Shown: positions 1 through 64,000 of the stretch, piece by piece
Numbering within the stretch: the stretch's first letter is position 1
Layout of the letters: each line of letters begins with the position of its first letter
DNA from: Mariniplasma anaerobium
Lineage (GTDB): Bacteria; Bacillota_I; Bacilli_A; Acholeplasmatales; Acholeplasmataceae
NCBI RefSeq assembly: GCF_016865445.1
Contig: NZ_AP024412.1
Coordinates: forward strand, 558,001 to 622,000
Reading direction: 5' to 3'
DNA length: 64,000 bases
The notes under the pieces: generated by a model
Told to the model about the DNA's origin: nothing
Databases searched by the model: none
What the model saw: only the letters and a program-made list of their open reading frames with translations
Position numbers and translations under genes: made by a program

Positions 1-2
1 TG

Positions 3-2054
3 GAATATGTAAAACTATTTGAAAATGGATCATTGTTGATTGAACAATCATTAAACTATATTGGAGATACGACTAGAATTCATGATATATCTTATAGCCT
101 CAAAGATGATGATAATCTGTATAAGTATAGTTATACATACGATGATGTGGGTAATATTATTCGTGAGTCCTATTATGAAGATGGATTTTTAAAGTTTGAT
201 AAGAACTATGCGTATGATGAGCTTAATCAATTGATTGTAGAAGATTCACGAGATTATGATATACCTTTAAGTTCAACTTTAACAGAAACAAATTACACTA
301 AATATTATTATTATGATAATAGAGGAAATATAACTGACATTAAGACATTTTTATATGGTCAAGATGACTATGAGGAAGCAGTTGCACCCACTGAGTATGA
401 CATCAATTATGGTAGTGATCCTATATTTGTAGTAATTTCAGGCGATACAGAAATACCAGTCAATGGTAGTCTATCATTAGGATTTACATATTATAAATTA
501 GAATATGTTATGCCTCCAAATCCAGTTACATTACCTATGGTTACCATAAAGGATTATACTCAAGTAGACACAACAACACCAGGATATTATTTAATTGATT
601 GTATAGGTAAAGATAAATTTGGAGGATCCACTTACAATCTAGAGTTTGGCATTTTAATTACTGTAGGCACACCTAGTAGTGGGCCTACAATACCACAAGA
701 ACATATTCATTATAATTATAGTGAAAGTTGGTTGGATCAACTTGAAAGCATTGATAACATCACATATAATCAAGACGGATCGATTAATACAACAACGAGA
801 TTAGGAAATTATGAGTATGATGATCAAGGAAATCCTGATGAGATGACTGATTTTTATTACAATGGAAATCTCTATGATCATGCTGCTTTAGTATATGATG
901 GTAGACAACTATCTATGATCACATTAACAGATGCGACATTAGCAACAGTTGAAATCGAATATTCATATAATGATCAAGGATATCGTACGAGTAAAACGAT
1001 TAATGGAAGTAAAGTAGAGTATTTCTTAGAAGGGGACAAAGCTCTATTTGAAACTGATGGAACTTATGGTATTATTTATACATATGATTATGATGGTTCA
1101 TTGATTAGTTTCAATTATGATGATGATATTGATGATTCTACTGAAGGTATAGAGTATTACTATATTAAGAATATCCAAGGAGATATCACAAAGATAGTTG
1201 ATCATGATGGGGATATTGTAGTTAAGTATGAGTATGATGTTTGGGGAAATATCGTAAAGATAACAGATGGTTCAGGCATTAATTTAGCTGAGATAAACCC
1301 ATATAGATATCGTAGTTATCGATATGATGAAGAAATTAATATGTATTATTTGAATAGTAGATATTATAATCCAGTAGTGGGAAGATTTATAAATGCTGAT
1401 GGTATGTTAGGACAAGTTGGAAATGCTTTATCAACTAATATGTATGCATATTGTGCAAACAATCCAGTAATGTTCACTGATCCCAGCGGAGAATTTCCAA
1501 TTTTAATTGCAGCATTCATTATAGGTGCAGTTATTTCTGGAACTGCAAGTACAATATCTCAAGGAGCAACAGATGGATGGGAAAATATCAATTGGAGCCA
1601 AGTAGGATTTGACTCATTAATTGGGGGAGTTACCACACTAGTAGGAGCAAGTGGTATAGGAGTAGTAGGAGCTATGATTGTAGGCGGAACATTAGGTTTC
1701 ACTGGAAGTGTGGGATCAGATTTGATAGCTGGAAATGGCGATTGGTCTGAAGTTAATTGGACAAAAGCTGGTATTATGACAGTTGTCGGAATAGGTTTAG
1801 GTGGTTGGTCCGGATCAGGAGCTCAAAACTTTAAAACTATGAATGCTAAAATTAATCTGGGACAATCATGGGGTTCAAAATCATATATTAATTATGGAGT
1901 TTCTGTAATAGACAGAGCAGCTACATCATATGCGCGACATACAGCGTCACAATTACTAGCAAATGCTGTAAGAGGATATCAGGCACAAGCGATATCAAGA
2001 GCATTAGCATCTGCTTTATATGCAATGGGAATTTCCGAATTCATACAGGGGTAG
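3..2054 (+). CDS. RHS repeat protein with C-terminal variable domain (5' end outside window)
   Basis: The frame is open to the left window edge, so the N-terminus is missing. Visible are YD-type RHS repeats (for example YTYDDVGNI), an inserted Ig-like beta domain at about residues 125-220 counted from position 33, more repeats, and the RHS-associated core at about residues 400-485 (YRYRSYRYDEEINMYYLNSR, then YYNPVVGRFINAD, then NNPVMFTDPSGEF). After the core comes a glycine-rich, hydrophobic variable C-terminus of about 185 residues that matches no nuclease I know. In RHS toxins this tail is the effector and the next gene is its immunity protein. Here the tail looks membrane-directed, which is inference. 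A TTG at 33 is unlikely to be the real start because the frame continues upstream. Confidence 0.85.
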   Translation, partial: EYVKLFENGSLLIEQSLNYIGDTTRIHDISYSLKDDDNLYKYSYTYDDVGNIIRESYYEDGFLKFDKNYAYDELNQLIVEDSRDYDIPLSSTLTETNYTKYYYYDNRGNITDIKTFLYGQDDYEEAVAPTEYDINYGSDPIFVVISGDTEIPVNGSLSLGFTYYKLEYVMPPNPVTLPMVTIKDYTQVDTTTPGYYLIDCIGKDKFGGSTYNLEFGILITVGTPSSGPTIPQEHIHYNYSESWLDQLESIDNITYNQDGSINTTTRLGNYEYDDQGNPDEMTDFYYNGNLYDHAALVYDGRQLSMITLTDATLATVEIEYSYNDQGYRTSKTINGSKVEYFLEGDKALFETDGTYGIIYTYDYDGSLISFNYDDDIDDSTEGIEYYYIKNIQGDITKIVDHDGDIVVKYEYDVWGNIVKITDGSGINLAEINPYRYRSYRYDEEINMYYLNSRYYNPVVGRFINADGMLGQVGNALSTNMYAYCANNPVMFTDPSGEFPILIAAFIIGAVISGTASTISQGATDGWENINWSQVGFDSLIGGVTTLVGASGIGVVGAMIVGGTLGFTGSVGSDLIAGNGDWSEVNWTKAGIMTVVGIGLGGWSGSGAQNFKTMNAKINLGQSWGSKSYINYGVSVIDRAATSYARHTASQLLANAVRGYQAQAISRALASALYAMGISEFIQG

Positions 2055-2057
2055 ATT

Positions 2058-2501
2058 ATGGAATTATTTATTGTAATACTAGGAATGATATTTTGTATTT
2101 TAAATTGGTTCTTTTTTGGAACTGGACATTTTCATTTATCATTTATTGAAAAAATAAAATATAGAAAATTTAAATTGGGTAATTTTTATTTCACTCTTGT
2201 GATTTCTATTTCAATGTTAAGTCTGTATGTTATAAGTTTTTTTAATGAGCTTATACAGTTTAAAAAAATTATTTTAATTATGTTTTGTATTGAATTTGGT
2301 GGAACCATTATATATATTCTCGCTCTTGATTTAATCGGTATTAATAATAAAAACAAAGAGATAATTAAACATATTCTAGAGCAAATATCAAAAAATTCAC
2401 ACATGAAAAAAGATGAAATTATATATAATGTTAGAACTCAATTTAGAGAATTATCTATCAAAGATATAGAGAAACAGTATAATAAAATAGATAGATCTTA
2501 A
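2058..2501 (+). CDS. Small membrane protein, putative immunity partner of the first RHS tail
   Basis: This 147-residue protein starts 3 bases after the RHS gene stops. It has three hydrophobic segments (about residues 1-25, 45-63 and 70-93) followed by a charged cytosolic tail of about 50 residues. I recognise no family. Its position directly behind an RHS tail and its small size are typical of a cognate immunity gene, and a membrane location fits a membrane-acting toxin. The function is inferred from context only. Confidence 0.6.
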   Translation: MELFIVILGMIFCILNWFFFGTGHFHLSFIEKIKYRKFKLGNFYFTLVISISMLSLYVISFFNELIQFKKIILIMFCIEFGGTIIYILALDLIGINNKNKEIIKHILEQISKNSHMKKDEIIYNVRTQFRELSIKDIEKQYNKIDRS

Positions 2502-2579
2502 ATAGAATTCAAGATTTAAAATCTATAGACTAATTTTTAGAATATATAAAATAGTGCATATCATGCAAACAATCCAATC

Positions 2580-3167
2580 ATGCATGTAGATCCAAGTGGA
2601 AAATCATTTTTAGCAATACTCGGAACAGTTGTATTAGGCGCTGCTGTTGGTGGTTTTGTAGGTGCGATAACTGCAGCAATTGACGGTGATGATATTGGTG
2701 CAGGATTCTTAAGTGGTGCGGTAGCGGGTGCTATTATTAGTGTAGGTCTTGCTACTGCAATAGCATTAGGTCCTGTTGTAGGAGGAGTAGTAGCTACTGG
2801 TTCAGGTTTTATGGGAGGTTATGCAGGAGATGTTGTATCTCAGGGAATGACAAAAGGATGGGATAAAATAAATGGAAATCATGCTCTTGCTATAGGTGGT
2901 GTTACTGCACTTATAACTCTAGGAAGTTTTGGTATAATGAGTTATATAGCTCGCTCAACTCCAAGCTTATTTGGCAACATGGTTAATAGAACTATACCAA
3001 TAATGACAAGAGTAAATAATTCACTTTCATTAACTGCAACAACTGCTTTTTTAGCTCTTACATATGGAGCTACAGGATCCCTACTAAACTCATTGGCCAA
3101 TTTATTAGTAGATGAAAATGAAGAAAGCCAAGAAAATATCATTGATATAATCGCGGGATGCGATTAA
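2580..3167 (+). CDS. Orphan RHS C-terminal cassette
   Basis: The frame upstream of the ATG reads NSAYHANNPIMHVDPSGK from position 2550, right after an in-frame stop. That matches the end of the RHS core (NNPVMFTDPSG in the first RHS gene). The protein is therefore a displaced toxin tail that kept only about 16 core residues. The 195 residues are mostly hydrophobic and Gly/Ala-rich, with several possible membrane segments, and the tail ends with an acidic stretch. No ribosome binding site is obvious before 2580, so the cassette may be silent until recombined behind a full RHS core. Confidence 0.6.
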   Translation: MHVDPSGKSFLAILGTVVLGAAVGGFVGAITAAIDGDDIGAGFLSGAVAGAIISVGLATAIALGPVVGGVVATGSGFMGGYAGDVVSQGMTKGWDKINGNHALAIGGVTALITLGSFGIMSYIARSTPSLFGNMVNRTIPIMTRVNNSLSLTATTAFLALTYGATGSLLNSLANLLVDENEESQENIIDIIAGCD

Positions 3168-3177
3168 AGGAGTAATT

Positions 3178-3681
3178 ATGGAAAACACAAAAACAAAGTT
3201 TCTTGCCTCACCATTCATATTATTTGGAATATTGTTTCTTGTTATTATAGGCTATTTTCTGTTTGTACTGACATTCATTATTTTACCGACACCAACTGAA
3301 GAAAATCGTTCTCAACTTACTACTATATTATTAGTTATAATGCTTGGTGGTTTTCCAACATTCACATTAGTATTCACTTTAAATAAGTGTTTTTCAATGA
3401 TTTCCTTTGATGAAGAAGGTGTTCATAGATCACTATTTAACCATTTCTTTAAGAAAGATTTTTTATGGGAAGACATAAAAGAATTTAGAATTTTTAATAG
3501 AGTAGATCAGTGGCTTTTTATTAGTAAATTACCCACAGAAGGTTTATCATATTATCAGTTGATTAAAAACAAGGATATCATACAAATAAGTTTCACTCCA
3601 AACATTCTAAAAGCTATCAGAAAGTATTCAAGTATGAAAATAGAAAACCTAAATGAAAATCAAGATAATGAAACAGATTAA
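3178..3681 (+). CDS. Membrane protein with PH-like domain, putative immunity protein
   Basis: This 167-residue protein starts 10 bases after the orphan RHS tail, with AGGAG just upstream of ATG 3178. Two membrane segments (about residues 10-35 and 46-67) are followed by a cytosolic part of about 95 residues beginning MISFDEEGVHRSLFNHFF. Its beta-rich pattern resembles the bacterial PH-like domains of YcxB-type proteins; that resemblance is by eye. The architecture of two helices plus a PH-like domain recurs in the gene at 4610. The immunity role is inferred from pairing with the RHS tail. Confidence 0.55.
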   Translation: MENTKTKFLASPFILFGILFLVIIGYFLFVLTFIILPTPTEENRSQLTTILLVIMLGGFPTFTLVFTLNKCFSMISFDEEGVHRSLFNHFFKKDFLWEDIKEFRIFNRVDQWLFISKLPTEGLSYYQLIKNKDIIQISFTPNILKAIRKYSSMKIENLNENQDNETD

Positions 3682-3739
3682 TTTGTAAACTTCAGAGAAC
3701 ATATGTATAGAATCATATTTTTTAACAACATTCAACATT

Positions 3740-4594
3740 GTGTACTTAAACATAAAAAGACTGTATTTATGTTACTCCAATATTATAAATGCCAGTGGTA
3801 TAACTGTTGTTCACTATGTCTATGATGCATATGGAAACATTACTAAGACAGAAGTCACATCAGGTTATGGCTATATTGCAAATATAAATTCATACACTTA
3901 CCGTGGATATCGATATGATTCTGAAATTAATATGTACTATTTGAATAGTCGATATTATAATCCAAAAGTTGGTAGATTCATTAATGCTGATAAGATTATT
4001 GGACAATTATCTCACATTGGATCAACGAATATGTATGCATGTGTAAATAATAACCCTGTTAATTTTGCCGATGAAGAAGGTGAGTTTTGGCATCTAGTTG
4101 GTGGATTCGTTGTTGGAGCAGCAATTGGAACAGTCACCCAAATCGTTTCAAATGTTGTAAGTGGAAATGAATGGTCAGAGGGTGTTTTGACTGCCGCTGC
4201 TATTGGTGGGTTGTCTGGATTATTAACTGCAGCAGGTGCTGGATCTCTAACTATTGGACTTGTATCAGGTACTACTGCAGCTTTTGGAAGGCAAATTGAA
4301 GAGAATAAGTTAAATTTTTCTGAATGGAATGTTGGAGAAATGGTTGTAGATGCAGTTATAGTTGGAGTGTTAGCTGGAGTCGGCTCGTCTTATGGTAACA
4401 AAAAAATTGAATATACTTCAAGACAAATAAAGTACTGGATTAAACCTGGTTCATTTAAAACAATGATTACAGGTAATTATATGAAAAAAATAACGAAAGC
4501 TGTTGCTTATTCAGCAATTCCAGCATTAGATTATGCATTCTTAACTTCTTTGAAAGGAGATCAATATGAAAATAGTAAAATTATTATTGAATGA
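3740..4594 (+). CDS. Truncated RHS core with a third variable C-terminus
   Basis: The frame begins with about 17 residues of unlike sequence, then joins RHS core at INASGITVVHYVYDAYGNIT and continues through YRGYRYDSEINMYYLNSRYY and GRFINADKIIG to NNNPVNFADEEGEF (about residues 20-112). The remaining 170 residues are a Gly/Ala-rich hydrophobic tail unlike the other two. All upstream RHS repeats are gone, no convincing ribosome binding site precedes the GTG at 3740, and the core is closely similar at DNA level to 1315-1410. It is best read as a displaced or archived cassette and may not be expressed by itself. Confidence 0.6.
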   Translation: MYLNIKRLYLCYSNIINASGITVVHYVYDAYGNITKTEVTSGYGYIANINSYTYRGYRYDSEINMYYLNSRYYNPKVGRFINADKIIGQLSHIGSTNMYACVNNNPVNFADEEGEFWHLVGGFVVGAAIGTVTQIVSNVVSGNEWSEGVLTAAAIGGLSGLLTAAGAGSLTIGLVSGTTAAFGRQIEENKLNFSEWNVGEMVVDAVIVGVLAGVGSSYGNKKIEYTSRQIKYWIKPGSFKTMITGNYMKKITKAVAYSAIPALDYAFLTSLKGDQYENSKIIIE

Positions 4595-4609
4595 TTGTAG
4601 CATTAGAAA

Positions 4610-5128
4610 ATGATAAAACACTTTAATTCAGAAAGAGTATATATTTCTTTATTTATTATTTTATTGCTTTCTTTTCCTATTATCTTTAATATTATATACT
4701 ATATACTACTTGAATTTATAAAAGATCCCCAAAATTTCCAATACAATTTTTTTAATATAACATTCATTAGTATTTGGATAGTATTTATATCGAATAATAT
4801 GTTACATATTATTATGGAGTCAAATTTCCAAATTAATGAACATGACGGATACTTCGAGTATAAAACATTAATGAGAAGAAGAGAAAAAATCTACAATAAT
4901 AGAATAAAAAAGGTGATAATTTGCAAGGAAAATCTGGTTCTTAAAGGAGGGTATGAGGCAATCATAGTAGTTAGAAAAGGACTTAAAAGGAGTTTGTTTT
5001 TTCATGAGTTTTCAATGAAGAAGCAAGATTATACTAAAGTTAAAGACATTTTCTTGTCAAAAGATGTCAATATAGTTTATAAAGAGAATAAATTTTTTAA
5101 ACCTTTGGCAACTTTGTTTTATTTTTAA
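4610..5128 (+). CDS. Membrane protein, putative immunity partner of the third RHS tail
   Basis: This 172-residue protein starts 15 bases after the RHS remnant ends. Two membrane helices (about residues 10-37 and 47-68) precede a basic, beta-rich cytosolic part of about 100 residues starting near NFQINEHDGYFEYKTLMRRR. The layout matches the protein at 3178 although sequence identity is low. I know no named family for it. The immunity role is inferred from position behind an RHS tail. Confidence 0.55.
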   Translation: MIKHFNSERVYISLFIILLLSFPIIFNIIYYILLEFIKDPQNFQYNFFNITFISIWIVFISNNMLHIIMESNFQINEHDGYFEYKTLMRRREKIYNNRIKKVIICKENLVLKGGYEAIIVVRKGLKRSLFFHEFSMKKQDYTKVKDIFLSKDVNIVYKENKFFKPLATLFYF

Positions 5129-5267
5129 TAGGTTGATATGAAAACGTGTAAATTGGTAATACATGTAGATATTCTATTATGTATATTACCCATTGCTTTT
5201 CTTGCTACTAATGTATGGAAACATTGCTATTTATAACAATTTAGTGGAATATACTTTTCAAAGAAAA

Positions 5268-5317
5268 AAGCCAAGAAATCGCGAGAATGTCTTTTTGATT
5301 TCTTGGTTTAATTTTTG
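5268..5317 (+). terminator. Hairpin with T-rich tail after the RHS locus
   Basis: CCAAGAAATC (5271-5280) pairs with GATTTCTTGG (5297-5306) around a 16-base loop, followed by TTTAATTTTT. It lies 140 bases beyond the last RHS-region gene and would end that transcript. Confidence 0.55.
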
Positions 5318-5361
5318 TCAAAAAATGATATAAATTGCCTTCCTTGAACTTTACTTTTTCT

Positions 5362-5456
5362 AGTGCTCGTTAGTGTAAATGTAAAACCGTCATTTTGATG
5401 TTACTTGAGTACACACAAGACCCTATTTTCGAACAATATGGTGCACTCAAAGCAGA
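5362..5456. repeat. Direct repeat copy 1
   Basis: This is the first of two copies, each about 95 bp and offset by 152 bp. The best-conserved core is CATTTTGATGTTACTTGAGT followed by ACACACAA. Inside the unit, TTGAGTACAC and GTGCACTCAA form imperfect inverted arms about 25 bases apart. Confidence 0.7.
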
Positions 5457-5513
5457 GTAAAACTAGTCATATAACATTTAATTATGACCAAAATATGTTT
5501 CTATGGTTTTTTC

Positions 5514-5608
5514 ACTGCTTGTTAGTGTAAACATAAAATGTTCATTTTGATGTTACTTGAGTACACACAACACCCCATTTTCGAGCAATCTGGTTCACTC
5601 AACGCAGC
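5514..5608. repeat. Direct repeat copy 2
   Basis: Second copy of the unit at 5362-5456, with most differences being single substitutions. The inverted arms TTGAGTACAC and TTCACTCAA are kept, which suggests that the folded form may matter. Confidence 0.7.
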
Positions 5609-5640
5609 ATGAGTGAGAGAACATATAGGAGAAAATATAA

Positions 5641-5670
5641 GAAGAAGCTTATTCACAGGCTTCTTTTTCT
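5641..5670 (+). terminator. Hairpin with T-run
   Basis: AAGAAGC (5642-5648) pairs with GCTTCTT (5659-5665), followed by TTT. No gene lies close upstream, so it is an orphan terminator, perhaps left from a lost gene. Confidence 0.5.
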
Positions 5671-5946
5671 AAAGTAACGACAAATTTCAATTATAAGAAG
5701 ATTGACTTAGAAAAAAAGTTCCAATTTATGGAAAAAATATAGTAAATATATGTTAACATTGTCAACCTTCGCTAGAGTATGTTACTTGATTTATATACAT
5801 GATGGTTTTTGACCCCCTATTAGCTAGAGTTCGTTGCTCGATTTATGTTTCCACCCACAAAATATTCAAGCAATCACGGGCTAACTGTGTTGCTAGTGTA
5901 TGGAAGCATATGTTATTTAGAGTGATATAATCAAAATATGAATTTA

Positions 5947-6005
5947 ATAAAAACAAACCAAGAAGTGGGAGCAGAACTCCTTAATTTCTTGGTTTGTTTT
6001 TATTA
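5947..6005 (+). terminator. Long hairpin with T-rich arm
   Basis: AAAACAAACCAAGAA pairs perfectly with TTCTTGGTTTGTTTT around an 18-20 base loop. The CCAAGAA/TTCTTGG stem is the same as in the hairpin at 5268-5317, so the two are probably copies of one element. It could insulate comEA from upstream transcription. Confidence 0.6.
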
Positions 6006-6271
6006 AAAATTATACATATTGCTGAATACGTTAAATTAGCACAGATTAGATATGACCTCTTTTTATAAAAATGTAACTGATATAGGATAGTTATTAATTA
6101 TATATATTAAGCACCTCTTTAAAAGATTTTGTGAAAATTATTTGAGATGATAAAATAATTTAAAACTCTATAAAACATTCAAAATATAAAATCAACTTGC
6201 TAAGTTTATACTGATTATTTTTTTAAAGTAAAATATTTAATTCATCTATATCATATAGTGGAGGGATATAG

Positions 6272-6778
6272 ATGAAAGAATGGATAATCATTGTTGTTGT
6301 TTTAACTATCATTGCATGTATCGTATTATTTCCAAGAAAAGAAGCGTATACATATGTGACTCATGAAAAGATAGAACTAGACAGTTTTGAAATTGAAATA
6401 AGAGGTGAAGTAGTTTTTCCTGGTTTTTATACTTTTTTTGAACCTATGCGTTTAGATGAGATTCTAGATTTTACGTATGGATTTACAGATGATGCAGATA
6501 TTAATGAAATAGATTTATCGAAAATATATGAACAAGATAGCTATATCTTTATACCTTCATTAAGTACTGATGAAATTGTTATTGAAAAAATAAATATAAA
6601 TAATGCAAACTTTCAAACTTTATTAGATATTCCTGGTATGACTGAAGATAGGGCAGCATCTTTAATTGTTTATCGCCAAGAACATGGCTTGTTTTCAAGC
6701 ATAGATGAATTAATCAATGTAAAAAATATAGGACCCGCAACACTTGAAAAGATTAGACCATATATTACGCTTGGATGA
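6272..6778 (+). CDS. comEA: ComEA-like competence DNA-binding protein
   Basis: The 168 residues comprise an N-terminal membrane anchor (about residues 3-21), an SLBB-like domain (EIRGEVVFPGFYTFFEPMRL, about 46-105), and a C-terminal helix-hairpin-helix pair (INNANFQTLLDIPGMTEDRA, then NIGPATLEKIRPYI, about 112-167). This is the domain order of ComEA, which binds incoming double-stranded DNA at the membrane surface and hands it to ComEC. A GGAGGG ribosome site precedes ATG 6272. The stop overlaps the start of comEC, so the pair is translationally linked. Whether the cell is actually transformable cannot be told from this window. Confidence 0.88.
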   Translation: MKEWIIIVVVLTIIACIVLFPRKEAYTYVTHEKIELDSFEIEIRGEVVFPGFYTFFEPMRLDEILDFTYGFTDDADINEIDLSKIYEQDSYIFIPSLSTDEIVIEKININNANFQTLLDIPGMTEDRAASLIVYRQEHGLFSSIDELINVKNIGPATLEKIRPYITLG

Positions 6779-8822
6779 TTTTTATAAGTATGGAGTTGCA
6801 TTATTTATTTTCATTTTAGGTTTTTTTTATGTCTGGGCATTTTTAATATGTTTTATATATATGATATGGATGAGAAAACAAATCCATATCATATTTTTGG
6901 TTATTCTAATAATTGTTATATCGCTTTGTTATGCATTATTAACTAATTTTGACCAAGATCATATCCAAAGAGATGTAAAAGTTGTATCCATCGATTCTTA
7001 TGATGAGTATGCTAGATATACAGTTAAATATCAACGATATAAATTTCATTTTTATAGTGGATTAAATGAATATCAATTAGGTGATATTCTTTATATTAAT
7101 GCCGATATCACAGCTTATAAAGCACAGACAGTTGAATATGGATTTAATTTAAAATCATATTTTTTAGCATTTAATGTTTATGGAAAATTAGATATTCAAG
7201 ATATCAAACTTATAGATCATACATATCATATCTATCAAATAAGAGAAACGCTTAAAACTAGTGTAAATAACTTGGCATCAAGTACTTATTTGAAAGCTTT
7301 ATTATTTGGTGAAAAAATCAGAGATGAGCAAACAATAGAGACTTATACAAATTTTGATATCCTATATTTATTTACGATATCAGGACTTCATGTGTATGTT
7401 TTAATGATTATTTTAAAAAAAGTATTATTCATATTAAATGTAAATCAAAGATTTCAAGATGGCATGATGATTGTTATGCTTGGATGGATCAGTTATTTAA
7501 ATTTATTTTCTTTTGCGGTCTTAAGATTATTAATTATTTATATCTTAAGAATCATAAATAAGAAGTTTGAGATGAACATGCAAAACTTAGATATGATTTT
7601 TCTCACTTTTTTTATACTCACTATATTTAATACAGGGTTCATTTTTCATCAAGGATTTGTCATTACTTTTTTAATTATAGTGTGTTTAGAACTCATACAT
7701 CCATTATTCAGTCCATATCCAAACTACATAAAAAAAGTCATGATGTCTGTGAGCATATCAGTTATTATCTTGCCTTTTTTTCAAGACATCTCAATTTTTC
7801 AAATCCTTTTATTGCCTATGATGATTTTTATCATTACTTGTATATTATATCCTTTTGCGATGCTAACATTTATATTTCCTGTCATTGACGACATCTATGT
7901 GATGATCTTAAATCTATTTGAAAAAGTTATTCTATTTATATCTACCTATCAAATTTCATTTTTTATTCCAAAGTTTAATATATATCAAATGTTTTTATAT
8001 TATGGTTTATTTATATATGTTTGTTTTTCAAATCATATAAAGCAAAGTTTGAAAAGAATGATGATATTAATATTTCTTATGAGTTTGAGTCAATATACGT
8101 TAAACTTATTTAATATAGAAAATATAACATTTTTAGATGTAGGTCAAGGAGATACAACGATTATTCAAACAAAAGAGTGTAAAGTTGTTGTTGATGCATT
8201 TAATGGAACAACCTCATATCTAAAAAATCATGGCATTTATGAACTTGATTATCTTATCCTTACACATAGCCATGAAGATCATATCAAAGAAGCGAAATCA
8301 ATCATGGACAGTATTAATGTTAAACAAATTATTGTAAGTTTTTACGATGATAGATATCCTGCTTACAAACAAAATGTATTGAGATTAAAAGCAGAGGATA
8401 AAATCACTTGTGGATCGATAAACTTTAATTTTATGGGTCCAATAAAAGATTATGATAATGAAAATAATGTATCACTTGTTTTTCAAATGTATTACGATAG
8501 TAAAACATTTTTGTTTACTGGTGATATTGAAGCAGAAGCTGAAACAGATCTAATTAATGCATATCATCACATGTTAAAAAGTGATATTTTAAAAGTGCCA
8601 CATCACGGCTCAATAACATCATCAACTAAAGAGTTCTTAGAGATGGTTAATCCAAGTTATGCAGTGATTTCATTAGATAAGTATAATTCATTTGGATTTC
8701 CAGATGAAAATGTCATCACAAGGTATCAAGAAATAAGATGTATTATCTATAGGACAGACATAAATGGAACGATATCTTATCACAGGAAAAATAGGAAAGA
8801 AAAATGGACTACTTTCCTATGA
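6744..8822 (+). CDS. comEC: ComEC/Rec2 DNA uptake channel with MBL domain
   Basis: The 692 residues contain N-terminal membrane helices, an OB-like soluble stretch, the ComEC competence membrane domain (about residues 180-445, with YLFTISGLHVYVLMIIL typical of the family) and a C-terminal metallo-beta-lactamase-like domain (FLDVGQGDTTII, then LTHSHEDHI with the HxHxDH metal motif, then VPHHGS). ComEC forms the channel for single-stranded DNA during transformation. It is slightly shorter than the Bacillus protein. The start is a TTG at 6744 inside comEA; another in-frame TTG at 6771 is possible. No ATG is usable near the N-terminus. Confidence 0.9.
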   Translation: MKRLDHILRLDDFYKYGVALFIFILGFFYVWAFLICFIYMIWMRKQIHIIFLVILIIVISLCYALLTNFDQDHIQRDVKVVSIDSYDEYARYTVKYQRYKFHFYSGLNEYQLGDILYINADITAYKAQTVEYGFNLKSYFLAFNVYGKLDIQDIKLIDHTYHIYQIRETLKTSVNNLASSTYLKALLFGEKIRDEQTIETYTNFDILYLFTISGLHVYVLMIILKKVLFILNVNQRFQDGMMIVMLGWISYLNLFSFAVLRLLIIYILRIINKKFEMNMQNLDMIFLTFFILTIFNTGFIFHQGFVITFLIIVCLELIHPLFSPYPNYIKKVMMSVSISVIILPFFQDISIFQILLLPMMIFIITCILYPFAMLTFIFPVIDDIYVMILNLFEKVILFISTYQISFFIPKFNIYQMFLYYGLFIYVCFSNHIKQSLKRMMILIFLMSLSQYTLNLFNIENITFLDVGQGDTTIIQTKECKVVVDAFNGTTSYLKNHGIYELDYLILTHSHEDHIKEAKSIMDSINVKQIIVSFYDDRYPAYKQNVLRLKAEDKITCGSINFNFMGPIKDYDNENNVSLVFQMYYDSKTFLFTGDIEAEAETDLINAYHHMLKSDILKVPHHGSITSSTKEFLEMVNPSYAVISLDKYNSFGFPDENVITRYQEIRCIIYRTDINGTISYHRKNRKEKWTTFL

Positions 8823-8873
8823 ATTTTAACTGATTTTTAGTATAATAGTATTAATGAATAAGGAGGCGTGATT

Positions 8874-9821
8874 ATGGCTGAAGCAATACATGTTTTTCAA
8901 GGTCCAAATGAATATTTGCTCCATCATCAAGTCGAAGCAAAAATTAAATCTTTAAATGTTGATCCATTCAACATCATGAGATATGATTTATTAGAAAATA
9001 AAAGTGAGGATATTTTAGAAGATATGCAAACTATATCTTTCTTCTCAGAGCAAAAAGTTATTGTTATAAAAAACATCAATGTTTTAGATAAAGAAGATGA
9101 GCACATCTTTAATAGATGGACAACCTACTTCGAAAAACCTAATCCTGATGTATTTGTAATCATTGAAATGATTGAGGCATTACCTAAAACAAGTAAGACT
9201 CAAAATTTATTAATGAAATATGCAATGATTGAAAAGATTAGTGATATGGAAAAGAAAGAATATCCTGAATTTGTTAGAAACATGTTTAAAAAATTCAACT
9301 ATTCAATTACTGATGATGCAGTTACAGCATTATTAGAAAGAACTAATTATGATTTTTTATTACTTTCACAAGAAGCAGAAAAATTAATGTTATTTTCTTA
9401 TGATAGTAAAGAGATTCATGAAAAAGAAGTTATTTTATTAGTCAGTAGAAATTTAGAAGAAAATATTTTTGAACTTACAAATGCATTACTTGCAAAAGAT
9501 CAATCAAAAACAATTGAAATTTTTTATGATTTAGTTGCAAGAAATGAAGATCCATTGCGTATCCTAAATTTCATTGTTAGTAAAATTCGAGAACTTATTC
9601 ATACAAAATTATTAATCGATAAAGGATACAGACAAGATGAAATAGCAGAACATTTCAATATTAGAAGTGGACGAGCTTATTATTTATTAAAAAATGCTAA
9701 AAACGCTGATTTTAATATTTTAGAAACACATCTAAAAAAACTAAGCAAACTTGATTTTGACATCAAAAGTGGAAAAATTGATAAAAAACTTGGTTTAGAA
9801 TTGTACTTATTAGGAGCATAA
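8874..9821 (+). CDS. holA: DNA polymerase III delta subunit
   Basis: The 315-residue protein has the HolA pattern: N-terminal FQGPNEYLLHHQVEAK, central FFSEQKVIVIKNINVLDK, and C-terminal LSKLDFDIKSGKIDKKLGLE. Delta opens the sliding clamp as part of the clamp loader. AGGAGG at 8861-8866 lies 7 bases before ATG 8874, so this ATG rather than the GTG at 8868 is the start. A TATAAT box at 8841-8846 suggests its own promoter after comEC. The comEC-holA-rpsT neighbourhood is the same as in Bacillus. Confidence 0.9.
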   Translation: MAEAIHVFQGPNEYLLHHQVEAKIKSLNVDPFNIMRYDLLENKSEDILEDMQTISFFSEQKVIVIKNINVLDKEDEHIFNRWTTYFEKPNPDVFVIIEMIEALPKTSKTQNLLMKYAMIEKISDMEKKEYPEFVRNMFKKFNYSITDDAVTALLERTNYDFLLLSQEAEKLMLFSYDSKEIHEKEVILLVSRNLEENIFELTNALLAKDQSKTIEIFYDLVARNEDPLRILNFIVSKIRELIHTKLLIDKGYRQDEIAEHFNIRSGRAYYLLKNAKNADFNILETHLKKLSKLDFDIKSGKIDKKLGLELYLLGA

Positions 9822-9823
9822 CT

Positions 9824-10477
9824 ATGGTAAAACACGATAGAATATTATTATTTGATTTTGAAACAACGGGATTATATCCTGATAAAGAACAAATTATAGA
9901 AATTGGTGCTATTCTTTTAGAAAAGCAAAATGGAGCTTATGTCGAAATTGATAGTTTTGATGATCTTTTAATTGCAGATAAACCTTTATCGCCTAAAATC
10001 ATTGAAATTACACATATCACTGATGATATGTTATTAAGAGACGGTATAGAGCAAGAAGTAGCTTGTCATAAGTTTTTAAGCCTAATGGAAGGTAATCCTC
10101 TATTGGTTGCGTATAACATTCAATTTGATTTATCTTTCTTACATTATTTCATTAGAAGATATATAGATCCTAATTTTCAAATAAAAAATGACATCCTTGA
10201 TGTCATGGCAGTTTATAAAGATCGACATAAATATCCACATCGTCTAGATCAAGCAGTAGCTACCTATCAAGCTAATGTATTAAATACACATAGAGCTATT
10301 GATGATATAAGAGCGACCTTTGATGTCTTAATGAATATGGATAAAGAATTACCGAACTTAGATAAGTATGTTAATGTGATTGGTTATAATAAGAAATATG
10401 GAGTTAATGGTATTAAATTACCTTACGTGAAATACGTTGCTCAATATGGTGGATATAGAGAAATCGAAAAGCTATAA
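9824..10477 (+). CDS. DnaQ-like 3'-5' exonuclease
   Basis: The 217 residues carry the DEDDh exonuclease motifs: ExoI LLFDFETTGLYPD (DxE), ExoII AYNIQFDLSFL and ExoIII THRAIDDIRATF (H-x4-D). Such proteins remove 3' nucleotides from DNA or RNA; stand-alone forms serve as proofreading or repair exonucleases. The gene starts 2 bases after holA ends and is probably co-transcribed with it. The last 60 residues follow the catalytic core and have no recognised domain. Whether it assists the replicative polymerase is not shown by sequence. Confidence 0.82.
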   Translation: MVKHDRILLFDFETTGLYPDKEQIIEIGAILLEKQNGAYVEIDSFDDLLIADKPLSPKIIEITHITDDMLLRDGIEQEVACHKFLSLMEGNPLLVAYNIQFDLSFLHYFIRRYIDPNFQIKNDILDVMAVYKDRHKYPHRLDQAVATYQANVLNTHRAIDDIRATFDVLMNMDKELPNLDKYVNVIGYNKKYGVNGIKLPYVKYVAQYGGYREIEKL

Positions 10478-10511
10478 AAAAAGAAGCATCCTACGATGCG
10501 ACTTCTTTTAA
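10478..10511. terminator. Bidirectional terminator between exonuclease gene and rpsT
   Basis: AAAGAAG-CATC pairs with GATG-(CGA)-CTTCTTT between the convergent genes, with A-rich and T-rich flanks that work in both directions. The hairpin overlaps the rpsT stop codon. Confidence 0.65.
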
Positions 10512-10768
10512 AGGCTATTCACCGATTTAGTTAATTGAGATTTATGTCTCCCTACAAAGTTCTTATGAAAGATCCCTTTAGCTTGACCTTTGTCTAATTT
10601 CTTATGAGCGAAAGATAATGCTACAGTTGCTTTTTCTTTATCTTTAGCTTGGACTGCAAGTTCAACAGCCTTTATTGCTGTTTTTACTGAAGATTTAAAT
10701 GATGCATTACGTAAACGACGTTTTTCGTTCGTTTTGTTTCTTTTGATTTGTTGTTTGATATTTGCCAC
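10508..10768 (-). CDS. rpsT: 30S ribosomal protein S20
   Basis: The 86 residues are Lys/Arg/Ala-rich, begin MANIKQQIKRNKTNEKRRLR and continue with helical repeats, as expected for S20, which binds the 5' domain of 16S rRNA. The start is GTG (complement of 10766-10768), placed 7 bases after AGGAGGTGA. It is transcribed away from pgsA from its own promoter. Confidence 0.95.
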   Translation of the reverse strand: MANIKQQIKRNKTNEKRRLRNASFKSSVKTAIKAVELAVQAKDKEKATVALSFAHKKLDKGQAKGIFHKNFVGRHKSQLTKSVNSL

Positions 10769-10796
10769 AATTTCACCTCCTAATTACGCACAATTA

Positions 10797-10825
10797 ATTA
10801 TATCAAAAGCAATTTAAAAATACAA
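10797..10825 (-). promoter_or_regulatory. rpsT promoter
   Basis: On the minus strand, TTGTAT (complement of 10820-10825) and TATAAT (complement of 10797-10802) are separated by exactly 17 bases, about 30 bases before the rpsT start. Confidence 0.7.
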
Positions 10826-10884
10826 CAGTTAATGACTAAATATGTTAAAATAGATGTATATTTGAAGAAAAGGAAGCATATAAT

Positions 10885-11454
10885 ATGACAACAGCAAATA
10901 AATTAACGATATTAAGAGTAATAATGATTCCCTTGATGATTGTTTTTCTTTATATTAAACCATTAGATAAGTCTATTGGATTGCTTGGATTATCAATAAA
11001 TCAGTTCATTTTCGCTATTTTATTTGTGATTGCATCCCTTACTGATTTATTAGATGGATATATAGCAAGAAAGTATAATCAAATTACGACGTTTGGGAAA
11101 TTTTTAGATCCAATTGCAGATAAAGTATTGGTTTTAGTGGCATTACTTTTCTTAATGATCCTAGATCCATCAAGAGTGCCTATTTGGGCAGTGATGATTG
11201 TCATTATGAGAGAATTTATGGTTACAGGTATTAGACTACTTGCTGTTGATAAGGGTGTAGTGATTGCGGCATCTCCTTATGGTAAATTTAAAACAGCAAC
11301 AACAATGATTGCTTTAGTTTTAATGTTGTTTAATGATTTTGGATTTACACCTTGGATTGCAAATGTAATCTTTTGGATTGCAATCTTATTTACAGTAATT
11401 AGTGGTATTGATTATTTATTAAAAAATAAAAAAGTGGTTTTTGAAAGTATTTAA
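10885..11454 (+). CDS. pgsA: CDP-diacylglycerol-glycerol-3-phosphate 3-phosphatidyltransferase
   Basis: The 189-residue integral membrane protein contains the complete CDP-alcohol phosphotransferase motif DG-x2-AR-x8-G-x3-D-x3-D (DGYIARKYNQITTFGKFLDP, then IAD; about residues 57-80). PgsA makes phosphatidylglycerolphosphate, the precursor of phosphatidylglycerol and cardiolipin. Several further hydrophobic helices fit the family. AAAGGAAG precedes ATG 10885. The gene lies directly before recA, as in many Firmicutes where only cinA intervenes; cinA is absent here. Confidence 0.93.
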   Translation: MTTANKLTILRVIMIPLMIVFLYIKPLDKSIGLLGLSINQFIFAILFVIASLTDLLDGYIARKYNQITTFGKFLDPIADKVLVLVALLFLMILDPSRVPIWAVMIVIMREFMVTGIRLLAVDKGVVIAASPYGKFKTATTMIALVLMLFNDFGFTPWIANVIFWIAILFTVISGIDYLLKNKKVVFESI

Positions 11455-11500
11455 AGTAAAATAAGACATTCTTATATACAATAGCATGGAGGTGCAAGAT

Positions 11501-12505
11501 ATGGAAAAAGATAAAAGAGCACAAGCCTTAGAGGCTGCAATGAAACAAATAGAAAAACAATATGGTAAAGGTTCAGTTATGCGACTGGGTGATGAAGCTG
11601 ATCACAATTTAGCTGCAAACCCATCGGGATCACTAGGATTAGATATTGCATTAGGTATTGGTGGATATCCAAAAGGTAGAATCATAGAAATATATGGACC
11701 AGAAAGTTCTGGTAAGACTACATTAGCACTACATGCAATAGCTGAAGTTCAAAAAGCTGGCGGATATGTTGCATTTATAGATGCAGAACATGCGCTTGAT
11801 CCAAAATATGCAAGAGCACTTGGTGTTGATATTGATAATTTAATTTTATCTCAACCAGATACAGGTGAACAAGCTTTAGAAATTGCTGAAGCTTTGATTA
11901 GAAGTGGATCAGTAGATACCATTGTTATTGATAGTGTTGCTGCATTAGTTCCAGAAGCTGAAATAAATGGCGAAATGGGAGATTCTCATATTGGTCTTCA
12001 AGCAAGACTTATGAGTCAAGCAATGAGAAAATTGTCAGGTGCTATTTCTAAAACAAATACAACTGCAATATTCATTAATCAAATTAGAGAAAAAGTTGGG
12101 GTTATGTTCGGGTCTCCTGAAACAACACCTGGCGGACGTGCACTTAAATTCTATGCATCTGTAAGATTAGAGATCAGAAGAAGTGAAACAATTAAAGAGG
12201 GCACAGAATTTGTTGGAAATAAAGCAAAAATTAAAGTCGTTAAGAATAAAGTTGCTCCACCTTTTAAAACAGCTATCGTAGATATTATATATGGCAAAGG
12301 TATATCACAAGCAGGTGAACTAGTCGATTTAGCATCAGAACTTGATATTATCAATAAGAGTGGTGCTTGGTATGCGTATGAAGGTGCAAAAATTGGTCAA
12401 GGTAGAGAAAACGCAAAACAATTTCTTCTAGACAATAAAGATATTTATGATAAAGTTTTCAAGTTAGTATTAGAACATTATCATATATCATACGATAAAA
12501 AATAA
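11501..12505 (+). CDS. recA: Recombinase RecA
   Basis: The 334 residues include Walker [10 protein letters not shown], Walker [16 protein letters not shown], the L1/L2 loop region ([20 protein letters not shown], then [20 protein letters not shown]) and the typical KNKVAPPF stretch. RecA forms the strand-exchange filament in homologous repair, which may also process DNA taken up by ComEC. TGGAGGTG at 11487-11494 is 6 bases before ATG 11501, so this ATG is the start and not the one at 11486. The acidic C-terminal tail of many RecA proteins is missing; the protein ends at HYHISYDKK. Confidence 0.97.
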
Positions 12506-12536
12506 TTATAAAAACAAGATAATATTTAATTTTATT

Positions 12537-12562
12537 AGGGACTCGAAAGAGTCCTTTTTTTT
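12537..12562 (+). terminator. recA terminator
   Basis: GGGACTC pairs with GAGTCC(T) around a GAAA loop, followed by eight T residues, 31 bases after the recA stop. Confidence 0.85.
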
Positions 12563-12620
12563 AATATTATTAAAAGATTTAGTTCAATAACAAAGCATAC
12601 TATAAGTCTTTGATTTAGTA

Positions 12621-12629
12621 TGATATAAT
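12621..12629 (+). promoter_or_regulatory. Extended -10 promoter of the cysteine desulfidase gene
   Basis: TGATATAAT is a perfect extended -10 element (TGnTATAAT). It covers the ATG at 12628, so transcription should begin near 12636 and the upstream ATG cannot be the start codon. No good -35 box is seen, which is common with extended -10 promoters. Confidence 0.65.
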
Positions 12630-12672
12630 GTCATTAGTAAGCAACAATCAAAGAATAGTTGAGGTATCTAAA

Positions 12673-13938
12673 ATGGACAATACAACTGCACAACGTATAT
12701 TACAAGGAAATCTAACAAAGACAATGGGCTGTACTGATATTGGTGTTGTTGGATATATTGCATCTATTGGAGCATATATTTTAAGAAATAGTAAAATTAA
12801 GACCATTGATCTTTTAATGAGTGAAGAGTTATATAAAAATAGTGTAAATGTTGGTGTGCCGGGACTTGGTAAAAGTGGGCTAGATAAAGCACTTGCTTTA
12901 GGTACACTATTAAAGAATCCTAAAAAACAATTAAGTGTCTTTGAAAGTGTCACCAATGAAGATGTTGAGAAGATTGAGGAATTATTAAGTAAAATAAAAG
13001 TTACGATAACATATAAAAAATTTATAGATATTCAAATTTATGAAGAATTACACATGACGACTTATGAGGGTGATGAAGTTAAAATTATTATCAAAGATTT
13101 CTATGATAATGTAGTTAGCGTAGTTAGAAATGGCGAGAAATTACTAGAATATGAAAAACAAGCACTTTTAGGACGTGTTAATAAATATAAAATTGAAAGT
13201 TATGATGAAATCTTTGATTTTGTAGAAAAGGAAAATTTTGAAGGTCTAGAAGAACTCTTTCGTATTGCAAGTATGCAATATGAAAGTGCAAGAGAAGAAG
13301 TTCAAAAAGTTAATCCTGAATACTTAGTTGAACAATTATCAACAAATCAGAAAAGTTGTTCATATGATTTATCAAACTTTTTAAGAGAACATATCGAAGT
13401 ACCTTCTAAAAAGAGAATGATTGGTGATGTTTATACCGTTTATGGAGTTGCAGGAAGTGGGAACTTAGGCATAGGGACGTTAGTGACACCAATGTTTCTA
13501 AGTGATGCATATGAATTAAGCGATTTAGAAAGAAAAAAACTAATAGCTTTATCTTTTTTCACAAGTGTTTATATCAAACAGGAAATGAGTGTTGTAACAG
13601 TTTTATGCGGAACTGGTCATGCGACTGGTTGTAGCAGTGCTGCATGCTTTGCATATGTTAAAAAAGCAAATCGACAACAAGTCAAAGATGCAATCAATCT
13701 TTATTTAGCGACTTCGATGGGATTTGTTTGTGATGGAGCTAAAGTAAGTTGTGCATATAAAGTTTCTTTTGCTGCAATGAATGGTGTTATTGCCGCAAAA
13801 ATGGTAACTGATGAGACTGTTGCATGTGATGGATTTGGATTAACTAAGATTGATGTTGATCAAACCATTCGAAATTTAGGAAAATTAAATAATGAAATAT
13901 TATATTCAGCAAATAAAGGAATTATTAATTTAATTTAA
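12673..13938 (+). CDS. L-cysteine desulfidase family protein (CyuA/YhaM, UPF0597)
   Basis: The 421-residue protein has the conserved cysteines and glycine motifs of the CyuA/UPF0597 family, related to L-serine dehydratases: TMGCTDIG near residue 20, GTGHATGCSSAACFAY near 320-335 and GFVCDGAKVSCAYK near 355-368. The family uses an oxygen-sensitive 4Fe-4S cluster to convert cysteine to pyruvate, ammonia and sulfide. ATG 12673 follows GAGG by 8 bases and lies downstream of the probable transcription start, unlike the ATG at 12628. The gene is flanked by terminators, so it is a single-gene unit. The substrate is assigned by family. Confidence 0.8.
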   Translation: MDNTTAQRILQGNLTKTMGCTDIGVVGYIASIGAYILRNSKIKTIDLLMSEELYKNSVNVGVPGLGKSGLDKALALGTLLKNPKKQLSVFESVTNEDVEKIEELLSKIKVTITYKKFIDIQIYEELHMTTYEGDEVKIIIKDFYDNVVSVVRNGEKLLEYEKQALLGRVNKYKIESYDEIFDFVEKENFEGLEELFRIASMQYESAREEVQKVNPEYLVEQLSTNQKSCSYDLSNFLREHIEVPSKKRMIGDVYTVYGVAGSGNLGIGTLVTPMFLSDAYELSDLERKKLIALSFFTSVYIKQEMSVVTVLCGTGHATGCSSAACFAYVKKANRQQVKDAINLYLATSMGFVCDGAKVSCAYKVSFAAMNGVIAAKMVTDETVACDGFGLTKIDVDQTIRNLGKLNNEILYSANKGIINLI

Positions 13939-13957
13939 TCGTAAATGTTGATTTATG

Positions 13958-13991
13958 AAAAAAAGCACTTCAAATAAGTGCTTTTTATTTT
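13958..13991 (+). terminator. Terminator after the cysteine desulfidase gene
   Basis: AAAAAGCACTT pairs with AAGTGCTTTTT around CAAAT, a near-perfect hairpin with a T-rich tail. It shows that the next gene must start further down, at 14060. Confidence 0.85.
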
Positions 13992-14059
13992 ATATTTTAA
14001 ATAAAATATATATAATATATAATAGTAATATAAAAAGATTTATTGAAATGGGGATTATT

Positions 14060-14710
14060 ATGACATATGAAAAAGAATTTAACAAATTTTTAAGTTTGTT
14101 AGAAAAAGAAGATAAAGAACAAAGTGTTTTATATGCACTTTCTTTATTAGAAACTAAAAAGATTAGCATTGAAGATTTATACAAAGTTTTATTAGCACCA
14201 TCTTTAATGTATTTCAAGTGTGATGTAGATGATCTTGAAATTTGCATATGGAAAGAACATCATAGAACATCTATTATTAGAACAATATTAGAATCATCAT
14301 ATTCATATATTGTTAAAAGAAAAGAAGCAATTAAAAATATAGGTAAAAAAGTTGTTGTTTTAACTCCGGCTTTTGAATATCATGAGATTGCAGCTATTAT
14401 GGTGAGTCATTTTATGTTGTTGCAAGGTTTCGATTCATCTTATATTGGCGCAAACGTTCCAAATACTGAAATCATTTCAGCTATTAGAACTTATAAACCA
14501 GACTTCATTGCATTTAGTGTAACTAATCCATATAATATTGTAGTTACCAAACAAGTCTGTGATGAATTAAAACGTTTCTTTCCAGAAGTTAAGATTGTTT
14601 TAGGTGGACAAGCGTTTAAAGATCAAGCAGCACTATCTTCTATACAATATGATTATTTATTAGATAATTTTGATGACATTAAAAAATTTGCGGATGAGGT
14701 GAAAGCATGA
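14060..14710 (+). CDS. B12-binding-domain protein coupled to an ABC transporter
   Basis: The 216 residues comprise an N-terminal helical cap (about 1-95, with LYKVLLAPSLMYFKCDVDDL typical of B12-binding-2 modules) and a Rossmann-type cobalamin-binding domain (about 98-216). The binding motif reads ExHxxA (TPAFEYHEIAAIMV): the cobalt-ligating histidine is present, while the final glycine of the usual ExHxxG/DxHxxG is alanine. There is no DNA-binding or catalytic domain. GGGG at 14050-14053 places the start at ATG 14060. The stop overlaps the ABC permease start by 4 bases, implying coupled translation. A sensor or scaffold role is inference. Confidence 0.75.
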   Translation: MTYEKEFNKFLSLLEKEDKEQSVLYALSLLETKKISIEDLYKVLLAPSLMYFKCDVDDLEICIWKEHHRTSIIRTILESSYSYIVKRKEAIKNIGKKVVVLTPAFEYHEIAAIMVSHFMLLQGFDSSYIGANVPNTEIISAIRTYKPDFIAFSVTNPYNIVVTKQVCDELKRFFPEVKIVLGGQAFKDQAALSSIQYDYLLDNFDDIKKFADEVKA

Positions 14711-15936
14711 AATTAGCTTTTAGCATCGCGTGGAGATTCTTAATGTCTGCTAAAAAACAAACCATTGTTATTGTTTTAGGTATTGCAGTAGGTGTATCTG
14801 TTCAAGTCTTTATTGGGTCTTTAATTTCAGGATTACAAAAAGATTTAGTAGATACAGCAATCGGCTCAACGTCTCAACTTACTATTCAAAGTGATATTGA
14901 TAGAGATGTTGAGATAAGTGATACAGTTACAATTAGTGTACCTGTTATTACTGATGAACTTTTAGTAGATGAAATTAGAGCATATTCTGATGTATTTGAT
15001 TCTGTTACTGAAACTTTAAGTGTCATAGGATTTGTTCAGAAAGATGGCATTGAAAAACAAGTTTTATTTAGAGGATTAGATCTTCAAAATGCAGAAGGTA
15101 TTTATAAATTTGAATCAGATGAAAAAATAACTTATGGTAGAATGCCAGAAGCTGATGATGAAATTATGCTTGGACTTGGATTTTTGACTGAATACGAAGA
15201 AAATGATATTAGCTTATTTGACGAAAATAATCCAATAACTATTGAAATTAAAAGACAAGGTAGTTCTGAAGTAGATGTCTTTAAAATTGTAGGATTCTTT
15301 GATTTGGGTGTTCAATCCCTTAACAATTCATGGGGTGTTGGTACACTTGGTGGAGCAAGAGAAATATATGGAACTAATGCTTATATAATTTCTTCAATTG
15401 AAATGCAATTAACTGATCCTTTTCAAGCTGAACAATTAGCTCTTGAGTTAGATAATGGTCTAGATTCAACTTATAAAACTAGTAATTGGATGGTAGAACA
15501 AGCATCACTTTTATCAGGTCTTCAAGGGCAATCCATATCATCTTTGATGATTCAAGTATTTGTGATTATTGCTGTTGTATTGGGGATTGCATCTACATTA
15601 GCAATCACTGTTATTCAAAAGTCTAAACAAATTGGTATTTTAAAAGCTATGGGTTTAAGAGATAAAGATGCTTCTTTAGTATTCTTATTTGAAGGAACAA
15701 TCTTAGGAGTTTTTGGTGCTATTGCTGGTGTCCTATTAGGTGTAGGATTATCTGTTGCATTTGTTAACTTTGCAGTCGACGCAACAACAGGAGATCCTGT
15801 TGTACCGCTATTTATAAGCCCATCATTTATTGCATTATCCGCAGCGATTGCATTATTCGCGTCAATTTTATCAGCATTATTCCCTGCATTAAGATCTTCT
15901 AAAATGACAGTAATTGAGGTGATTAGAAATGCCTAA
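14707..15936 (+). CDS. FtsX/MacB/LolC-like ABC transporter permease
   Basis: The 409 residues show the MacB/LolCE layout: one N-terminal helix (about 20-42), a large extracytoplasmic domain (about 43-275), then three helices (about 278-300, 330-355, 370-398) with the FtsX-type motif VIQKSKQIGILKAMGLRDKD between them. Such permeases do not move substrates through a pore but transmit ATP-driven motion to extract or export lipoproteins and hydrophobic compounds. It overlaps both neighbours (4 bases with the B12-binding gene, 8 bases with the ATPase gene). Two lipoprotein genes lie just downstream, though after a terminator. Confidence 0.88.
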   Translation: MKLAFSIAWRFLMSAKKQTIVIVLGIAVGVSVQVFIGSLISGLQKDLVDTAIGSTSQLTIQSDIDRDVEISDTVTISVPVITDELLVDEIRAYSDVFDSVTETLSVIGFVQKDGIEKQVLFRGLDLQNAEGIYKFESDEKITYGRMPEADDEIMLGLGFLTEYEENDISLFDENNPITIEIKRQGSSEVDVFKIVGFFDLGVQSLNNSWGVGTLGGAREIYGTNAYIISSIEMQLTDPFQAEQLALELDNGLDSTYKTSNWMVEQASLLSGLQGQSISSLMIQVFVIIAVVLGIASTLAITVIQKSKQIGILKAMGLRDKDASLVFLFEGTILGVFGAIAGVLLGVGLSVAFVNFAVDATTGDPVVPLFISPSFIALSAAIALFASILSALFPALRSSKMTVIEVIRNA

Positions 15937-16630
15937 AATCGTAGAACTTAAACATATTAATAAGACCTATGGACTTGATACGCCTAATCCAACTCAAGTA
16001 TTATTTGATTTATCATTAGACTTTGAAAGATCAACATTTAATTCAATTATTGGGCAATCAGGAAGTGGTAAATCAACACTACTTAATATTCTAGGTACAC
16101 TTGATAAGGCAACTTCTGGAGATGTTTTCATCAATGGTTTTGACACACAAAAGATGAAGAAAAACGAAGTATCTCAATTAAGAAATGAATCATTAGGATT
16201 TATTTTCCAATTTCATTATCTACTTCCAGAGTTTACAGCTTTAGAAAATGTGTTACTTCCATATAAGATTACAAAAAAACCAATGACAAAAGAAATTATA
16301 GATAGAGCTAATGAATTATTAGACATTGTAGGATTATCAGATAAGAAAAATAATTTAGCAATGAACTTATCAGGTGGACAACAACAAAGAGTTGCAATCG
16401 CAAGAGCTTTAATTAACAATCCTGAAATCATTTTAGCTGATGAACCTACTGGTAATCTTGATAGTGATACAACAGATCAAGTCTATGAACTATTAAGAGA
16501 AATCAATGAAAAATATAAAACAACATTTATAGTAATTACACATGATAGACATGTTGCAGAAAAAGCAGATAGAATTATAGAAATTAAAGATGGAAGAATC
16601 CACTTAGATATATATAAAAATAAACAATAA
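15929..16630 (+). CDS. LolD/MacB-like ABC transporter ATP-binding protein
   Basis: The 233 residues include Walker A GQSGSGKST, Q-loop FQFHYLLPEFTALENV, signature LSGGQQQRVAIARAL and Walker B ILADEPTGNLD, followed by the switch histidine in VITHDRHVA. The sequence best fits the LolD/FtsE/MacB subgroup, which energises FtsX-type permeases such as its upstream partner. Its start lies within the permease gene (8-base overlap), so the two subunits are made together. The substrate is unknown. Confidence 0.92.
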   Translation: MPKIVELKHINKTYGLDTPNPTQVLFDLSLDFERSTFNSIIGQSGSGKSTLLNILGTLDKATSGDVFINGFDTQKMKKNEVSQLRNESLGFIFQFHYLLPEFTALENVLLPYKITKKPMTKEIIDRANELLDIVGLSDKKNNLAMNLSGGQQQRVAIARALINNPEIILADEPTGNLDSDTTDQVYELLREINEKYKTTFIVITHDRHVAEKADRIIEIKDGRIHLDIYKNKQ

Positions 16631-16639
16631 TAAAACAAA

Positions 16640-16706
16640 AGCCCCTTATTGTTAAAGAGTAGAGACATATTGGTCCAATTCTTTAACAAGAGGGTTTTTA
16701 TTTTTT
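16640..16706 (+). terminator. Long hairpin terminator after the ABC operon
   Basis: TTGTTAAAGA pairs with TCTTTAACAA, extended by CCC/GGG at the base, around a loop of about 20 bases, followed by TTTTTATTTTTT. Confidence 0.75.
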
Positions 16707-16716
16707 GTTAGTTTCA

Positions 16717-16725
16717 TGTTATACT
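16717..16725 (+). promoter_or_regulatory. Extended -10 promoter of the lipoprotein pair
   Basis: TGTTATACT fits TGnTATAcT, 33 bases before the lipoprotein start at 16758 and directly after the ABC operon terminator. Confidence 0.5.
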
Positions 16726-16757
16726 AGATTAAATATAAAAAACATTTGGGAGGAAAT

Positions 16758-18047
16758 ATGAAAAAAATAACGAGCATCTTTTTAGCAATATTTATTGCAT
16801 TTTCTTTAATGGGGTGTAATAAGAGTGAAGCAGATATATATGGAACGCCTGAGTTTAAAGACAAAACTGTTCAAACCAGTTTAGATGTTCAAAATAAATT
16901 AACTTTATATATAGATAGAGTCGATGATATTAATGATAAGTATTCATATGACCATAGTTATGAAAATGAGTCAACAACTTATCAAAGAGATGAATTGCCT
17001 GAATCTATACCTTTCTTAAAGCTTAATTCAACTAGCATACGATTTGATGAGTTTTCATTTCTCTTATCAAAGTATAAAATTATTCTAGAAGAAAACGACT
17101 TTTTTGAAGAAAATGTATTTAATGACTATCAAACTATAGGTTATAATTTAAAACTTAAAATCAAACTTGAAAATGATCAATTATATATTCAAGCATACGA
17201 ATATAGAGACATAAATGAATTTGATGATAAATCAGTTAGTGCTACATTGATATATCTAAATTTGGTTGATGACAAACTTTATTTCCAATGTGTAAAAGAT
17301 TATCATGCAACTTATGGTGTTGATTCACCGATTGCTTCAAATTATCCTGGAAATCAAACTTTTTATGATAAATTCATTGAAGATGGTGATAATCTAAGTA
17401 TTCTTGTTGATCATACTTATGATAATAGATATTCTTATGAACTACATACCGCAGAAAATCCAGTGGGGTTCTTATTTTTCAGAAGTGGCTCAATGTTTGG
17501 TGTTTTGGTTTCTAACAAAGATAACTCAAAGCGCTATACTTTTTATGCAAATGACGAAGAAGTAGAATTAGATGATGTATATACATCTGTTTTGTATATT
17601 ACTGATATTGAAGGTCTCAAGTTTACTAAAAGAAATTTAAATTCATATGAAGTATCATGGAATTTGATGGAAGTTGATGGATGGGACAAATTGGCTATAA
17701 AACCTGAAAAAGTATATAAAAATGATCAAGAAATATTAACTGATTTACCATTAAATGCTATGGTTGGGGACTTTACTCAATTACGTGTGAGTATGTATGT
17801 ATCTGAAGATCAATTAACAGACAATCTCTTGAGTCTTTCAGGATACGGATTATCTTATGATTTAGTTTCTGCAGAAACTTTATTAGAAGATATTGGATAT
17901 CTACAAGCAAACTATATGGATGTATTAAGTGATTATGGATTAGAAAATGATTCAACCAAAGATAAAGAATACTTATTGACAATACTTCCATTTAACTCAG
18001 ATCAAGATCTTATTGATGAATTGTTTGATATCCTAGAACAATCATAA
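16758..18047 (+). CDS. Lipoprotein, paralogue 1 of a tandem pair
   Basis: The 429-residue protein has a lipoprotein signal (Lys-Lys start, hydrophobic core, lipobox SLMGC with Cys20), so the mature protein is anchored to the outer face of the membrane. The remainder is acidic and beta-rich, and I know no family for it. It shares with the next gene the segments around TYQRDELPE/TFTRDELPE, LKIKLENDQLYI/IKVKKENDQLYI, SWNLMEVDGWD/RWDLLEIQGWT and LLTILPFNSDQDLIDELFDIL/INEMIPFSSDESIVNEMFETL (quoted in parts). GGGAGG at 16748-16753 sets the start at ATG 16758. It is possibly served by the upstream LolCD-like transporter, by position only. Confidence 0.75.
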   Translation: MKKITSIFLAIFIAFSLMGCNKSEADIYGTPEFKDKTVQTSLDVQNKLTLYIDRVDDINDKYSYDHSYENESTTYQRDELPESIPFLKLNSTSIRFDEFSFLLSKYKIILEENDFFEENVFNDYQTIGYNLKLKIKLENDQLYIQAYEYRDINEFDDKSVSATLIYLNLVDDKLYFQCVKDYHATYGVDSPIASNYPGNQTFYDKFIEDGDNLSILVDHTYDNRYSYELHTAENPVGFLFFRSGSMFGVLVSNKDNSKRYTFYANDEEVELDDVYTSVLYITDIEGLKFTKRNLNSYEVSWNLMEVDGWDKLAIKPEKVYKNDQEILTDLPLNAMVGDFTQLRVSMYVSEDQLTDNLLSLSGYGLSYDLVSAETLLEDIGYLQANYMDVLSDYGLENDSTKDKEYLLTILPFNSDQDLIDELFDILEQS

Positions 18048-18077
18048 ATTTATTAGATTAATATTAAAGGAGACATA

Positions 18078-19358
18078 ATGAAAAAAATATTTATTTTATG
18101 TGTACTAGTTTTAAGTGTAGCAATTATAACTGGATGTGCAAAAGAAGAAGATATATTTGGTAGTTATGATTTTGAAAATAAAACACAAGATAGTTTAGAT
18201 GATATTAAAGAAACTATTAGTGATTACAAAACAAAAATGCTTGATATAGCAGATTTGCAAGAAAGAGAAGCCATAACTGATCAAACAACATTTACCAGAG
18301 ATGAATTACCAGAAATCGATGAAAATAATATAAATGATAACAATGCTAGACTTATATTCTACAGGACTGCTATGGATTTAGAAAATATAGTTTTCTTCTT
18401 AGATAGTTGTGAGAGTTTTGAAGAAAATAGTTTTTGTACATTAACAGGTATATATCAAAATATTACAATAAAGGTAAAAAAAGAAAATGATCAATTATAT
18501 ATCGAAGAGTATATAAATAACAATCACCTTCAAGGTACACAAATGATTTATCAAGTTAGAGCTAACATCATTTATCTTAATTTTATTGAAGACAACATAT
18601 ATATACAAAAAGTTAGAGATATAAATTACAGTTCTCTTGATGATTCAACACAAAGTGTTTCTTATGAGTCATATTATGAATCAGGAGATTATATCTCCTT
18701 AGGTGTTGAAAAAAAAGGCAGTAATGCCTACTATTATTATGTAGAAAATGCTAAAAAAGAAGTATTTCATACATTTACTAATAATGATAATCAAGACATA
18801 TATATTTCCATTTATGATCCAGAAAAGTCATTTGATAGTTCTATAGTTTTGAATGGAGAATTAGATGTCATTCAATCAGGTATAAATTACAAGAATCCTT
18901 TATCAAATTTTTCGTATTATTCAAATCCATTAATTAATCATCCTATAACACTAAGATGGGACTTATTAGAAATCCAAGGCTGGACTACTGTAGAGATAGA
19001 TAACATAGATCAAAACAAAGTCTTTATAGATGGCGTTGAAGTATTGCAAGACTATGATAAATCATTTTTTGTTGGTGATTCTTATCAAATTAGATATGAT
19101 TTTGATGAGATTGAAGAACCATTAACTCAAAGCATTTTAGATCTTTCACAAGAAGGGTTACTATTTAATGCGATATCATTAGAAAAACTAAATCAAGATA
19201 AAATGTTTTTAGAAGATAATTACATGAGTATTTTAGAAAACTTTAATTTTTCATTAGATGCACAAAATAACTATACAAAAATAAATGAAATGATACCATT
19301 TTCATCAGATGAATCGATTGTAAATGAAATGTTTGAAACATTAATTGAAAATGAATAA
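18078..19358 (+). CDS. Lipoprotein, paralogue 2 of a tandem pair
   Basis: The 426 residues have a lipoprotein signal with lipobox IITGC (Cys20). The whole length is colinear with the preceding protein, including the terminal domain ending in P-F-x-S-D-x-x-x-(V/I)-(N/D)-E-(M/L)-F, so the pair came from a tandem duplication followed by strong divergence. AAAGGAGA precedes ATG 18078 and only 30 bases separate the two genes, so they share a transcript. The function is unknown; surface exposure is predicted. Confidence 0.75.
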   Translation: MKKIFILCVLVLSVAIITGCAKEEDIFGSYDFENKTQDSLDDIKETISDYKTKMLDIADLQEREAITDQTTFTRDELPEIDENNINDNNARLIFYRTAMDLENIVFFLDSCESFEENSFCTLTGIYQNITIKVKKENDQLYIEEYINNNHLQGTQMIYQVRANIIYLNFIEDNIYIQKVRDINYSSLDDSTQSVSYESYYESGDYISLGVEKKGSNAYYYYVENAKKEVFHTFTNNDNQDIYISIYDPEKSFDSSIVLNGELDVIQSGINYKNPLSNFSYYSNPLINHPITLRWDLLEIQGWTTVEIDNIDQNKVFIDGVEVLQDYDKSFFVGDSYQIRYDFDEIEEPLTQSILDLSQEGLLFNAISLEKLNQDKMFLEDNYMSILENFNFSLDAQNNYTKINEMIPFSSDESIVNEMFETLIENE

Positions 19359-19375
19359 GAAAGTGTTATAAACAT

Positions 19376-19410
19376 TAAAAAAAATACGCTATCAAATAGC
19401 GTATTTTTAT
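19376..19410. terminator. Bidirectional terminator
   Basis: AAATACGCTAT pairs perfectly with ATAGCGTATTT around CAA, with A-runs before and T-runs after, between convergent genes. Confidence 0.85.
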
Positions 19411-19413
19411 ATC

Positions 19414-20037
19414 TTATGAATTTGGAATAACTGTGGCTGGATTTAAATCCTTTAAAGAAAATTTCACATATTCTATTTGAGTGACATCTTCTCCAACGAC
19501 AGTATAAGTATATTCAACTTTTAAATATAGATTAGGATCTTCGATAGTAACAAATAATAATGGAGATTTAGGAAGATCAAAATTGAAATCAACTAAAAAT
19601 GCGATATTATTTGTAGATAGATATCTTTGAATGCCTACTGAACGATAATTCTTCCAATCTGTTTGTAGAACTGGGGTTATTTTAACATTACCGATTTCAT
19701 AGTTTCTATTTGGAGCATACGACATGATAAATCTATAATAACCTTCTTGAAGTGATCCATCATCGCTTTCTACAGGTCTTTTAAGGGCATCCCATTCAAT
19801 AGTTAGGGTGATACCTTTAAGTTCATCTGCTTCTATAAAATCACTAATTTTGATAGATTCTTCAGTGATTTCACTATCGAAATAAACAGACTTATTCGTT
19901 GTATAACTACCAACATAAGCAGTAACAACTAGCGTGACTGGTAGAATAATTAGAAATAGCCAAATGCCAAGTTTAACTCTGTTTCTGTGAATCCATAATA
20001 AAATTCTTTTATTTTTACTTTTATTTTGTTTGTTCAT
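19414..20037 (-). CDS. Membrane-anchored protein of unknown function
   Basis: A lysine-rich N-terminus is followed by one membrane helix (LGIWLFLIILPVTLVVTAYV) and an extracytoplasmic beta-rich domain of about 160 residues. I recognise no family. The reading frame extends to 20067, but a TATAAT box on this strand (complement of 20073-20078) puts transcription start near 20066, ruling out the most upstream ATG. The ATG ending at 20037 lies about 10 bases after GAAGGG; the ATG ending at 20046 is too close to it. The gene is monocistronic, divergent from rny and convergent with the lipoprotein pair. Confidence 0.65.
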   Translation of the reverse strand: MNKQNKSKNKRILLWIHRNRVKLGIWLFLIILPVTLVVTAYVGSYTTNKSVYFDSEITEESIKISDFIEADELKGITLTIEWDALKRPVESDDGSLQEGYYRFIMSYAPNRNYEIGNVKITPVLQTDWKNYRSVGIQRYLSTNNIAFLVDFNFDLPKSPLLFVTIEDPNLYLKVEYTYTVVGEDVTQIEYVKFSLKDLNPATVIPNS

Positions 20038-20129
20038 ATATTTCATACCCTTCTTTGTTGTATACATTACCTATTATACACAAATTTTGAGAAATTAAAA
20101 GATGAAACAAAATCTTCCTGTTTTATTCA

Positions 20130-20159
20130 TTGACTTAAGTGCTTAAAATAAGTTATAAT
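20130..20159 (+). promoter_or_regulatory. rny promoter
   Basis: TTGACT (20130-20135) and TATAAT (20154-20159) are 18 bases apart. A second overlapping TATAAT lies at 20159-20164. The leader to the start codon is about 80 bases. Confidence 0.6.
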
Positions 20160-20245
20160 ATAATAGTATTTTGTAAATAACAATTTATTAAGATTGTTGA
20201 AATATTTTTAAATAAAAAAATAAAAACCAAATGGAGGTGTTAAGA

Positions 20246-21826
20246 ATGTTATTACTAATAGCATTCCCTATTTTAGAAGTAACCATCTCCATTTTGCTAG
20301 CCGGTATTATTGGATTGGCCCTTGGTTATATGATTCGTGTTTGGCAACATGATAAGAGTATAAAAGCGGCAAATACTTTGGCTGAAAAAATTGTTGAAGA
20401 TGGAAAAAAAGAAGTTGAAAAAGCTAAAAGAGAAAGTATTTTAGAAGCTAAACAAGAAATATTTGCGTTACGTAAAGATTTTGAAACTGATATGCGCGAA
20501 CGTCGTCAGATTGTTGTCACTTTAGAAAATAAGGTTTCACAACGCGATGAAAATTTAAATAATCGTGCTGTTCATTTAGATAGAAGAGAAGAATCTCTAT
20601 CTACACGCGAAGAAAAACTTGATGAGAGAAAAGAACAACTTGAACAATTAAATAGCAAAGTGGAAGAAACTCTAAAAGAGCAAGAAACAAAATTAGCAGA
20701 AATCTCAAACTTATCAGTAGATCAAGCAAGAGATATTATTATGGACAGAGTCAGAGAATCTATTTCTGATGAAATTGCTTCTTATATAAAAGAAGAAGAA
20801 GAAAGAGCAAAAAACGAAGTTGTTGGACGCTCTAAACAGTTGTTAGCTCTTGCAATACAAAAATATGCAAGTGAAACAACAACTGAAAGAACTGTTTCAG
20901 TCGTAAGTTTACCAAGTGATGAAATGAAGGGTCGTATTATTGGCCGTGAAGGAAGAAACATCCGTACGCTTGAAGCATTAACAGGTGTAGATTTAATTAT
21001 TGATGATACACCAGAAGCTGTCGTTTTATCTGGATTTGATCCAGTTCGTAGAGAAATTGCCAAACGTGCATTAACCACGTTAGTATCTGACGGACGAATT
21101 CATCCTGGTAGAATCGAAGAAGTTGTAGAAAAAGCAAGAGTCGAAGTTGACATGTTTATAAGAGAAGCTGGAGAAGATGCAGTATTTACAGTAGGTGTAG
21201 GTAGAGTCCATCCAGACTTAGTGAAACTACTTGGACGATTAAGTTTTAGAACAAGTTATGGCCAAAATGTATTGAAGCATTCAATTGAAACAGCTTTCCT
21301 AGCAGGAAAATTAGCTGTTGAAATTGGTGAAGATGAAATTTTAGCTAGACGTGCTGGATTATTACATGATATTGGTAAAGCAGTTGACCATGAAGTTGAA
21401 GGTGGACATGTTGAAATTGGTGTCAAATTAGTATCTAAGTACAAAGAACCAAAAGAAGTTATCGATGCTATCGCTTCTCACCATGGTGATAAAGAAGCTG
21501 AAAGTGTTATTGCTGTATTAGTTGCTGCTGCAGATGCCCTAAGCGCTGCAAGACCAGGAGCTAGAAGCGAATCAATGGAAAATTACATTAAACGCCTTGA
21601 ACAATTAGAAGCCATTTCAAATGAGATTCCAGGTGTAGAAAAATCGTATGCGATTCAAGCAGGACGAGAAGTTAGAGTTATAGTTAAAGCTGAACAAATT
21701 GATGATTTATCTACATTCAAAGTTGCTAGACAAATTAAAGAGCAAATTGAAGAAAAGATGACTTATCCTGGAACTATTAAAGTTACAGTTATTCGCGAAA
21801 CTAGAGCTACAGATATTGCAAAATAA
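20246..21826 (+). CDS. rny: Ribonuclease Y
   Basis: The 526 residues comprise an N-terminal membrane helix (about 5-30), a long charged coiled coil (about 35-190), a KH domain (about 205-270, [20 protein letters not shown]) and an HD hydrolase domain (about 330-430, [15 protein letters not shown]) with its C-terminal extension. RNase Y is the membrane-bound endonuclease that starts mRNA decay in Firmicutes and many Mollicutes. GGAGGTG at 20233-20239 lies 6 bases before ATG 20246, so the ATG at 20231 is not the start. The nearby ymcA gene encodes a subunit of the Y-complex that directs RNase Y in Bacillus. Confidence 0.96.
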
Positions 21827-21847
21827 GAGGCTTAGGCCTCTTTTTGT
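21827..21847 (+). terminator. rny terminator
   Basis: GAGGC-TTAG-GCCTC is followed by TTTTTG, directly after the rny stop. The stem is short, so some read-through into ymdB is likely. Confidence 0.7.
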
Positions 21848-21864
21848 TAGAAAAGAAGGTTTGT

Positions 21865-22626
21865 ATGAAAATTTTATTTATTGGTGATATATATGGAAAT
21901 CCAGGATTAGAGATGATTGAGTCTCATTTACCTGAATTGAAACGTGTACACAAACCAAATTTAATTATCGTAAATGCTGAAAATGCAGCAAACGGTAGAG
22001 GTATTACAAAAAAGATATATAAAACACTTATGAGTTTAGGTGTTTCTGTTATTACGATGGGAAATTGGACATGGGGGAATCGTGAACTTTTTGAGTTTAT
22101 TGATGAATCTAAAATTGTTAGACCCTTAAATTACAGAGAAGCTCCAGGTAAGGGATTTATTACTCTAAATTATAATGATAAAAAAATATGCGTTATCAAT
22201 GCATTAGGTAGAACGTTTATGAATGCAGGACTTGATGATCCATTTACAGGTATTAAAGATATAATTCAATCAGAGAAAGCAGATATATCTTTTGTTGATT
22301 TTCATGCAGAAGCAACCTCAGAAAAAATAGCATTAGGTCATTATCTTGATGGTATAGCAGATGTTGTTGTTGGGACACATACACATATACCAACTGCAGA
22401 TGAAAGAAAACTTCCTAAAGGTACGCTTTATATTACAGATGTAGGCATGACCGGACCTCTTGATGGGATTATTGGAGTCGATAGAGATATTGTTTTAAAC
22501 AGATTTTTAAATGGATATTCAACACCTAATCAAGTTGCTGAAGGTCCAAAACAATTAAACGCTGTTATTATTGACTTACTTAAAAAAACAATTAAAAGAA
22601 TACATATTGAAAGCGAAACAGTATAA
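21865..22626 (+). CDS. ymdB: YmdB-family metallophosphoesterase
   Basis: The 253 residues carry the calcineurin-like metal motifs of YmdB: FIGDIYGNPG, NAENAANGRG, GNWTWGN, DFHAEATSEK and VGTHTHIPTADE. In Bacillus, YmdB is a 2',3'-cyclic nucleotide phosphodiesterase that affects biofilm and motility decisions, and its gene follows rny as here. GAAGG at 21855-21859 selects ATG 21865 rather than the TTG at 21844, which lies within the terminator tail. Confidence 0.9.
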   Translation: MKILFIGDIYGNPGLEMIESHLPELKRVHKPNLIIVNAENAANGRGITKKIYKTLMSLGVSVITMGNWTWGNRELFEFIDESKIVRPLNYREAPGKGFITLNYNDKKICVINALGRTFMNAGLDDPFTGIKDIIQSEKADISFVDFHAEATSEKIALGHYLDGIADVVVGTHTHIPTADERKLPKGTLYITDVGMTGPLDGIIGVDRDIVLNRFLNGYSTPNQVAEGPKQLNAVIIDLLKKTIKRIHIESETV

Positions 22627-22641
22627 ATTATACTGTTTTTT
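22617..22641 (+). terminator. ymdB terminator
   Basis: ACAGTATAA pairs with TTATACTGT as a perfect inverted repeat overlapping the stop codon, followed by TTTTTTCTT. A TATAAT box at 22645-22650 just after it probably starts miaB transcription. Confidence 0.65.
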
Positions 22642-22668
22642 CTTGTATAATAGAAATAGGTGATGAAA

Positions 22669-24114
22669 ATGAGCAAAAAAATTAATATGGATAAATATTT
22701 TGCGCCAGATCTATCTCAGGCGAGAAAAAGAACTAAAAAAATTATAGAAGAAGTGCAATTCAATCTACGCGATGCACATCAAAAAATAGGGTTTAATAAA
22801 ACCTATTTAATTCATACATATGGTTGCCAAGGAAATGAAGCAGATAGCGAAACCATGGCAGGTATTTTAGAGTTAATGGGATTTATAAAAGCCATTTCAG
22901 AAGAAGAAAGTGATATTATCATCATGAATACATGTGCCATCAGAGAAAATGCTGAAAATCGTATTTGGGGTGAGCTTGGAAGATTAAAAGCTTATAAAAG
23001 AAGAAACCCTGATTTAATTTTAGCGCTTGCTGGATGCATGGCTCAAGAGGAAAATGTTGTAAAAAAAGTTTTAAAAACATATCAACATGTTGATCTTATT
23101 TTTGGAACACACAACATCCATAAAATTCCAGAATATATTGAAACTGCAATGTTTGCAAAAGAACGTGTCGTAGAAGTTTATTCAACAGAAGGCGAGATTG
23201 TAGAAAATCTACCTAAAACTAGAAATCATAAATTTAAAGCATGGGTAAACATTATGTTTGGCTGTGATGAATTTTGTACCTATTGTATCGTTCCATATAC
23301 AAGAGGTAAAGAAAGATCAAGATCAAAAGAAGAAGTCATTGCGGAAGTTAAAGAATTGGTTGAACTAGGATATAAAGAAGTAACACTTCTAGGTCAAAAC
23401 GTTAATGCATATGGTAAAGATAAAATAGAAGATGGTTATACATTTGGAGATTTATTAAGAGATATTAATAAGTTGCAAATTGACAGAATTAGATTTACAA
23501 CATCGCATCCACATGATTTAGATAAAAAAACAATGGAAGCTATAAGAGATTGTGAGCATGTCATGCCGTTTTTCCATCTACCCGTACAATCTGGTTCAAA
23601 TAAGGTGTTAAAAAAAATGAATCGACATTATACGAAGGAATCATATTTAAACGTCTTAAATCAACTAAAAGAAATTGTTCCAGGGATATCAGTAACGACT
23701 GATATCATTGTAGGTTTCCCTAGTGAAACGGAAGAAGATTTTTTAGAAACTCTAGATTTAGTTGAAAAAGCAGACTTTGAAGGAGCGTTTACTTTTGTCT
23801 TTTCAAAAAGAGAAGGAACACCAGCTGCTAAATATGAAGATTTAACACCAGAAGAAGATAAAAAACAAAGATTATATCGTTTAAATGAAAAAGTTAACGC
23901 AGGATATTTGCGAGGTACTACACGTTTCTTAAATCAAACAGTTAAAGTTTTAGTTGATGGAGTATCTAAGCATAATGATGAAGTTTTAGCAGGATATAGT
24001 GAACATCAAAAATTAGTGAATTTTAAGGGAGATCCATCATTGATTGGTCAAATTGTAAATGTTAAAATTACAGTTGCTAAAACATGGTTCTTATTAGGTG
24101 AATTAGTTGACTGA
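22669..24114 (+). CDS. miaB: tRNA-2-methylthio-N6-dimethylallyladenosine synthase
   Basis: The 481 residues contain an N-terminal UPF0004 domain with three cluster cysteines (HTYGCQGNEAD, MNTCAIRENA, LAGCMAQEE), a radical-SAM core with CDEFCTYC (about residue 202), and a C-terminal TRAM domain. MiaB adds the methylthio group to i6A37 in tRNAs reading UNN codons; miaA, which makes i6A, is also in this window. AGGTG at 22658-22662 sets the start at ATG 22669. The order miaB-ymcA matches Bacillus. Confidence 0.95.
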   Translation: MSKKINMDKYFAPDLSQARKRTKKIIEEVQFNLRDAHQKIGFNKTYLIHTYGCQGNEADSETMAGILELMGFIKAISEEESDIIIMNTCAIRENAENRIWGELGRLKAYKRRNPDLILALAGCMAQEENVVKKVLKTYQHVDLIFGTHNIHKIPEYIETAMFAKERVVEVYSTEGEIVENLPKTRNHKFKAWVNIMFGCDEFCTYCIVPYTRGKERSRSKEEVIAEVKELVELGYKEVTLLGQNVNAYGKDKIEDGYTFGDLLRDINKLQIDRIRFTTSHPHDLDKKTMEAIRDCEHVMPFFHLPVQSGSNKVLKKMNRHYTKESYLNVLNQLKEIVPGISVTTDIIVGFPSETEEDFLETLDLVEKADFEGAFTFVFSKREGTPAAKYEDLTPEEDKKQRLYRLNEKVNAGYLRGTTRFLNQTVKVLVDGVSKHNDEVLAGYSEHQKLVNFKGDPSLIGQIVNVKITVAKTWFLLGELVD

Positions 24115-24442
24115 AAAAGAGAAACTTATTGAAATGATTAAAAATAATGAAACCATTAAACGATATCAAGCAATAGAAAAAGTACTTAATACAAATAAGG
24201 ATTTGAATTCAAAAATTAATAAATTAAAAACAATTCAAAAACAACTTATTAATGCAAAAGAGATTAATAAGCAAGAAAGCATCAAGCATTTTGATGCACT
24301 CTATAATGAGCTTTTAGCTGAAATTGAAGGCTATCCCCTAATGTCTGATTATCTGGCTTTACAAGGCGACATTAACGAATTAATACAACATATTACACAA
24401 ATCATCGAAGATGGTGTTAATAAGGAATTAAACAGTAAATAA
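24107..24442 (+). CDS. ymcA: YmcA/YlbF-family RNase Y accessory protein
   Basis: The 111-residue all-helical protein fits the Com_YlbF/YmcA family: KNNETIKRYQAIEKVLNTNK, then KLKTIQKQLINAKE, and the C-terminal YPLMSDYLALQGDINELIQHI. In Bacillus, YmcA, YlbF and YaaT form a complex that modulates RNase Y and some developmental decisions. It begins with TTG inside the end of miaB, 6 bases after AGGTGA, so the two are coupled. The position after miaB distinguishes ymcA from ylbF. Confidence 0.8.
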   Translation: MTEKEKLIEMIKNNETIKRYQAIEKVLNTNKDLNSKINKLKTIQKQLINAKEINKQESIKHFDALYNELLAEIEGYPLMSDYLALQGDINELIQHITQIIEDGVNKELNSK

Positions 24443-24540
24443 GCAAAAATTGGATTTATAAGAGGTTTTATAGTTTAAAAACTTGATAAATAAACAAAAA
24501 AATTGTATGATTAAAGAAAGAGTTCTTATGGAGGTTTGCT

Positions 24541-26196
24541 ATGCCAAGATTAACAAGAGAGAGTAAAATTGCTGTCGGAAACAAGGAATATAAAATTGAA
24601 GATCTACTAAAGACAATCATTTATCTACCTCAAACAGAAATTAAGTCTTATTTTGTGGAACTTGGATTAACAATTCCAAGAGAATTGAGAATCTATGTTT
24701 TAAAAGAGAATTTAAGATTGACGGTTGTTGAAACTAGAAAATCAAGATTAACGATGGCTGATGAAATTAATTATCGTCTATCATGGTTTACAGAGTTTTC
24801 AGAAATACAATTAGAAAACCTTATGGTTTTTTTCAATGACGAAAGAATCTTTAGAAATTTCTTAGAAGATTTTTGGACAGATTTATTAGGTTACATGGTA
24901 GAAAAAGAAGTTTCAGCAAAAGAACTTAGACGTTTATATGACTTGAGTGTAACTCATGTTAAGAAAAACGGACTTGCTTTACCAAACATTAAAACTTACA
25001 ATCGTGATTTAAAAGATATATTTTATGATAGCTTCGGAAGAATTGATGGTCTACCATTACAAAAACTTAGACCAGTTTTATATAAAAGCTCTACATTAAC
25101 AGAAATTCGTGATCTTGGAGCTAAATACGGTGTCAATGTACCAAGAAGATTAAAGAAAAACGAATTGGCTGATATTATTGTTAATGAACTTAAAGAAAAT
25201 GATAAGTATACAGATGAATTAGATAAAAAAGTACATTCTATGTCAGTTATCGTTATGCAAAGATTTGCAATAGACAATGATATCAAAGCATCGACTGAAC
25301 TTAAAAAAGAAGAAATTATTGAATATATTTTAAAGAATGCAAAAGAAACTAAAGAATCATACTTTATTCCAACTTCTTTAAAAGATTATGAAAAAGAAGT
25401 TCATGATGTTTCACAAGAAGTTATCGAAGAAGCAGTTCAGAAAAAAGTTGAAGAAGTTGTCGAAGACATAGTTGAAGAAGTCATCGAAGAAGCTGTAGAA
25501 GAACAACTAGAACCTGAAGAAGTTATTGTCGAAGACGTTATCGTCGAAGAAGAGATTAAACCTGTTGAAGAAAAAATTGAAGAAGTTATTAAACCTCAAG
25601 TTCAATATGTTCAAGGTCCTAGCAATCTAGATGCTTTAGTTGATGAAATTAGAAAATTAAGAGAAGTAATCGAGCAAACTTCAGTTAAAGAAAAAGTTGA
25701 AGTTAAAGAAGAAGCTATAGAAATTAAAGAAGAACCTGAAACTCATGTTGTTGAAACTGAATTAGATGATACTGATCAAGAGGCAATCGTTTTAAATTCT
25801 GCAGAATTTTATGGAGATAAAAAAGATTATAAGAAACTTCATAAAAAAGATGAAGCAGATGAAAGAGAAGCTTTCATTGAACAACGTAAAGAAGAAGTTG
25901 CTAGTGGTGAAGGTAGTAATGATGAAAAATTACCTGGAGAATTAAGATTCTTTGGTAAAGTATTTAAGGGATTTGGTTTATTACTATTTAAGATATTAAG
26001 AAAACTGTTAAAGATCGTATTAATTATCGCTGTAATCGCAGCAGTAGTTTTAATACTTTATGGTCTGTTAACATATTATGTAACAACACTTACTTTCTTA
26101 GATGGATTTAATAATACATTAAATGGACTATTACAAATAGGTGGTAGAGGTTTACTTGACTTCATTCATTATTTATTTAGTTCAATAGGTATGTAG
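24541..26196 (+). CDS. Membrane protein with SAP-like motifs and an acidic coiled linker
   Basis: This 551-residue protein belongs to no family I recognise. Residues 1-180 are mostly helical and charged. Two short segments (about 187-220, IRDLGAKYGVNVPRRLKKNE; about 235-268) look like SAP or Rho-N type helix-extended-helix motifs. Residues 285-370 are Glu/Val-rich, low-complexity and coiled. About residues 485-525 hold one strong membrane helix, followed by a short tail. GGAGG precedes ATG 24541. It sits between ymcA and mutS, where Bacillus has cotE. A link between nucleic acid and membrane is possible but is only inference. Confidence 0.7.
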   Translation: MPRLTRESKIAVGNKEYKIEDLLKTIIYLPQTEIKSYFVELGLTIPRELRIYVLKENLRLTVVETRKSRLTMADEINYRLSWFTEFSEIQLENLMVFFNDERIFRNFLEDFWTDLLGYMVEKEVSAKELRRLYDLSVTHVKKNGLALPNIKTYNRDLKDIFYDSFGRIDGLPLQKLRPVLYKSSTLTEIRDLGAKYGVNVPRRLKKNELADIIVNELKENDKYTDELDKKVHSMSVIVMQRFAIDNDIKASTELKKEEIIEYILKNAKETKESYFIPTSLKDYEKEVHDVSQEVIEEAVQKKVEEVVEDIVEEVIEEAVEEQLEPEEVIVEDVIVEEEIKPVEEKIEEVIKPQVQYVQGPSNLDALVDEIRKLREVIEQTSVKEKVEVKEEAIEIKEEPETHVVETELDDTDQEAIVLNSAEFYGDKKDYKKLHKKDEADEREAFIEQRKEEVASGEGSNDEKLPGELRFFGKVFKGFGLLLFKILRKLLKIVLIIAVIAAVVLILYGLLTYYVTTLTFLDGFNNTLNGLLQIGGRGLLDFIHYLFSSIGM

Positions 26197-26224
26197 ATCA
26201 AAAATAAAAAAATAGGGGGCACCT

Positions 26225-28741
26225 ATGGATAACAACAACTATACCCCAATGATGCAACAATATCTTGAAATTAAAGAAGACTACGCTGATGCGATAGTCT
26301 TTTTTAGACTAGGGGATTTCTATGAAATGTTTTTTGATGATGCGATTTTAGCATCTAAAGTTTTAGAAATTGCTTTAACTTCAAGAGATGCAGGGGCAAA
26401 AGTACCGATGTGTGGTATACCTCATCATGCAGTGAAACCTTATATTCAAAAACTTATTGAAAAAGGATTTAAGATTGCAATTGCTGAGCAAATTACTGAA
26501 GCAGGTAAAGGATTAGTTAAAAGAGAAGTCATTAGACTGATCACACCTGGAACTGTTTTTGAAGATGGTATTTTAGATCAGAATAAAAATAATTTTATCG
26601 CAAGTGTTATTTTAACTGAAAAAGGATATGCAACAACTTATATTGATATTTCTACTGGAGAAAGTTTTATCACAGATAATTTAGTGAAAAAAGAAGCTCT
26701 AGATTTAATTTTAAGCTTAGATATTAAAGAAGTTGTTTGTCCAACGCATTTTGATAAAGAGTTTATAAATGAATTGAAACAAAATGATCTTTTAGTTTCT
26801 CATGCAGATGATTATACAATCCATGAGTATTCATATATGAATCATTTAGAACGTGAACAAAAAAGAGCTGCTTCACATTTACTTAACTATTTAAGTAAAA
26901 CTCAAATGCAAACTCTAAATCATTTAATGCCATTTACTCACATTTTAAAAGTTGGTCATATGCATGTTGACTATAGAGTGAAAAAACATTTAGAGATTAT
27001 GGAATCTTTAACCAATAGTTCAAAAACAACATTAGAATATTGGATTAACCATTGTCAAACTGCAATGGGCTCTCGTTTATTAAAAGCATATTTAAATCAA
27101 CCTTTAAACGATAAAAAAGCACTTAATGAACGCTATGATTATATCGAAGCATTTTTCCCATATAAACCTAGAGAAGATATGCTTGAGCATTTAAAATATA
27201 TCTATGATATAAATAGAATTGTTGGTAGAATTTCATTTCAATCTGTAAATGCTAGAGATTTATTTCAATTAAAAGAAACGCTAAATCATATTCCTTTCAT
27301 CATAGATACACTTAAACTATATGATCATCCTAAAATTCAAACATTAGCTAAAGACATGAAAGATCATAAGGATTTAAGAGAGTATTTAGAAAAAGCAATT
27401 CATGAAAACCCTCCGATTACAGTTAAAGATGGAGGTATCATCAAAGATGGATTTAATGAACAACTTGATGATCTGCGATACACTAATGATAAAGGGCAAT
27501 CATGGCTTAATGAATTTGAATCAAGCGAACGTGAAAAAACAGGCATAAAAAATCTTAGAGTTGGATATAACCGAGTTTTTGGTTATTACATAGAAATATC
27601 TAAAGGAAACACTCAATTTGTTAAAGATGAATTTGGTTATGAAAGAAAACAAACTTTAACCAATAGTGAAAGATATATTTCACCAGTATTAAAAGAAAAA
27701 GAAGACCAAATTTTAAATGCTAAAGAAAGAGCTATTTCTTTAGAGTATGAATTATTTAAAGAAATTAGAATTTATGTAGAAAAATATACACATGATCTTC
27801 AACTTTTATCAACACAAATCGCGATGATTGATGTATTTTTAAATCTTGCGATTATCAGTGAAAAATATCAGTTTATTAGACCACATCTTCATGACAGCCG
27901 ACTTGTAGATATTAAAGAAGGAAGACATCCAGTTGTTGAAAAATTCACAACATTCATTAAAAATGATGTTGTTATGGATCAAGGTGAAATCTTTTTAATT
28001 ACAGGACCTAATATGAGTGGTAAATCAACTTATATGAGAATGTTTGCGATTATTGTATATATGGCACAAATAGGTTGTTTTGTACCTGCTGCAAAAGCAG
28101 ATATGCCACTATATGATGCACTTTATACACGCATAGGTTCAAGTGATGACTTATCTGGTGGTAAATCGACCTTTATGGTTGAAATGGTTGAATCAAATGA
28201 TGCGTTAACTAACGCTACTAAAGATTCTTTAATTTTATTTGATGAAATTGGTAGAGGAACTGCAACCTATGATGGTATGGCACTTGCTCAAGGTATGATT
28301 GAATATATTCATGAAAAAATAGGAGCTCAAACTTTATTTTCAACACATTATCATGAACTTACCGTATTAGAACATACGCTATCTCGTCTAACAAATTTAT
28401 GTGTTAAAGCTAAAGAAGAAAACGATAAAATGGTTTTTCTACATCATGTTGAAAAAGGAACTACTGATAAATCATATGGGATTCAAGTTGCTTCTCTAGC
28501 ACATCTTCCAAAGTCATTAATCACAAGAAGTAAACGTATTTTAGAAAAACTTGAAGATAAAGAAAATAAAGTTTCTCTAGATTTGTTTAATTATGAAGCT
28601 TTTGAAGAAGAAAATCAAAATATCATTGATGCTAAAGATGTAGAAGTCCTAGAAGAATTAGCAAAAATAGATACAGATCAAATGACACCTATTGATGCAT
28701 TATTACTGATTAAGCATTTACAAAATATTATAAAAAAGTAG
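26225..28741 (+). CDS. mutS: DNA mismatch repair protein MutS
   Basis: The 838 residues start with the mismatch-contacting motif GDFYEMFFDDA, followed by connector, lever and clamp regions and the ATPase with Walker A GPNMSGKSTYMR, Walker B LILFDEIGRGT and STHYHEL. MutS recognises mismatches and small loops and recruits MutL. It heads a tight run with mutL, miaA, aroK and aroQ, with gaps of 11 bases or less or overlaps. GGGGGCACCT precedes ATG 26225. Confidence 0.97.
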   Translation: MDNNNYTPMMQQYLEIKEDYADAIVFFRLGDFYEMFFDDAILASKVLEIALTSRDAGAKVPMCGIPHHAVKPYIQKLIEKGFKIAIAEQITEAGKGLVKREVIRLITPGTVFEDGILDQNKNNFIASVILTEKGYATTYIDISTGESFITDNLVKKEALDLILSLDIKEVVCPTHFDKEFINELKQNDLLVSHADDYTIHEYSYMNHLEREQKRAASHLLNYLSKTQMQTLNHLMPFTHILKVGHMHVDYRVKKHLEIMESLTNSSKTTLEYWINHCQTAMGSRLLKAYLNQPLNDKKALNERYDYIEAFFPYKPREDMLEHLKYIYDINRIVGRISFQSVNARDLFQLKETLNHIPFIIDTLKLYDHPKIQTLAKDMKDHKDLREYLEKAIHENPPITVKDGGIIKDGFNEQLDDLRYTNDKGQSWLNEFESSEREKTGIKNLRVGYNRVFGYYIEISKGNTQFVKDEFGYERKQTLTNSERYISPVLKEKEDQILNAKERAISLEYELFKEIRIYVEKYTHDLQLLSTQIAMIDVFLNLAIISEKYQFIRPHLHDSRLVDIKEGRHPVVEKFTTFIKNDVVMDQGEIFLITGPNMSGKSTYMRMFAIIVYMAQIGCFVPAAKADMPLYDALYTRIGSSDDLSGGKSTFMVEMVESNDALTNATKDSLILFDEIGRGTATYDGMALAQGMIEYIHEKIGAQTLFSTHYHELTVLEHTLSRLTNLCVKAKEENDKMVFLHHVEKGTTDKSYGIQVASLAHLPKSLITRSKRILEKLEDKENKVSLDLFNYEAFEEENQNIIDAKDVEVLEELAKIDTDQMTPIDALLLIKHLQNIIKK

Positions 28742-28749
28742 GAATTTAA

Positions 28750-30429
28750 ATGTCTGTCATTAAACAAATGGACAATAGACTTGCCAATATGATCGCAGCT
28801 GGAGAAGTTGTTGATCGACCAAGTTCAATTGTCAAAGAACTTATTGAAAATGCAATAGATGCCCAAGCTAAAGAAATCATTGTAGAAATCTACGAAGTTG
28901 GCATGAAAAAAATTATTGTATCTGATAACGGATCAGGTATGGATTTTTCTGATGCTCATCTTGCGTTTGAACGCCATGCAACATCTAAAATAGCATCTGA
29001 AAAAGACTTAAATCATATATATACTTTAGGTTTTAGAGGTGAAGCATTAGCGGCAATAGCAGCTGTTTCAAAAGTCTCATTAAAAACTAAAATGGAAGAT
29101 AGTAAAGCCATAGAGGTTATTTATCATGGTGGACATTTTATTAAAGATAACCAAACAAGTTTAAATACAGGGACAATCATTACTGTTGAAGATTTGTTTT
29201 ACAATACACCTGCAAGATTTAAATATATCAAGTCAGAACAAGCTGAAAGATATGCGATCATCGATATTTTTGATCGCTTAGCACTTGCTAATCCAAAAGT
29301 AAGATTTAAACTTTTTATGGATGAAAAATTAGTTAAACAAACATATGGTAAAGATGACTTTTTCCAACTTATTGATCAAATATATGGTTCTAAAATAACA
29401 AATGATATGATCAAGTTTGATCAAAAATTTCAAAATATAGAGATTAAAGGATATTTAGTTAGTCCTAAAATAACTAGATCTAGAAAAAAAGATATATCTA
29501 TATTTGTAAATCACAGATATATTAAGAACTATAAACTCATTCAAGCTGTTGTGGATGGATATCATAGTTTTTTAATGACTAATAAATATCCGATTGCATT
29601 AATCCATCTATCTATGGATCCACAATTATTAGATGTAAATGTACATCCGCAAAAATACGAAGTTAAATTTGTTAATGAATTAATATTAGCTTTCCAAATA
29701 GAACATTTCATAAGAGAAGCATTAGAGAAAAAAACACATACAATCTCTGATCGATATCAAGAGATAAAAAAAGTACCTCAAGAAACGTATGAAGTGTTTC
29801 ACTTAGATTTTGAAGATGTAAAAGAAGAAGACGAACATAAAGATTACGACAATAAAGAAGCTAAAATACCATCATTTGATTATATAGGTATATTTGCGGG
29901 AACTTATCTTTTATTTCAAAATCACGAAGGATTGTTTTTAGTTGATCAACATGCAGCACAAGAACGTATTAGATATGAACATTATTTTGAGAGATTAGGA
30001 AATCCAAACTCACAAATTAGACAACTCTTAATTCCTCATGACTTAAATGTAACATCATCTGACTTAGAAGTTATCAATCAATATATTGATCAATTTAAAA
30101 GATATCAATTTATCATTAAAGATAACCAAATCATAGGGCTTCCTACTTGGCTTAGAGAACAAGAAATTGATAAAGCGATTGAAGAAATAATTTCACAATT
30201 ATCAGAAAAAGAAACGATAGATTTAAAAATATTAAGAGATCATCTTGCAAAAGATATCTCATGTAAGGGATCTATTAAAGCTAATCATCATATAAACAAA
30301 CAAGAAGTTGATATATTAATGTCTGATTTACGATTATGCAAAAATCCTTATTATTGTCCTCATGGCAGACCAACAATCATTAAATTAACACATTATGATG
30401 TTGAGCGCATGTTTAAGAGGGTTATATAA
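28750..30429 (+). CDS. mutL: DNA mismatch repair protein MutL (endonuclease type)
   Basis: The 559 residues include N-terminal GHKL ATPase motifs (ELIENAIDA, DNGSGM, TLGFRGEAL) and a C-terminal dimerisation domain carrying the endonuclease motif DQHAAQERIRYE and the zinc-site motif CPHGRPT. MutL of this type nicks the new strand itself, which fits the absence of MutH. The stop overlaps the miaA start by one base. Confidence 0.96.
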   Translation: MSVIKQMDNRLANMIAAGEVVDRPSSIVKELIENAIDAQAKEIIVEIYEVGMKKIIVSDNGSGMDFSDAHLAFERHATSKIASEKDLNHIYTLGFRGEALAAIAAVSKVSLKTKMEDSKAIEVIYHGGHFIKDNQTSLNTGTIITVEDLFYNTPARFKYIKSEQAERYAIIDIFDRLALANPKVRFKLFMDEKLVKQTYGKDDFFQLIDQIYGSKITNDMIKFDQKFQNIEIKGYLVSPKITRSRKKDISIFVNHRYIKNYKLIQAVVDGYHSFLMTNKYPIALIHLSMDPQLLDVNVHPQKYEVKFVNELILAFQIEHFIREALEKKTHTISDRYQEIKKVPQETYEVFHLDFEDVKEEDEHKDYDNKEAKIPSFDYIGIFAGTYLLFQNHEGLFLVDQHAAQERIRYEHYFERLGNPNSQIRQLLIPHDLNVTSSDLEVINQYIDQFKRYQFIIKDNQIIGLPTWLREQEIDKAIEEIISQLSEKETIDLKILRDHLAKDISCKGSIKANHHINKQEVDILMSDLRLCKNPYYCPHGRPTIIKLTHYDVERMFKRVI

Positions 30430-31298
30430 TGAAAAAGATTGTTGCAATTGTTGGACCTACTGGATCTGGTAAAACAGGATTATCTATCGCTTTAGCAAAA
30501 CTTTATGGTTTTCAAATTATTAATGGTGATTCTGTACAAGTTTATAAACGATTAAATATTGGATCAGCTAAAATTAAAGATGAAGATAAAAAAGGTGTTA
30601 AACATCATCTATTTGATATCAGAGACCCTAAAGATGCGTATACTGTCTATAATTTCCAAACAGATGTTAGACAAAAAATCGATGAGATTGATTTGCCGAT
30701 GATTGTTGGTGGAACTGGATTATATATTAAAGCTGCCTTATATGATTATGAATTTATTGATGAGAAAAAAGATGATGATTTTGAAAAAAATCATATTCAT
30801 TTATCTGATGAAGCATTATATCAAGAACTTTTAAAATTAGATCCACATATAAAAATTGATCAATTTAATAGAAGACGTGTGCTTCGTGCTTTAGAACAAG
30901 CCACACAAGGATCTTTAAGATCTAAAAAAACTAATAAAGATCAATTGTTATATGATGCTTTAATTGTTTATCTTGATTTAGATAGAGACATCTTAGAAGA
31001 TAGATTATACACTAGACTTGATCAACAATTAAAAGACGGGTTTATTAAAGAAGTAGAAGATTTAAGAAAAGATGATATACATATCAATGCCATTGGATAT
31101 AAGCAAATTGATCAATATTTAGATAATCAAATGTCATATGAAGATATGAAAAAAGAAATTGTTAAAAAAAGCAGACAACTTGCTAAAAAACAAAAAACTT
31201 GGTTTAAAAATCAAATGCAAGTGCATATGATTGATGCTTTAAGCCCTACAGTTATCGATCAAGCAAAAATCTTAATTGATAATTTTTTAAAAACTTAG
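30429..31298 (+). CDS. miaA: tRNA dimethylallyltransferase
   Basis: The 289 residues contain P-loop GPTGSGKTGLS, the substrate motif GDSVQVYKRLNIGSAK and GGTGLYIKA. MiaA adds the dimethylallyl group to A37 of tRNAs reading UNN codons, giving the substrate for MiaB encoded upstream at 22669. It shares one base with the mutL stop codon. Confidence 0.95.
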   Translation: MKKIVAIVGPTGSGKTGLSIALAKLYGFQIINGDSVQVYKRLNIGSAKIKDEDKKGVKHHLFDIRDPKDAYTVYNFQTDVRQKIDEIDLPMIVGGTGLYIKAALYDYEFIDEKKDDDFEKNHIHLSDEALYQELLKLDPHIKIDQFNRRRVLRALEQATQGSLRSKKTNKDQLLYDALIVYLDLDRDILEDRLYTRLDQQLKDGFIKEVEDLRKDDIHINAIGYKQIDQYLDNQMSYEDMKKEIVKKSRQLAKKQKTWFKNQMQVHMIDALSPTVIDQAKILIDNFLKT

Positions 31299-31309
31299 GA
31301 GAATAACTT

Positions 31310-31801
31310 ATGAATATATATATTATTGGAATGCCTGGATCGGGTAAAACAACTATAGCTAAGCAATTAGCGAAAAATCTAAATTACACATATATAGATT
31401 TAGATGCTATGATTGAAAAAGATTCACTGATGTTTATTGAAGAGATATTTGAAAAATATGGCGAAAAGAAATTTAGAGAACTTGAAACCAATGCTTTAAA
31501 AGAAATCAATTGTGATCAAGCTATTATTTCTTGTGGCGGTGGTGTTGTAACAGTTAAAAATAATAAAGAGCTTATGAAAGGGCTAAAACTATATCTTGAT
31601 ACTGATATCACTGTGATTAAAAAAAGACTAGAATCAGATTATCAAAGACCTTTATTAAAGCAAACAACTCTAGAGCAACTTTACGATGATCGCTTTTTGA
31701 AATACCAAGATTTTGCAGATGCAATCATCAATAATAATTATGATATTGATCAAACTGTTAAAGTCATTGAAAATTATTTAAAAAATGAGGAATACAAATG
31801 A
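31310..31801 (+). CDS. aroK: Shikimate kinase
   Basis: The 163 residues contain P-loop GMPGSGKTT, the shikimate-binding aspartates (DLDAMIE), FRELETNAL, CGGGVV and the lid RPLL. It phosphorylates shikimate in aromatic amino acid synthesis. It overlaps aroQ by 4 bases. Only these two shikimate-pathway genes are seen in the window; the others may lie elsewhere. Confidence 0.92.
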   Translation: MNIYIIGMPGSGKTTIAKQLAKNLNYTYIDLDAMIEKDSLMFIEEIFEKYGEKKFRELETNALKEINCDQAIISCGGGVVTVKNNKELMKGLKLYLDTDITVIKKRLESDYQRPLLKQTTLEQLYDDRFLKYQDFADAIINNNYDIDQTVKVIENYLKNEEYK

Positions 31802-32229
31802 ACATTTTAGTCATACATGGACCAAATCTTAATATGCTTGGCAAAAGAGATGAAAAACTTTATGGTACTTTTAGCTTAGATGATCTTTATGGTGAAGTTA
31901 GTGATTACTTTGAAAATCATGAATTTTCTTTTTTTCAAAGCAATCATGAAGGTGAACTCATTGATGTGATTCAACATGCAGAAGAAGAGAATTATGATGC
32001 ACTATTAATCAACCCTGGTGCATACACGCATACATCAATAGCAATTCGTGATGCATTAGAACTTATTAGCATACCAAAGGTGGAAGTTCATTTATCAAAT
32101 ATCGATCAAAGAGAAGATTTTAGAAAGACTGATTACATCAAAGATGTTTGTCATGAACGCTTTATGGGCAAGAAAATTGATAGTTATATTGAAGCCATTA
32201 AATTTATCGAAAATTTAGTGTTGTCTTAA
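31798..32229 (+). CDS. aroQ: 3-dehydroquinate dehydratase, type II
   Basis: The 143 residues have the type II motifs: IHGPNLNMLGKRDEKLYG with the catalytic Tyr, QSNHEGELIDVIQ, NPGAYTHTSIAIRDAL and VHLSNIDQREDFR with the catalytic His. It dehydrates 3-dehydroquinate. It is translationally coupled to aroK. The aroQ-efp order also occurs in Bacillus, although efp here has its own promoter. Confidence 0.94.
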   Translation: MNILVIHGPNLNMLGKRDEKLYGTFSLDDLYGEVSDYFENHEFSFFQSNHEGELIDVIQHAEEENYDALLINPGAYTHTSIAIRDALELISIPKVEVHLSNIDQREDFRKTDYIKDVCHERFMGKKIDSYIEAIKFIENLVLS

Positions 32230-32249
32230 TAATATTTTTCATGTATAAT
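32221..32249 (+). promoter_or_regulatory. efp promoter
   Basis: TTGTCT (32221-32226), at the end of aroQ, and TATAAT (32244-32249) are separated by 17 bases. The efp start follows 40 bases later with AGAGGAG. Confidence 0.7.
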
Positions 32250-32289
32250 ATAAACGGCAAAAAAACCGTTATTAAAGAGGAGACTTACC

Positions 32290-32853
32290 ATGATTAGTAC
32301 AAGTGATTTTAAAACAGGATTAACAATATTATATGATGGCAATATATATCAAATCATAGAATTCATGCATGTAAAACCAGGAAAAGGTAGTGCTTTTGTA
32401 AGAACTAAATTAAGAAATTTAAGAAGTGGTGCAGTTATAGATAACACATTTAACGCAGGCGTTAAAATGGATAAAGCTCAAATTGATCGTGTTCAAATGC
32501 AATATATCTACGCAAATGGAGATATGCATGTATTTATGAACACTGAAACTTATGAGCAAATAGAAATTCCAGAAGCTCAAATTGAAAATGAATTAAAATT
32601 CATTTACGAAGGTATGAATGTTGACGTAAACTTTTATGACAGTAAAGAAATATTAGGTGTATCTCTACCTGATAAAGTTGTACTTACAATAGTAGAAACA
32701 GTACCTGGCGTTAAAGGTGATACAAAAACAAATGCTTCAAAAGATGCGATTATGCAAACAGGATTATTAGTTAAAGTACCGATGTTCATTGAAGAAGGCG
32801 AAAAAATAATCGTTTCAACTCAAGATGGATCATATTATTCTAGAGATAAATAA
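32290..32853 (+). CDS. efp: Translation elongation factor P
   Basis: The 187 residues form the three-domain EF-P pattern with the tip loop [20 protein letters not shown] (Lys in PGKG near residue 32) and the C-terminal signature around [23 protein letters not shown] relieves ribosome stalling at polyproline. AGAGGAGA precedes ATG 32290. A modification enzyme for the tip lysine is not visible in the window. Confidence 0.96.
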
Positions 32854-32895
32854 AACTATATTTGATCAATAGATACAAAATTAATAATATGAAAA

Positions 32896-32940
32896 AAGTG
32901 GTTAATAACAAAATCAGTTATTAACTTTTCTTTTTTTATT
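32896..32940 (+). terminator. efp terminator
   Basis: GTTAATAAC pairs perfectly with GTTATTAAC around an AAAATCA loop, followed by TTTTCTTTTTTT. Confidence 0.8.
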
Positions 32941-33023
32941 TCTTTAAAAGAAGACTCATAAAGAAAATATAAAAATCATTTCATTATTGAAGTCATTCTA
33001 TGCTATAATATAACAGGTGATAA

Positions 33024-33761
33024 ATGTTGGAAAGATTACAAAAAATACTCGCGCAAGCTAATGTTGCTTCTAGAAGAAAATCTGAAGAATACATTGTAAA
33101 AGGCAGAGTTAAAGTCAATGGCCAAGTGATTAAAGAACTTGGTTTCAAAGTAAATAAATCAGACTTGATAGAAGTAGATGGCAAACCAATAAAATTGGCT
33201 GAACATCTTTATTTTTTGTTAAATAAACCAACAGGTTATTTATCAACGGCTTCAGATGAAAAGAACAGACGTACCGTTATGGACTTGTTAATGGAGGAAC
33301 ATAAAGATGTTCGTCTATATCCTGTAGGTCGTCTAGACTATGATACAGCAGGGTTGTTATTGATTACAAATGATGGAGATTTCACACAACATCTAACACA
33401 TCCAACGTATCATATTGAAAAAGAATATTTAGTTAGAGTTACTGGTATTTTGGTTAGAAAAAAAATCGTTGAACTTAGAAATGGTGTTACCATAGATATG
33501 GATTATTTTGCTAAACCAAAAGCAGTAAGACTCATTGAGCTTAATAAAGAGCATCAATCAACACTGATTTCTATCACTTTAATTGAAGGTAAAAACAAGC
33601 AAGTAAGAAAAATGATTGAAGCTATTGGCTTTAAAGTAAAAAATCTTACACGTGTTCGTTATGATTTTTTAACACTTGATGGAGTAGAACGCGGCAAGTA
33701 TAGACCATTAAAGATTCATGAAATCAAGCTATTACATGCGCATAGTATCGCAAAAAGATAG
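33024..33761 (+). CDS. rluB: Ribosomal large subunit pseudouridine synthase (RluB family)
   Basis: The 245 residues contain an N-terminal S4 RNA-binding domain (LQKILAQANVASRRKSEEYI, about 4-50) and a RsuA/RluB catalytic domain with GRLDYDTAGLLLITNDGD, whose Asp is catalytic, and GKNKQVRKM. It makes pseudouridine in 23S rRNA; the exact site is set by family. AGGTGAT precedes ATG 33024. Confidence 0.9.
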   Translation: MLERLQKILAQANVASRRKSEEYIVKGRVKVNGQVIKELGFKVNKSDLIEVDGKPIKLAEHLYFLLNKPTGYLSTASDEKNRRTVMDLLMEEHKDVRLYPVGRLDYDTAGLLLITNDGDFTQHLTHPTYHIEKEYLVRVTGILVRKKIVELRNGVTIDMDYFAKPKAVRLIELNKEHQSTLISITLIEGKNKQVRKMIEAIGFKVKNLTRVRYDFLTLDGVERGKYRPLKIHEIKLLHAHSIAKR

Positions 33762-33821
33762 CAAAAACGCTATCCAATGCCTTAAAAATGTGTTATAATT
33801 AAATATGTATGGAGGAAGTAT

Positions 33822-34490
33822 ATGTCTGGATTTAAATTGGCTATCGATGGACCGGCAGGATCAGGCAAAAGCACAATAAGTGCACTTATCGCTAAAAAAT
33901 TAAATTGGACACACATCGACACTGGTGCGATGTATCGGGCTGTAACATTAAAAGCTCTAGAACTTAAGGTCGATTTAAATGATGAATCTTCTTATCGTTT
34001 TTTAGAGACCACTAATATCCATTACGATTTTGACCGCATATTTATTGACGATAGAGACGTTACTCAGGCGATTCGTTCTGAAGGCGTAACAAATAATGTG
34101 TCACTAGTTTCAAGTTTCCCATATGTAAGAAGAAAACTTGTAGATCTTCAAAAACAAGCTGCAAATTATGGCAATATTGTTATGGACGGTAGAGATATCG
34201 GTACAGTCGTATTACCTGATGCAAATGTAAAAGTCTTTTTAACTGCAAACGTTGAAGAACGTGCAAAAAGAAGATATAAAGAAAATATAAAAAAAGGTAA
34301 AGATCAACACATATCAAAAGTTATTGAAGATATTGTGGTTCGAGATCAAAAAGATTCAACTCGAAAAGAATCACCTTTAAGAAAAGCTGATGATGCAATC
34401 ATCATGGACACAACTTACTTAACCATTGATGAAGTGGTTGAAAAAATAATAGAATTAACCGACAAAAAGGAGAATAAACATGGAGTTTAA
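33822..34490 (+). CDS. cmk: Cytidylate kinase
   Basis: The 222 residues include P-loop IDGPAGSGKST, HIDTGAMYRAVT and MDGRDIGTVVLPDA. It phosphorylates CMP and dCMP. GGAGG precedes ATG 33822. The gene overlaps the S1 gene by 11 bases, and cmk followed by an S1-domain gene and der is the arrangement found in Bacillus. Confidence 0.96.
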   Translation: MSGFKLAIDGPAGSGKSTISALIAKKLNWTHIDTGAMYRAVTLKALELKVDLNDESSYRFLETTNIHYDFDRIFIDDRDVTQAIRSEGVTNNVSLVSSFPYVRRKLVDLQKQAANYGNIVMDGRDIGTVVLPDANVKVFLTANVEERAKRRYKENIKKGKDQHISKVIEDIVVRDQKDSTRKESPLRKADDAIIMDTTYLTIDEVVEKIIELTDKKENKHGV

Positions 34491-35880
34491 TATGCTAAAG
34501 GTAGGCCAAATTGTAGAAGGTACTGTCGTAAAAATTGAACACAATACAATTTATTTAGATGTACAATATACTACTGAAGGAAAAATACATCTAGACAATT
34601 ACGATAAACCAGCACCAGATACATTCATTGGTTTAATCAAAGATGGACAAAAAATTAAAGCGAAAGTTCAAAAAATCACTGATGAACCATCACAAATTCT
34701 CTTATCTAGACTACCTCTTTTAATTGAAGAAAAATTTGATCAAATTGCTGCTTTAGCTGAATCAGGTGAAACTGTAAAGGCTAAGGTAAGAAAAATATTA
34801 GATAAAGGTTTAATTTTGAATTACTTAAGTAATGAAGTATTTCTTCCTTATAGTTTATTAGACTATGATCTACTAAAAGATAAAGAAGCCCTTCAAGGAA
34901 AGACTTTAGAAATTCAAATTATTGAGGCAACTAGAAAAGGAAGATCTAAACGTATTGTAGGATCTAGAAAGATTGTATTCGAAAGAGAAAGACAAGAAGC
35001 TTACGAATTACGCTTAAAAGATCGTCAATCAGAATTAGAAACCATTAATACTGGTGATGTGATCAAAGGTATCGTTGACAAAATTGAAAAACATGCTGCA
35101 ACAGTTCGCTTTGAACATGTTGTTGGTTTATTACGCATCTCTCAAGTTAGTCATCATCGTATTGAAAAAATCGAAGATGTTTTAGAATTAAATCAAGAAG
35201 TAGAAGTTAAAGTTATTAAAAAAGAAGGAAATCGTCTAGATTTATCTATGAAAGCTCTAGAAGATACACCTTATGAAAAATTCTATCAAGAACATAAAGT
35301 TGGAGATTCAGTTACCGGTACAGTTTTTCAAAAACTTCCATTCGGTATTATCGTAGAAGTTAGTAAAGATGTTCGTGGATTATTACATAAAAACGAATTT
35401 TCTTGGAATCCAAATGATAATTTTGAAAGTTTTGTAAAAATTGGTGATGAAATTACACTTGCAATCGTACAAATGGATCCTAAAAAAGAACGTATTGCAT
35501 TATCTAAAAAATCATTAGAAGATAACCCTTGGAAAAATTTCACGAAAAAACGTGGTGATGTTGTACAAGCAGTTGTAACAAGTGTTACTAAAGATGGTCT
35601 TGAAGTAGAAGTTCAAGGTGCTAAAGGTTTTATTCATGTATCAGAACTATCTAACGAAAGAATTGGTAAACCAGAAGATTATTTTGCAATTGGTGATGAA
35701 GTGAAAGCTTTAATCGTTGAAGCAAAAAGAGATCAATGGGAATTAAAATTATCAATTAGACGTGTTTTAGAAAAAGCAGAACGTGCATCATATGAACAAT
35801 ATTTAGAAGAAGGTCAAGAAGCAGAAACAACCACTATTGGTGATTTATTTGCGGATGATTTCAAGAAAAAGAAAAAGTAG
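34480..35880 (+). CDS. S1 RNA-binding domain protein (RpsA-like)
   Basis: The 466 residues are made of five S1-like domains, near residues 3-75, 90-165, 185-265, 270-355 and 360-430. The first two are degenerate and the last three fit the consensus (for example [20 protein letters not shown]). Proteins of this kind in Firmicutes are shorter than proteobacterial S1 and may not be stable ribosome components. AAGGAG lies 7 bases before ATG 34480. The gene is translationally linked with cmk and followed closely by der. Confidence 0.88.
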
Positions 35881-35888
35881 GTCTTATA

Positions 35889-37193
35889 ATGCCTTTTAAA
35901 GTAGCAATCGTAGGCCGTCCGAATGTAGGTAAATCAAGTCTGTTTAATCGTTTAGTTGGAGAACGACTATCGATAACAGATGATATGCCTGGTGTAACGC
36001 GTGATCGTATTTATGCCAAAGCGGAATGGTTAACAAAAAACTTTAGAGTAATAGATACAGGCGGCATCGACATCGGCGATGCTCCTTTTTTAAATCAAAT
36101 CAAAGCTCAAGCGCAAGTTGCGATGGATGAGGCTGATGTGATTGTTTTTGTTGTTGATGGGAAAGTTGGATTATCTGATAGTGATTATTATATTGCAAAA
36201 TTACTTTATAAATCAGAAACACCAGTTATTCTAGCAGTTAATAAAATAGATGATATCAATCAAGTCAACAACATTTATGAATTCTATGCACTAGGTTTAT
36301 CAGAGCCAATTGCTACATCTGCACAACATGGTATTGGTATTGGTGATTTATTAGATAGAATCGTATCTTACATGAAGGAAGATGACATTGAGTATGACGA
36401 AGATGCCATCCGTTTTTGCGTTGTCGGAAGACCAAATGTCGGTAAATCATCATTAACTAATGTTATTCTAGGAGAAGAGCGAGTGATCGTTTCAGAAATT
36501 TCAGGGACAACTAGAGATGCAATCGATACCCAATTTAAAAAAGATCGTAAAGAATACGTAGTTATTGATACAGCAGGTATAAAAAAACGCGGAAAAGTTT
36601 ACGAAAATACAGATAAATATAGCGTTTTAAGAGCTCTTAGTGCATTGGAGAGAAGTGATGTTGCACTTTTAGTTCTAGACGGTGAGGAAGGTATTATCGA
36701 GCAAGACAAGCATGTTGCTGGATATATTGCTGAGTACTATAAAGCAGTTGTGATCGTTGTTAATAAATGGGATGCTGTTTTAAAAGATGAAAAGACCATG
36801 AGAAAGATGGAAAAAAAGGTTAAAGAAGAATTTAAGTTTTTAGATTATGCAGAAATTGTATTTGTATCAGCTAAAGATAATAATCGTATACAAACAATTT
36901 TTCCAGCAATTAATCATGCATATGACAATTTCCAAAAACAAATTCAAACATCTGTTTTAAATGATTTAATGCATGATGCAGTTGCAATGAATCCAACACC
37001 AATATTCAATCATGGTAAAGCTCAGTTTAATTACGCAACTCAAGTTGCGATTAAACCACCGACATTTATCATGTTTGTAAATAACCCAGATTTCGTACAT
37101 TTTTCTTATACAAGATATCTACATAACCAACTTAGAGAAGCGATTGATTTTACAGGGACTCCTATAAAATTAATTTTAAGAAAGAAGGCTTAA
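35889..37193 (+). CDS. der: Ribosome biogenesis GTPase Der (EngA)
   Basis: The 434 residues have two tandem GTPase domains, G1 motifs [13 protein letters not shown] (residue about 9) and [13 protein letters not shown] (about 180), G4 motifs NKID and NKWD, and a C-terminal KH-like domain. Der assists 50S subunit maturation. It starts 8 bases after the S1 gene and ends one base before gpsA. Confidence 0.97.
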
Positions 37194-37194
37194 T

Positions 37195-38190
37195 ATGCAT
37201 ATATCTATTATTGGAGGAGGCGCTTGGGGTACTACTTTAGGACAAGTGCTAGTTGATAATGGACATCAAGTTCTTATTTATGACGTTAAACAAGAAAATA
37301 TAGATAAAATTAATCAAAAAAAGCATCCTTTTTTTGATACAATCCTACCAGATGAAGTGGTTGCAACAAATTCATTTGATGAAGCAATCAACTTTTCAAC
37401 ATATTACATATTATCAGTTCCAACAAAAGCAATCAGAAGTGTTTTGAAACAAATGAACGAAAAGATCTCAAAACCCTCTGTTTTTATTAATGTTTCTAAG
37501 GGAATTGAACCTCATAGTTTAAAAAGAGTAAGTGAAATCGTAGAAGAAGAAATAGATCATGAAAAATTAGCTGGGTTTGTAGCACTTACAGGTCCATCTC
37601 ATGCAGAAGAAGTTATATTAAGACATTTAACATTATTAGTTGCAGCTAGCACTAATAATGAATTAGCAATTGATATACAGCATGTATTTTCGAATGAACA
37701 ATATTTAAGAGTATATACATCTAATGATTTAATCGGATCTGAAGTTGGTGGTGCAGTCAAAAATGCAATTGCTGTTATTTCTGGTACATGTACCGGTTTG
37801 GGTCTAGGAGAAAACGCAAGAGCTGCAGTTATTACAAGAGGTATCGTTGAAATTGTAAGAGTTGTAGAACTTATGGGTGGAAATAAAGAGACTGCTTTTG
37901 GCCTAACGGGCATAGGAGATCTAATTGTTACTGCATCTTCAGAGCATTCAAGAAATTTTCAAGCTGGTAAGAAGCTTGGATTGGGTCAATCGCTAGATCA
38001 GATATATGCTGAGCAAAAACAGACAATTGAAGGTATTAGAACAATAGAGGCAATGCACGACTTATCTATCAAATATCATGTGGATTTACCTATGATTAAC
38101 ATTGCTTTTGACATCATTTTCAATGGACTACCAGTAAAAGAAGGATTGCAAAAATTATTGAGTAGAGACCTGAAATCAGAGGATTTTTGA
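37195..38190 (+). CDS. gpsA: Glycerol-3-phosphate dehydrogenase [NAD(P)+]
   Basis: The 331 residues contain the nucleotide-binding GGGAWGTTLG, the catalytic-region motif GGAVKNAIAVISGTCTGLG and AFGLTGIGDLIVT. GpsA makes sn-glycerol 3-phosphate from dihydroxyacetone phosphate, which feeds phospholipid synthesis including PgsA encoded at 10885. The der-gpsA-hup order is conserved with Bacillus. Confidence 0.96.
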   Translation: MHISIIGGGAWGTTLGQVLVDNGHQVLIYDVKQENIDKINQKKHPFFDTILPDEVVATNSFDEAINFSTYYILSVPTKAIRSVLKQMNEKISKPSVFINVSKGIEPHSLKRVSEIVEEEIDHEKLAGFVALTGPSHAEEVILRHLTLLVAASTNNELAIDIQHVFSNEQYLRVYTSNDLIGSEVGGAVKNAIAVISGTCTGLGLGENARAAVITRGIVEIVRVVELMGGNKETAFGLTGIGDLIVTASSEHSRNFQAGKKLGLGQSLDQIYAEQKQTIEGIRTIEAMHDLSIKYHVDLPMINIAFDIIFNGLPVKEGLQKLLSRDLKSEDF

Positions 38191-38239
38191 TGAAAATGCT
38201 TTATAAAGCCGATAAATCTACCGAAATATTCAAAAATAT

Positions 38240-38268
38240 TTGCAAAAGTGCAAGTAATTTGATAAAAT
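38240..38268 (+). promoter_or_regulatory. hup promoter
   Basis: TTGCAA (38240-38245) and TAAAAT (38263-38268) are separated by 17 bases and lie 28 bases before the HU start. Confidence 0.6.
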
Positions 38269-38295
38269 AAAGGTAAATTTGAAGGAGGTAATTAA

Positions 38296-38571
38296 ATGAA
38301 TAAAACTGAATTAATTGCAGTTATTGCAAACAGAGCTGACGTAACTCAAAAAGTTGCTGAGGGAGTATTAAGAGCTTTCACTGATACAGTATCTGAAACA
38401 CTAGGTAGAAGAGGCGAAAAAGTCGTTGTTACTGGTTTTGGAACATTTGAAGTTAGAGACCGTGCACAAAGAGTTGGTAAGAACCCACGTACAGGTGAAT
38501 TAATTACTGTTCCTGCACAAAAATCACCAGCATTTAGAGCAGGTAAATTATTAAAAGAAGCAGTTAAATAA
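38296..38571 (+). CDS. hup: DNA-binding protein HU
   Basis: The 91 residues match the HU family throughout: MNKTELIAVIANRADVTQK, GFGTFEVRDRAQRVGKNPRT and the end KSPAFRAGKLLKEAV. HU bends and compacts DNA. AAGGAGGT lies 6 bases before ATG 38296. It has its own promoter and terminator. Confidence 0.96.
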   Translation: MNKTELIAVIANRADVTQKVAEGVLRAFTDTVSETLGRRGEKVVVTGFGTFEVRDRAQRVGKNPRTGELITVPAQKSPAFRAGKLLKEAVK

Positions 38572-38576
38572 AATAT

Positions 38577-38611
38577 AAAAAATGTCTATCGGATGGATAG
38601 GCATTTTTTTT
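38577..38611 (+). terminator. hup terminator
   Basis: AAATGtCTATC pairs with GATAGgCATTT around a GGATG-type loop, followed by a run of T residues. The remaining 215 bases to the ankyrin gene show no further feature. Confidence 0.85.
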
Positions 38612-38825
38612 ATATATAAAGCAGGAATTAAGACAAAAGAAGTATTTCTTATGAATAAAGACATAAAAAATGAAAAATTTTATATTTTTATAAAACTAGT
38701 CATTAAAGCCAAATCCTTGAATATTATATGATTTTGAGTATTACTTATCAAATCTGATTATCATAAAATCTTAACACTTTTTTTTATTTTAGGTTAAAAT
38801 AAGGATATAAGGTGGTGATTTTCCC

Positions 38826-39779
38826 ATGAATGTCTTCATAAAAGCGACTCAAAATGATTTGGATTATGTTAAATTAAATATGACCCATTTAGAGATGGTT
38901 GATGAAAAGAAAAAGAGCTTACTTCATTATGCAGTAACAGGCAGTGCAATTGATGTTATACAGTATCTTTTAAGTTTAGATATTAATGTTAATATGACAG
39001 ATCAACACGGTGAAACACCAATATTTGATTGTGCTAGAAAAGGTAAGGTGCAAATTGCTAAATTGCTCATTTCTAAGTTCGCAAATATTAATGTTGAAAA
39101 TAGAGTTGGTGAACTTCCAATTCATTTAGCAGCATTTAAAGGTAACTTAGATATGATTAAATTACTTGTACAATCTGGAGCATACTTAAATAAAGCAACT
39201 AGTGAAGATAAATATCCAGTCCATTATGCCATTGGTGGTGGACAACATGAAGTTATAGATTATATCTTAAAACAAAGCAAACAAAACTATTATTTAAAAG
39301 ATACATATGGAGATACACTTCTTCATCATGCAACTAAAACTAATAATGTAATGATGATTGATGCATTACTTAATCAAAATTTGAATCCAAATGCTTTAAA
39401 TGATCAATTTGAAACACCAATATTTAATGCAGTTAGATTTGGTTCAGTTGAAACACTTAGATTGTTACTTGCTAGTGATGCATATCTAGACATTAAAAAC
39501 AGAAGATATGAGTCTCCTGTTGATACTGCACTTATATATGATAAAAAAGAAATACTAGATTATTTAAGTGATTATATGATGTCTCCAAAATATGAACGTT
39601 TAAAAGAAAAACAAGCTCTTTCAATTGCAGTTTTAAATAGAGATCATACAAATCTTAGAAAGCTTATTGAAAGAAGAGTTCCAATGAAGAAAGATAGACT
39701 TAATAAAACAGCACTAGATTATGCAAAAGAGTATCATTTAAATGTCTTTATTGGGTTGTTAAAAGAAGTTGAAATTTAA
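38826..39779 (+). CDS. Ankyrin-repeat protein
   Basis: The 317 residues consist of seven to eight ankyrin repeats with no signal peptide or membrane segment, for example GELPIHLAAFKGNLDMIKLL and GDTLLHHATKTNNVMMIDAL. Ankyrin arrays bind other proteins; the partner cannot be inferred. AAGGTGGTGA precedes ATG 38826. It is a single gene with its own terminator. A cytosolic location is predicted, so a role as secreted effector is not supported by the sequence. Confidence 0.88.
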   Translation: MNVFIKATQNDLDYVKLNMTHLEMVDEKKKSLLHYAVTGSAIDVIQYLLSLDINVNMTDQHGETPIFDCARKGKVQIAKLLISKFANINVENRVGELPIHLAAFKGNLDMIKLLVQSGAYLNKATSEDKYPVHYAIGGGQHEVIDYILKQSKQNYYLKDTYGDTLLHHATKTNNVMMIDALLNQNLNPNALNDQFETPIFNAVRFGSVETLRLLLASDAYLDIKNRRYESPVDTALIYDKKEILDYLSDYMMSPKYERLKEKQALSIAVLNRDHTNLRKLIERRVPMKKDRLNKTALDYAKEYHLNVFIGLLKEVEI

Positions 39780-39796
39780 AACTGATTATTATAAAT

Positions 39797-39828
39797 GAAA
39801 TGGTGCTTAAGGCACCATTTTTTTTTTG
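39797..39828 (+). terminator. Terminator after the ankyrin gene
   Basis: AAATGGTGC pairs with GCACCATTT around a TTAAG loop, followed by nine or more T residues. Confidence 0.88.
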
Positions 39829-39886
39829 CATTTATGATTAAATATGCTACAATAGAGCTATAAATAACCCTTGGGAGGATTAAAAC

Positions 39887-40246
39887 ATGTATTGTAAAAT
39901 GTGTGGTAGAGAAATGGATGATGACGCAAAATTCTGCCCATCATGTGGTGAACCTGTTGAAGATGATATGTTTGAAACAGAAGAATCATCAGAAACAAAA
40001 AAATCTAGAGACTATAATCTAGAAACGCTACTTGGTGTATTAGCAATTGTATTTAGTTTGATGAATTATTTAGGCGTTTTCTTTGTTCATTTAATCGGTA
40101 TTGCACTGGGATCGATTGTGTTGAATTTAGTGAATAGAGATAAAAAAGAAAAGAAGATATTTTCACAAATAGGATATGTAACCGGAATTATTGGATTATT
40201 ATTAGGAATAGTTGCAATTGTTATTGGAATTTCAACTCAATTTTAA
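39887..40246 (+). CDS. Zinc-ribbon membrane protein
   Basis: The 119 residues start with a zinc ribbon with two CxxC knuckles (MYCKMCGREMDDDAKFCPSC), continue with an acidic linker, and end with two or three hydrophobic segments (about residues 45-75 and 93-117) like those of DUF4190-type proteins. The role is unknown. GGGAGG precedes ATG 39887. It converges on the DeoR gene across a shared terminator. Confidence 0.8.
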   Translation: MYCKMCGREMDDDAKFCPSCGEPVEDDMFETEESSETKKSRDYNLETLLGVLAIVFSLMNYLGVFFVHLIGIALGSIVLNLVNRDKKEKKIFSQIGYVTGIIGLLLGIVAIVIGISTQF

Positions 40247-40249
40247 AAA

Positions 40250-40285
40250 ATAAGATCTCCCCACTATGGTGGGCAGATCTTTTAT
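40250..40285. terminator. Bidirectional terminator
   Basis: AAGATCTcCCCAC pairs with GTGGGcAGATCTT around TATG, between convergent genes, with A-rich and T-rich flanks. Confidence 0.88.
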
Positions 40286-40286
40286 T

Positions 40287-41060
40287 TTAATCTAGTGGTA
40301 CTTTTAAAACTTTTAATCCAGTTTTTCTAAGTTTCTCTATTTCATCATCATTAGCATCAGTATCAGTAATTAAATAATCAAGATCTTCAATTGATCCAGA
40401 TAAGAAACTATGTGTTTTACCAACTTTATTCGTATCAGCTAGAACTACTTTTAATCCGGTAGTGTTTTTTAACATAATTTCATTGATTGCAACTTCTTGT
40501 AAAACAGCAGTTGTAAATCCACCATCGCTAGAGATACCACTACAGCCTAAGAAACATTTGGTTGCCTTAACTCGATTTAAATTATTGATCGCAAAATCAC
40601 CAACGAGTGACTCTTTAGGCATTCTTAGTTCTCCGCCTGTTAAGACGATAAATAGACCTTCATTATTTTTAGTAAATATAGCTTTACCATTATTTGTAAT
40701 GATCGTAACTTGTCGTGCTTTTATATATTCAGTCATTAATAATGCTGTTGAACTTGTGTTGATAAATACAGTATCTCCGTCTTCAACAAATCTAGAAGCA
40801 GCTTTAGCAATTGCATGTTTGTTTACGGTAAGAGAAGATGAAAATATATTTGTTGTAAAATTAACTTTAGAAATTGATGCACCACCATGATATCTCTCGA
40901 TTAAATTCTTTTTTTCAAAGTATTCTAAATCTCGTCTAATGGTGATTGCAGAAGTTTCTAGTTTTCTTGAAAGTTCATCTACAGTAACATTTGTTCTGTA
41001 TTCTATTATTTTTAAGACTCTATCGCGTCTTTTTTCAATATCTGCTCTACTACTTTTCAT
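40287..41060 (-). CDS. DeoR-family transcriptional regulator, probably of the ascorbate operon
   Basis: The 257 residues comprise an N-terminal DeoR helix-turn-helix (VDELSRKLETSAITIRRDLEYFEKK quoted in part: SAITIRRDLEYFEKK, about 19-55) and a C-terminal sugar-phosphate-sensing domain (DGDTVFINTSSTALLM, LTGGELR, KCFLGCSGIS, LADTNKVGK). Regulators of this family, such as UlaR and GlpR, lose DNA affinity on binding a phosphorylated sugar. It is second in a leftward operon divergent from the ula genes, which makes it their likely regulator. The effector is inferred to be an ascorbate-pathway phosphate. Confidence 0.87.
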   Translation of the reverse strand: MKSSRADIEKRRDRVLKIIEYRTNVTVDELSRKLETSAITIRRDLEYFEKKNLIERYHGGASISKVNFTTNIFSSSLTVNKHAIAKAASRFVEDGDTVFINTSSTALLMTEYIKARQVTIITNNGKAIFTKNNEGLFIVLTGGELRMPKESLVGDFAINNLNRVKATKCFLGCSGISSDGGFTTAVLQEVAINEIMLKNTTGLKVVLADTNKVGKTHSFLSGSIEDLDYLITDTDANDDEIEKLRKTGLKVLKVPLD

Positions 41061-41074
41061 TTAGATACCCCGTT

Positions 41075-41848
41075 TTAAGCGTAATTTGCAACATGATATA
41101 AGTTTTCAGATATATCCTTTGCTTGAGTTAAGAAAGTGATTTCTTTTTGTTCATTTCCTTTTAATTGATTAAATTTAGCTTGACTGACATAATAATATGT
41201 TTTTTCTCTTAGATTTAAGAGATCTTCATTAATTGCTTTTAGATTTTGTTCAGCTTTTGTTAGATTTTTCTTATAGATATAATAATCAGCAGCAATTAAA
41301 TTGAAAGAGTAAACTGCTTTTGCAGTTTTTCTTTTTTTTGTCTTCACTGTATATGCTTCAGTGATCAGTCTAAAATATTTGGTAGCAACTTCAAATTTAT
41401 TGTCATGAAGTGATATATAAAACTTATTGTAGTTATATATAAGTCTTAAAGAAGAACTTGTTTGAAAAACAGGATTTTCTATATGTTCATCTAGCTTTTT
41501 AAAATCACCTTGATCCATATACATCAAAGAATAAAATACTAAATTAGTATTTCTATAACCTTTGATAACATCAAGCTTTGTAATTTTCTTAATATATTGT
41601 TCAGCAAGTTTAGGATCACAGTCAACAACAAGTGCTCTTGTTGCTTGTCTGTAGATAAATCTTAAGACCTCAGATAATAAAAAGAAGAATGAAAAGAATG
41701 ATAAGAATACAATAGATAAAATGATATTGGTTAAACTATCTTGACTACTGATGAACTGGACTCCTATAATAACAAAAACTACAAAAAAAACAAACATCAT
41801 AATTAAGCGCATTTTTTCGCCTAAAACTAATCTTCTTAACGTAAACAT
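41075..41848 (-). CDS. Membrane protein of unknown function with TPR-like region
   Basis: The protein has 257 residues counted from MFTLRRLVLG. Two membrane helices (about 13-35 and 40-62) are followed by a cytosolic helical region of about 190 residues that looks like degenerate TPR repeats. A longer frame reaches 41935, but GAGG lies 6 bases before the ATG ending at 41848, and the region upstream holds the -10 box and cre-like site. It is co-transcribed with the DeoR gene, 14 bases apart. No family is recognised and any role in the ascorbate module is unproven. Confidence 0.7.
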   Translation of the reverse strand: MFTLRRLVLGEKMRLIMMFVFFVVFVIIGVQFISSQDSLTNIILSIVFLSFFSFFFLLSEVLRFIYRQATRALVVDCDPKLAEQYIKKITKLDVIKGYRNTNLVFYSLMYMDQGDFKKLDEHIENPVFQTSSSLRLIYNYNKFYISLHDNKFEVATKYFRLITEAYTVKTKKRKTAKAVYSFNLIAADYYIYKKNLTKAEQNLKAINEDLLNLREKTYYYVSQAKFNQLKGNEQKEITFLTQAKDISENLYHVANYA

Positions 41849-41883
41849 AGCATACCTCGCAATTTTTAGATTGATTTTATTCA

Positions 41884-41912
41884 AGTATAACAAATAAATT
41901 TTCAAAAGTAAA
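41884..41912 (-). promoter_or_regulatory. Promoter of the leftward membrane protein-DeoR operon
   Basis: On the minus strand, TGTTATACT is an extended -10 element, with TATACT being the complement of 41884-41889. The matching -35 position falls inside the cre-like palindrome. Confidence 0.5.
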
Positions 41913-41920
41913 CGTTTACA
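41907..41920. promoter_or_regulatory. cre-like catabolite repression site
   Basis: GTAAACGTTTAC is a perfect 12-bp palindrome (41908-41919). Read on the minus strand, TGTAAACGTTTACT matches the CcpA consensus TGWAANCGNTNWCA at 13 of 14 positions. It overlaps the -35 region of the leftward operon and lies about 70 bases upstream of the ulaG -35 box. CcpA control is inference. Confidence 0.55.
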
Positions 41921-41930
41921 GTGACAAATG

Positions 41931-42004
41931 TTCATAAAATGACATTATGTGATTAAAAAATCAACAAATATTCATAAATATGATTGTTTCATTGTTTTTA
42001 TGAA
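41931..42004. promoter_or_regulatory. Three TTCATAAA half-sites, candidate DeoR operator
   Basis: TTCATAAA occurs at 41931-41938 and 41971-41978, and its complement TTTATGAA at 41997-42004, inside the ulaG promoter spacer. Multiple spaced half-sites are typical of DeoR-family repressors that bind as oligomers. Confidence 0.45.
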
Positions 42005-42020
42005 CACATAAAGTTATAAT
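41992..42020 (+). promoter_or_regulatory. ula operon promoter
   Basis: TTGTTT (41992-41997) and TATAAT (42015-42020) are separated by 17 bases, with a leader of about 35 bases to ulaG. Confidence 0.7.
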
Positions 42021-42064
42021 TAAAATGAAAAATATCATAAAAACAATATAAGGAGTTGATATGG

Positions 42065-43126
42065 ATGTCAAAAATTGATGAAATTACGAAAGACTCATGG
42101 CTACGAGCTACTTTTCCAGAGTGGGGTACTTGGCTTAACGAAGAGATTGAAGATGAAGTCGTTAAACCTAATACTGTAGCATTATGGTGGATTGGATGTA
42201 TGGGCTTTTGGATTAAAACAGAAAAAAGCACAAATATCGCAGTAGATTTATGGTTTGGAAACGGGAAGAGAACAACCCGTAACAAATATATGGTTAAAGG
42301 TCATCAAATGGCAAACATGAGTGGTGGTAGATTAGTTCAACCAAATAGACGTAATCAACCATTTGTTCTTGATCCATTTGAAGTTAAACAATTAGATGCA
42401 GTCGTTGCAACTCATATTCACTCAGATCATATGGATATAAACTTTGCAGCAGCAGTCTTAAAGAATGTTAAAGAACCTATTCCTTTTATAGGTCCAAAAG
42501 AATCTGTTGAAAAATGGATTGGTTGGGGTGTTCCAAAAGAAAGATGTATTATTGTTAAACCTGGAGACACTGTAAAAGTAAAAGATGTTGAAATCTTAGC
42601 TTTAGATTCATTTGACAGAACAGTATTAGTAACACAAGATAGTTATGCACCTTTAGCTGGTACTATTCCTAATATGGATGAAAAAGCAGTGAATTACTTA
42701 TTTAAGACTAGTGGTGGAAATATTTATGATGCTGCTGACTCTCATTATTCAATTAGCTTTGGAGATCATGGTAAAAAGCATAAGATTGATGTTGCATTTG
42801 GAGCTTATGGAGAAAATCCAGTTGGTATAGCTGATAAACAAACATCAGTTGATCTACTTAGAATGGCTGAAGCATTAAATACTAAAGTTGTTATTCCACT
42901 TCATTACGATATCTGGACAAACTTCATGGCAGATACAAATGAAATCTTAGCTTTATATGATATGAGAAAATATCGCTTGCAATATAAATTCGAACCATTT
43001 ATTTGGGAAGTTGGCGGAAAATATGTATTCCCTAACGATTTAGGTAAACGTGAATTCCATCATAGACGTGGATTTGAAGATGCATTTGAAAACGAACAAA
43101 ACATTCCATTTAAATCATTACTATAG
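42065..43126 (+). CDS. ulaG: L-ascorbate-6-phosphate lactonase
   Basis: The 353 residues align along their whole length with UlaG as I remember it from E. coli: start MSKIDEITKDSWLRATFPEW, metal motif ATHIHSDHMDIN, WIGWGVPKERCIIVKPGD, AFGAYGENPVGI, VVIPLHYDIW and the end PFKSLL. It opens the lactone of ascorbate-6-phosphate to 3-keto-L-gulonate-6-phosphate. It uses a metallo-beta-lactamase fold. AGGAG at 42051-42055 lies 9 bases before ATG 42065, while the ATG at 42061 is out of frame. First gene of the ten-gene rightward operon. Confidence 0.95.
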   Translation: MSKIDEITKDSWLRATFPEWGTWLNEEIEDEVVKPNTVALWWIGCMGFWIKTEKSTNIAVDLWFGNGKRTTRNKYMVKGHQMANMSGGRLVQPNRRNQPFVLDPFEVKQLDAVVATHIHSDHMDINFAAAVLKNVKEPIPFIGPKESVEKWIGWGVPKERCIIVKPGDTVKVKDVEILALDSFDRTVLVTQDSYAPLAGTIPNMDEKAVNYLFKTSGGNIYDAADSHYSISFGDHGKKHKIDVAFGAYGENPVGIADKQTSVDLLRMAEALNTKVVIPLHYDIWTNFMADTNEILALYDMRKYRLQYKFEPFIWEVGGKYVFPNDLGKREFHHRRGFEDAFENEQNIPFKSLL

Positions 43127-43134
43127 GAGGGTTT

Positions 43135-43590
43135 ATGTTACTAGATAAGATTATTAAAAAGAATCATTACTTATTTTTAGATAAAGTTGATTCATGGGAA
43201 GAATCCATTCGTATGAGCTGTAAGCCATTAGAAAATGATGGAACAGTTGAAGCATCATATGCTGAACTTATCATTGAATGTGTAACTAAATTTGGACCAT
43301 ACATTGTATTACTTCCAAATTTTGCGATGCCACATTCAACAGAAAACGCAAAAGGTGTTCATGATACAGCAATTAGTTTTATGAAATTAGAAGAACCTGT
43401 TTCCTTTGAAGCAGGAAATCCTGAAAAAGACGCTAAAGTATTTTTTACATTAGCATCTGTCAATAAGGATCAACATGTCGAAAATATGGAAGAACTATTT
43501 GATATGTTGACAAATGAAGAATTATTAGAAGAACTACTTACAGTAAAAACGGTAGAAGATTTAAAATATCTTGCCGAAAAATACAAATAA
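43135..43590 (+). CDS. ulaC: PTS ascorbate-specific EIIA
   Basis: The 151 residues belong to the mannitol/fructose-type EIIA fold. The phosphorylated histidine is in AMPHSTEN (about residue 65). It passes phosphate from HPr to UlaB during ascorbate uptake. GGAGGG precedes ATG 43135. In the E. coli operon the order is A-B-C, whereas here EIIA comes first. Confidence 0.88.
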   Translation: MLLDKIIKKNHYLFLDKVDSWEESIRMSCKPLENDGTVEASYAELIIECVTKFGPYIVLLPNFAMPHSTENAKGVHDTAISFMKLEEPVSFEAGNPEKDAKVFFTLASVNKDQHVENMEELFDMLTNEELLEELLTVKTVEDLKYLAEKYK

Positions 43591-43605
43591 AAAGGAGAAA
43601 AACAC

Positions 43606-45075
43606 ATGTTACAGTTTTTAGAAACAATTTGGGAATTTTTCGCTAATAACATTTTGACACAACCTCAATATTTTATTGGGTTAATGGTTGTTATCGGTTA
43701 TATTCTCTTAAGAAGAGCATGGTATGATGTTCTAGCTGGATTTATTAAAGCAACAGCTGGTTTCATGATCTTGCAAGTTGGTGCTGGTGGATTAGTTGGT
43801 AACTTTAGACCGATTTTAGTTGGACTTAAAGACCGTTTTAATCTTGATGCTATGGTTATTGACCCTTATTTTGGTCAAAATGCAGTGCAAGCTGGTTTAA
43901 TGGACGTATTTGGTCGTACATTCTCATCAGTAATGTTACTATTATTAATTGCATTTATTTTTAACATCTTATTAGTTGCATTCAAGAAATACACTAAAAT
44001 GCGTGCGATCTTTACAACAGGTCACGTACAATTACAACAAGCTGCAACAGCATTCTGGTTAATTCTATTTGCTTTCCCAACACTTAATGATCCAATGATT
44101 TTATTACTTATGGGTCTAATCTTAGGACTTTATTGGGCAGTTGGTACAAACCTTACAGTTAGAATTACTCAGGATTTAACAGATGGTGCTGGTTTCTCTA
44201 TTGCCCATCAACAAATGTTTGGTCTTGCATTGTTTTCTTATTTAGCAGAAAAAATGAATACAGGTAAAAACAAGTCTAAGAGACTTGAAGATATGAAATT
44301 CCCTGGATTCTTACAAATCTTTAATGAAAACTTAGTTGCTACTACTATACTAATGACATTCTTCTTTGGTATAATACTATTAGTGCTAGGTAAACCTTAT
44401 CTAATTACTGCAGGTCAAATGACTGAATCAAGTTCATTCTTCTTCTACATTATGACTACAGCATTAAGATTTGGCGTTTATCTTTCAATTCTTCAATTAG
44501 GCGTTCGTACATTTGTTACTGAATTATCTAATTCATTTGTAGGTATTTCTACAAGATTATTACCTGGTGCTGTACCTGGTGTTGACTGTGCAGTTTCTTA
44601 TGGTTTTGGTTCTCCAAACGCAGTTACTTTAGGTTTCTTATTTGGTGCTTTAGGACAATTCTTAGCAATTGGCGCATTAATTATATTTAAGAGCCCTGTA
44701 TTAGTTATCGCAGGATTCGTTCCAGTATTCTTTGATAATGCAACAATCGCAGTATTTGCTAATAACAAAGGTGGCGTTAGAGCAGCTATGTTATTCCCAT
44801 TTATAGCAGGTTTAGTTCAAGTATTCGGTTCAGCATTTATTGCTAGCTGGGTTGGTATGGCTACTTATGGTGGTTACCTAGGTATGTTTGACTGGGCAAC
44901 AGTATGGCCATTCTTCACAGTATTAATGAAATATTTAAGCTATGGTGGTGTTGCAATAATTGTTATATTAATGGTGTTAATTCCACAATTACAATATCGT
45001 TCAGACAAAGACAATTATTTCTTAGTTACTGAAGATTATGAACAATATAAATTAAACAAAGGTATTCAAGCATAA
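43606..45075 (+). CDS. ulaA: PTS ascorbate-specific EIIC (permease)
   Basis: The 489-residue, highly hydrophobic protein has about eleven membrane helices and UlaA-type segments such as TGHVQLQQAATAFWLILF, FVGISTRLLPGAVPGVDCA and FGSPNAVTLGFLFGALGQF. It imports L-ascorbate with concomitant phosphorylation. AAGGAG precedes ATG 43606. UlaG next to it supports ascorbate as substrate, although related permeases may accept other sugar acids. Confidence 0.92.
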   Translation: MLQFLETIWEFFANNILTQPQYFIGLMVVIGYILLRRAWYDVLAGFIKATAGFMILQVGAGGLVGNFRPILVGLKDRFNLDAMVIDPYFGQNAVQAGLMDVFGRTFSSVMLLLLIAFIFNILLVAFKKYTKMRAIFTTGHVQLQQAATAFWLILFAFPTLNDPMILLLMGLILGLYWAVGTNLTVRITQDLTDGAGFSIAHQQMFGLALFSYLAEKMNTGKNKSKRLEDMKFPGFLQIFNENLVATTILMTFFFGIILLVLGKPYLITAGQMTESSSFFFYIMTTALRFGVYLSILQLGVRTFVTELSNSFVGISTRLLPGAVPGVDCAVSYGFGSPNAVTLGFLFGALGQFLAIGALIIFKSPVLVIAGFVPVFFDNATIAVFANNKGGVRAAMLFPFIAGLVQVFGSAFIASWVGMATYGGYLGMFDWATVWPFFTVLMKYLSYGGVAIIVILMVLIPQLQYRSDKDNYFLVTEDYEQYKLNKGIQA

Positions 45076-45108
45076 TTTTAAAATAATATTTAAAAAGGAG
45101 TAGAAATT

Positions 45109-45411
45109 ATGACAGTATTAGTAGCATGCGCTAATGGCGCGGGATCTAGTTTATTAATGAAGATGAATGTTTTAAAGGTATTTAAGAAATTAGATATCCC
45201 AGTACAAAATATCCATCATTGTTCACTCTCCGAAGGCAAGAGTTCTGCAACTAAGTATGATGTAGTTTTCTGTCCACTTAACTTCTTAAGTATGTTCAAA
45301 GACGCAATCGATAGAGGCACACTTGTTATTGGACTAAGAAATGTTATGGGTGAAAAAGAAGCAACTGAAAAAATTATCGCTGCAGGTCTTGTTGAAAAAT
45401 ATAAAAAGTAA
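45109..45411 (+). CDS. ulaB: PTS ascorbate-specific EIIB
   Basis: The 100 residues have the phosphorylated cysteine in the P-loop-like VACANGAGSSLLMKM near residue 7. It takes phosphate from UlaC and gives it to ascorbate bound by UlaA. AAAGGAG precedes ATG 45109. A hairpin follows the gene. Confidence 0.92.
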   Translation: MTVLVACANGAGSSLLMKMNVLKVFKKLDIPVQNIHHCSLSEGKSSATKYDVVFCPLNFLSMFKDAIDRGTLVIGLRNVMGEKEATEKIIAAGLVEKYKK

Positions 45412-45420
45412 TAAAAGATA

Positions 45421-45466
45421 ATAACCATGGGCATTCATTTGCCCATGGTTAAACTTTTTATACGGA
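45421..45466 (+). terminator. Strong hairpin within the ula operon, probable attenuator
   Basis: AACCATGGGCA pairs with TGCCCATGGTT around ATTCATT, followed by AAACTTTTT. The weak U-tract suggests partial termination, or mRNA stabilisation for the transporter half of the operon. No new promoter is obvious before the next gene. Confidence 0.6.
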
Positions 45467-45502
45467 GATTGGTTTTTTAAGTATGTAAAAAAGAGGCAGA
45501 GT

Positions 45503-46360
45503 ATGCATAAAACAAAAGAGTTAGTAAGTATTAATAATATAAAGATGGCTGTATTTGATCTTGATGGCACACTTTTAAATTCTAAAGGTGATTTATCTGA
45601 AGAGAATATACAAACACTTATAAAAGCGAAACATAAAGGCTTAAAAATTGTGATTGCATCAGGTAGAATCTATCCGATGCTTCAATCATATATTAAGCGA
45701 ATTGGTGTTGTTGATTATGTCATTTCAGCAAACGGGGCATCTATTGATAAAATAGATGAACACATGCGAATTCATGAAATATATATTGATCAAAGTGAAG
45801 CCGAAAAGGTTGTTGATTTTTGTAAGTTAAATGATATTGAGTGTTTAATTTTAAAAAGAGAAGTAAGTTATTATCCTGATCGTAGTGAACGTTTAGAAAA
45901 ATTTCTAAATTATAATAATATTTCACAAGCATTAGGTTATGAAGCTATGGAATTAGCACACTATAATGAAAAATTTGATGAATATCATCATATTGAAAAA
46001 CTTTTAATTAATGAAAAAAATGATGTAAACATGCAAAAACTTATGCAGTTTATTGAATCAAATACGATTTTAAAATATACAAAATCCGGAAAGCTCTTGC
46101 TTGATATATCAAGTCAAGGTGTTAGTAAAGAAGAAGCATTGAAAAAAGTCTGTGAGTTTTGTGATATATCATTAGATGAAGTGATTGCTTTTGGTGATTA
46201 TGATAATGATATTGGCATGATGGAAGCGGCTGGTTTTAGTGTTGCTCCAAAAAACGCATCAGATAAAGCTTTAGAAGCCGCAGATTATATCACAATGTCA
46301 AATGATGATGATGGCATAGCATACGTGTTAAATAAATTAATAGAGATGGGGAAAATCTAA
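45503..46360 (+). CDS. HAD-superfamily phosphatase (Cof type)
   Basis: The 285 residues show HAD motif I VFDLDGTLLNSKG (about 16-28), motif II VIASGR, C2-type cap, and motif IV AFGDYDNDIGMMEAAG. Cof-type enzymes dephosphorylate sugar phosphates and cofactors. ATG 45503 follows GAGG by 7 bases; the ATG at residue 14 is a shorter alternative. It overlaps the next gene by one base. It may drain excess phosphorylated intermediates of the ascorbate pathway, which is inference from context. Confidence 0.85.
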   Translation: MHKTKELVSINNIKMAVFDLDGTLLNSKGDLSEENIQTLIKAKHKGLKIVIASGRIYPMLQSYIKRIGVVDYVISANGASIDKIDEHMRIHEIYIDQSEAEKVVDFCKLNDIECLILKREVSYYPDRSERLEKFLNYNNISQALGYEAMELAHYNEKFDEYHHIEKLLINEKNDVNMQKLMQFIESNTILKYTKSGKLLLDISSQGVSKEEALKKVCEFCDISLDEVIAFGDYDNDIGMMEAAGFSVAPKNASDKALEAADYITMSNDDDGIAYVLNKLIEMGKI

Positions 46361-47400
46361 TGAAAATAAAAAAAATAGTTTTAGATGAAATGTATCGTGC
46401 ATATTCAACTGGTTCAACAACAATTGATAATAAATTGTATTTAATTGTAGCTAGTGAAGCAATTGATGGAAGTTGTTATGCATATAGTGGAAAAGACTTT
46501 AGCGAGAAAAAAGTTGTTTGGGAAAAAGCTGGAGGCACAATGTCTATTGTCGAAATCCCAAATAGAAATGGTGAATTTTTAGCAGTTCAAGAATTTTTTC
46601 CTGGATTTAACGGGAAAACTTCTAAAGTTGTTCATGTGAAAATGGTTAATGATGAGTTTGTAGTAAATGATTTTATTGATCTACCTTATCTTCATCGCTT
46701 TGATTTGATTGAAGTTAATGGAGTTATCCATTTTATAGGTGCTACCCTTTGTACATCAAAGACTGATCGTGAAGACTGGTCTGATCCAGGTAAAATCTAT
46801 GTAGGCATTCTACCTAAAGATTTATCTAAAGGTATGCAATTAAAAGTAATCTATGAAAATTTAACACATAATCATGGATATTATCAATCAACTTATAAAG
46901 ATCAAAAATGTGGATATGTAACATCTGATGAAGGTGTCTTTGCGTGTGTTGCACCTAAAGATGAAAAAGGGGAATGGGAAATTTCTCATTTAATAGATCG
47001 AAAAGTAAGTGATGTTGCATTAGTTGATATTAATAACGATGGTAAATTAGAAATATTATCTATTGAACCATTCCATGGTAAAGATATTTATATTTATAAT
47101 GAAGTTGATGGAAAATATGAAGAAACATTTCATTTAGATAGAGAATTAGAATTTGCGCATGCAATTGCAGGCACAACAATTCTAGGTCAAAGTGCATTTG
47201 TATGTGGTATAAGAAGATTAAATAAAGAATTGTTTTATTTGACTTATAATAAAGAAAAAAATGATTATGACTTAACAATGATTGACGAAGGGTGTGGACC
47301 TGCTAATATAGTGATTGTAAACCAAGAAAATCAAGACATTATCTTGGCTTCAAATAATACGATTCATCAGGCTGCAGTTTATATCATCACTAAAGATTAA
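46360..47400 (+). CDS. Propeller-like protein of unknown function in the ula operon
   Basis: The 346 residues have no signal peptide or membrane segment, and no family is recognised. Repeated beta-rich units suggest a propeller. One unit carries VALVDINNDGKLEILSIEP, a DxNxDGxxE FG-GAP/VCBS-like calcium-binding motif. Conserved-looking histidines and acidic residues (LPYLHRFDLIEVNG, LTHNHGYYQS, LEFAHAIAG) could form a metal or active site. It lies between a HAD phosphatase and ulaF with overlaps or short gaps, where an UlaD decarboxylase would be expected. An enzymatic role is possible but unproven. Confidence 0.7.
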   Translation: MKIKKIVLDEMYRAYSTGSTTIDNKLYLIVASEAIDGSCYAYSGKDFSEKKVVWEKAGGTMSIVEIPNRNGEFLAVQEFFPGFNGKTSKVVHVKMVNDEFVVNDFIDLPYLHRFDLIEVNGVIHFIGATLCTSKTDREDWSDPGKIYVGILPKDLSKGMQLKVIYENLTHNHGYYQSTYKDQKCGYVTSDEGVFACVAPKDEKGEWEISHLIDRKVSDVALVDINNDGKLEILSIEPFHGKDIYIYNEVDGKYEETFHLDRELEFAHAIAGTTILGQSAFVCGIRRLNKELFYLTYNKEKNDYDLTMIDEGCGPANIVIVNQENQDIILASNNTIHQAAVYIITKD

Positions 47401-47411
47401 GGAGTAAATTT

Positions 47412-48110
47412 ATGATAAAAGATACTAAAATTAAAGTTTTAGAAGCTAATTTGTATTTACCTAAACATGATTTAGTTAAATTCACTTGGGGTAATGTATC
47501 AGAACGTGACTTAGATACTGGTTATGTTGTGATTAAGCCTTCTGGTGTTTCATATGACAATATGAAAGCAGATGATATGGTTGTTTTAGATTTAAACGGA
47601 AAAATCATTGAAGGTAGTTTAAATCCATCTAGTGATACTAAAACACATTTAGAGGTATATAAAGCATTTCCTGAAGTCAATGGCATCTGTCATGTACATT
47701 CAACACATGCAACAGCTTACGCACAAGCAGGAAAGCCTATTAGAGCACTTGGAACAACACATGCTGACTATTTTTATGGTGATGTGAGTTGTTTAAGAGT
47801 TTTGACTAAAGAAGAAATTGATGAAGATTATGAAAGACATACAGGTCTTGTTATCGTTGATCATTTTAAGGGATCTAAAATTTTAGAAAATCCTGCGATT
47901 CTATTAGAAGGTCATGGTGTTTTTACTTTTGGTAAAGATGCGAAAGATTCTGTGTTTCACGCATCTGTATTAGAAGAAGTCGCAAAAATGAATGTTTTAA
48001 CTGAAACGATTAATCCTGAAGTTAAACAAATGCCAAGTTATTTAAAAGATAAACATTATTTACGTAAACATGGTAAAGATGCTTATTATGGTCAAGGTAA
48101 AAAGAAATGA
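47412..48110 (+). CDS. ulaF: L-ribulose-5-phosphate 4-epimerase
   Basis: The 232 residues belong to the class II aldolase/AraD family: FTWGNVSERD, IKPSGVSYD, SSDTKTHLEVYKAFP, HVHSTHATAYAQA with zinc-binding histidines, and LEGHGVFTFGKD. It converts L-ribulose-5-phosphate to D-xylulose-5-phosphate, which enters the pentose phosphate pathway. AGGAG precedes ATG 47412. It overlaps ulaE by 4 bases. AraD homologues of arabinose pathways are similar; the operon favours UlaF. Confidence 0.92.
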   Translation: MIKDTKIKVLEANLYLPKHDLVKFTWGNVSERDLDTGYVVIKPSGVSYDNMKADDMVVLDLNGKIIEGSLNPSSDTKTHLEVYKAFPEVNGICHVHSTHATAYAQAGKPIRALGTTHADYFYGDVSCLRVLTKEEIDEDYERHTGLVIVDHFKGSKILENPAILLEGHGVFTFGKDAKDSVFHASVLEEVAKMNVLTETINPEVKQMPSYLKDKHYLRKHGKDAYYGQGKKK

Positions 48111-48964
48111 AAGCATATCGATTAGGTCTTTATGAAAAATCAATGCCAAACACACTTTCTTTTAAAGAAAAACTAGAAGTTACTAAACATAGTGGATTTG
48201 ATTTTATTGAACTTTCAATTGATGAAAGTGATGAAAAATTAAAACGTCTAGATTATGATATGAAAACAATTAAAGAGATGAAAAGAGATATGGATGAAAC
48301 AGGCGTTTACATTCAATCGATTTGCTTAAGTGGACATCGAAGATTTCCACTCGGATCGCTGGATCAAAGTGCATCAGATAAATCATTAGAAGTGATGCGA
48401 AAAGCAATCATCTTAGCTCATAAATTAGGTGTTAGATATATTCAAATAGCAGGATATGATACTTTTTATGATATTTCAAGTGATGAAACTAAACTAAAAT
48501 TTTTAGCTAATTTAAAAATATCAGTCCAATATGCAGCAATATATGGCGTGATTCTAGCTTTTGAAACAATGGAAACCAGTTTTATGAATACTACAGAAAA
48601 AGCGATGCACTACGTAGAGTTAATCAATAGTCCATATTTAAAAGTATATCCAGACATCGGAAATATTACCAATGCGTTTGATGCAAATCACGAATTGGTT
48701 CAAAAAGATTTGCGATTAGGTCGTGGGTCTATAGTTGCGGCACATTTAAAAGAAACAAGACCGGGATTGTTTAGAAATTTAATGTTTGGTCAAGGGCATA
48801 CAAATTACCAAGCATGTCTAACTGAGTTAATTGATCAAGGTGTTAGATTATTTGTTGGAGAGTTTTGGTATTTAGATAATAATGATTGGAAAGAAAATAT
48901 AGAAAGAGCTTATCAATTTTTATCAAAAAATATAGAAAGTGTGATTAAAAATGAAAACACTTGA
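48107..48964 (+). CDS. ulaE: L-ribulose-5-phosphate 3-epimerase
   Basis: The 285 residues follow the UlaE/SgbU TIM-barrel family: YRLGLYEKSMP, GFDFIELSIDESDE, SICLSGHRRFPLGS, ILAFETMETSFMNT, VYPDIGNITNA and VGEFWY. It epimerises L-xylulose-5-phosphate at C3 to L-ribulose-5-phosphate. The ATG overlaps the ulaF stop, and the ptsI ATG lies inside its own end. Confidence 0.93.
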   Translation: MKAYRLGLYEKSMPNTLSFKEKLEVTKHSGFDFIELSIDESDEKLKRLDYDMKTIKEMKRDMDETGVYIQSICLSGHRRFPLGSLDQSASDKSLEVMRKAIILAHKLGVRYIQIAGYDTFYDISSDETKLKFLANLKISVQYAAIYGVILAFETMETSFMNTTEKAMHYVELINSPYLKVYPDIGNITNAFDANHELVQKDLRLGRGSIVAAHLKETRPGLFRNLMFGQGHTNYQACLTELIDQGVRLFVGEFWYLDNNDWKENIERAYQFLSKNIESVIKNENT

Positions 48965-50690
48965 TAAAGGACAAAATGTCTCATTAGGTATTGGTATAGG
49001 TAAAGCATATATTTACAAACGCTATGAATCAAAAGTAGATGAAGCTTATATTGAAGCAGAAGATGCTAAAAAAACGTTTGAAAGATATCTAGAAGTTAAA
49101 GCCAATGCAATGGAAGAAATTAAAAAAATATATGATTTTTTAGAGGCACAAAAAGATGAAAAAGCTAAAATCTTTAGAGCTCATCTTGATATAGTTGATG
49201 ATGTAGCAATTGATGATGAAATATCTTCTAACATTAAAGATATGCATTATGATTGTGGATATGCAATCGATACGGTTTATGATATGTTTATCGAGATGCT
49301 ATCACAAGTAGAAGATGAATTGATTAGAGAAAGAGTTGCAGATTTAAAAGATGTTAAATTAAGATTACTTAGAATCTTAGATGGCGTAAAAGAATCAAAT
49401 TTAGCGCTTCTTGAAGAAGATAGCATAGTCATCGCAAATGATTTATATCCTTCAGATACCGCAACTATTGATAGATTCCATGTAAAAGGGATTGTTACTG
49501 AAGTTGGTGGTAAGACATCACATACAGCTATTATTGCGAAAAGCTATGAAATACCAGCTATCTTAGGTGTTAGCCAAGCAATGCAAATCATCAAGCATGA
49601 TGATATGATCATCTTAGATGCTACAACTAATCAAATCATTATTAATCCAGATGAAAAATTGTTAAATACTTATAAAGTTAAACAAAAAGAAGCTTTAGAA
49701 GCTAAAGAAAAGATTAAAGCATATCTTGATAAAGATTCAATAACAAAAGATGGTGTTAAAGTAGAATTAGGCTTAAATATTGGTTCAGCAAGCGAAGAAG
49801 AGTTATCTTTTGAACCTTATGTTGATGGTGTTGGTCTATTTAGAACTGAATTTTTGTATATGGAATCAGATACAATGCCTAGTGAAGAAAAACAATTTCG
49901 TGTATACAAAAAGACATTAACTAAATTTGGTAAAAAACCTGTTATTTTAAGAACACTTGATATAGGTGGAGATAAGACTTTAAAATATATGGAGCTTCCT
50001 AAGGAAGATAATCCATTTTTAGGCAAACGTGCCATTAGATTGTGTTTTGATCACATGGAAATGTTTAAAACACAATTAAGAGCTGCATTAAGAGCTTCTG
50101 TATATGGAAATTTATGGGTTATGTTTCCAATGGTTGGAAGTGTCGATGATATCTTACGATTAAGAGAAATTTTTAATGAAGTTAAAAAAGAATTAGATGA
50201 AAAAAATATTGCATATAAAGATGATGTTAAATTTGGAGTTATGATTGAAATACCAGCACTTATTATCATTTCTGATATTGTTAGCCAAATCGTAGATTTC
50301 GCTAGCATAGGCACAAATGATTTAACACAATATTTAACTGCAGTTGACAGAATGAATCCAGATATTGCATCATATTATCAAAACTATGCACCAAGTATAT
50401 TTAGAACAATGAAAATGGCTGCTGATTACTTTAACAAAGCTAATAAACCATTATCTGTATGTGGTGAACTTGGTGGAGATTTAATTGGTGCACCATTATT
50501 AATAGGTATGGGTATTAAAAAATTAAGTATGAATCAAGCATCGATTGCTCCAATCAAGCAAATGATTGGTCAATATACACTAGAAGAACTTAAAACAATG
50601 GCAGATAAAGCATTAAACATGCATCAAGAAAAAGATATAAAAAAATATGTTCTAGAAGAACATAAAAAAAAGGGAGTTAATCATGTATAA
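48951..50690 (+). CDS. ptsI: PTS enzyme I, encoded within the ula operon
   Basis: The 579 residues have the phosphohistidine motif GGKTSHTAIIAKSYEIPAIL (His near residue 190), the PEP-binding region ILRTLDIGGDKTLKY, MIEIPALIIIS and SVCGELGGD. Enzyme I starts the PTS phosphate chain from phosphoenolpyruvate. The start overlaps ulaE by 14 bases, and no strong ribosome site is present, so coupling is likely. Presence here with ptsH gives the ascorbate system a complete phosphate relay. Whether this is the only ptsHI of the genome is not known. Confidence 0.95.
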   Translation: MKTLDKGQNVSLGIGIGKAYIYKRYESKVDEAYIEAEDAKKTFERYLEVKANAMEEIKKIYDFLEAQKDEKAKIFRAHLDIVDDVAIDDEISSNIKDMHYDCGYAIDTVYDMFIEMLSQVEDELIRERVADLKDVKLRLLRILDGVKESNLALLEEDSIVIANDLYPSDTATIDRFHVKGIVTEVGGKTSHTAIIAKSYEIPAILGVSQAMQIIKHDDMIILDATTNQIIINPDEKLLNTYKVKQKEALEAKEKIKAYLDKDSITKDGVKVELGLNIGSASEEELSFEPYVDGVGLFRTEFLYMESDTMPSEEKQFRVYKKTLTKFGKKPVILRTLDIGGDKTLKYMELPKEDNPFLGKRAIRLCFDHMEMFKTQLRAALRASVYGNLWVMFPMVGSVDDILRLREIFNEVKKELDEKNIAYKDDVKFGVMIEIPALIIISDIVSQIVDFASIGTNDLTQYLTAVDRMNPDIASYYQNYAPSIFRTMKMAADYFNKANKPLSVCGELGGDLIGAPLLIGMGIKKLSMNQASIAPIKQMIGQYTLEELKTMADKALNMHQEKDIKKYVLEEHKKKGVNHV

Positions 50691-50955
50691 AAAACAAATT
50701 CAAATTACGAATCCATCAGGATTACACGCAAGACCAGGTTCAGACTTTGTTAACTTAGCTAAAAAGTTTGAATCAACGATTAAATTATTTAGACTTGATA
50801 AACCAGAAAAAATTGCAAATGCTAAATCAATCGTATTTGTTTTATCATTAGGCATTAAAAAAGATATGATCATAGAAATTCAAGCTACTGGCGCAGATGA
50901 AAAAGAAGCAGTTGAACAATTAGTTGCGTTTGTAGAAGGCGGATTAGGCGAATAA
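50683..50955 (+). CDS. ptsH: PTS phosphocarrier protein HPr
   Basis: The 90 residues contain NPSGLHARPGSDFVNLAKKF with active His near residue 15, and ANAKSIVFVLSLG with the regulatory serine position kept. The serine suggests control by HPr kinase and CcpA-type catabolite repression, in line with the cre-like site upstream of the operon. It overlaps ptsI by 8 bases, and GGGAG precedes ATG 50683. Gene order ptsI-ptsH is the reverse of the usual ptsH-ptsI. Confidence 0.95.
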   Translation: MYKKQIQITNPSGLHARPGSDFVNLAKKFESTIKLFRLDKPEKIANAKSIVFVLSLGIKKDMIIEIQATGADEKEAVEQLVAFVEGGLGE

Positions 50956-50969
50956 AAATATAATTAAAT

Positions 50970-51021
50970 GAAAAAGGCGTGTACAATATTGATTTTCATC
51001 AATCGTGTACACGTCTTTTTC
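50970..51021 (+). terminator. Terminator of the ula-pts operon
   Basis: AAAAAGgCGTGTACA pairs with TGTACACGtCTTTTT, and the loop itself folds as ATTGAT-TTTC-ATCAAT. The result is a very long hairpin with a T-run. Confidence 0.9.
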
Positions 51022-51345
51022 TTGTAGAAAAACACATCTATCCGTTTATTTTCATAATTGCTAGTCAAGTCGCGTTAACAACTAGATAAGCAATAGGAGA
51101 TGTCATATTTATTAGATGAGTATCTGCTTAGAAAATCGCAAGATATTCAACTATATTAAAACCAATAAATCCCCCCCAAGTGATATCTTTTAAACTTTTA
51201 GCAAAAATGCTTATCAGTTTAAACATTAGACATCCTTTTTATTGGGTAAACTTGTAATTAAGAAAAACTATAATGCTTGGATTTTAGGATTTAGAACTAA
51301 ATTTTATCTAAAATGAGTAGAAGAATAACTCATCTATTTTTTTTG
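51022..51345. other. Intergenic region without gene
   Basis: These 320 bases show no plausible coding frame or tRNA. There is a run of seven to eight C residues at 51171-51178 and a short inverted repeat ATGAGT/ACTCAT (51312-51333) before a T-run, directly downstream of the DUF134 gene on the other strand. It may act as a weak terminator. Confidence 0.5.
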
Positions 51346-51855
51346 TTAAGCTTTATCGCTCTCTTTTTCTTCTTCATGCTCATGATCATGACAATGTCCT
51401 TTTCCATGTCCATCTTTATGACCGTGACCGTCTCCGTGTCCATGACCATCTTTGTGTCCATGACCATGTTCATGACCTTCGCCATCTTCATGACAATGTC
51501 CATCTCCATGTCCATGACCTTCACCCTGACCATAACCCTTCATACAACCTTTTCTATCTTTATGTGCATCTTCATCACATAACTCGTAATGACCGCCACC
51601 AACTTGAATGCCTTTGCTTTCTATTAAAGCAGTTGCGATTAAAGTTCTTGCTTGATCATAGAGCGCTTGAACGGTTGTTCTTGCAACATTCATTAATTTA
51701 GAAGCTTCATCTTGATTAAGGTTTTCATAATCAATTAAGCGAATAGTTTCAAATTGCTCCATGGTGATTTGTATGGTTTCTTTATGTTTTTTAGGATGTC
51801 CATAATAAAATTCTGTTGCACAGCATACAGTTTTTAATTTTTGTGGTCTTGGCAT
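51346..51855 (-). CDS. DUF134/UPF0251 DNA-binding protein with histidine-rich tail
   Basis: The 169 residues comprise a DUF134 helix-turn-helix module (MPRPQKLKTVCCATEFYYGH; then TMEQFETIRLIDYENLNQDEASKLMNVART quoted in part: DEASKLMNVARTTVQALYDQ; about 1-95) and a tail of about 65 residues made of Gly-His and Asp-Gly-His units with over 20 histidines and a few cysteines. The tail probably binds Ni, Zn, Cu or Co. DUF134 members are often encoded near iron-molybdenum cofactor-type proteins, but none is seen here. AAAGGA precedes ATG 51855. The promoter carries a large palindrome. Confidence 0.85.
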   Translation of the reverse strand: MPRPQKLKTVCCATEFYYGHPKKHKETIQITMEQFETIRLIDYENLNQDEASKLMNVARTTVQALYDQARTLIATALIESKGIQVGGGHYELCDEDAHKDRKGCMKGYGQGEGHGHGDGHCHEDGEGHEHGHGHKDGHGHGDGHGHKDGHGKGHCHDHEHEEEKESDKA

Positions 51856-51886
51856 ATTTTATTTCCTTTCGCATTTTACTACCATA

Positions 51887-51917
51887 ATTGTATCATATTA
51901 TTGACATATGTCAATAA
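51887..51917 (-). promoter_or_regulatory. DUF134 gene promoter with a 20-bp palindromic operator
   Basis: On the minus strand, TTGACA (complement of 51909-51914) and TACAAT (complement of 51887-51892) are 16 bases apart. The -35 box is embedded in the perfect palindrome TTATTGACATATGTCAATAA (51898-51917). A dimeric regulator bound there would block RNA polymerase. Autoregulation by the DUF134 protein is inferred. Confidence 0.7.
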
Positions 51918-51923
51918 CAAAGT

Positions 51924-51964
51924 ATAAAAAAAGATGCTAGTTTTTATTTTTAACTAACATCTCA
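51924..51964 (-). terminator. Terminator of the CPBP protease gene
   Basis: On the minus strand AGATGtTAGTT pairs with AACTAgCATCT around an A/T loop, followed by TTTTTTT. It lies just past the stop at 51976. Confidence 0.8.
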
Positions 51965-51975
51965 TTAATATTTAA

Positions 51976-53157
51976 TTAAAATAGGAATATACTTGCAACA
52001 ACACTAATTAAATTTACCAATATATGAACCACTATTGGGGCCATAATATTCTTGTTATTCTTAAGATAAATATATCCGAATATTGCACCCATTGTGAAGT
52101 AGCTGACTCCATTGATTAATGCTGATGCTAAGGAAGCTTCAGCAGTTAAATGAATTGCTCCAAAAACAACTGCAGAAACCACTAAGGCTAATTTTTGATT
52201 ATTGATTAATCCGAAAATTGATTTTCTAAATACAAGTTCTTCAACTATTGGTCCAATGATAACAGCTGACAAGACGATAAATATAACACCATCTGAGTTA
52301 AGCATTCTAACAATAGTCATCTGATTGACGGACTCACTAATAGGAGTAGCAAATGCATTACTTAAAAGTTCTGATATAAAACCAGATAAATAATTTCCTA
52401 ATAAGACATATAGATAACCAGTTACAATAATAACAAGCCATTGATTTTTTACCAATTTAAAACGTTTAAAGTCATATTTCAAATCACTTATTAAGAAACG
52501 TAATAATAACACAAGCAAAATCGCATATATTAAAATTTGATATAGTGATTGATAAAATGGTGTTAGACTAGATGCAGTATAATCAATGATTTGGATATCA
52601 TCGGTTAAAAAGTAGTTAGGTAGAACTTGATCATCAGTCTGATATCTTGTAATTTCTAAAGTTTCATCGGTATCCCAATAATTAAGTTGAGTATCATCAT
52701 TATAATAGATAGAAAAAAACAATGTTTCATTATATCCAGTAACTACAGTGTGATCATAATTCCAAGTGACAAGAAGTCCATCAATATATGGATTAGATGC
52801 ATTAAAAATAACAAGATGATTAAGCGTTCCATCAGTAGCAGTTCCTAGGATTCCTAAATAACCACTATATGATTCTTCATATAAAGTATATGTGTCAGGA
52901 TCCATTAAAGTGATACCAGATACATCCATAAGTAGATTTTCTAATACGATTTCATCTTTGCTATATTCTTTAATTGCACCAGGGATATTTGAAAATGCGA
53001 CTAGTAGTAGTGCATTTAACACAAACATAACTAAAAGATAAGTTAAAATAGCATACGCATAATTTTTTTTATCTCTTGGTTTTGGTGGTTCATTTCTCTC
53101 TTTTATTTCTTCTTTGAATAAATTTTCAAATTCTATGATTTCATTATTTTCGTTCAT
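51976..53157 (-). CDS. CPBP-family intramembrane metalloprotease
   Basis: The protein has 393 residues. After an N-terminal acidic cytosolic part and one membrane helix comes an extracytoplasmic domain (about 65-200), then a multi-helix membrane domain with the CPBP motifs: EELVFRKSIFG (EExxxR), FGAIHLTAE (FxxxH) and HILVNLI (HxxxN). Members are homologues of Rce1 and some bacteriocin self-immunity proteins. The large outer domain is unusual for the family. GGGTGAGG on the minus strand supports the ATG ending at 53157 rather than the GTG ending at 53166. The substrate is unknown. Confidence 0.85.
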   Translation of the reverse strand: MNENNEIIEFENLFKEEIKERNEPPKPRDKKNYAYAILTYLLVMFVLNALLLVAFSNIPGAIKEYSKDEIVLENLLMDVSGITLMDPDTYTLYEESYSGYLGILGTATDGTLNHLVIFNASNPYIDGLLVTWNYDHTVVTGYNETLFFSIYYNDDTQLNYWDTDETLEITRYQTDDQVLPNYFLTDDIQIIDYTASSLTPFYQSLYQILIYAILLVLLLRFLISDLKYDFKRFKLVKNQWLVIIVTGYLYVLLGNYLSGFISELLSNAFATPISESVNQMTIVRMLNSDGVIFIVLSAVIIGPIVEELVFRKSIFGLINNQKLALVVSAVVFGAIHLTAEASLASALINGVSYFTMGAIFGYIYLKNNKNIMAPIVVHILVNLISVVASIFLF

Positions 53158-53260
53158 TATCCTCACCCAAAACCATTATAACGTAAAATGGCTTTATTTC
53201 ATACATTTGTGATAAAAAATGTGATAATATATAAGTAAGCAAAGTGATGAGGTGTTAATG

Positions 53261-53848
53261 ATGAAAATCTTAATAGCAAGCCATAATGAACATAAGATAA
53301 AAGAGTTCAAAGAAATTTTTAAAGATACGGATATCACATTGATATCTCTAAAAGACTTAAATGATACTTTTGAAGTCGAAGAGACTGAACATACATTTAC
53401 AAAAAACGCTATATTAAAAGCTAAATATTTTGCTAAAAAATATAGAATGCCTGCGATATCTGATGATTCTGGTCTTTCAGTTGTAGCTCTTGATGGTAAA
53501 CCTGGTATACATTCTAAAAGATACGCAAACGGTAATGACGTAGATAACAATATAAAACTATTAAAAGCATTAGAAGGCGTTAAAGATAGAGAAGCCTATT
53601 TTACATCTGTCGTTGCGCTTTATTATCCAGATTGCACATATAAGACTTATAAAGGTGTTGTTTATGGCACAATTGGATATGAATTTGAGGATATTAAAGC
53701 ATTTGGATATGATCCTATTTTTTATCCTAAAGGATATGATCAATCATTTGCAAATTTAGGATCACATATTAAAAATGAAATATCTCATCGAGCGATTGCC
53801 TTAAAAAAAGTTAAGGAGGATCTTCATGAAATTATTAATCACAAGTGA
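53261..53848 (+). CDS. rdgB: XTP/dITP diphosphatase (RdgB/HAM1)
   Basis: The 195 residues contain ASHNEHKIKEFKEIF, DDSGLSVVALDGKPGIHSKR and FGYDPIF, the family's nucleotide and metal contacts. It removes deaminated purine nucleotides such as dITP and XTP. GAGGTG ends at 53254, 6 bases before ATG 53261; the ATG at 53258 is an alternative. It overlaps the phosphodiesterase gene, as rdgB (ysnA) and ysnB are adjacent in Bacillus. Confidence 0.94.
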   Translation: MKILIASHNEHKIKEFKEIFKDTDITLISLKDLNDTFEVEETEHTFTKNAILKAKYFAKKYRMPAISDDSGLSVVALDGKPGIHSKRYANGNDVDNNIKLLKALEGVKDREAYFTSVVALYYPDCTYKTYKGVVYGTIGYEFEDIKAFGYDPIFYPKGYDQSFANLGSHIKNEISHRAIALKKVKEDLHEIINHK

Positions 53849-54266
53849 TATCCATGGGAATGAAGAAAGATTAAAAGAAGTCGTTAAAAAGCATAAAGAC
53901 ATAGATTATCATTTAAATGCAGGAGATATCTGCTTAGATCCGATCGTATATGAAAAATATCATATCATTTTAGTTAAAGGAAATAATGATTTTTTCTCAT
54001 CTGAACCTTTATTTAGAGTTCTTGATTTAAATGGTGTTAAAATATACTTAACACATGGACATAAAGAGCATGTTAAATACGGATTAGATAAACTCTTATT
54101 AAATGCTCAGATACACGAATCAAATTTGGTTATATTTGGCCATACACATCAAAAATATTTGAAAATAGATCCACAAATAACTATACTGAATCCAGGAGCG
54201 TTAGGTGATTATCATAAAAGCTATGCTATTTATGATGAGGGTCAAATCACTTTTTATACATTATGA
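53826..54266 (+). CDS. YfcE/MJ0936-family phosphodiesterase
   Basis: The 146 residues carry calcineurin-like metal motifs TSDIHGNEERLKE, NAGDICLD, VKGNNDFF, THGHKEH, FGHTHQKY and NPGALGDY. Such small enzymes hydrolyse phosphodiesters, but the natural substrate is often unknown. AAGGAGG lies before ATG 53826, inside the end of rdgB, and the stop overlaps the next start by 4 bases. This starts a run of overlapping genes to 59203. Confidence 0.9.
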   Translation: MKLLITSDIHGNEERLKEVVKKHKDIDYHLNAGDICLDPIVYEKYHIILVKGNNDFFSSEPLFRVLDLNGVKIYLTHGHKEHVKYGLDKLLLNAQIHESNLVIFGHTHQKYLKIDPQITILNPGALGDYHKSYAIYDEGQITFYTL

Positions 54267-55138
54267 TAGATCAAAACGAAAAACTAATCAAAGAAAAAGC
54301 TGCACATGCATTTAAGGTTAAAGAAGAAGAGGTAAATGTTAAATACCGATTATTAGGTGGTATGAGTCATTTAACTTATGTTATAGAAATAGCTAATACG
54401 CTATATACTTATAGAGTCATTGGTAAGGATGGAAATCTATTTGTAAGTAGAGAATCAGAATTCGAAAATTTAAAGAGAATAGAAGATTTGCATATCAATA
54501 ACGAAACAGTTTATTTTGATGTAAAAACTGGTGAAAAAGCTGCTAAATATATAGAAGGTACAGTTTTATCTACAGTCGACTATCATCCATATTTAAATGA
54601 TGTTGCTGAGACCTTAAAGAAACTACATCATTCTGATATTTCTCCAGAATCAGATTATGGATTGATTGAAAGATTAAACTTGTATGAAACATATACAGAT
54701 ATCCGATCAGATCTATATCTTGATTTAAAAGATAAATGGGTAAACATTTATTTAAATGAAAGATTACATATGCCAAAAGTATTTTGTCATAATGATGCAC
54801 AACGATCAAATATCGTGATTGCAAAAGACCAAATCTATCTTTTAGATTGGGAGTTTGCTGGATCAAATGAATTCTATTATGATATTGCAAGTTTTGGAAA
54901 TGTTAAATTTGAAGATGCATTAGAATTATTAGATGTATATTTAGAGAAAAAAGCAACCAAAAAAGAACAAGATATGGTTCGTTTTTATAGAATGTTTCAA
55001 GCCCTCCAGTGGCACCAAGTTGCTTTAAGAAAAGAAATGGTTGGTCTATCAGAAGTTCTTCATTTTGATTTTAAAGCACTATCTATTAAATACCTAAATC
55101 TAGCAGAGACACTTTATAAGGAAATAACTAAGGGATGA
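54263..55138 (+). CDS. Choline/ethanolamine kinase-like phosphotransferase
   Basis: The 291 residues have the aminoglycoside/choline-kinase fold: GGMSHLTYVIEI nucleotide loop, Brenner motif FCHNDAQRSNIVI (HxDxxxxN) and LLDWEFAGSNEFYYDIA. It resembles LicA-type choline kinases, which prepare phosphocholine for surface decoration; the substrate here is not determined. The start overlaps the phosphodiesterase stop and the end lies 4 bases before the next gene. Confidence 0.85.
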   Translation: MIDQNEKLIKEKAAHAFKVKEEEVNVKYRLLGGMSHLTYVIEIANTLYTYRVIGKDGNLFVSRESEFENLKRIEDLHINNETVYFDVKTGEKAAKYIEGTVLSTVDYHPYLNDVAETLKKLHHSDISPESDYGLIERLNLYETYTDIRSDLYLDLKDKWVNIYLNERLHMPKVFCHNDAQRSNIVIAKDQIYLLDWEFAGSNEFYYDIASFGNVKFEDALELLDVYLEKKATKKEQDMVRFYRMFQALQWHQVALRKEMVGLSEVLHFDFKALSIKYLNLAETLYKEITKG

Positions 55139-55142
55139 TTGC

Positions 55143-58142
55143 ATGCGTTTAGCTGATGTTTTAAAACTTCCAAAACAGCCCCATAGTCTTTCGATTATTA
55201 AAGATTATCTAAATCAATCTTTATCCCATCTTGACTATCAAGCTGCATACAATTACTATTTTGATATCTCTATTGAGTTATCTCTTTTTGACATAGTCTA
55301 TGATGAAGCTAAAATTGTTTTAGAAGAAATTAAAACACAAAGTGAAACTATGTATTATGAAAAAATCCTTGTACATATGATTGACGCATCGATACATTTA
55401 AACAAATTAGAAGAAGCTAAAAAATATATTGAAATAAGAAAAGAAGTTCTACCTATTATTAAGCAATATTTAGGCTTTTTAGATGAAATTAAATTAAAAA
55501 AAGCATTAAATGAACCTTATTTAGATGATCTATTAAAAATACTTCAAGATATGATTCCAGATGATATAAAAATATATTGCTTAGAAGAAGTGTTTATGAT
55601 TTATAAGAAAGACCATCAATATGAAATGGCTTTAAATAGCCTTTATGAGTTATATAATTACGATTTAAAGACACTTTATTTTATTGATGAGCTTTATTTG
55701 CTCATACAGCTAAATCGCTTGGATGAAGCAAAAACTAAAGCGTATAACGAACATCAATTGCATAAAGATGATGAAAAACTCATTTTAAAATTATTAGAAA
55801 TTTATCTTAAGCTTGAAGACTATCATAAAGCATCAATTTTAGAAGCAGAATATGAAGAACTTATTGATGCACAAAGTGAATCTTATAGAAAAGAAGCATA
55901 TGAGTTAATTGTAGAACTTTACACTAAACTAGGACATAAGCCTTCAATTGATATTTATAAAGCTAAACTAAAAAAAATAACTAGAGCAATAGATAAATTA
56001 ACTAAACAAGAAGACTTAAAAAAAGACACAAAAAATCAAGATATCGTAATCATTGAAAAAAAAGAAGAAACAAGATTAAAACCTACAAATATTTTAAGAT
56101 TTTTAGAAATTAGTCATGATTTAATTGAATACTCTCATACCTTAGATGAAAAATTAAGTTTACGTGAGTTTTTTAGATTGTTTTTTATACATCTAGATAA
56201 ATTTATTAAACCAAAAGAATATGTAGTATATCTTGAACAAGAAGATAATAATTTTTTCTTTTATAAAAAAGAAAGACTTTATGATAAAACAATTCAAAAA
56301 CAAGACACACTTGATACTTTAGTAGAACATGTCATGTATACAGGTGATGAGATCTATGAAAGTTCTAAAACTATTAAATGGACAAAAAACATCATCACAC
56401 AAAAAGATTATACAGATGACATTTCATTTATTTATGCATTTCCTATATTTGATTTAGGGGTTTTTATTGTTCACCTAGATGAAGATATAAAAGATCCTCA
56501 AACCTATTATGATTTATTTAAATTGATAAGTGCAATATTATTTACTCATGTAGTTGATGAGAAAAAAATGAATCGTATCAAATATGAAAATAAGTTTTAC
56601 TCAAATGTCTTAAATTCACCAATCATATGTTATAGAGAATTAACAGAAACCAGATCAACTTATAATGATCCGGCACAAATCTTGTTTGGTATTGATAAGC
56701 ATCACCATTTAGAATTATTTTTAAGAGATATATCTTATGAGTTTGTTAATCCTTATAAAGATTTAATATCATATTTATTTATTCATCCAAATGAAGAGAA
56801 ACATATGGTTTACACATATCAAGAACGACACATCTTAGAAAAGCTTTATAGTTTAAAAGTAGGAGATGAGGTCTTTATTATGAGTTTATTTTTTGATCAA
56901 ACCGATGATGTAAAAGAAGCTAAAAAATTAGTGGATCAAGCAACCATTGATCCAGAAACAAATCTATCTAATATATACGCACTTAATAAAGAGATTGATG
57001 AAATATTAGAGCAAAAGGATAGTTTATATTTAATTGAGCTAGATATGAGTTTAAAACATATCTATGGCAATGATCAATCATTAAAATATTTTAAAGAATT
57101 TGCACAAGTCACTAAAAAATTCTTTAATGATGGATTGACTTTCCGTTTTGATTTCAATCAAATCTTTGTCGTCTTGCCTTTTAATGACATTAGAGCAACT
57201 TCTAAGATTGTTAAAGACTATTACAAGTACATTGAGTCTTATGTGTCACAAGTTCTCCCTTATGAGAAATTTAGCGCATTTATGGGTATCATTAGATATC
57301 CTGTTGTTACAGTAGAAAAAGATAAAGATAAATTATATAAGTTTTTAGATATATCTGTACAAAAAGCAAAAAGAGAAGATGACATCAAATACGCATACTT
57401 TGTATATCGTGATTATGAAAATGAATTGTTTGAACAACAAGTGATGGATCACTTGAATGTTGCGATTGAAGAAAAGAATATTGGGTTATTATTTAATCAA
57501 ATGATTGATATTAAAAAGAACTTTGTTTGGCAATACGAAAGTGAGATTATTTTAACTAATCTTGCAATCGATAGTAAGTATTTACTTAAGATTGCAGAAA
57601 AGAGAAATAGATTAGTTGATTTAGAACATTTTCATATTGAACAAGTTTGTGATTTTTTAGTTGAATTAGAAAAACAAACAGAGCGATTAATAAAGATCAC
57701 GATACCGATATCTAGACAAACATTTTTAGATCCTAAGTTTAATTCATTCCTTTTAGGAACTCTAAAAGAGAGACATATTCCATATGAGTTTTTAAGACTT
57801 AAATGTGATATGGACCTTCGTCCAAATCACTATGCAACACAAATACAAGAACTTATTGATCATGGTATAAGTTTAGATACAACATCGGTGAATATGGCTT
57901 TAAATTACCCTTTTCACGCCCTTCATATTGATATGAAAAGAGATAGTATCAAGTGGCAAAGCTATATCAGTCAAATGAAAATCATGCTTGAAGCTTATCA
58001 TATGGCAGTTGTTGTTAGAAATGTAAAAACAAAGGATCAAAAAGAAATGCTAGAGCGTTTAGGTATTTCATATATTGAAGGTAGTTTGTATAAAGAATTA
58101 CCAGCTCCTATATTAATTCGAAAAATAAAGGAAAACCTATGA
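55143..58142 (+). CDS. TPR protein with degenerate GGDEF and EAL domains
   Basis: The protein has 999 residues. Residues 1-280 form helical TPR-like repeats, about 320-590 may be a GAF/PAS-like sensor region, about 600-755 resemble a GGDEF domain and about 760-999 an EAL domain. The GGDEF signature is replaced (FRFDFNQIFVVLPF where xGGDEFxxLLP is expected). The EAL domain has LLFNQMIDIK and YESEIIL in place of the catalytic EA(L/V)LRW segment, and later catalytic residues are not recognisable. It is probably a non-catalytic scaffold or receptor. It overlaps the next gene by 4 bases. Confidence 0.72.
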   Translation: MRLADVLKLPKQPHSLSIIKDYLNQSLSHLDYQAAYNYYFDISIELSLFDIVYDEAKIVLEEIKTQSETMYYEKILVHMIDASIHLNKLEEAKKYIEIRKEVLPIIKQYLGFLDEIKLKKALNEPYLDDLLKILQDMIPDDIKIYCLEEVFMIYKKDHQYEMALNSLYELYNYDLKTLYFIDELYLLIQLNRLDEAKTKAYNEHQLHKDDEKLILKLLEIYLKLEDYHKASILEAEYEELIDAQSESYRKEAYELIVELYTKLGHKPSIDIYKAKLKKITRAIDKLTKQEDLKKDTKNQDIVIIEKKEETRLKPTNILRFLEISHDLIEYSHTLDEKLSLREFFRLFFIHLDKFIKPKEYVVYLEQEDNNFFFYKKERLYDKTIQKQDTLDTLVEHVMYTGDEIYESSKTIKWTKNIITQKDYTDDISFIYAFPIFDLGVFIVHLDEDIKDPQTYYDLFKLISAILFTHVVDEKKMNRIKYENKFYSNVLNSPIICYRELTETRSTYNDPAQILFGIDKHHHLELFLRDISYEFVNPYKDLISYLFIHPNEEKHMVYTYQERHILEKLYSLKVGDEVFIMSLFFDQTDDVKEAKKLVDQATIDPETNLSNIYALNKEIDEILEQKDSLYLIELDMSLKHIYGNDQSLKYFKEFAQVTKKFFNDGLTFRFDFNQIFVVLPFNDIRATSKIVKDYYKYIESYVSQVLPYEKFSAFMGIIRYPVVTVEKDKDKLYKFLDISVQKAKREDDIKYAYFVYRDYENELFEQQVMDHLNVAIEEKNIGLLFNQMIDIKKNFVWQYESEIILTNLAIDSKYLLKIAEKRNRLVDLEHFHIEQVCDFLVELEKQTERLIKITIPISRQTFLDPKFNSFLLGTLKERHIPYEFLRLKCDMDLRPNHYATQIQELIDHGISLDTTSVNMALNYPFHALHIDMKRDSIKWQSYISQMKIMLEAYHMAVVVRNVKTKDQKEMLERLGISYIEGSLYKELPAPILIRKIKENL

Positions 58143-59203
58143 GTCTTAAAAAGCTAAAAGATTATGTCAACAAATTAAATAAAGATGAAAAAAATAGTAA
58201 TACTTATCGAGCGATGAGTTCTTTTGAGATGATAGAAAATGTAGATCTTATGATTAAAAGATATCTAGATGAGCCTCAAGATACAAAAGGAGCTATACTA
58301 CTTGATGTGTTTGGTTTATTGCAGGGATTATTTGTTGCTATTGATGCATTATATGATTTAGCTATTGGATTGACTCAATATAAATATCATATCAATATCA
58401 ACTCAAATCCAATTTTACATGAACTAAAATATATTAGAAATGATATTGTCGGACATCCTACACATAGAACCTACTTTGATGGGGGTACAGGATTTTCTAT
58501 TTTAAAGACAGAACCGATGAGTAAAGATAAAATTGTATATGATACTTATATTTATTTAAAAAATAAAGTTGAAGTTAGAGAAAAAGAAGTTTATTTTAAA
58601 GAATTATTAGAAAATTATGAAAAAGAAAAAGATATCATCTTAAATGATATTTATCAATATTTAATTCATAGTGAAACAAAGACAAATATTCCAGAAAAAC
58701 TATATAGTTTATATGAAACACTTAATTTAGATATATTAAATGAGGTAGAACTTTTATTTAGAGAAGAATATAAGGTCAATCAAGAATCTAAACATAGATT
58801 CTTTTGGAGAGCAAGTTTATTAAAGACTTTAATAGACTGGCACGAGACAGATGAAAAAATCAATCGTATCATTTTATATATCTCTAAAGTACAAGTATCT
58901 AAGATGTATGATATGGCACTTGATATGGAACATAGAAAAGGCGCGGATTTATATACTGCGCTACCTGAAGTCATTAGTGATTTTTATAAATTCATGCGCA
59001 AACATGAAAAAGATGCTTTAAAATTGATTTCTAATATTCACGATTTTAATCATCCATTGCATCAAAGTGATTTGATTGCTTTGATGAGTTTAAATCCGCC
59101 AAAAGAAGTATATCATTTGCTTCAGTATATAAAAGAATCAGATAGTAAAGAAAAAGTTTATTTGATTGGCTCAATACTTAAAGCATATCGACCTAAAAAG
59201 TAG
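58139..59203 (+). CDS. Helical protein with HEPN-like RNDIVGH motif
   Basis: The 354-residue protein is mostly helical. Residues 90-110 (HELKYIRNDIVGHPTHR) contain Arg100-x5-His106 with polar residues next to Arg, as in the Rx4-6H catalytic motif of HEPN ribonucleases, at a plausible place between two helices. I cannot place it in a named family, and the similarity may reflect a non-catalytic HEPN fold. AAAGGA precedes ATG 58139, which overlaps the stop of the GGDEF/EAL-like gene, so the two are co-produced. Its last 58 bases plus the following 11 recur at 59839-59907. Confidence 0.6.
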   Translation: MSLKKLKDYVNKLNKDEKNSNTYRAMSSFEMIENVDLMIKRYLDEPQDTKGAILLDVFGLLQGLFVAIDALYDLAIGLTQYKYHININSNPILHELKYIRNDIVGHPTHRTYFDGGTGFSILKTEPMSKDKIVYDTYIYLKNKVEVREKEVYFKELLENYEKEKDIILNDIYQYLIHSETKTNIPEKLYSLYETLNLDILNEVELLFREEYKVNQESKHRFFWRASLLKTLIDWHETDEKINRIILYISKVQVSKMYDMALDMEHRKGADLYTALPEVISDFYKFMRKHEKDALKLISNIHDFNHPLHQSDLIALMSLNPPKEVYHLLQYIKESDSKEKVYLIGSILKAYRPKK

Positions 59204-59214
59204 AGTGTAATTGA
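59146..59214. repeat. 69-bp direct repeat, copy 1 (3' end of the HEPN-like gene)
   Basis: Starts TAAAGAAAAAGTTTATTTGA, includes the stop codon, and recurs at 59839 with an offset of 693 bp and only a handful of substitutions. Confidence 0.85.
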
Positions 59215-59252
59215 TAGATATAAATATAAAGGTTTAAGTTAGGAGCAACATC

Positions 59253-59693
59253 ATGGTTAGATTACAAGACATTAATAAAGAAAATTACGGCAGGGTTGTA
59301 AGACTTGAACTAACAGAGAAACAAAAAGAAGTGATTGCTACCAATTTAGAATCCCTTGCACAAGCCTATGCATGCAGAGACGTATGTAGAGCTTTTGCTA
59401 TATGTGATGAGGATGAAGTGGTTGGGTTTATTTTGCTTCAATTTGACAAAAAAGAAAATTTTTATGATATTTGGAGAATAATGATTGGAAAACAATTCCA
59501 AGGTAAAGGATATGGAGAACAAGCATTGCTTTTAGCAATAGACTTTCTTAAAAAACAAGGTGCAAAAGTGATTCATATGTCACATCAGACAAATAATTAT
59601 GGACCATCTAAGCTTTATCAAAAAGTAGGGTTTAAATATACTGGTAAAATTGAAGATGGTGAAGTCTTGATGGAATACCATGTTAGTGATTAG
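59253..59693 (+). CDS. GNAT acetyltransferase (spermidine acetyltransferase-like)
   Basis: The 146 residues belong to the GNAT fold, with acetyl-CoA motif IGKQFQGKGYGEQALLLAI and the C-terminal HQTNNYGPSKLYQKVGFKYT. N-terminal NYGRVVRLELTEKQKEVI resembles BltD/PaiA-type polyamine acetyltransferases, so spermidine or a related amine is a possible substrate. TAGGAGC precedes ATG 59253. The gene sits exactly between two copies of a 69-bp repeat, which suggests that it was inserted later. Confidence 0.82.
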   Translation: MVRLQDINKENYGRVVRLELTEKQKEVIATNLESLAQAYACRDVCRAFAICDEDEVVGFILLQFDKKENFYDIWRIMIGKQFQGKGYGEQALLLAIDFLKKQGAKVIHMSHQTNNYGPSKLYQKVGFKYTGKIEDGEVLMEYHVSD

Positions 59694-59838
59694 AAGTTTT
59701 TTTGATATAGATATCAAAATGGCACTCTTGACTACAATTATAGGTTATCAAAGGTAAGTAGATTCCGGTGAAAATAGTTGTATTTATTTTCTATAACTTG
59801 CGGATATATCTAAATAAAGTATTATTAGATTTAGAGTG

Positions 59839-59907
59839 TTAAGAAAAAGTTTATTTAATTGGCTCAATACTAAAAGCATATCGACCCAAAAAGTAGAGTA
59901 AAATTTA
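59839..59907. repeat. 69-bp direct repeat, copy 2 (gene fragment)
   Basis: This copy of the final 58 bases of the HEPN-like gene plus 11 more contains the same stop codon but has no gene in front of it. Substitutions include third-position changes (GAC-CT to GAC-CC), which suggests divergence after duplication. It lies 145 bases after the acetyltransferase stop. Confidence 0.85.
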
Positions 59908-59914
59908 AATATTA

Positions 59915-59923
59915 TGTTATAAT
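59915..59923 (+). promoter_or_regulatory. Extended -10 promoter of the small protein gene
   Basis: TGTTATAAT is a perfect extended -10 element, 24 bases before ATG 59947, just after repeat copy 2. Confidence 0.6.
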
Positions 59924-59946
59924 AGTTAAGGTAAGAGGTGAAATAT

Positions 59947-60144
59947 ATGGCTTGGAGTAACGAAACATATTTAATTGGTGAAAAAGTTAAAGTTGAAAAT
60001 GAAAAAGGTTTTGGTGTTATTACACGTATTGATACAGAACGTGGACTAATTTATGTTCTATTTAGAAGAATGCGGGAAGAAGCTTTTCCTTATCCAGAAG
60101 CAATTGATCAACATATTTTAAAACCAGAGGTACACAAAAAATAA
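59947..60144 (+). CDS. Small beta-rich protein of unknown function
   Basis: The 65 residues start MAWSNETYLIGEKVKVENEK and continue through GFGVITRIDTERGLIYVLFR, a pattern of short strands like SH3/KOW-type barrels. No name is assigned. AGAGGTG lies 6 bases before ATG 59947; an in-frame GTG at 59938 is part of that ribosome site. It has its own promoter and terminator. Confidence 0.7.
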   Translation: MAWSNETYLIGEKVKVENEKGFGVITRIDTERGLIYVLFRRMREEAFPYPEAIDQHILKPEVHKK

Positions 60145-60168
60145 ACACATAAGTGTTTATTTTTTTAA
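60138..60168 (+). terminator. Terminator after the small protein gene
   Basis: AAATAAACAC pairs with GTGTTTATTT around ATAA, followed by more T residues. Confidence 0.85.
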
Positions 60169-60172
60169 TCTG

Positions 60173-60523
60173 ATGAGAAGATTTAAATTATTTTGGGAAA
60201 CCTTTTTCGTTATGGTATGGGAAGTTATAAAAACAATGAAAACCATTAGAGGTATGATTTCTTTATTTATCTCTTATATGATTTTTCATGGTTGGGCTTT
60301 ATTGTTTTTCATTATAGGCACTTTATCTGGTAACGCATGGCTCATTGGAGTAGGCTCGTTTGTGTTACTTTTTTGGTTTGGACCAGGCACACCAGTGATT
60401 CCTTTGATTTTAATTACTGCATTATTGATCCAACGTTATATTTTTTTTGATTCAACAAATCAAGTGAAAATCAAAGATAAATGGGAAGAATTGAATAAAA
60501 GTATGAAAAAACCCGAAAAATAA
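60173..60523 (+). CDS. Small membrane protein of unknown function
   Basis: The 116 residues have a basic N-terminus, two to three membrane helices (about 30-55, 56-75 and 74-92) and a charged C-terminal tail. No family is recognised. The ATG at 60173 follows the terminator directly and lacks a good ribosome site, so expression may depend on read-through or on a start I have not identified. Confidence 0.6.
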   Translation: MRRFKLFWETFFVMVWEVIKTMKTIRGMISLFISYMIFHGWALLFFIIGTLSGNAWLIGVGSFVLLFWFGPGTPVIPLILITALLIQRYIFFDSTNQVKIKDKWEELNKSMKKPEK

Positions 60524-60626
60524 ATCAGTAAGTAAAGCATTATTGGAAAATTCTATAAAATGAAGTAGATAAGAAAGATATTCATGTTAAAATATATTTA
60601 TATGAGCAATCTACAGGAGGATAGAC

Positions 60627-61628
60627 ATGTTATTTAAAGAATTAACAATAAAGAATATGACATTAAAAAACAGAACTGTGCTTGCACCGATGTGCATGTA
60701 TATGGCTGAAGAGTTTGGATATGCTGAATATTTCCATATGGTTCATTATGTATCAAGATCTATGGGTGGAGTTGGATTAATCATTCAAGAAGCAACAGCA
60801 ATAGATCAAAATGGTCGTATTTCACCAAAAGATTTAGGCATTTGGAGAGATAATCATGTTGAACAATTAAAGATGATTGTTGATGGAGTTCATAAAAACG
60901 ATACTAAAATGGGCATACAAATAAATCATGCTGGAAGAAAAGGTATAGCTGACCGTCCTCTTGCACCTAGTGCAATTCAATTTAATTTTAAATATCATAT
61001 TCCAAAAAAAATGACAATAAAAGATATAAAAAAAGTGATTGAAGATTTTAAACAAGCAGCAAGAAGAGCAAATGAAGCTGGATATGATTATTTAGAAATT
61101 CATGCAGCTCATGGGTATTTATTATGTGAATTTTTATCACCTAATACAAACAAGAGAAAAGATGAATATGGAGATAGAAAAAAATTAATAAAAGAAGTTG
61201 TTGTAGCAGTAAGAGAAGAATGGCCTGAAGAAAAACCTTTAGCAATTAGATTTAGTGCTTCTGAATATGTTGAAGAGGGTATTACTCCAGAATGGATAGC
61301 TGATTTAATTAATGAATTAAAACCATTGGGTCTTGATATAGCTAATATATCAAGTGGTGGTAATGTTAGTGAACAAGAAATTAAGTTATTTCCTGGATAT
61401 CAATTAGATTTTGCTAAAACGATTCGTTCAAAAACTGGTATTGTTACAATTGGTGGAGGATTAATCACTAATTTAGAGATGGCAGATAAAGCAATAATTG
61501 ATGGATCATGTGATTTAGTTTACTTTGGTAGATTACTTTTAAGAGAACCATTTTATATTATAAATCACGCAGAAAATTTAGGAGAAGATATGCCATATCC
61601 TAAATACTATAAAAGAGCAAAAGCATGA
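60627..61628 (+). CDS. NADH:flavin oxidoreductase, old yellow enzyme family (YqjM/NamA-like)
   Basis: The 333 residues form a TIM barrel with the YqjM-type motifs: APMCMYMAEE with the active-site Cys, QINHAGRKG with substrate-binding His, EIHAAHGYLLCEFLSPNTN and GGGLITN before the FMN phosphate site. Such FMN enzymes reduce activated alkenes such as enones. AGGAGG precedes ATG 60627. The stop overlaps the next gene by 4 bases. Confidence 0.92.
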   Translation: MLFKELTIKNMTLKNRTVLAPMCMYMAEEFGYAEYFHMVHYVSRSMGGVGLIIQEATAIDQNGRISPKDLGIWRDNHVEQLKMIVDGVHKNDTKMGIQINHAGRKGIADRPLAPSAIQFNFKYHIPKKMTIKDIKKVIEDFKQAARRANEAGYDYLEIHAAHGYLLCEFLSPNTNKRKDEYGDRKKLIKEVVVAVREEWPEEKPLAIRFSASEYVEEGITPEWIADLINELKPLGLDIANISSGGNVSEQEIKLFPGYQLDFAKTIRSKTGIVTIGGGLITNLEMADKAIIDGSCDLVYFGRLLLREPFYIINHAENLGEDMPYPKYYKRAKA

Positions 61629-62083
61629 AAATTTTAATGCATATGTGCTGCGCAAGATGCGCTGCTTACCCAATTACTAAATTAATGGATGAGGGCAATG
61701 AAGTGTGTGGATTATATTATAATCCAAATATTCATACTGATGTCGAGTTTGAGAAGAGAGCAGATAGTGTTATTAAGTTTTCAGAAATAAAACAATTCAA
61801 TGTATTTTATTATCCTGATTTGGTTGTTGAGGTTGATAGTTTAGAAGAATTGGATTTAACAAGATATGATTTAAGAATTAAAAGAACATTTGAATTAGGT
61901 AAAGATTTAGGATATGATGCAGTTTCTACAAGTTTACTTTGCAATCTAGATTTAGATCATGAGAAGATTTTAGAAATTGGACATAAATATAGCAAGATGT
62001 TTGATATACCATTTTATGATGAAGATTTTAGGGAGGGGTTTCTCGAGGGTCAAGAGATGATCGAGGAATTGGGATTATATTAA
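61625..62083 (+). CDS. QueH-family protein lacking several conserved cysteines
   Basis: The 152 residues follow QueH (DUF208): MCCARCAAYP, LYYNPNIHTDVEFEKRAD, YDLRIKRTFELGKDLGYDAV, STSLL and DFREGFLEGQEMIEELGLY. QueH reduces epoxyqueuosine to queuosine in tRNA with an Fe-S cluster. In the family as I know it, a second CxxCY pair precedes DLRI and the protein ends with RQKYCGC. Here the pair is replaced (DLTRYDLR) and the chain stops right after ELGLY. It may be a variant enzyme or be losing function. It overlaps the reductase gene by 4 bases. Confidence 0.78.
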   Translation: MKILMHMCCARCAAYPITKLMDEGNEVCGLYYNPNIHTDVEFEKRADSVIKFSEIKQFNVFYYPDLVVEVDSLEELDLTRYDLRIKRTFELGKDLGYDAVSTSLLCNLDLDHEKILEIGHKYSKMFDIPFYDEDFREGFLEGQEMIEELGLY

Positions 62084-62451
62084 AAAACCCTGTCTTTAAT
62101 CTAAGAAGGTTATAGGTCAGATAGATATGCAACAAGAAAAAAGTTTGAAACTGATTACAAATTCAATAAAACGTTCATTTTATAGTGAACTTAAAGAGTC
62201 TTTTTTAGAATGCAATCGATCGATAGGGTCGGTTTTTTTTTAATTTGAAGTACATAAAATTTTTATAAGATCATCTAGATATCCATTACTGCATCTACAT
62301 AAGTGAATATTCTCATATTATAAAACGTTATAAAAGATCCAAAACTCAAGGAATCATCATAAATGCTTAATATTGAATAAAATTTGAAATAGATTAGACA
62401 TTTATACATGCTATAATAAATATAGATTGTATATCTATTTAGGGGGATTTA
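62084..62451. other. Intergenic region with terminator and promoter for the macro-domain remnant
   Basis: No convincing gene is present. A 38-codon frame at 62127-62243 runs into a T-run and is probably chance. A terminator lies at 62214-62241, and a perfect extended -10 element TGCTATAAT ends at 62417, 35 bases before the macro-domain start codon. Confidence 0.5.
62214..62241 (+). terminator. Terminator after the reductase-queH operon
   Basis: CGATC pairs with GGTCG around GATAG, with flanking A-T pairs, followed by nine T residues. Confidence 0.5.
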
Positions 62452-62570
62452 ATGTCTTTTCAAATCATAAGAAGAGATATAACAATAATAAAAGTTGATG
62501 CTATTGTAAACTCAGTAAATGATAATATAGCAATTGGAATGGTGTTAATCTTGCAATTCACAAAGCTTAA
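62452..62570 (+). pseudogene. Macro-domain (ADP-ribose hydrolase-like) pseudogene fragment
   Basis: ATG 62452 follows AGGGGGA and an extended -10 promoter. It reads MSFQIIRRDITIIKVDAIVN SVNDNIAIG in one frame, then NGVNLAIHKA and a stop after a one-base shift near 62538. This matches the start of macro domains (FxIIxxDITxxxVDAIVNAAN ... GGVxxAIHxA), which bind ADP-ribose or remove it from proteins or nucleic acids. The remaining 120 or so residues are missing. Function is lost; it is a relic next to the methyltransferase. Confidence 0.75.
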
Positions 62571-62869
62571 ATTAGGTTCTTTTTGTTCTAGTAGACCATT
62601 CATGATATAATTGTTTTAATTAACAAGCGTTTTAAGTATATATTTTCTTTTATACAAATGTGGGGAAAAATGGTAACAATCAATATTAAAAAAACCATAA
62701 GTTTCTATTCTATTTTGAGACATTTTATGGAGAAAAGCAAGATCAATAAGAGATGTTTTGTATATTTTAAAAAAATTAAGTGAATGTATTCGAGAAAGTA
62801 TTAGTTTTTAATAAATAATCATAATAATTATAAAATATTATTTTCAATATAATTTTAAGGAGGAGTCTT
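62571..62869. other. Intergenic region before the methyltransferase gene
   Basis: These 300 bases are very AT-rich. A stretch near 62730-62812 reads as KARSIRDVLYILKKLSECIR in one frame up to a stop and might be the end of a decayed gene, but upstream frames are broken and no family is recognised. Confidence 0.4.
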
Positions 62870-64000
62870 ATGGCATTTACTTTTATCGATTTATTCTCGG
62901 GAATAGGTGGATTTCATATAGCATTAAAAAAACTTGGTGGAGAGTGTGTTTTTGCTTCTGAAATCGATCAAAATGCCGTAGAGGTGTATAAGAATAATTT
63001 CCAAATGGAAGTTCATGGGGATATCACAAAAATAGATTTGAATAAAATTCCATACGCTGATCTTCTTGCAGGTGGATTTCCGTGCCAATCTTTTTCAAAG
63101 GCAGGGTTGCAAAATGGATTTAATGACAACACAAAAGGAACCCTATTTTTCAACATCAAAGAAATACTTAGTCATTTTGTTAATAATCATAAACCAATAA
63201 AATATGTTTTGCTGGAAAATGTTAAGAATTTAACAACACATGATAAACAAGATACATGGAACACTATTATTCGAATTTTAAAAGAGTTAGGATACATCAT
63301 TCATGATTACCCAATGATAATGAGTCCTACAGATCTAGAGATACCAATACCTCAATCACGCGATCGAGTCTATATATATGGAATTCATGAAAGTTATAAT
63401 GTTAAATTGCCAAATATTGAGTTCACTAAAAAAAACAAAAATAATTCAAATTTGTTTGATAGTAATATATTAGAGATAGAAGTTGACCAACAATATAATT
63501 TAGATGACAACAAGGTAAAATTAATAGAAATGTGGCAAGAATTTTTAGATAATATTGAGTTCAAGCCATCCTTTCCTGTATGGGGGAATTATTTTCATTA
63601 TCCGTCTAATAACCCAGAACAGGCACCAGAATGGAAATTAAGAATAATTTCAAGAAATCAAGAATTTTATCAAGAATATAAGACATATATTGATAAATGG
63701 GCACAAAAATATGATTTTTGGAACTTAAAACCAACATTTCAAAAGTTAGAATGGCAGTGCCAAGAAGATTGTACACGGCTAAATGAAACGATATTACAAT
63801 TCAGGCCATCGGGTCTTAGAGCAAAAAGACCAACATTTATACCTGCTTTGGTAGCAATCTCTCAAATTCCTATTATATATTATCAAAATAATTATCGTAA
63901 ATTAACACCAAGAGAATGTGCGAGACTTCAAAGTTTTCCAGATTCATTCAAAATTTCCAACATTGATACACAGGCATATAAGCAATTTGGGAATACAGTT
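62870..64000 (+). CDS. DNA (cytosine-5-)-methyltransferase (3' end outside window)
   Basis: The first 377 residues are visible. Motifs: I FIDLFSGIGGFHIAL, IV GGFPCQSFSKAG with catalytic Cys, VI LLENVKNL, VIII QSRDRVYIYG, IX RECARLQSFPDSF and X QFGNTV at the window edge. It transfers methyl groups from S-adenosylmethionine to C5 of cytosine in a specific site. The target-recognition region lies between motifs VIII and IX. AAGGAGGAG precedes ATG 62870. It is probably part of a restriction-modification system, but a restriction enzyme gene would lie beyond the window. Confidence 0.93.
   Translation, partial: MAFTFIDLFSGIGGFHIALKKLGGECVFASEIDQNAVEVYKNNFQMEVHGDITKIDLNKIPYADLLAGGFPCQSFSKAGLQNGFNDNTKGTLFFNIKEILSHFVNNHKPIKYVLLENVKNLTTHDKQDTWNTIIRILKELGYIIHDYPMIMSPTDLEIPIPQSRDRVYIYGIHESYNVKLPNIEFTKKNKNNSNLFDSNILEIEVDQQYNLDDNKVKLIEMWQEFLDNIEFKPSFPVWGNYFHYPSNNPEQAPEWKLRIISRNQEFYQEYKTYIDKWAQKYDFWNLKPTFQKLEWQCQEDCTRLNETILQFRPSGLRAKRPTFIPALVAISQIPIIYYQNNYRKLTPRECARLQSFPDSFKISNIDTQAYKQFGNTV

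What the first reader, a model, noticed from the sequence alone, without database searches (positions are those of the whole stretch)
3..5128. RHS locus with two displaced tail-immunity cassettes, all of membrane type
Three variable tails stand in a row, each followed by a small membrane protein. The second tail begins right after an in-frame stop plus about 16 residues of RHS core (NSAYHANNPIMHVDPSGK), and the third keeps only the last ~90 core residues. This is the signature of successive tail replacement by recombination in the conserved core. All three tails are Gly/Ala-rich and hydrophobic without a recognisable nuclease, and all partners are membrane proteins, two of them with the same two-helix plus PH-like layout. 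A membrane-targeting toxin set in a probably wall-less lineage would be unusual.
Basis: partly seen in the sequence, partly recalled or inferred. Interest (0 to 1): 0.62.

Follow-up and report, generated by a model that had tools for sequence, protein, structure and literature searches.

The report
RHS toxin locus with silent spare tails
A cell-wall-less bacterium carries a large secreted RHS toxin gene followed by two older, switched-off toxin tips, each still paired with its own probable protective membrane protein; the arrangement is of a known kind, but one tip-protector pair belongs to an unnamed family that recurs across the Bacillota.

Summary
Window 3-5128 is the 3' end of a secreted RHS/WapA-type gene (2278 aa, starting 4.8 kb upstream) followed by two displaced tail-partner cassettes. 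T2-I2 also exists as an orphan in a sister species (81% identity). Homology breakpoints lie inside the conserved core, and another RHS locus of this genome has swapped its tail relative to its ortholog. Displaced tails lack ribosome-binding sites; most partner genes have them. Four congeners have an empty site where this 11.5-kb array stands.

The Gly/Ala-rich stretch does not mark a membrane toxin: it is a shared pre-toxin module, equally hydrophobic in tails with soluble partners. The pair-specific part is the last ~70-90 residues, where hydrophobicity does track membrane partners (p=0.008 by cluster; p=3.5e-5 in a second set). I2 is predicted as two TM helices plus a PH fold; I2-like proteins follow T2-like tails in Clostridia too. 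I3 shows no homology to I2, and T3 is ambiguous. Three membrane partners of three is expected 9% of the time. The host is probably wall-less. Best reading: main RHS toxin plus two silent cassettes with retained immunity genes; membrane depolarisation likely for T2, plausible for T1, uncertain for T3.

The parts
3..1490 (+). C-terminal part of the RHS repeat region and core of the main RHS gene (the gene starts 4.8 kb upstream of the window; 2278 aa in all)
   Evidence: DNRLRE and Rhs_assc_core hits on the full protein
1479..2054 (+). T1, the active tail: shared Gly-zipper helical module (about residues 1-112 of the tail) plus variable C-terminal ~75 aa
   Evidence: no family; N part 56% identical to a tail in another genome, C part unique; AF2 N part pLDDT 70-88, C part below 50
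2058..2501 (+). I1, predicted immunity protein of T1, 147 aa, three hydrophobic segments
   Evidence: 3 nt after T1; no family
2550..3167 (+). T2, displaced tail with an 18-codon core remnant, no RBS
   Evidence: homologous to the G003 orphan at 81%, dN/dS 0.28
3178..3681 (+). I2, predicted immunity protein of T2, two TM helices plus PH-like domain, strong RBS (AAGGAG)
3682..3782 (.). Spacer shared with the downstream side of I2 in the sister species; its end marks a recombination junction with the third core
   Evidence: G003 7021-8250 aligns to window 2555-3782, then jumps
3777..3991 (+). Core segment of the third cassette; in G003 the orthologous segment stands in front of T2 (82% over 215 nt)
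3740..4594 (+). T3, displaced tail with about 100 core codons; GTG start without RBS, so probably not translated alone
4610..5128 (+). I3, predicted partner of T3, 172 aa, two hydrophobic segments plus a possibly PH-like domain; no RBS found
   Evidence: only relative in the order is 24% identical and not at an RHS locus
5355..5607 (.). Two ~101-bp direct repeats at the 3' end of the array; also present 3' of the T2-I2 cassette in G003 and at an RHS locus in G067; single-locus in the own genome
6217..6228 (.). Right copy of the 12-bp direct repeat ATTTTTTTAAAG that bounds the inserted array (left copy at window -5271)
   Evidence: empty site in four congeners

Best explanation
This is a WapA/Rhs-type polymorphic toxin locus of an Acholeplasmataceae bacterium without a cell wall. 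The main gene is predicted to be exported by Sec and to present an RHS shell that releases the T1 tail at the core end (inferred from known Rhs proteins). The next two cassettes are former tails pushed downstream when new tail-immunity pairs recombined into the conserved core (supported by comparison). They are silent as toxins because they lack start signals and export parts. At least I2 still has its translation signal and should keep protecting against kin that use T2. Each tail has two parts: a shared glycine-zipper helical module, likely for entering or crossing the target membrane (inferred), and a variable end of ~70-90 residues that carries toxicity and partner specificity. For T2, and probably T1, the variable end most likely acts in the membrane by depolarisation or pore formation and is blocked there by a membrane-embedded partner. 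I2 would do this with two TM helices and a PH-like domain (fold predicted; action inferred). T3 may act likewise, but its end is not diagnostic.
For: Architecture. Displacement: T2-I2 plus 3' spacer plus 3' repeats shared with a G003 orphan, and core breakpoints at window 2555 and 3777-3991. In locus C of the same genome the main and displaced cores are 95.5% identical over 806 nt up to the core end; the G003 ortholog is 91% identical over 5846 nt and then carries a different tail. Empty site in G001-G004. Silence: 75 of 103 partner genes have an SD but only 7 of 31 displaced tails have any start with one; I2 has AAGGAG, T2 and T3 none. Frame kept: T2 dN/dS 0.28, I2 0.28, PH part 0.09. Module split: N-terminal 110 residues equal in hydropathy with membrane or soluble partners (p=0.7), C-terminal 70 differ (0.18 vs -0.39, p=0.008 over 44 clusters); second set 0.46 vs -0.50, p=3.5e-5, N part p=0.82. 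Partner homology follows tail-end homology (30 of 54 tail-end-homologous pairs share partners against 23 of 5199 others). I2 fold. Nine further loci in Clostridia and other Bacillota have an I2-family partner after a T2-like tail. No transpeptidase PF00905 in a 99.98% complete genome. Known analogues: Rhs pore-former Tse5 (PMC10684867), orphan Rhs (PMC3967940), membrane immunity for channel-forming effectors (PMC12744356), 2-TM bPH2 protein in a membrane-active bacteriocin operon (PMC7332713).
Against: No toxicity or immunity has been tested. AF2 does not resolve the tail end of T1 (pLDDT below 50). Hydropathy of single ends is weak evidence (likelihood ratios 1.6 for T1, 2.3 for T2, 0.7 for T3). 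Hydrophobicity calls use a simple Kyte-Doolittle window. Some tails with soluble partners also end in hydrophobic stretches. I2-family genes exist away from RHS in G001 and G004, so not every member need be an immunity protein. I1 and I3 have no informative relatives.
Confidence: 0.66

Rival explanations
1. The tails are enzymatic toxins that act in the cytoplasm; the hydrophobic module only carries them across the membrane, and the membrane partners block entry or bind at the membrane.
For: The same kind of module precedes Ntox37, Ntox24-like and other hydrophilic nuclease-like ends with soluble partners in this order and in Clostridia. T3's end is no more hydrophobic than those of soluble-partner tails.
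Against: No Pfam or NCBIfam enzyme in T1-T3. Ends with membrane partners are more hydrophobic as a class in two data sets.
Confidence: 0.2
2. The glycine-zipper module itself is the pore-forming toxin, and the variable end only sets immunity or receptor specificity.
For: GxxxG repeats across the module; glycine zippers are the toxic element in TelE and EsxX (PMC10434224, PMC12744356).
Against: The module is the same in tails with nuclease-like ends and soluble partners; partner identity follows the end more than the module.
Confidence: 0.12
3. The displaced cassettes are decaying pseudogene debris without function.
For: No start or RBS for T2, T3 and none found for I3. Core identity left for recombination is low: 75% over 171 nt for T3 and about 50 nt for T2.
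Against: Open frames kept in two species with dN/dS 0.28 for T2 and 0.09 for the PH part of I2; I2 has a strong RBS.
Confidence: 0.15
4. The partner genes are not immunity genes but unrelated membrane proteins that hitchhike.
For: I2 relatives without RHS in G001 and G004; the I3 relative in G006 stands beside non-RHS genes.
Against: T2-like tail plus I2-like partner co-occur in genomes of several classes; partner and tail-end homology are strongly associated; I2-like genes also sit in clusters of small immunity-like genes.
Confidence: 0.06

Closest known systems
Rhs/WapA polymorphic toxins with orphan tail-immunity modules (Salmonella rhs orphan, PMC3967940; S. suis WapA-CT2, PMC12704120)
   Same: Full-length RHS gene, downstream gene fragments with part of the core, lacking translation start and export signals, each with an immunity gene; tail exchange at the core end
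   Different: Wall-less Acholeplasmataceae host; two displaced cassettes whose core remnants are now short or diverged (T2 about 50 nt, T3 75% over 171 nt, against 522 bp at 95% in Salmonella), so reactivation should be rarer
Tse5 of Pseudomonas aeruginosa, an Rhs pore-forming toxin (PMC10684867, PMC9637101)
   Same: RHS shell delivering a hydrophobic C-terminal toxin to the membrane; the RHS core matches Tse5 by sequence
   Different: Tse5 is a T6SS cargo of a Gram-negative; the match is to the core only; pore formation is not shown here
Glycine-zipper LXG toxins TelE and EsxX and the depolarising toxin TspA with its immunity TsaI (PMC10434224, PMC12744356, PMC9484751)
   Same: Membrane-depolarising toxins in Bacillota with GxxxG motifs; a membrane protein as partner for TspA; immunity gene arrays
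   Different: T7SS delivery (LXG in TelE and EsxX), not RHS; here the zipper lies in a shared module, not in the specific end
CDI ionophore toxins (PMC11630599)
   Same: Two-part CT: an entry domain plus an ionophore end with polymorphic immunity
   Different: There the entry domains vary and use inner-membrane receptors; here the front module is shared and the end varies
2-TM bPH2 proteins in leaderless bacteriocin operons (enterocin DD14 ORF E, PMC7332713; PMC11580447)
   Same: Small protein with two TM helices and a PH domain next to a membrane-active peptide
   Different: PH-domain proteins there are implicated in transport or immunity of small peptides; the I2 family scores below Pfam bPH cut-offs (best bPH_6, E=0.017 in one relative)

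Membership tests
Rhs/WapA polymorphic toxins | Secretion signal, DNRLRE domain, YD/RHS repeats, Rhs core followed by a variable C-terminus | tested here: met
   the signal peptide was judged from the sequence, not with a predictor
Rhs/WapA polymorphic toxins | Small gene directly downstream of each tail, pair-specific | tested here: met
   association by homology only, specificity not assayed
Rhs/WapA polymorphic toxins | Toxicity of the tail and protection by the partner | not testable with these tools
   bench test
Orphan (displaced) rhs-CT/rhsI modules | Tail fragment with part of the core, without translation start signals, with an immunity gene | tested here: met
Orphan (displaced) rhs-CT/rhsI modules | Recombination in the core between main and displaced copies | tested here: met
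   breakpoints and tail swap between species; active switching not tested
Pore-forming Rhs toxins (Tse5-like) | Hydrophobic C-terminal domain that inserts in and depolarises membranes | tested here: inconclusive
   T1 end predicted helical at low confidence; hydropathy favours T2, weakly T1, not T3
Glycine-zipper LXG toxins (TelE/EsxX) | N-terminal LXG domain | tested here: not met
   full protein has RHS and DNRLRE domains, no LXG domain
Bacterial PH domain proteins (bPH) | PH fold | tested here: met
   for I2: predicted fold; top PDB matches are PH, PTB and FERM-F3 domains, best E=0.003
Bacterial PH domain proteins (bPH) | Score above a Pfam bPH cut-off | tested here: not met
2TM-PH family, for I3 | Homology to the I2 family | tested here: not met
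   hhalign probability 0.4%

The most novel reading that the evidence does not exclude
The shared glycine-zipper module in front of these tails is a self-inserting four-helix membrane gate (its model resembles, without significance, Tim17-family subunits). It would let wall-less bacteria push either nucleases or ionophore ends through a neighbour's bare membrane. The ionophore ends would be neutralised by a new class of immunity protein, a membrane-anchored PH domain.
Probability: 0.2. Interest if true: 0.7.

Novelty: new member of a known kind. Interest (0 to 1): 0.42.

Why it matters
It extends RHS tail replacement to wall-less bacteria, where competition cannot involve the cell wall. It separates the tail into a shared membrane module and a pair-specific end. 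It also points to an unnamed 2TM-PH partner family that follows T2-like tails across Bacillota. If the PH-type partner proves to be the immunity factor, a family now without a Pfam or NCBIfam model could be used to find membrane-acting toxins in genomes.

Tried and rejected
Pfam, NCBIfam and PADLOC for tails and partners: nothing usable. PDB sequence search with the I2 family: none. T2 in plasmids and phages: no match. I3 as an I2 homolog: rejected. I1 with partners of T1-like tails: alignment without significance. T1 fold: end unresolved, PDB matches not significant. Assembly error as the cause of the displaced tails: rejected, since the T2-I2 cassette recurs in an independent assembly. 'All membrane type' as an exceptional trait: rejected on base rates. 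The two AF2 jobs went to I2 and T1, so I1, I3, T2 and T3 were not folded.
Full report
WHAT IS THERE. The finding covers the 3' end of a large RHS gene and two downstream cassettes. The window cuts the gene; in the genome it is one ORF of 2278 aa with a hydrophobic signal-like N-terminus, a DNRLRE domain and Rhs_assc_core. T1 (tail starts at 1479, stop ends at 2054) is followed by I1 (2058-2501). T2 (2550-3167) follows an in-frame stop and 18 core codons, then I2 (3178-3681). T3 (3740-4594) keeps about 100 core codons, then I3 (4610-5128). The genome holds two more RHS loci; one of them also has a displaced cassette.

LINEAGE. The window's genome is 99.98% complete and has no penicillin-binding transpeptidase (PF00905), while 10 of 14 control genomes do. 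Wall-lessness is therefore well supported.

TAIL REPLACEMENT. Three comparisons support it. (1) Locus C of the same genome: the main and displaced cores are 95.5% identical over 806 nt up to the core end; the G003 ortholog is 91% identical over 5846 nt and then has a different tail. That is a tail swap. (2) T2-I2 in G003: window 2555-3782 aligns at 84%, and the 3' repeats (5349-5634) also align, but the core in front of T2 in G003 is orthologous to the core in front of T3 here (window 3777-3991, 82%). The breakpoints thus fall in the core, at the NNP/DPSG motif and at GRFIN. The simplest order, an inference, is that T3 and T2 once stood on copies of this core and T1-I1 with another core came last. 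(3) In all four congeners the methyltransferase and comEA genes that flank the array are adjacent; the insert of about 11.5 kb is bounded by the 12-bp repeat ATTTTTTTAAAG (two random 30-nt pieces share a 12-mer with frequency 0.0007). That figure does not allow for the low complexity of the repeat.

SILENT CASSETTES. In the order, 75 of 103 partner genes have a Shine-Dalgarno match against 9% at random positions; only 7 of 31 displaced tails have any start codon with one, about what the number of starts tried would give by chance. Here I2 has AAGGAG; T2, T3 and also I3 have none. T2 still shows constraint (dN/dS 0.28 between two orphan copies; a methyltransferase control gives 0.27), and the PH part of I2 strongly so (0.09). 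Part of that constraint may predate displacement. The cassettes look silent but not like old debris. This matches the published description of orphan rhs modules (PMC3967940).

WHAT THE TAILS ARE. I collected 107 tails from 83 RHS-locus stretches of the order; 99 had a usable partner. The first 110 residues are Gly/Ala-rich and hydrophobic whatever the partner (by cluster 0.59 vs 0.47, p=0.7), while the last 70 differ (0.18 with membrane partners, -0.39 with soluble ones, p=0.008 over 44 clusters; stronger at 80-90 residues). The rule repeats in a second set, mostly Clostridia with some Bacteroidota: ends 0.46 vs -0.50, p=3.5e-5; front p=0.82. That set was found with the T2 family, so it is independent in organisms but not in query, and it was not clustered. 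Some tails of the order end in AHH, Ntox37 or other nuclease families. Partner homology follows the tail end. So the hydrophobic stretch is a shared pre-toxin module and the specific toxin is the end. The T1 model agrees in part: four confident helices in the module, an unresolved end. Weak structural matches of that model to Tim17-family subunits (E 0.2 and above) are a lead only.

THE PARTNERS. I2 is predicted as two helices (12-35, 46-71) and a beta domain with a closing helix, mean pLDDT 74; PDB matches are PH-superfold domains throughout the top ranks. The family has nine linked members in the order and nine more behind T2-like tails elsewhere, with invariant E79, G81 and W97. None passes a Pfam cut-off in the members scanned. 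Relatives also stand alone (G004 and one copy in G001), near an RHS tail remnant (second G001 copy, L136), or within groups of small immunity-like genes (G362, G247, G470). I3 is not demonstrably related. I1 has three hydrophobic segments and no clear relatives.

MECHANISM. Shown by comparison or prediction: displacement, lack of start signals, pairing, the two-part tail, the I2 fold. Inferred: Sec export, release at the core end, membrane action of the T2 and T1 ends, neutralisation in the membrane by I1 and I2, protection by retained I2. Literature makes the inference reasonable: an Rhs pore-former exists (PMC10684867), channel-forming effectors are in almost all cases countered by polytopic membrane proteins (PMC12744356), and a 2-TM bPH2 protein stands in the operon of a leaderless bacteriocin (PMC7332713). 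T3 stays open.

HOW UNUSUAL. Membrane partners are common in the order (22 of 50 clusters), so three of three has probability about 0.09. A membrane-targeting set in a wall-less lineage is no great surprise. The locus is a new member of a known kind; what is new is the T2-I2 family pair and the evidence for the module split.

Noticed in passing
window 5355-5607; L057 5558-5719; L159 2979-3095: Two ~101-bp direct repeats at the 3' end of the array, single-locus in this genome, but also 3' of the T2-I2 orphan in G003 and at an RHS locus in G067; possibly a mark of RHS array ends.
   Followed up: partly
window -5271 and 6217: 12-bp direct repeat ATTTTTTTAAAG at both ends of the ~11.5-kb insert between a methyltransferase gene and comEA; no recombinase gene inside.
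   Followed up: partly
L011 8098-10799 (own genome, locus at 1.58 Mb): Second RHS locus with a displaced EndoU-like nuclease tail and a soluble partner; core copies 95.5% identical, so this one could still switch.
   Followed up: partly
L182 (G362), L183 (G247), L189 (G470): Groups of small immunity-like genes with TM-PH proteins and no RHS tail nearby; possible orphan immunity arrays.
   Followed up: no
L065 (G036), L061 (G027), L133, L137-L139: Many related genomes carry two or three tail cassettes in a row; 22 of 82 locus-strands had at least two.
   Followed up: partly
window 5943-6007 and 5261-5316: Perfect 22-bp inverted repeat and a similar stem after I3, both like intrinsic terminators, downstream of the array.
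   Followed up: no
L070 (G006), L127, L174: Another recurring tail type (ends with YYGxDYYWY or similar) with 2-TM partners and no hydrophobic end; unassigned.
   Followed up: no

Follow-up and report, generated by a model that had tools for sequence, protein, structure and literature searches.

Most of the HEPN RNases known from bacteria are toxins or effectors of defence, while the degenerate GGDEF/EAL proteins are known mostly as c-di-GMP receptors or as CsrD. The locus described here raises the question of what a protein of each kind may do when both are encoded by a bacterium without a cell wall and by most of the bacteria related to it. In the window, i.e. the whole stretch of 64,000 nucleotides that was analysed, the list of open reading frames (ORFs) confirmed two overlapping genes on the plus strand, encoding proteins of 999 and 354 amino acids that are termed EALp and HEPNp, respectively. 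The relevant features are the following:

53252 to 53848, plus strand: RdgB/HAM1-type XTP/dITP diphosphatase gene (Ham1p_like 1.4e-58; TIGR00042 2.9e-54, above cut-off; synteny)
53826 to 54266, plus strand: YfcE-family metallophosphodiesterase gene (Metallophos_2 3e-25; TIGR00040 yfcE 4.2e-18, above cut-off; synteny)
54263 to 55138, plus strand: APH/choline kinase-like gene (Choline_kinase 3.7e-13, APH 1.2e-11; synteny)
55143 to 58142, plus strand: EALp (ORF; Pfam; AF2 model; Foldseek and VIA; alignment of catalytic residues)
58139 to 59203, plus strand: HEPNp (ORF; AF2 model; VIA; alignments of homologues)
58139 to 58142, plus strand: ATGA overlap of the EALp stop and the HEPNp start, translational coupling (ORFs; survey of overlaps in pairs)
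58436 to 58459, plus strand: codons for Arg100-Asn-Asp-Ile-Val-Gly-His106-Pro107, the putative HEPN active-site motif (alignment of homologues)
59947 to 60144, plus strand: 65-codon ORF (directly follows HEPNp in most relatives from the Acholeplasmataceae)

The conserved operon that precedes EALp begins with rdgB. The end of rdgB is overlapped by the start of yfcE, and the end of the APH/choline kinase-like gene is separated from the start of EALp by a gap of 4 nt. The overlap of 4 bases between the two genes of interest had been pointed out in an earlier, sequence-only reading of the window and is borne out by the relatives, as an overlap of 1-17 nt is seen in 41 of the 43 intact named pairs and one of exactly 4 nt in 27 of the 43. 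When the operon was scanned for promoters and terminators, 41 promoter-like sites were obtained as compared to 53 in shuffled sequences, hence no excess, and no usable signal emerged. The 65-codon ORF, which belongs to no Pfam family, was found at 39 of the 92 loci searched, in 31 of these 39 at a distance of at most 120 nt from the end of HEPNp, and it is possibly a third member of the module; in the window, an inserted GNAT gene parts it from HEPNp. On account of 95% DNA identity with the locus L061, the stretch from HEPNp to the gene that follows had been suspected to hold a structured RNA, but neither Rfam nor ARAGORN detected one, and the stretch turned out to be the 65-codon coding ORF.

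The R-x5-H motif (Arg100 and His106) that had been noticed in HEPNp is present as RND[IV]VGHP in all 45 distinct homologues, the exchange of I and V being the sole variation. These homologues were gathered without using the motif as a criterion. The same holds for the 29 homologues of alignment A1 (the broken gene L028 being omitted), in which Arg100-x5-His106 is invariant throughout and 19 of the 24 invariant positions lie within residues 62-134. Arg-x5-His is also kept in the 78 sequences of alignment A3 (77 plus the window; 3 of 80 loci were too short or cut and were omitted), the loci of which were found by that very motif, so that this alignment is not independent. Moreover, Arg-Asn-x4-His and the flanking polar residues are invariant in homologues down to about 27% identity. 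Judged from these alignments, the conservation of the motif exceeds chance.

The AF2 model of HEPNp (pLDDT 92.1, pTM 0.88) consists of an N-terminal HEPN-like helical domain (residues ~20-176), which carries a three-strand insert (residues 117-152) after the motif, and a C-terminal half (residues 184-348) that is predicted to be all-helical. In the model, R100 lies inside the helix 96-105 and H106 follows directly, which is the end of helix 3, and the invariant D69 is placed in the helix 50-79, outside an Ex3[KR] setting. HEPN RNases are characterised by an Rx4-6H motif with a polar residue after the Arg, located where helix 3 ends, and by an acid in helix 2 (PMC3710099). HEPNp possesses such a motif (R100-N101...H106), and its predicted position agrees with the one described there, the transition from helix 3 into the loop that leads to helix 4. 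The AMPylated HEPN toxin 8xdj_B ranked second among the VIA matches of HEPNp (Z 7.2, 117 of its 134 residues, rmsd 3.7), a score that unrelated chains reach as well; the model-based match at the fold level is thus suggestive, Z 7.2 lying below the level that would exclude a common helical arrangement. Foldseek gave no match at E < 0.001 and nothing significant against viral models. HEPNp matched no Pfam or NCBIfam family and showed no sequence-level link to any HEPN family, and a comparison of its profile with HepT-like and RiboL-PSP alignments gave none either, a comparison of little power, as the control, HepT against RiboL-PSP, also failed (probability 5.8%). Thus, the description of the protein as HEPN-like stands as regards the motif in its expected structural place, whereas the fold match is suggestive and a family match was not obtained.

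HEPNp is probably an RNA-cutting protein and may act as a metal-independent RNase. Alternatively, it could be a non-catalytic HEPN-like adaptor that binds RNA or protein, and the pair would then assist the maturation of ribosomes or other RNPs without cleaving RNA. The gene neighbourhood with BipA and Rel (see below) would suit such an assembly role equally well, and the structure comparisons described above are only suggestive of an active HEPN fold. However, an invariant Arg-Asn-x4-His with polar flanks, kept across so wide a range of identities, exceeds the needs of a binding surface, and the motif has been lost in HEPN domains that are thought to be non-catalytic (PMC3710099). An adaptor role therefore appears unlikely.

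The co-occurrence of the two genes was surveyed. Among 41 genomes, 33 contain both genes, 4 EALp only, 4 neither and none HEPNp only, and the genes are adjacent in 26 of the 33 genomes with both. In a sample of the class, EALp was present in all 40 genomes with HEPNp, on a different contig in 11 of them; a 41st genome (G115) had been dropped due to a partial weak match (E 1.8e-4). EALp without HEPNp occurs in G028 and probably also in G013 and G027, while G204 is uninformative in this respect because its contig stops after EALp. The pair, which was also found in Acholeplasma laidlawii and A. oculi, is present in a single copy per genome and has been kept vertically across the order Acholeplasmatales; it is also retained in one more distant family. 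Conservation of the neighbourhood, which the sequence-only reading had proposed as a check, was supported; the opposite situation, which would have spoken against its proposal, was encountered only in the Anaeroplasmataceae-type genomes (f3), which retain both genes at separate sites. Joint expression is therefore not required.

Synteny places the pair in the rdgB-yfcE-kinase operon in most families, and in another lineage it is located beside rel, encoding a ppGpp synthetase, and dtd (6 of 6 f19 genomes). At 24 of the 27 loci without an adjacent EALp, HEPNp precedes bipA/typA, which makes it a gene that changes partners, moving from EALp to BipA with both genes staying in the genome. It is conceivable that the common operon of the two genes is a historical accident and that they are not a single functional unit, as the longer operon also holds rdgB, yfcE and the kinase-like gene and as the genes are unlinked in f3. 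However, the pair is adjacent in two unrelated contexts, whereas the rest of the operon has not moved along with it, and HEPNp without EALp was found in 0 of 40 genomes, which renders a merely historical association distinctly improbable.

EALp starts with an alpha-solenoid/TPR-like region (residues ~3-295) and a disordered linker (292-314), followed by a domain that may be classified as GAF-like from its strand order (~359-455), a PAS-like domain (~496-585) and a C-terminal half consisting of a degenerate GGDEF fold (~601-755) and a degenerate EAL fold (~764-998). The domain arrangement is uncertain because the pTM of the AF2 model is 0.43 (pLDDT 87.2). Foldseek and VIA leave no doubt that EALp carries the GGDEF-EAL fold: the best solved VIA match is the GGDEF-EAL tandem 5m3c_B (Z 26.9, 395 aligned residues, rmsd 4.5, residues 601-999 of the model), and FimX- and LapD-type EAL structures are also among the matches, the lack of other folds in the VIA lists of either protein not being counted as evidence. 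In the window protein, Pfam detected EAL significantly (1.1e-11, residues 771-983) and did not detect GGDEF; in the family, EAL is matched by 44 of 45 members and GGDEF by 25 of 45 (best 7.1e-10). The GGDEF and EAL domains named in the earlier reading are thus real as folds. The TPR repeats also named there find support in the family profile, which matches consensus TPR structures, and in TPR_19 matches of 7 of 45 members, but Pfam is weak for the window protein (E 0.34). A PDB sequence search with EALp and HEPNp, each as a single protein, gave no match.

The catalytic sites of EALp were aligned with canonical domains of its own genome and of relatives, four of them EAL and four GGDEF, and homologues were collected in the alignments A2 (25 rows including the window; 6 of 30 loci omitted as own copy, partial or broken) and A4 (44 plus the window; 36 of 80 loci omitted with EALp absent or partial). 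The residues that we take to be catalytic are the GG[DE]EF signature and ExLxR, N, E, DD, K, E and Q of EAL. The GGDEF signature is replaced by DFNQ[IL], and the EAL signatures EALIR, KID, AEG and QGY are replaced by ESEII, HID, VRN and EGS, respectively; the Arg of ExLxR is gone and the DDFGTG loop is deleted. EALp has thus lost every catalytic signature, as suspected from its inactive appearance, and fails the signatures of both an active diguanylate cyclase and a c-di-GMP phosphodiesterase, so that c-di-GMP turnover is rejected as its function. EALp could still resemble LapD and FimX in being a receptor that switches HEPNp according to the c-di-GMP level, for which the structural matches to FimX- and LapD-type domains and the rich network of its own genome (19 GGDEF and 6 EAL matches) might speak. 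However, the losses in ExLxR, the DDFGTG loop and the DFNQ-like GGDEF loop, the position of the invariant residues R378, K382, N681, D682, R684 and R718 away from the lost c-di-GMP signatures, and the presence of EALp in a genome without any GGDEF match (G009), next to a single such match in the whole genome of G010, make c-di-GMP reception very improbable.

The pair had also been proposed to form a signalling or defence unit, of which signalling remains plausible. PADLOC gave no match for EALp and, for HEPNp, only a weak PDC-S15 match (E 0.005; residues 124-189 of 354, i.e. 66 residues), so that the pair fits no catalogued anti-phage system. HEPNp was found neither in 72,556 plasmids nor in 50,697 phages, nor in viral contigs searched by single sequence and by alignment. 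Its neighbours are EALp, the kinase-like gene, GNAT and the 65-codon ORF; no MNT nucleotidyltransferase of the HEPN-MNT (type VII) kind adjoins it, and EALp lacks a nucleotidyltransferase match. Although HEPN RNases are common as toxins and defence effectors (PMC3710099) and HEPNp was lost with EALp kept (G028) while a loss in the opposite order was never seen, which is what a toxin kept only together with its guard would show, an abortive-infection or toxin-antitoxin unit with HEPNp unleashed on phage attack and EALp as its guard is extremely improbable in view of these searches, the single copy per genome, the order-wide retention, the housekeeping operon and an ordinary divergence in the nearest relative L061 (81% versus 77-91% for the operon neighbours).

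The pair resembles a long-standing housekeeping switch that acts on RNA or translation, and not a weapon against viruses. We give about an even chance to the reading that the two genes encode a housekeeping module of ancient origin and vertical inheritance, its HEPN endoribonuclease being metal-independent and under the control of a multi-domain sensor, the GGDEF and EAL domains of which are pseudo-domains. EALp and HEPNp would be made together and bind each other via the solenoid or the EAL-like scaffold; the GAF/PAS-like domains of EALp, along with its repurposed GGDEF-like domain, would serve to sense a protein or small molecule, and EALp would restrain or direct HEPNp, which may cut a translation-related RNA such as tRNA, an rRNA precursor or ribosome-bound mRNA. 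This kind of target is suggested by the genes that adjoin HEPNp in other contexts, which encode BipA/TypA or, elsewhere, Rel and D-aminoacyl-tRNA deacylase; solely from the gene neighbourhood, we infer a tie of the module to translation or stringent control. A more far-reaching version, which we regard as tentative and rather doubtful, holds that the pseudo-GGDEF/EAL protein is a dedicated allosteric regulator of the HEPN RNase in a core, non-toxin stress switch of two proteins (possibly three, with the 65-codon ORF) in the Acholeplasmatales and a sister lineage, which would respond to a signal other than c-di-GMP, possibly a nucleotide such as (p)ppGpp, cut RNA of the translation machinery and link remnants of dead c-di-GMP signalling to stringent control of the ribosome.

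Several known systems resemble parts of this module. The GGDEF and EAL domains of CsrD are degenerate. CsrD from E. coli directs RNase E to the CsrB/C RNAs and resembles what is proposed for EALp, namely a GGDEF-EAL protein that steers RNA turnover via an RNase and neither makes nor breaks c-di-GMP (PMC5027483). By analogy, the module might operate as CsrD and RNase E do, the general RNase E being replaced by a dedicated RNase with its gene alongside; moreover, EALp has the alpha-solenoid and GAF/PAS-like input domains. In LapD and FimX, which share the fold of the C-terminal half of EALp, catalysis is lost as in EALp; however, their ligand structures contain c-di-GMP, for which EALp lacks the corresponding residues and loop. 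The PAS-GGDEF-EAL protein DosP from E. coli, which is the best PDB sequence-profile match of the EALp family (8.1e-10, residues 589-989), has an active phosphodiesterase domain and no HEPN partner. HEPN RNases such as HepT of HEPN-MNT share with HEPNp the R-N-x4-H where helix 3 ends, and the helical core of HEPNp and its D69 in the presumed helix 2 are suggestive of their core and helix 2 acid (PMC3710099); HEPNp differs by its beta-strand insert, the extra helical C-terminal half, the lack of a detectable sequence relation and, from HepT, by a partner that is not an MNT nucleotidyltransferase. Las1-Grc3 from yeast offers a comparison in role, being a housekeeping, ribosome-related HEPN nuclease (rRNA processing) in complex with a partner; it is eukaryotic with a polynucleotide kinase as the partner (PMC10942766).

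A pairing of the EALp/HEPNp type was not described in the literature searched, most subscription papers lying outside the search: no paper dealt with HEPN, EAL and GGDEF domains together or brought HEPN into connection with translation and degenerate EAL domains, and HEPN did not occur among the matches listed for BipA/TypA. The module is directly testable because A. laidlawii and A. oculi can be grown. If the proposal is true, a core module of a whole order would show HEPN in a bacterial housekeeping role, and it would be another case of dead c-di-GMP domains steering RNA metabolism.

The genes for the GGDEF/EAL-like protein (EALp) and the HEPN-like protein (HEPNp) close a run of five genes in the 1.9 Mb genome of M. 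anaerobium (window, 558001-622000 of contig 1), in which neighbours overlap or lie at most 4 nt apart:

53252-53848, rdgB, first gene of the run
53826-54266, yfcE, second gene
54263-55138, APH/choline-kinase-like gene, third gene
55143-58142, forward strand, EALp, fourth gene
58139-59203, forward strand, HEPNp, last gene

The 4-base overlap between EALp and HEPNp described in the sequence-only reading is an ATGA, and for pairs that are intact in named genomes (43 in all) the overlap measures exactly 4 nt in 27 and 1-17 nt in 41. Judged by the identities to the related locus L061 (HEPNp 81%, EALp 89%, rdgB 77%, yfcE 89%, kinase-like gene 91%), the divergence of both genes is ordinary beside that of their operon neighbours. 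Downstream, a 109-nt direct repeat (79%; 59134-59242 and 59827-59935) lies on both sides of a GNAT gene (59253-59693), the second copy being what is left of a HEPNp 3' end. Because the GNAT gene is absent at the corresponding place in L061, which matches the second copy better (87% vs 80%), it was apparently inserted together with a duplicated HEPNp tail. Moreover, a 65-codon ORF (59947-60144), the gene right after HEPNp in 31 loci, shares 95% identity with L061 and L062, which is above the conservation of the other genes in the run; a Pfam search assigned it to no family.

Pfam detects the EAL domain in the window EALp (1.1e-11); across the 45 family members it finds EAL in 44 and GGDEF in 25. 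The predicted model of EALp (pLDDT 87.2) has a pTM of 0.43, which leaves the relative positions of the domains unsure:

residues 3-295, alpha-solenoid
after the alpha-solenoid, disordered linker
residues 359-455, GAF-like stretch, assigned by strand order alone
residues 496-585, PAS-like domain
C-terminal to the PAS-like domain, GGDEF fold followed by EAL fold

The proposed GGDEF and EAL folds were recovered by structure comparison, in which residues 601-999 aligned with the solved GGDEF-EAL tandem 5m3c_B (Z 26.9, 395 residues). The PAS-GGDEF-EAL structure of PA0861 and the structure of DosP align to residues 480-990 and from about 460 on, respectively, both with large rmsd because the domains are placed differently. 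Alignment with four canonical GGDEF and four canonical EAL domains, whose signature residues we take to be catalytic or metal-binding, bore out the suspected inactivity, as all catalytic signatures are gone. In the EAL domain, EALIR is replaced by ESEII, the metal-binding Asn by Pro, KID by HID, AEG by VRN and QGY by EGS, and the DDFGTG loop is deleted; the GGDEF signature reads DFNQI. Other positions nevertheless never vary in the family (R378 and K382 within the GAF-like region; N681, D682, R684 and R718 within the GGDEF-like region), and from its sequence EALp looks like a repurposed rather than a decaying protein. The genome, from the Acholeplasma family, contains 19 GGDEF and six EAL matches, the weakest EAL match being that of EALp (48 bits vs 177-252). 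For A. laidlawii, 14 GGDEF/EAL proteins were noted in 2008 (PMC2408644). In f19, a second lineage of the class, EALp is more diverged: EAL was found in one of three proteins scanned, and there only at E 0.053, and TPR matches in all three, one of them only at E 0.05.

HEPNp matched no family in Pfam and NCBIfam, and matches among 78 members are scattered and chance-like. In a 29-row alignment of the window protein and 28 relatives, gathered by whole-length similarity, R100, N101, D102, V104, G105, H106 and P107 are invariant, as are Q62, F65, V66, D69, Y72, K82, N86, N88, N90, K97, R110 and Y134; 19 of the 24 invariant positions fall within residues 62-134. RND[IV]VGHP is present in 45/45 distinct sequences of a larger set chosen without the motif; the 80 loci of the named-genome scan (78-row alignment) are no independent test since the motif served as search pattern. 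The confident model (pLDDT 92.1, pTM 0.88) comprises helices 20-44, 50-79, 96-105 and 153-176, three strands (117-152) after the motif and a helical half (184-348). This is consistent with the HEPN layout outlined in PMC3710099, in which the motif closes helix 3, helix 2 contributes an acid and, in Csx1, a beta-hairpin directly follows the motif. Foldseek returned no match with E < 0.001. The AMPylated HEPN toxin 8xdj_B ranked second in VIA (Z 7.2, rmsd 3.7; 117 of its 134 residues on model residues 23-174); unrelated helical bundles reach similar Z, and the structural match to the HEPN fold is no more than suggestive. Profile comparison with two HEPN families gave no signal, and the control between those families failed too. 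HEPNp is likely, though not proved, to be a HEPN protein. The genome also carries a HepT-like gene of the HEPN-MNT type outside the window (G000:C1:1288930-1289214).

In a set of 41 genomes made up of M. anaerobium and 40 relatives, 33 carry HEPNp and 37 EALp: both are present in 33, EALp only in four (G013, G022, G027 and G028; the G022 contig stops inside EALp), neither in four and HEPNp only in none. In the class sample, HEPNp was found in 41/296 genomes, or 40 after dropping G115 (weak partial match): 19 in the own family (f1), 11 in the Anaeroplasmataceae-type family f3, four in f5 and six in f19. EALp is present in 34/34 HEPNp genomes of f1, f3 and f5 and lies beside HEPNp in all six of f19, of which the profile alone detected only two at 1e-10. 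All 36 carriers among 392 genomes of the phylum sample belong to these groups. Coming from related genomes, these counts of co-occurrence do not represent independent events. Among the carriers with species names are Acholeplasma laidlawii, A. oculi, A. granularum, Haploplasma modicum and Paracholeplasma vituli. Neither gene was found in five of five class-sample genomes (0.7-0.9 Mb) of genus g8, which, judging by their size and family, are probably phytoplasmas.

The genes are adjacent in 26 of the 33 genomes with both and unlinked in six (f3); in G009 they lie on two different contigs. Apart from local losses and places where a contig ends, the order rdgB-yfcE-kinase-EALp-HEPNp recurs in L061-L107, which are loci of the Acholeplasmataceae type. 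In f3, EALp keeps its place beside rdgB (6/6 genomes examined). EALp adjoins HEPNp in six of the 33 loci L108-L140; bipA/typA (TypA_BipA, 3.2e-264) lies directly downstream of HEPNp in 24 of the other 27, all 24 from Anaeroplasmataceae-type genomes, the exceptions being L126, which ends inside HEPNp, and L123 and L135, which have no bipA/typA there. In f19, RelA/SpoT (TIGR00691, 3.8e-220) and D-aminoacyl-tRNA deacylase precede the pair in 5/6 genomes (the sixth contig begins inside EALp), and a membrane protein and nusB follow it in 5/6 (the sixth contig stops inside HEPNp); the order rel-dtd-EALp-HEPNp-membrane protein-nusB-xseA is seen in L114, L133 and L185-L190. The single-contig genome G038 (L243) has one frameshift each in EALp and HEPNp, reflecting either shared decay or sequencing error.

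The pair had also been considered a possible defence unit. However, single-copy, order-wide retention, ordinary divergence, location in housekeeping operons and the absence of HEPNp from the plasmid, phage and viral-contig collections searched weigh against a role in defence or addiction. That HEPNp never occurs without EALp, and that the two adjoin in two unrelated contexts, favours a single functional unit in which EALp would be the controller. HEPNp would act as an RNase and the two proteins would bind each other; which of them controls the other, what signal is read and which RNA is cut are likewise putative parts of this proposal. A precedent for a GGDEF-EAL protein steering RNase decay is CsrD, which is described as being controlled by EIIA-Glc and driving the decay of CsrB/C by RNase E (PMC5027483), and Las1-Grc3 is one for a housekeeping HEPN nuclease complex (PMC10942766). 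BipA is described as a ribosome-associated GTPase that binds ppGpp and takes part in maturation of the 50S subunit (PMC8313970, PMC4543647). The genes found beside EALp or HEPNp in the alternative contexts, for Rel, D-aminoacyl-tRNA deacylase, NusB and BipA, point to a link of EALp and HEPNp with translation and stringent control.
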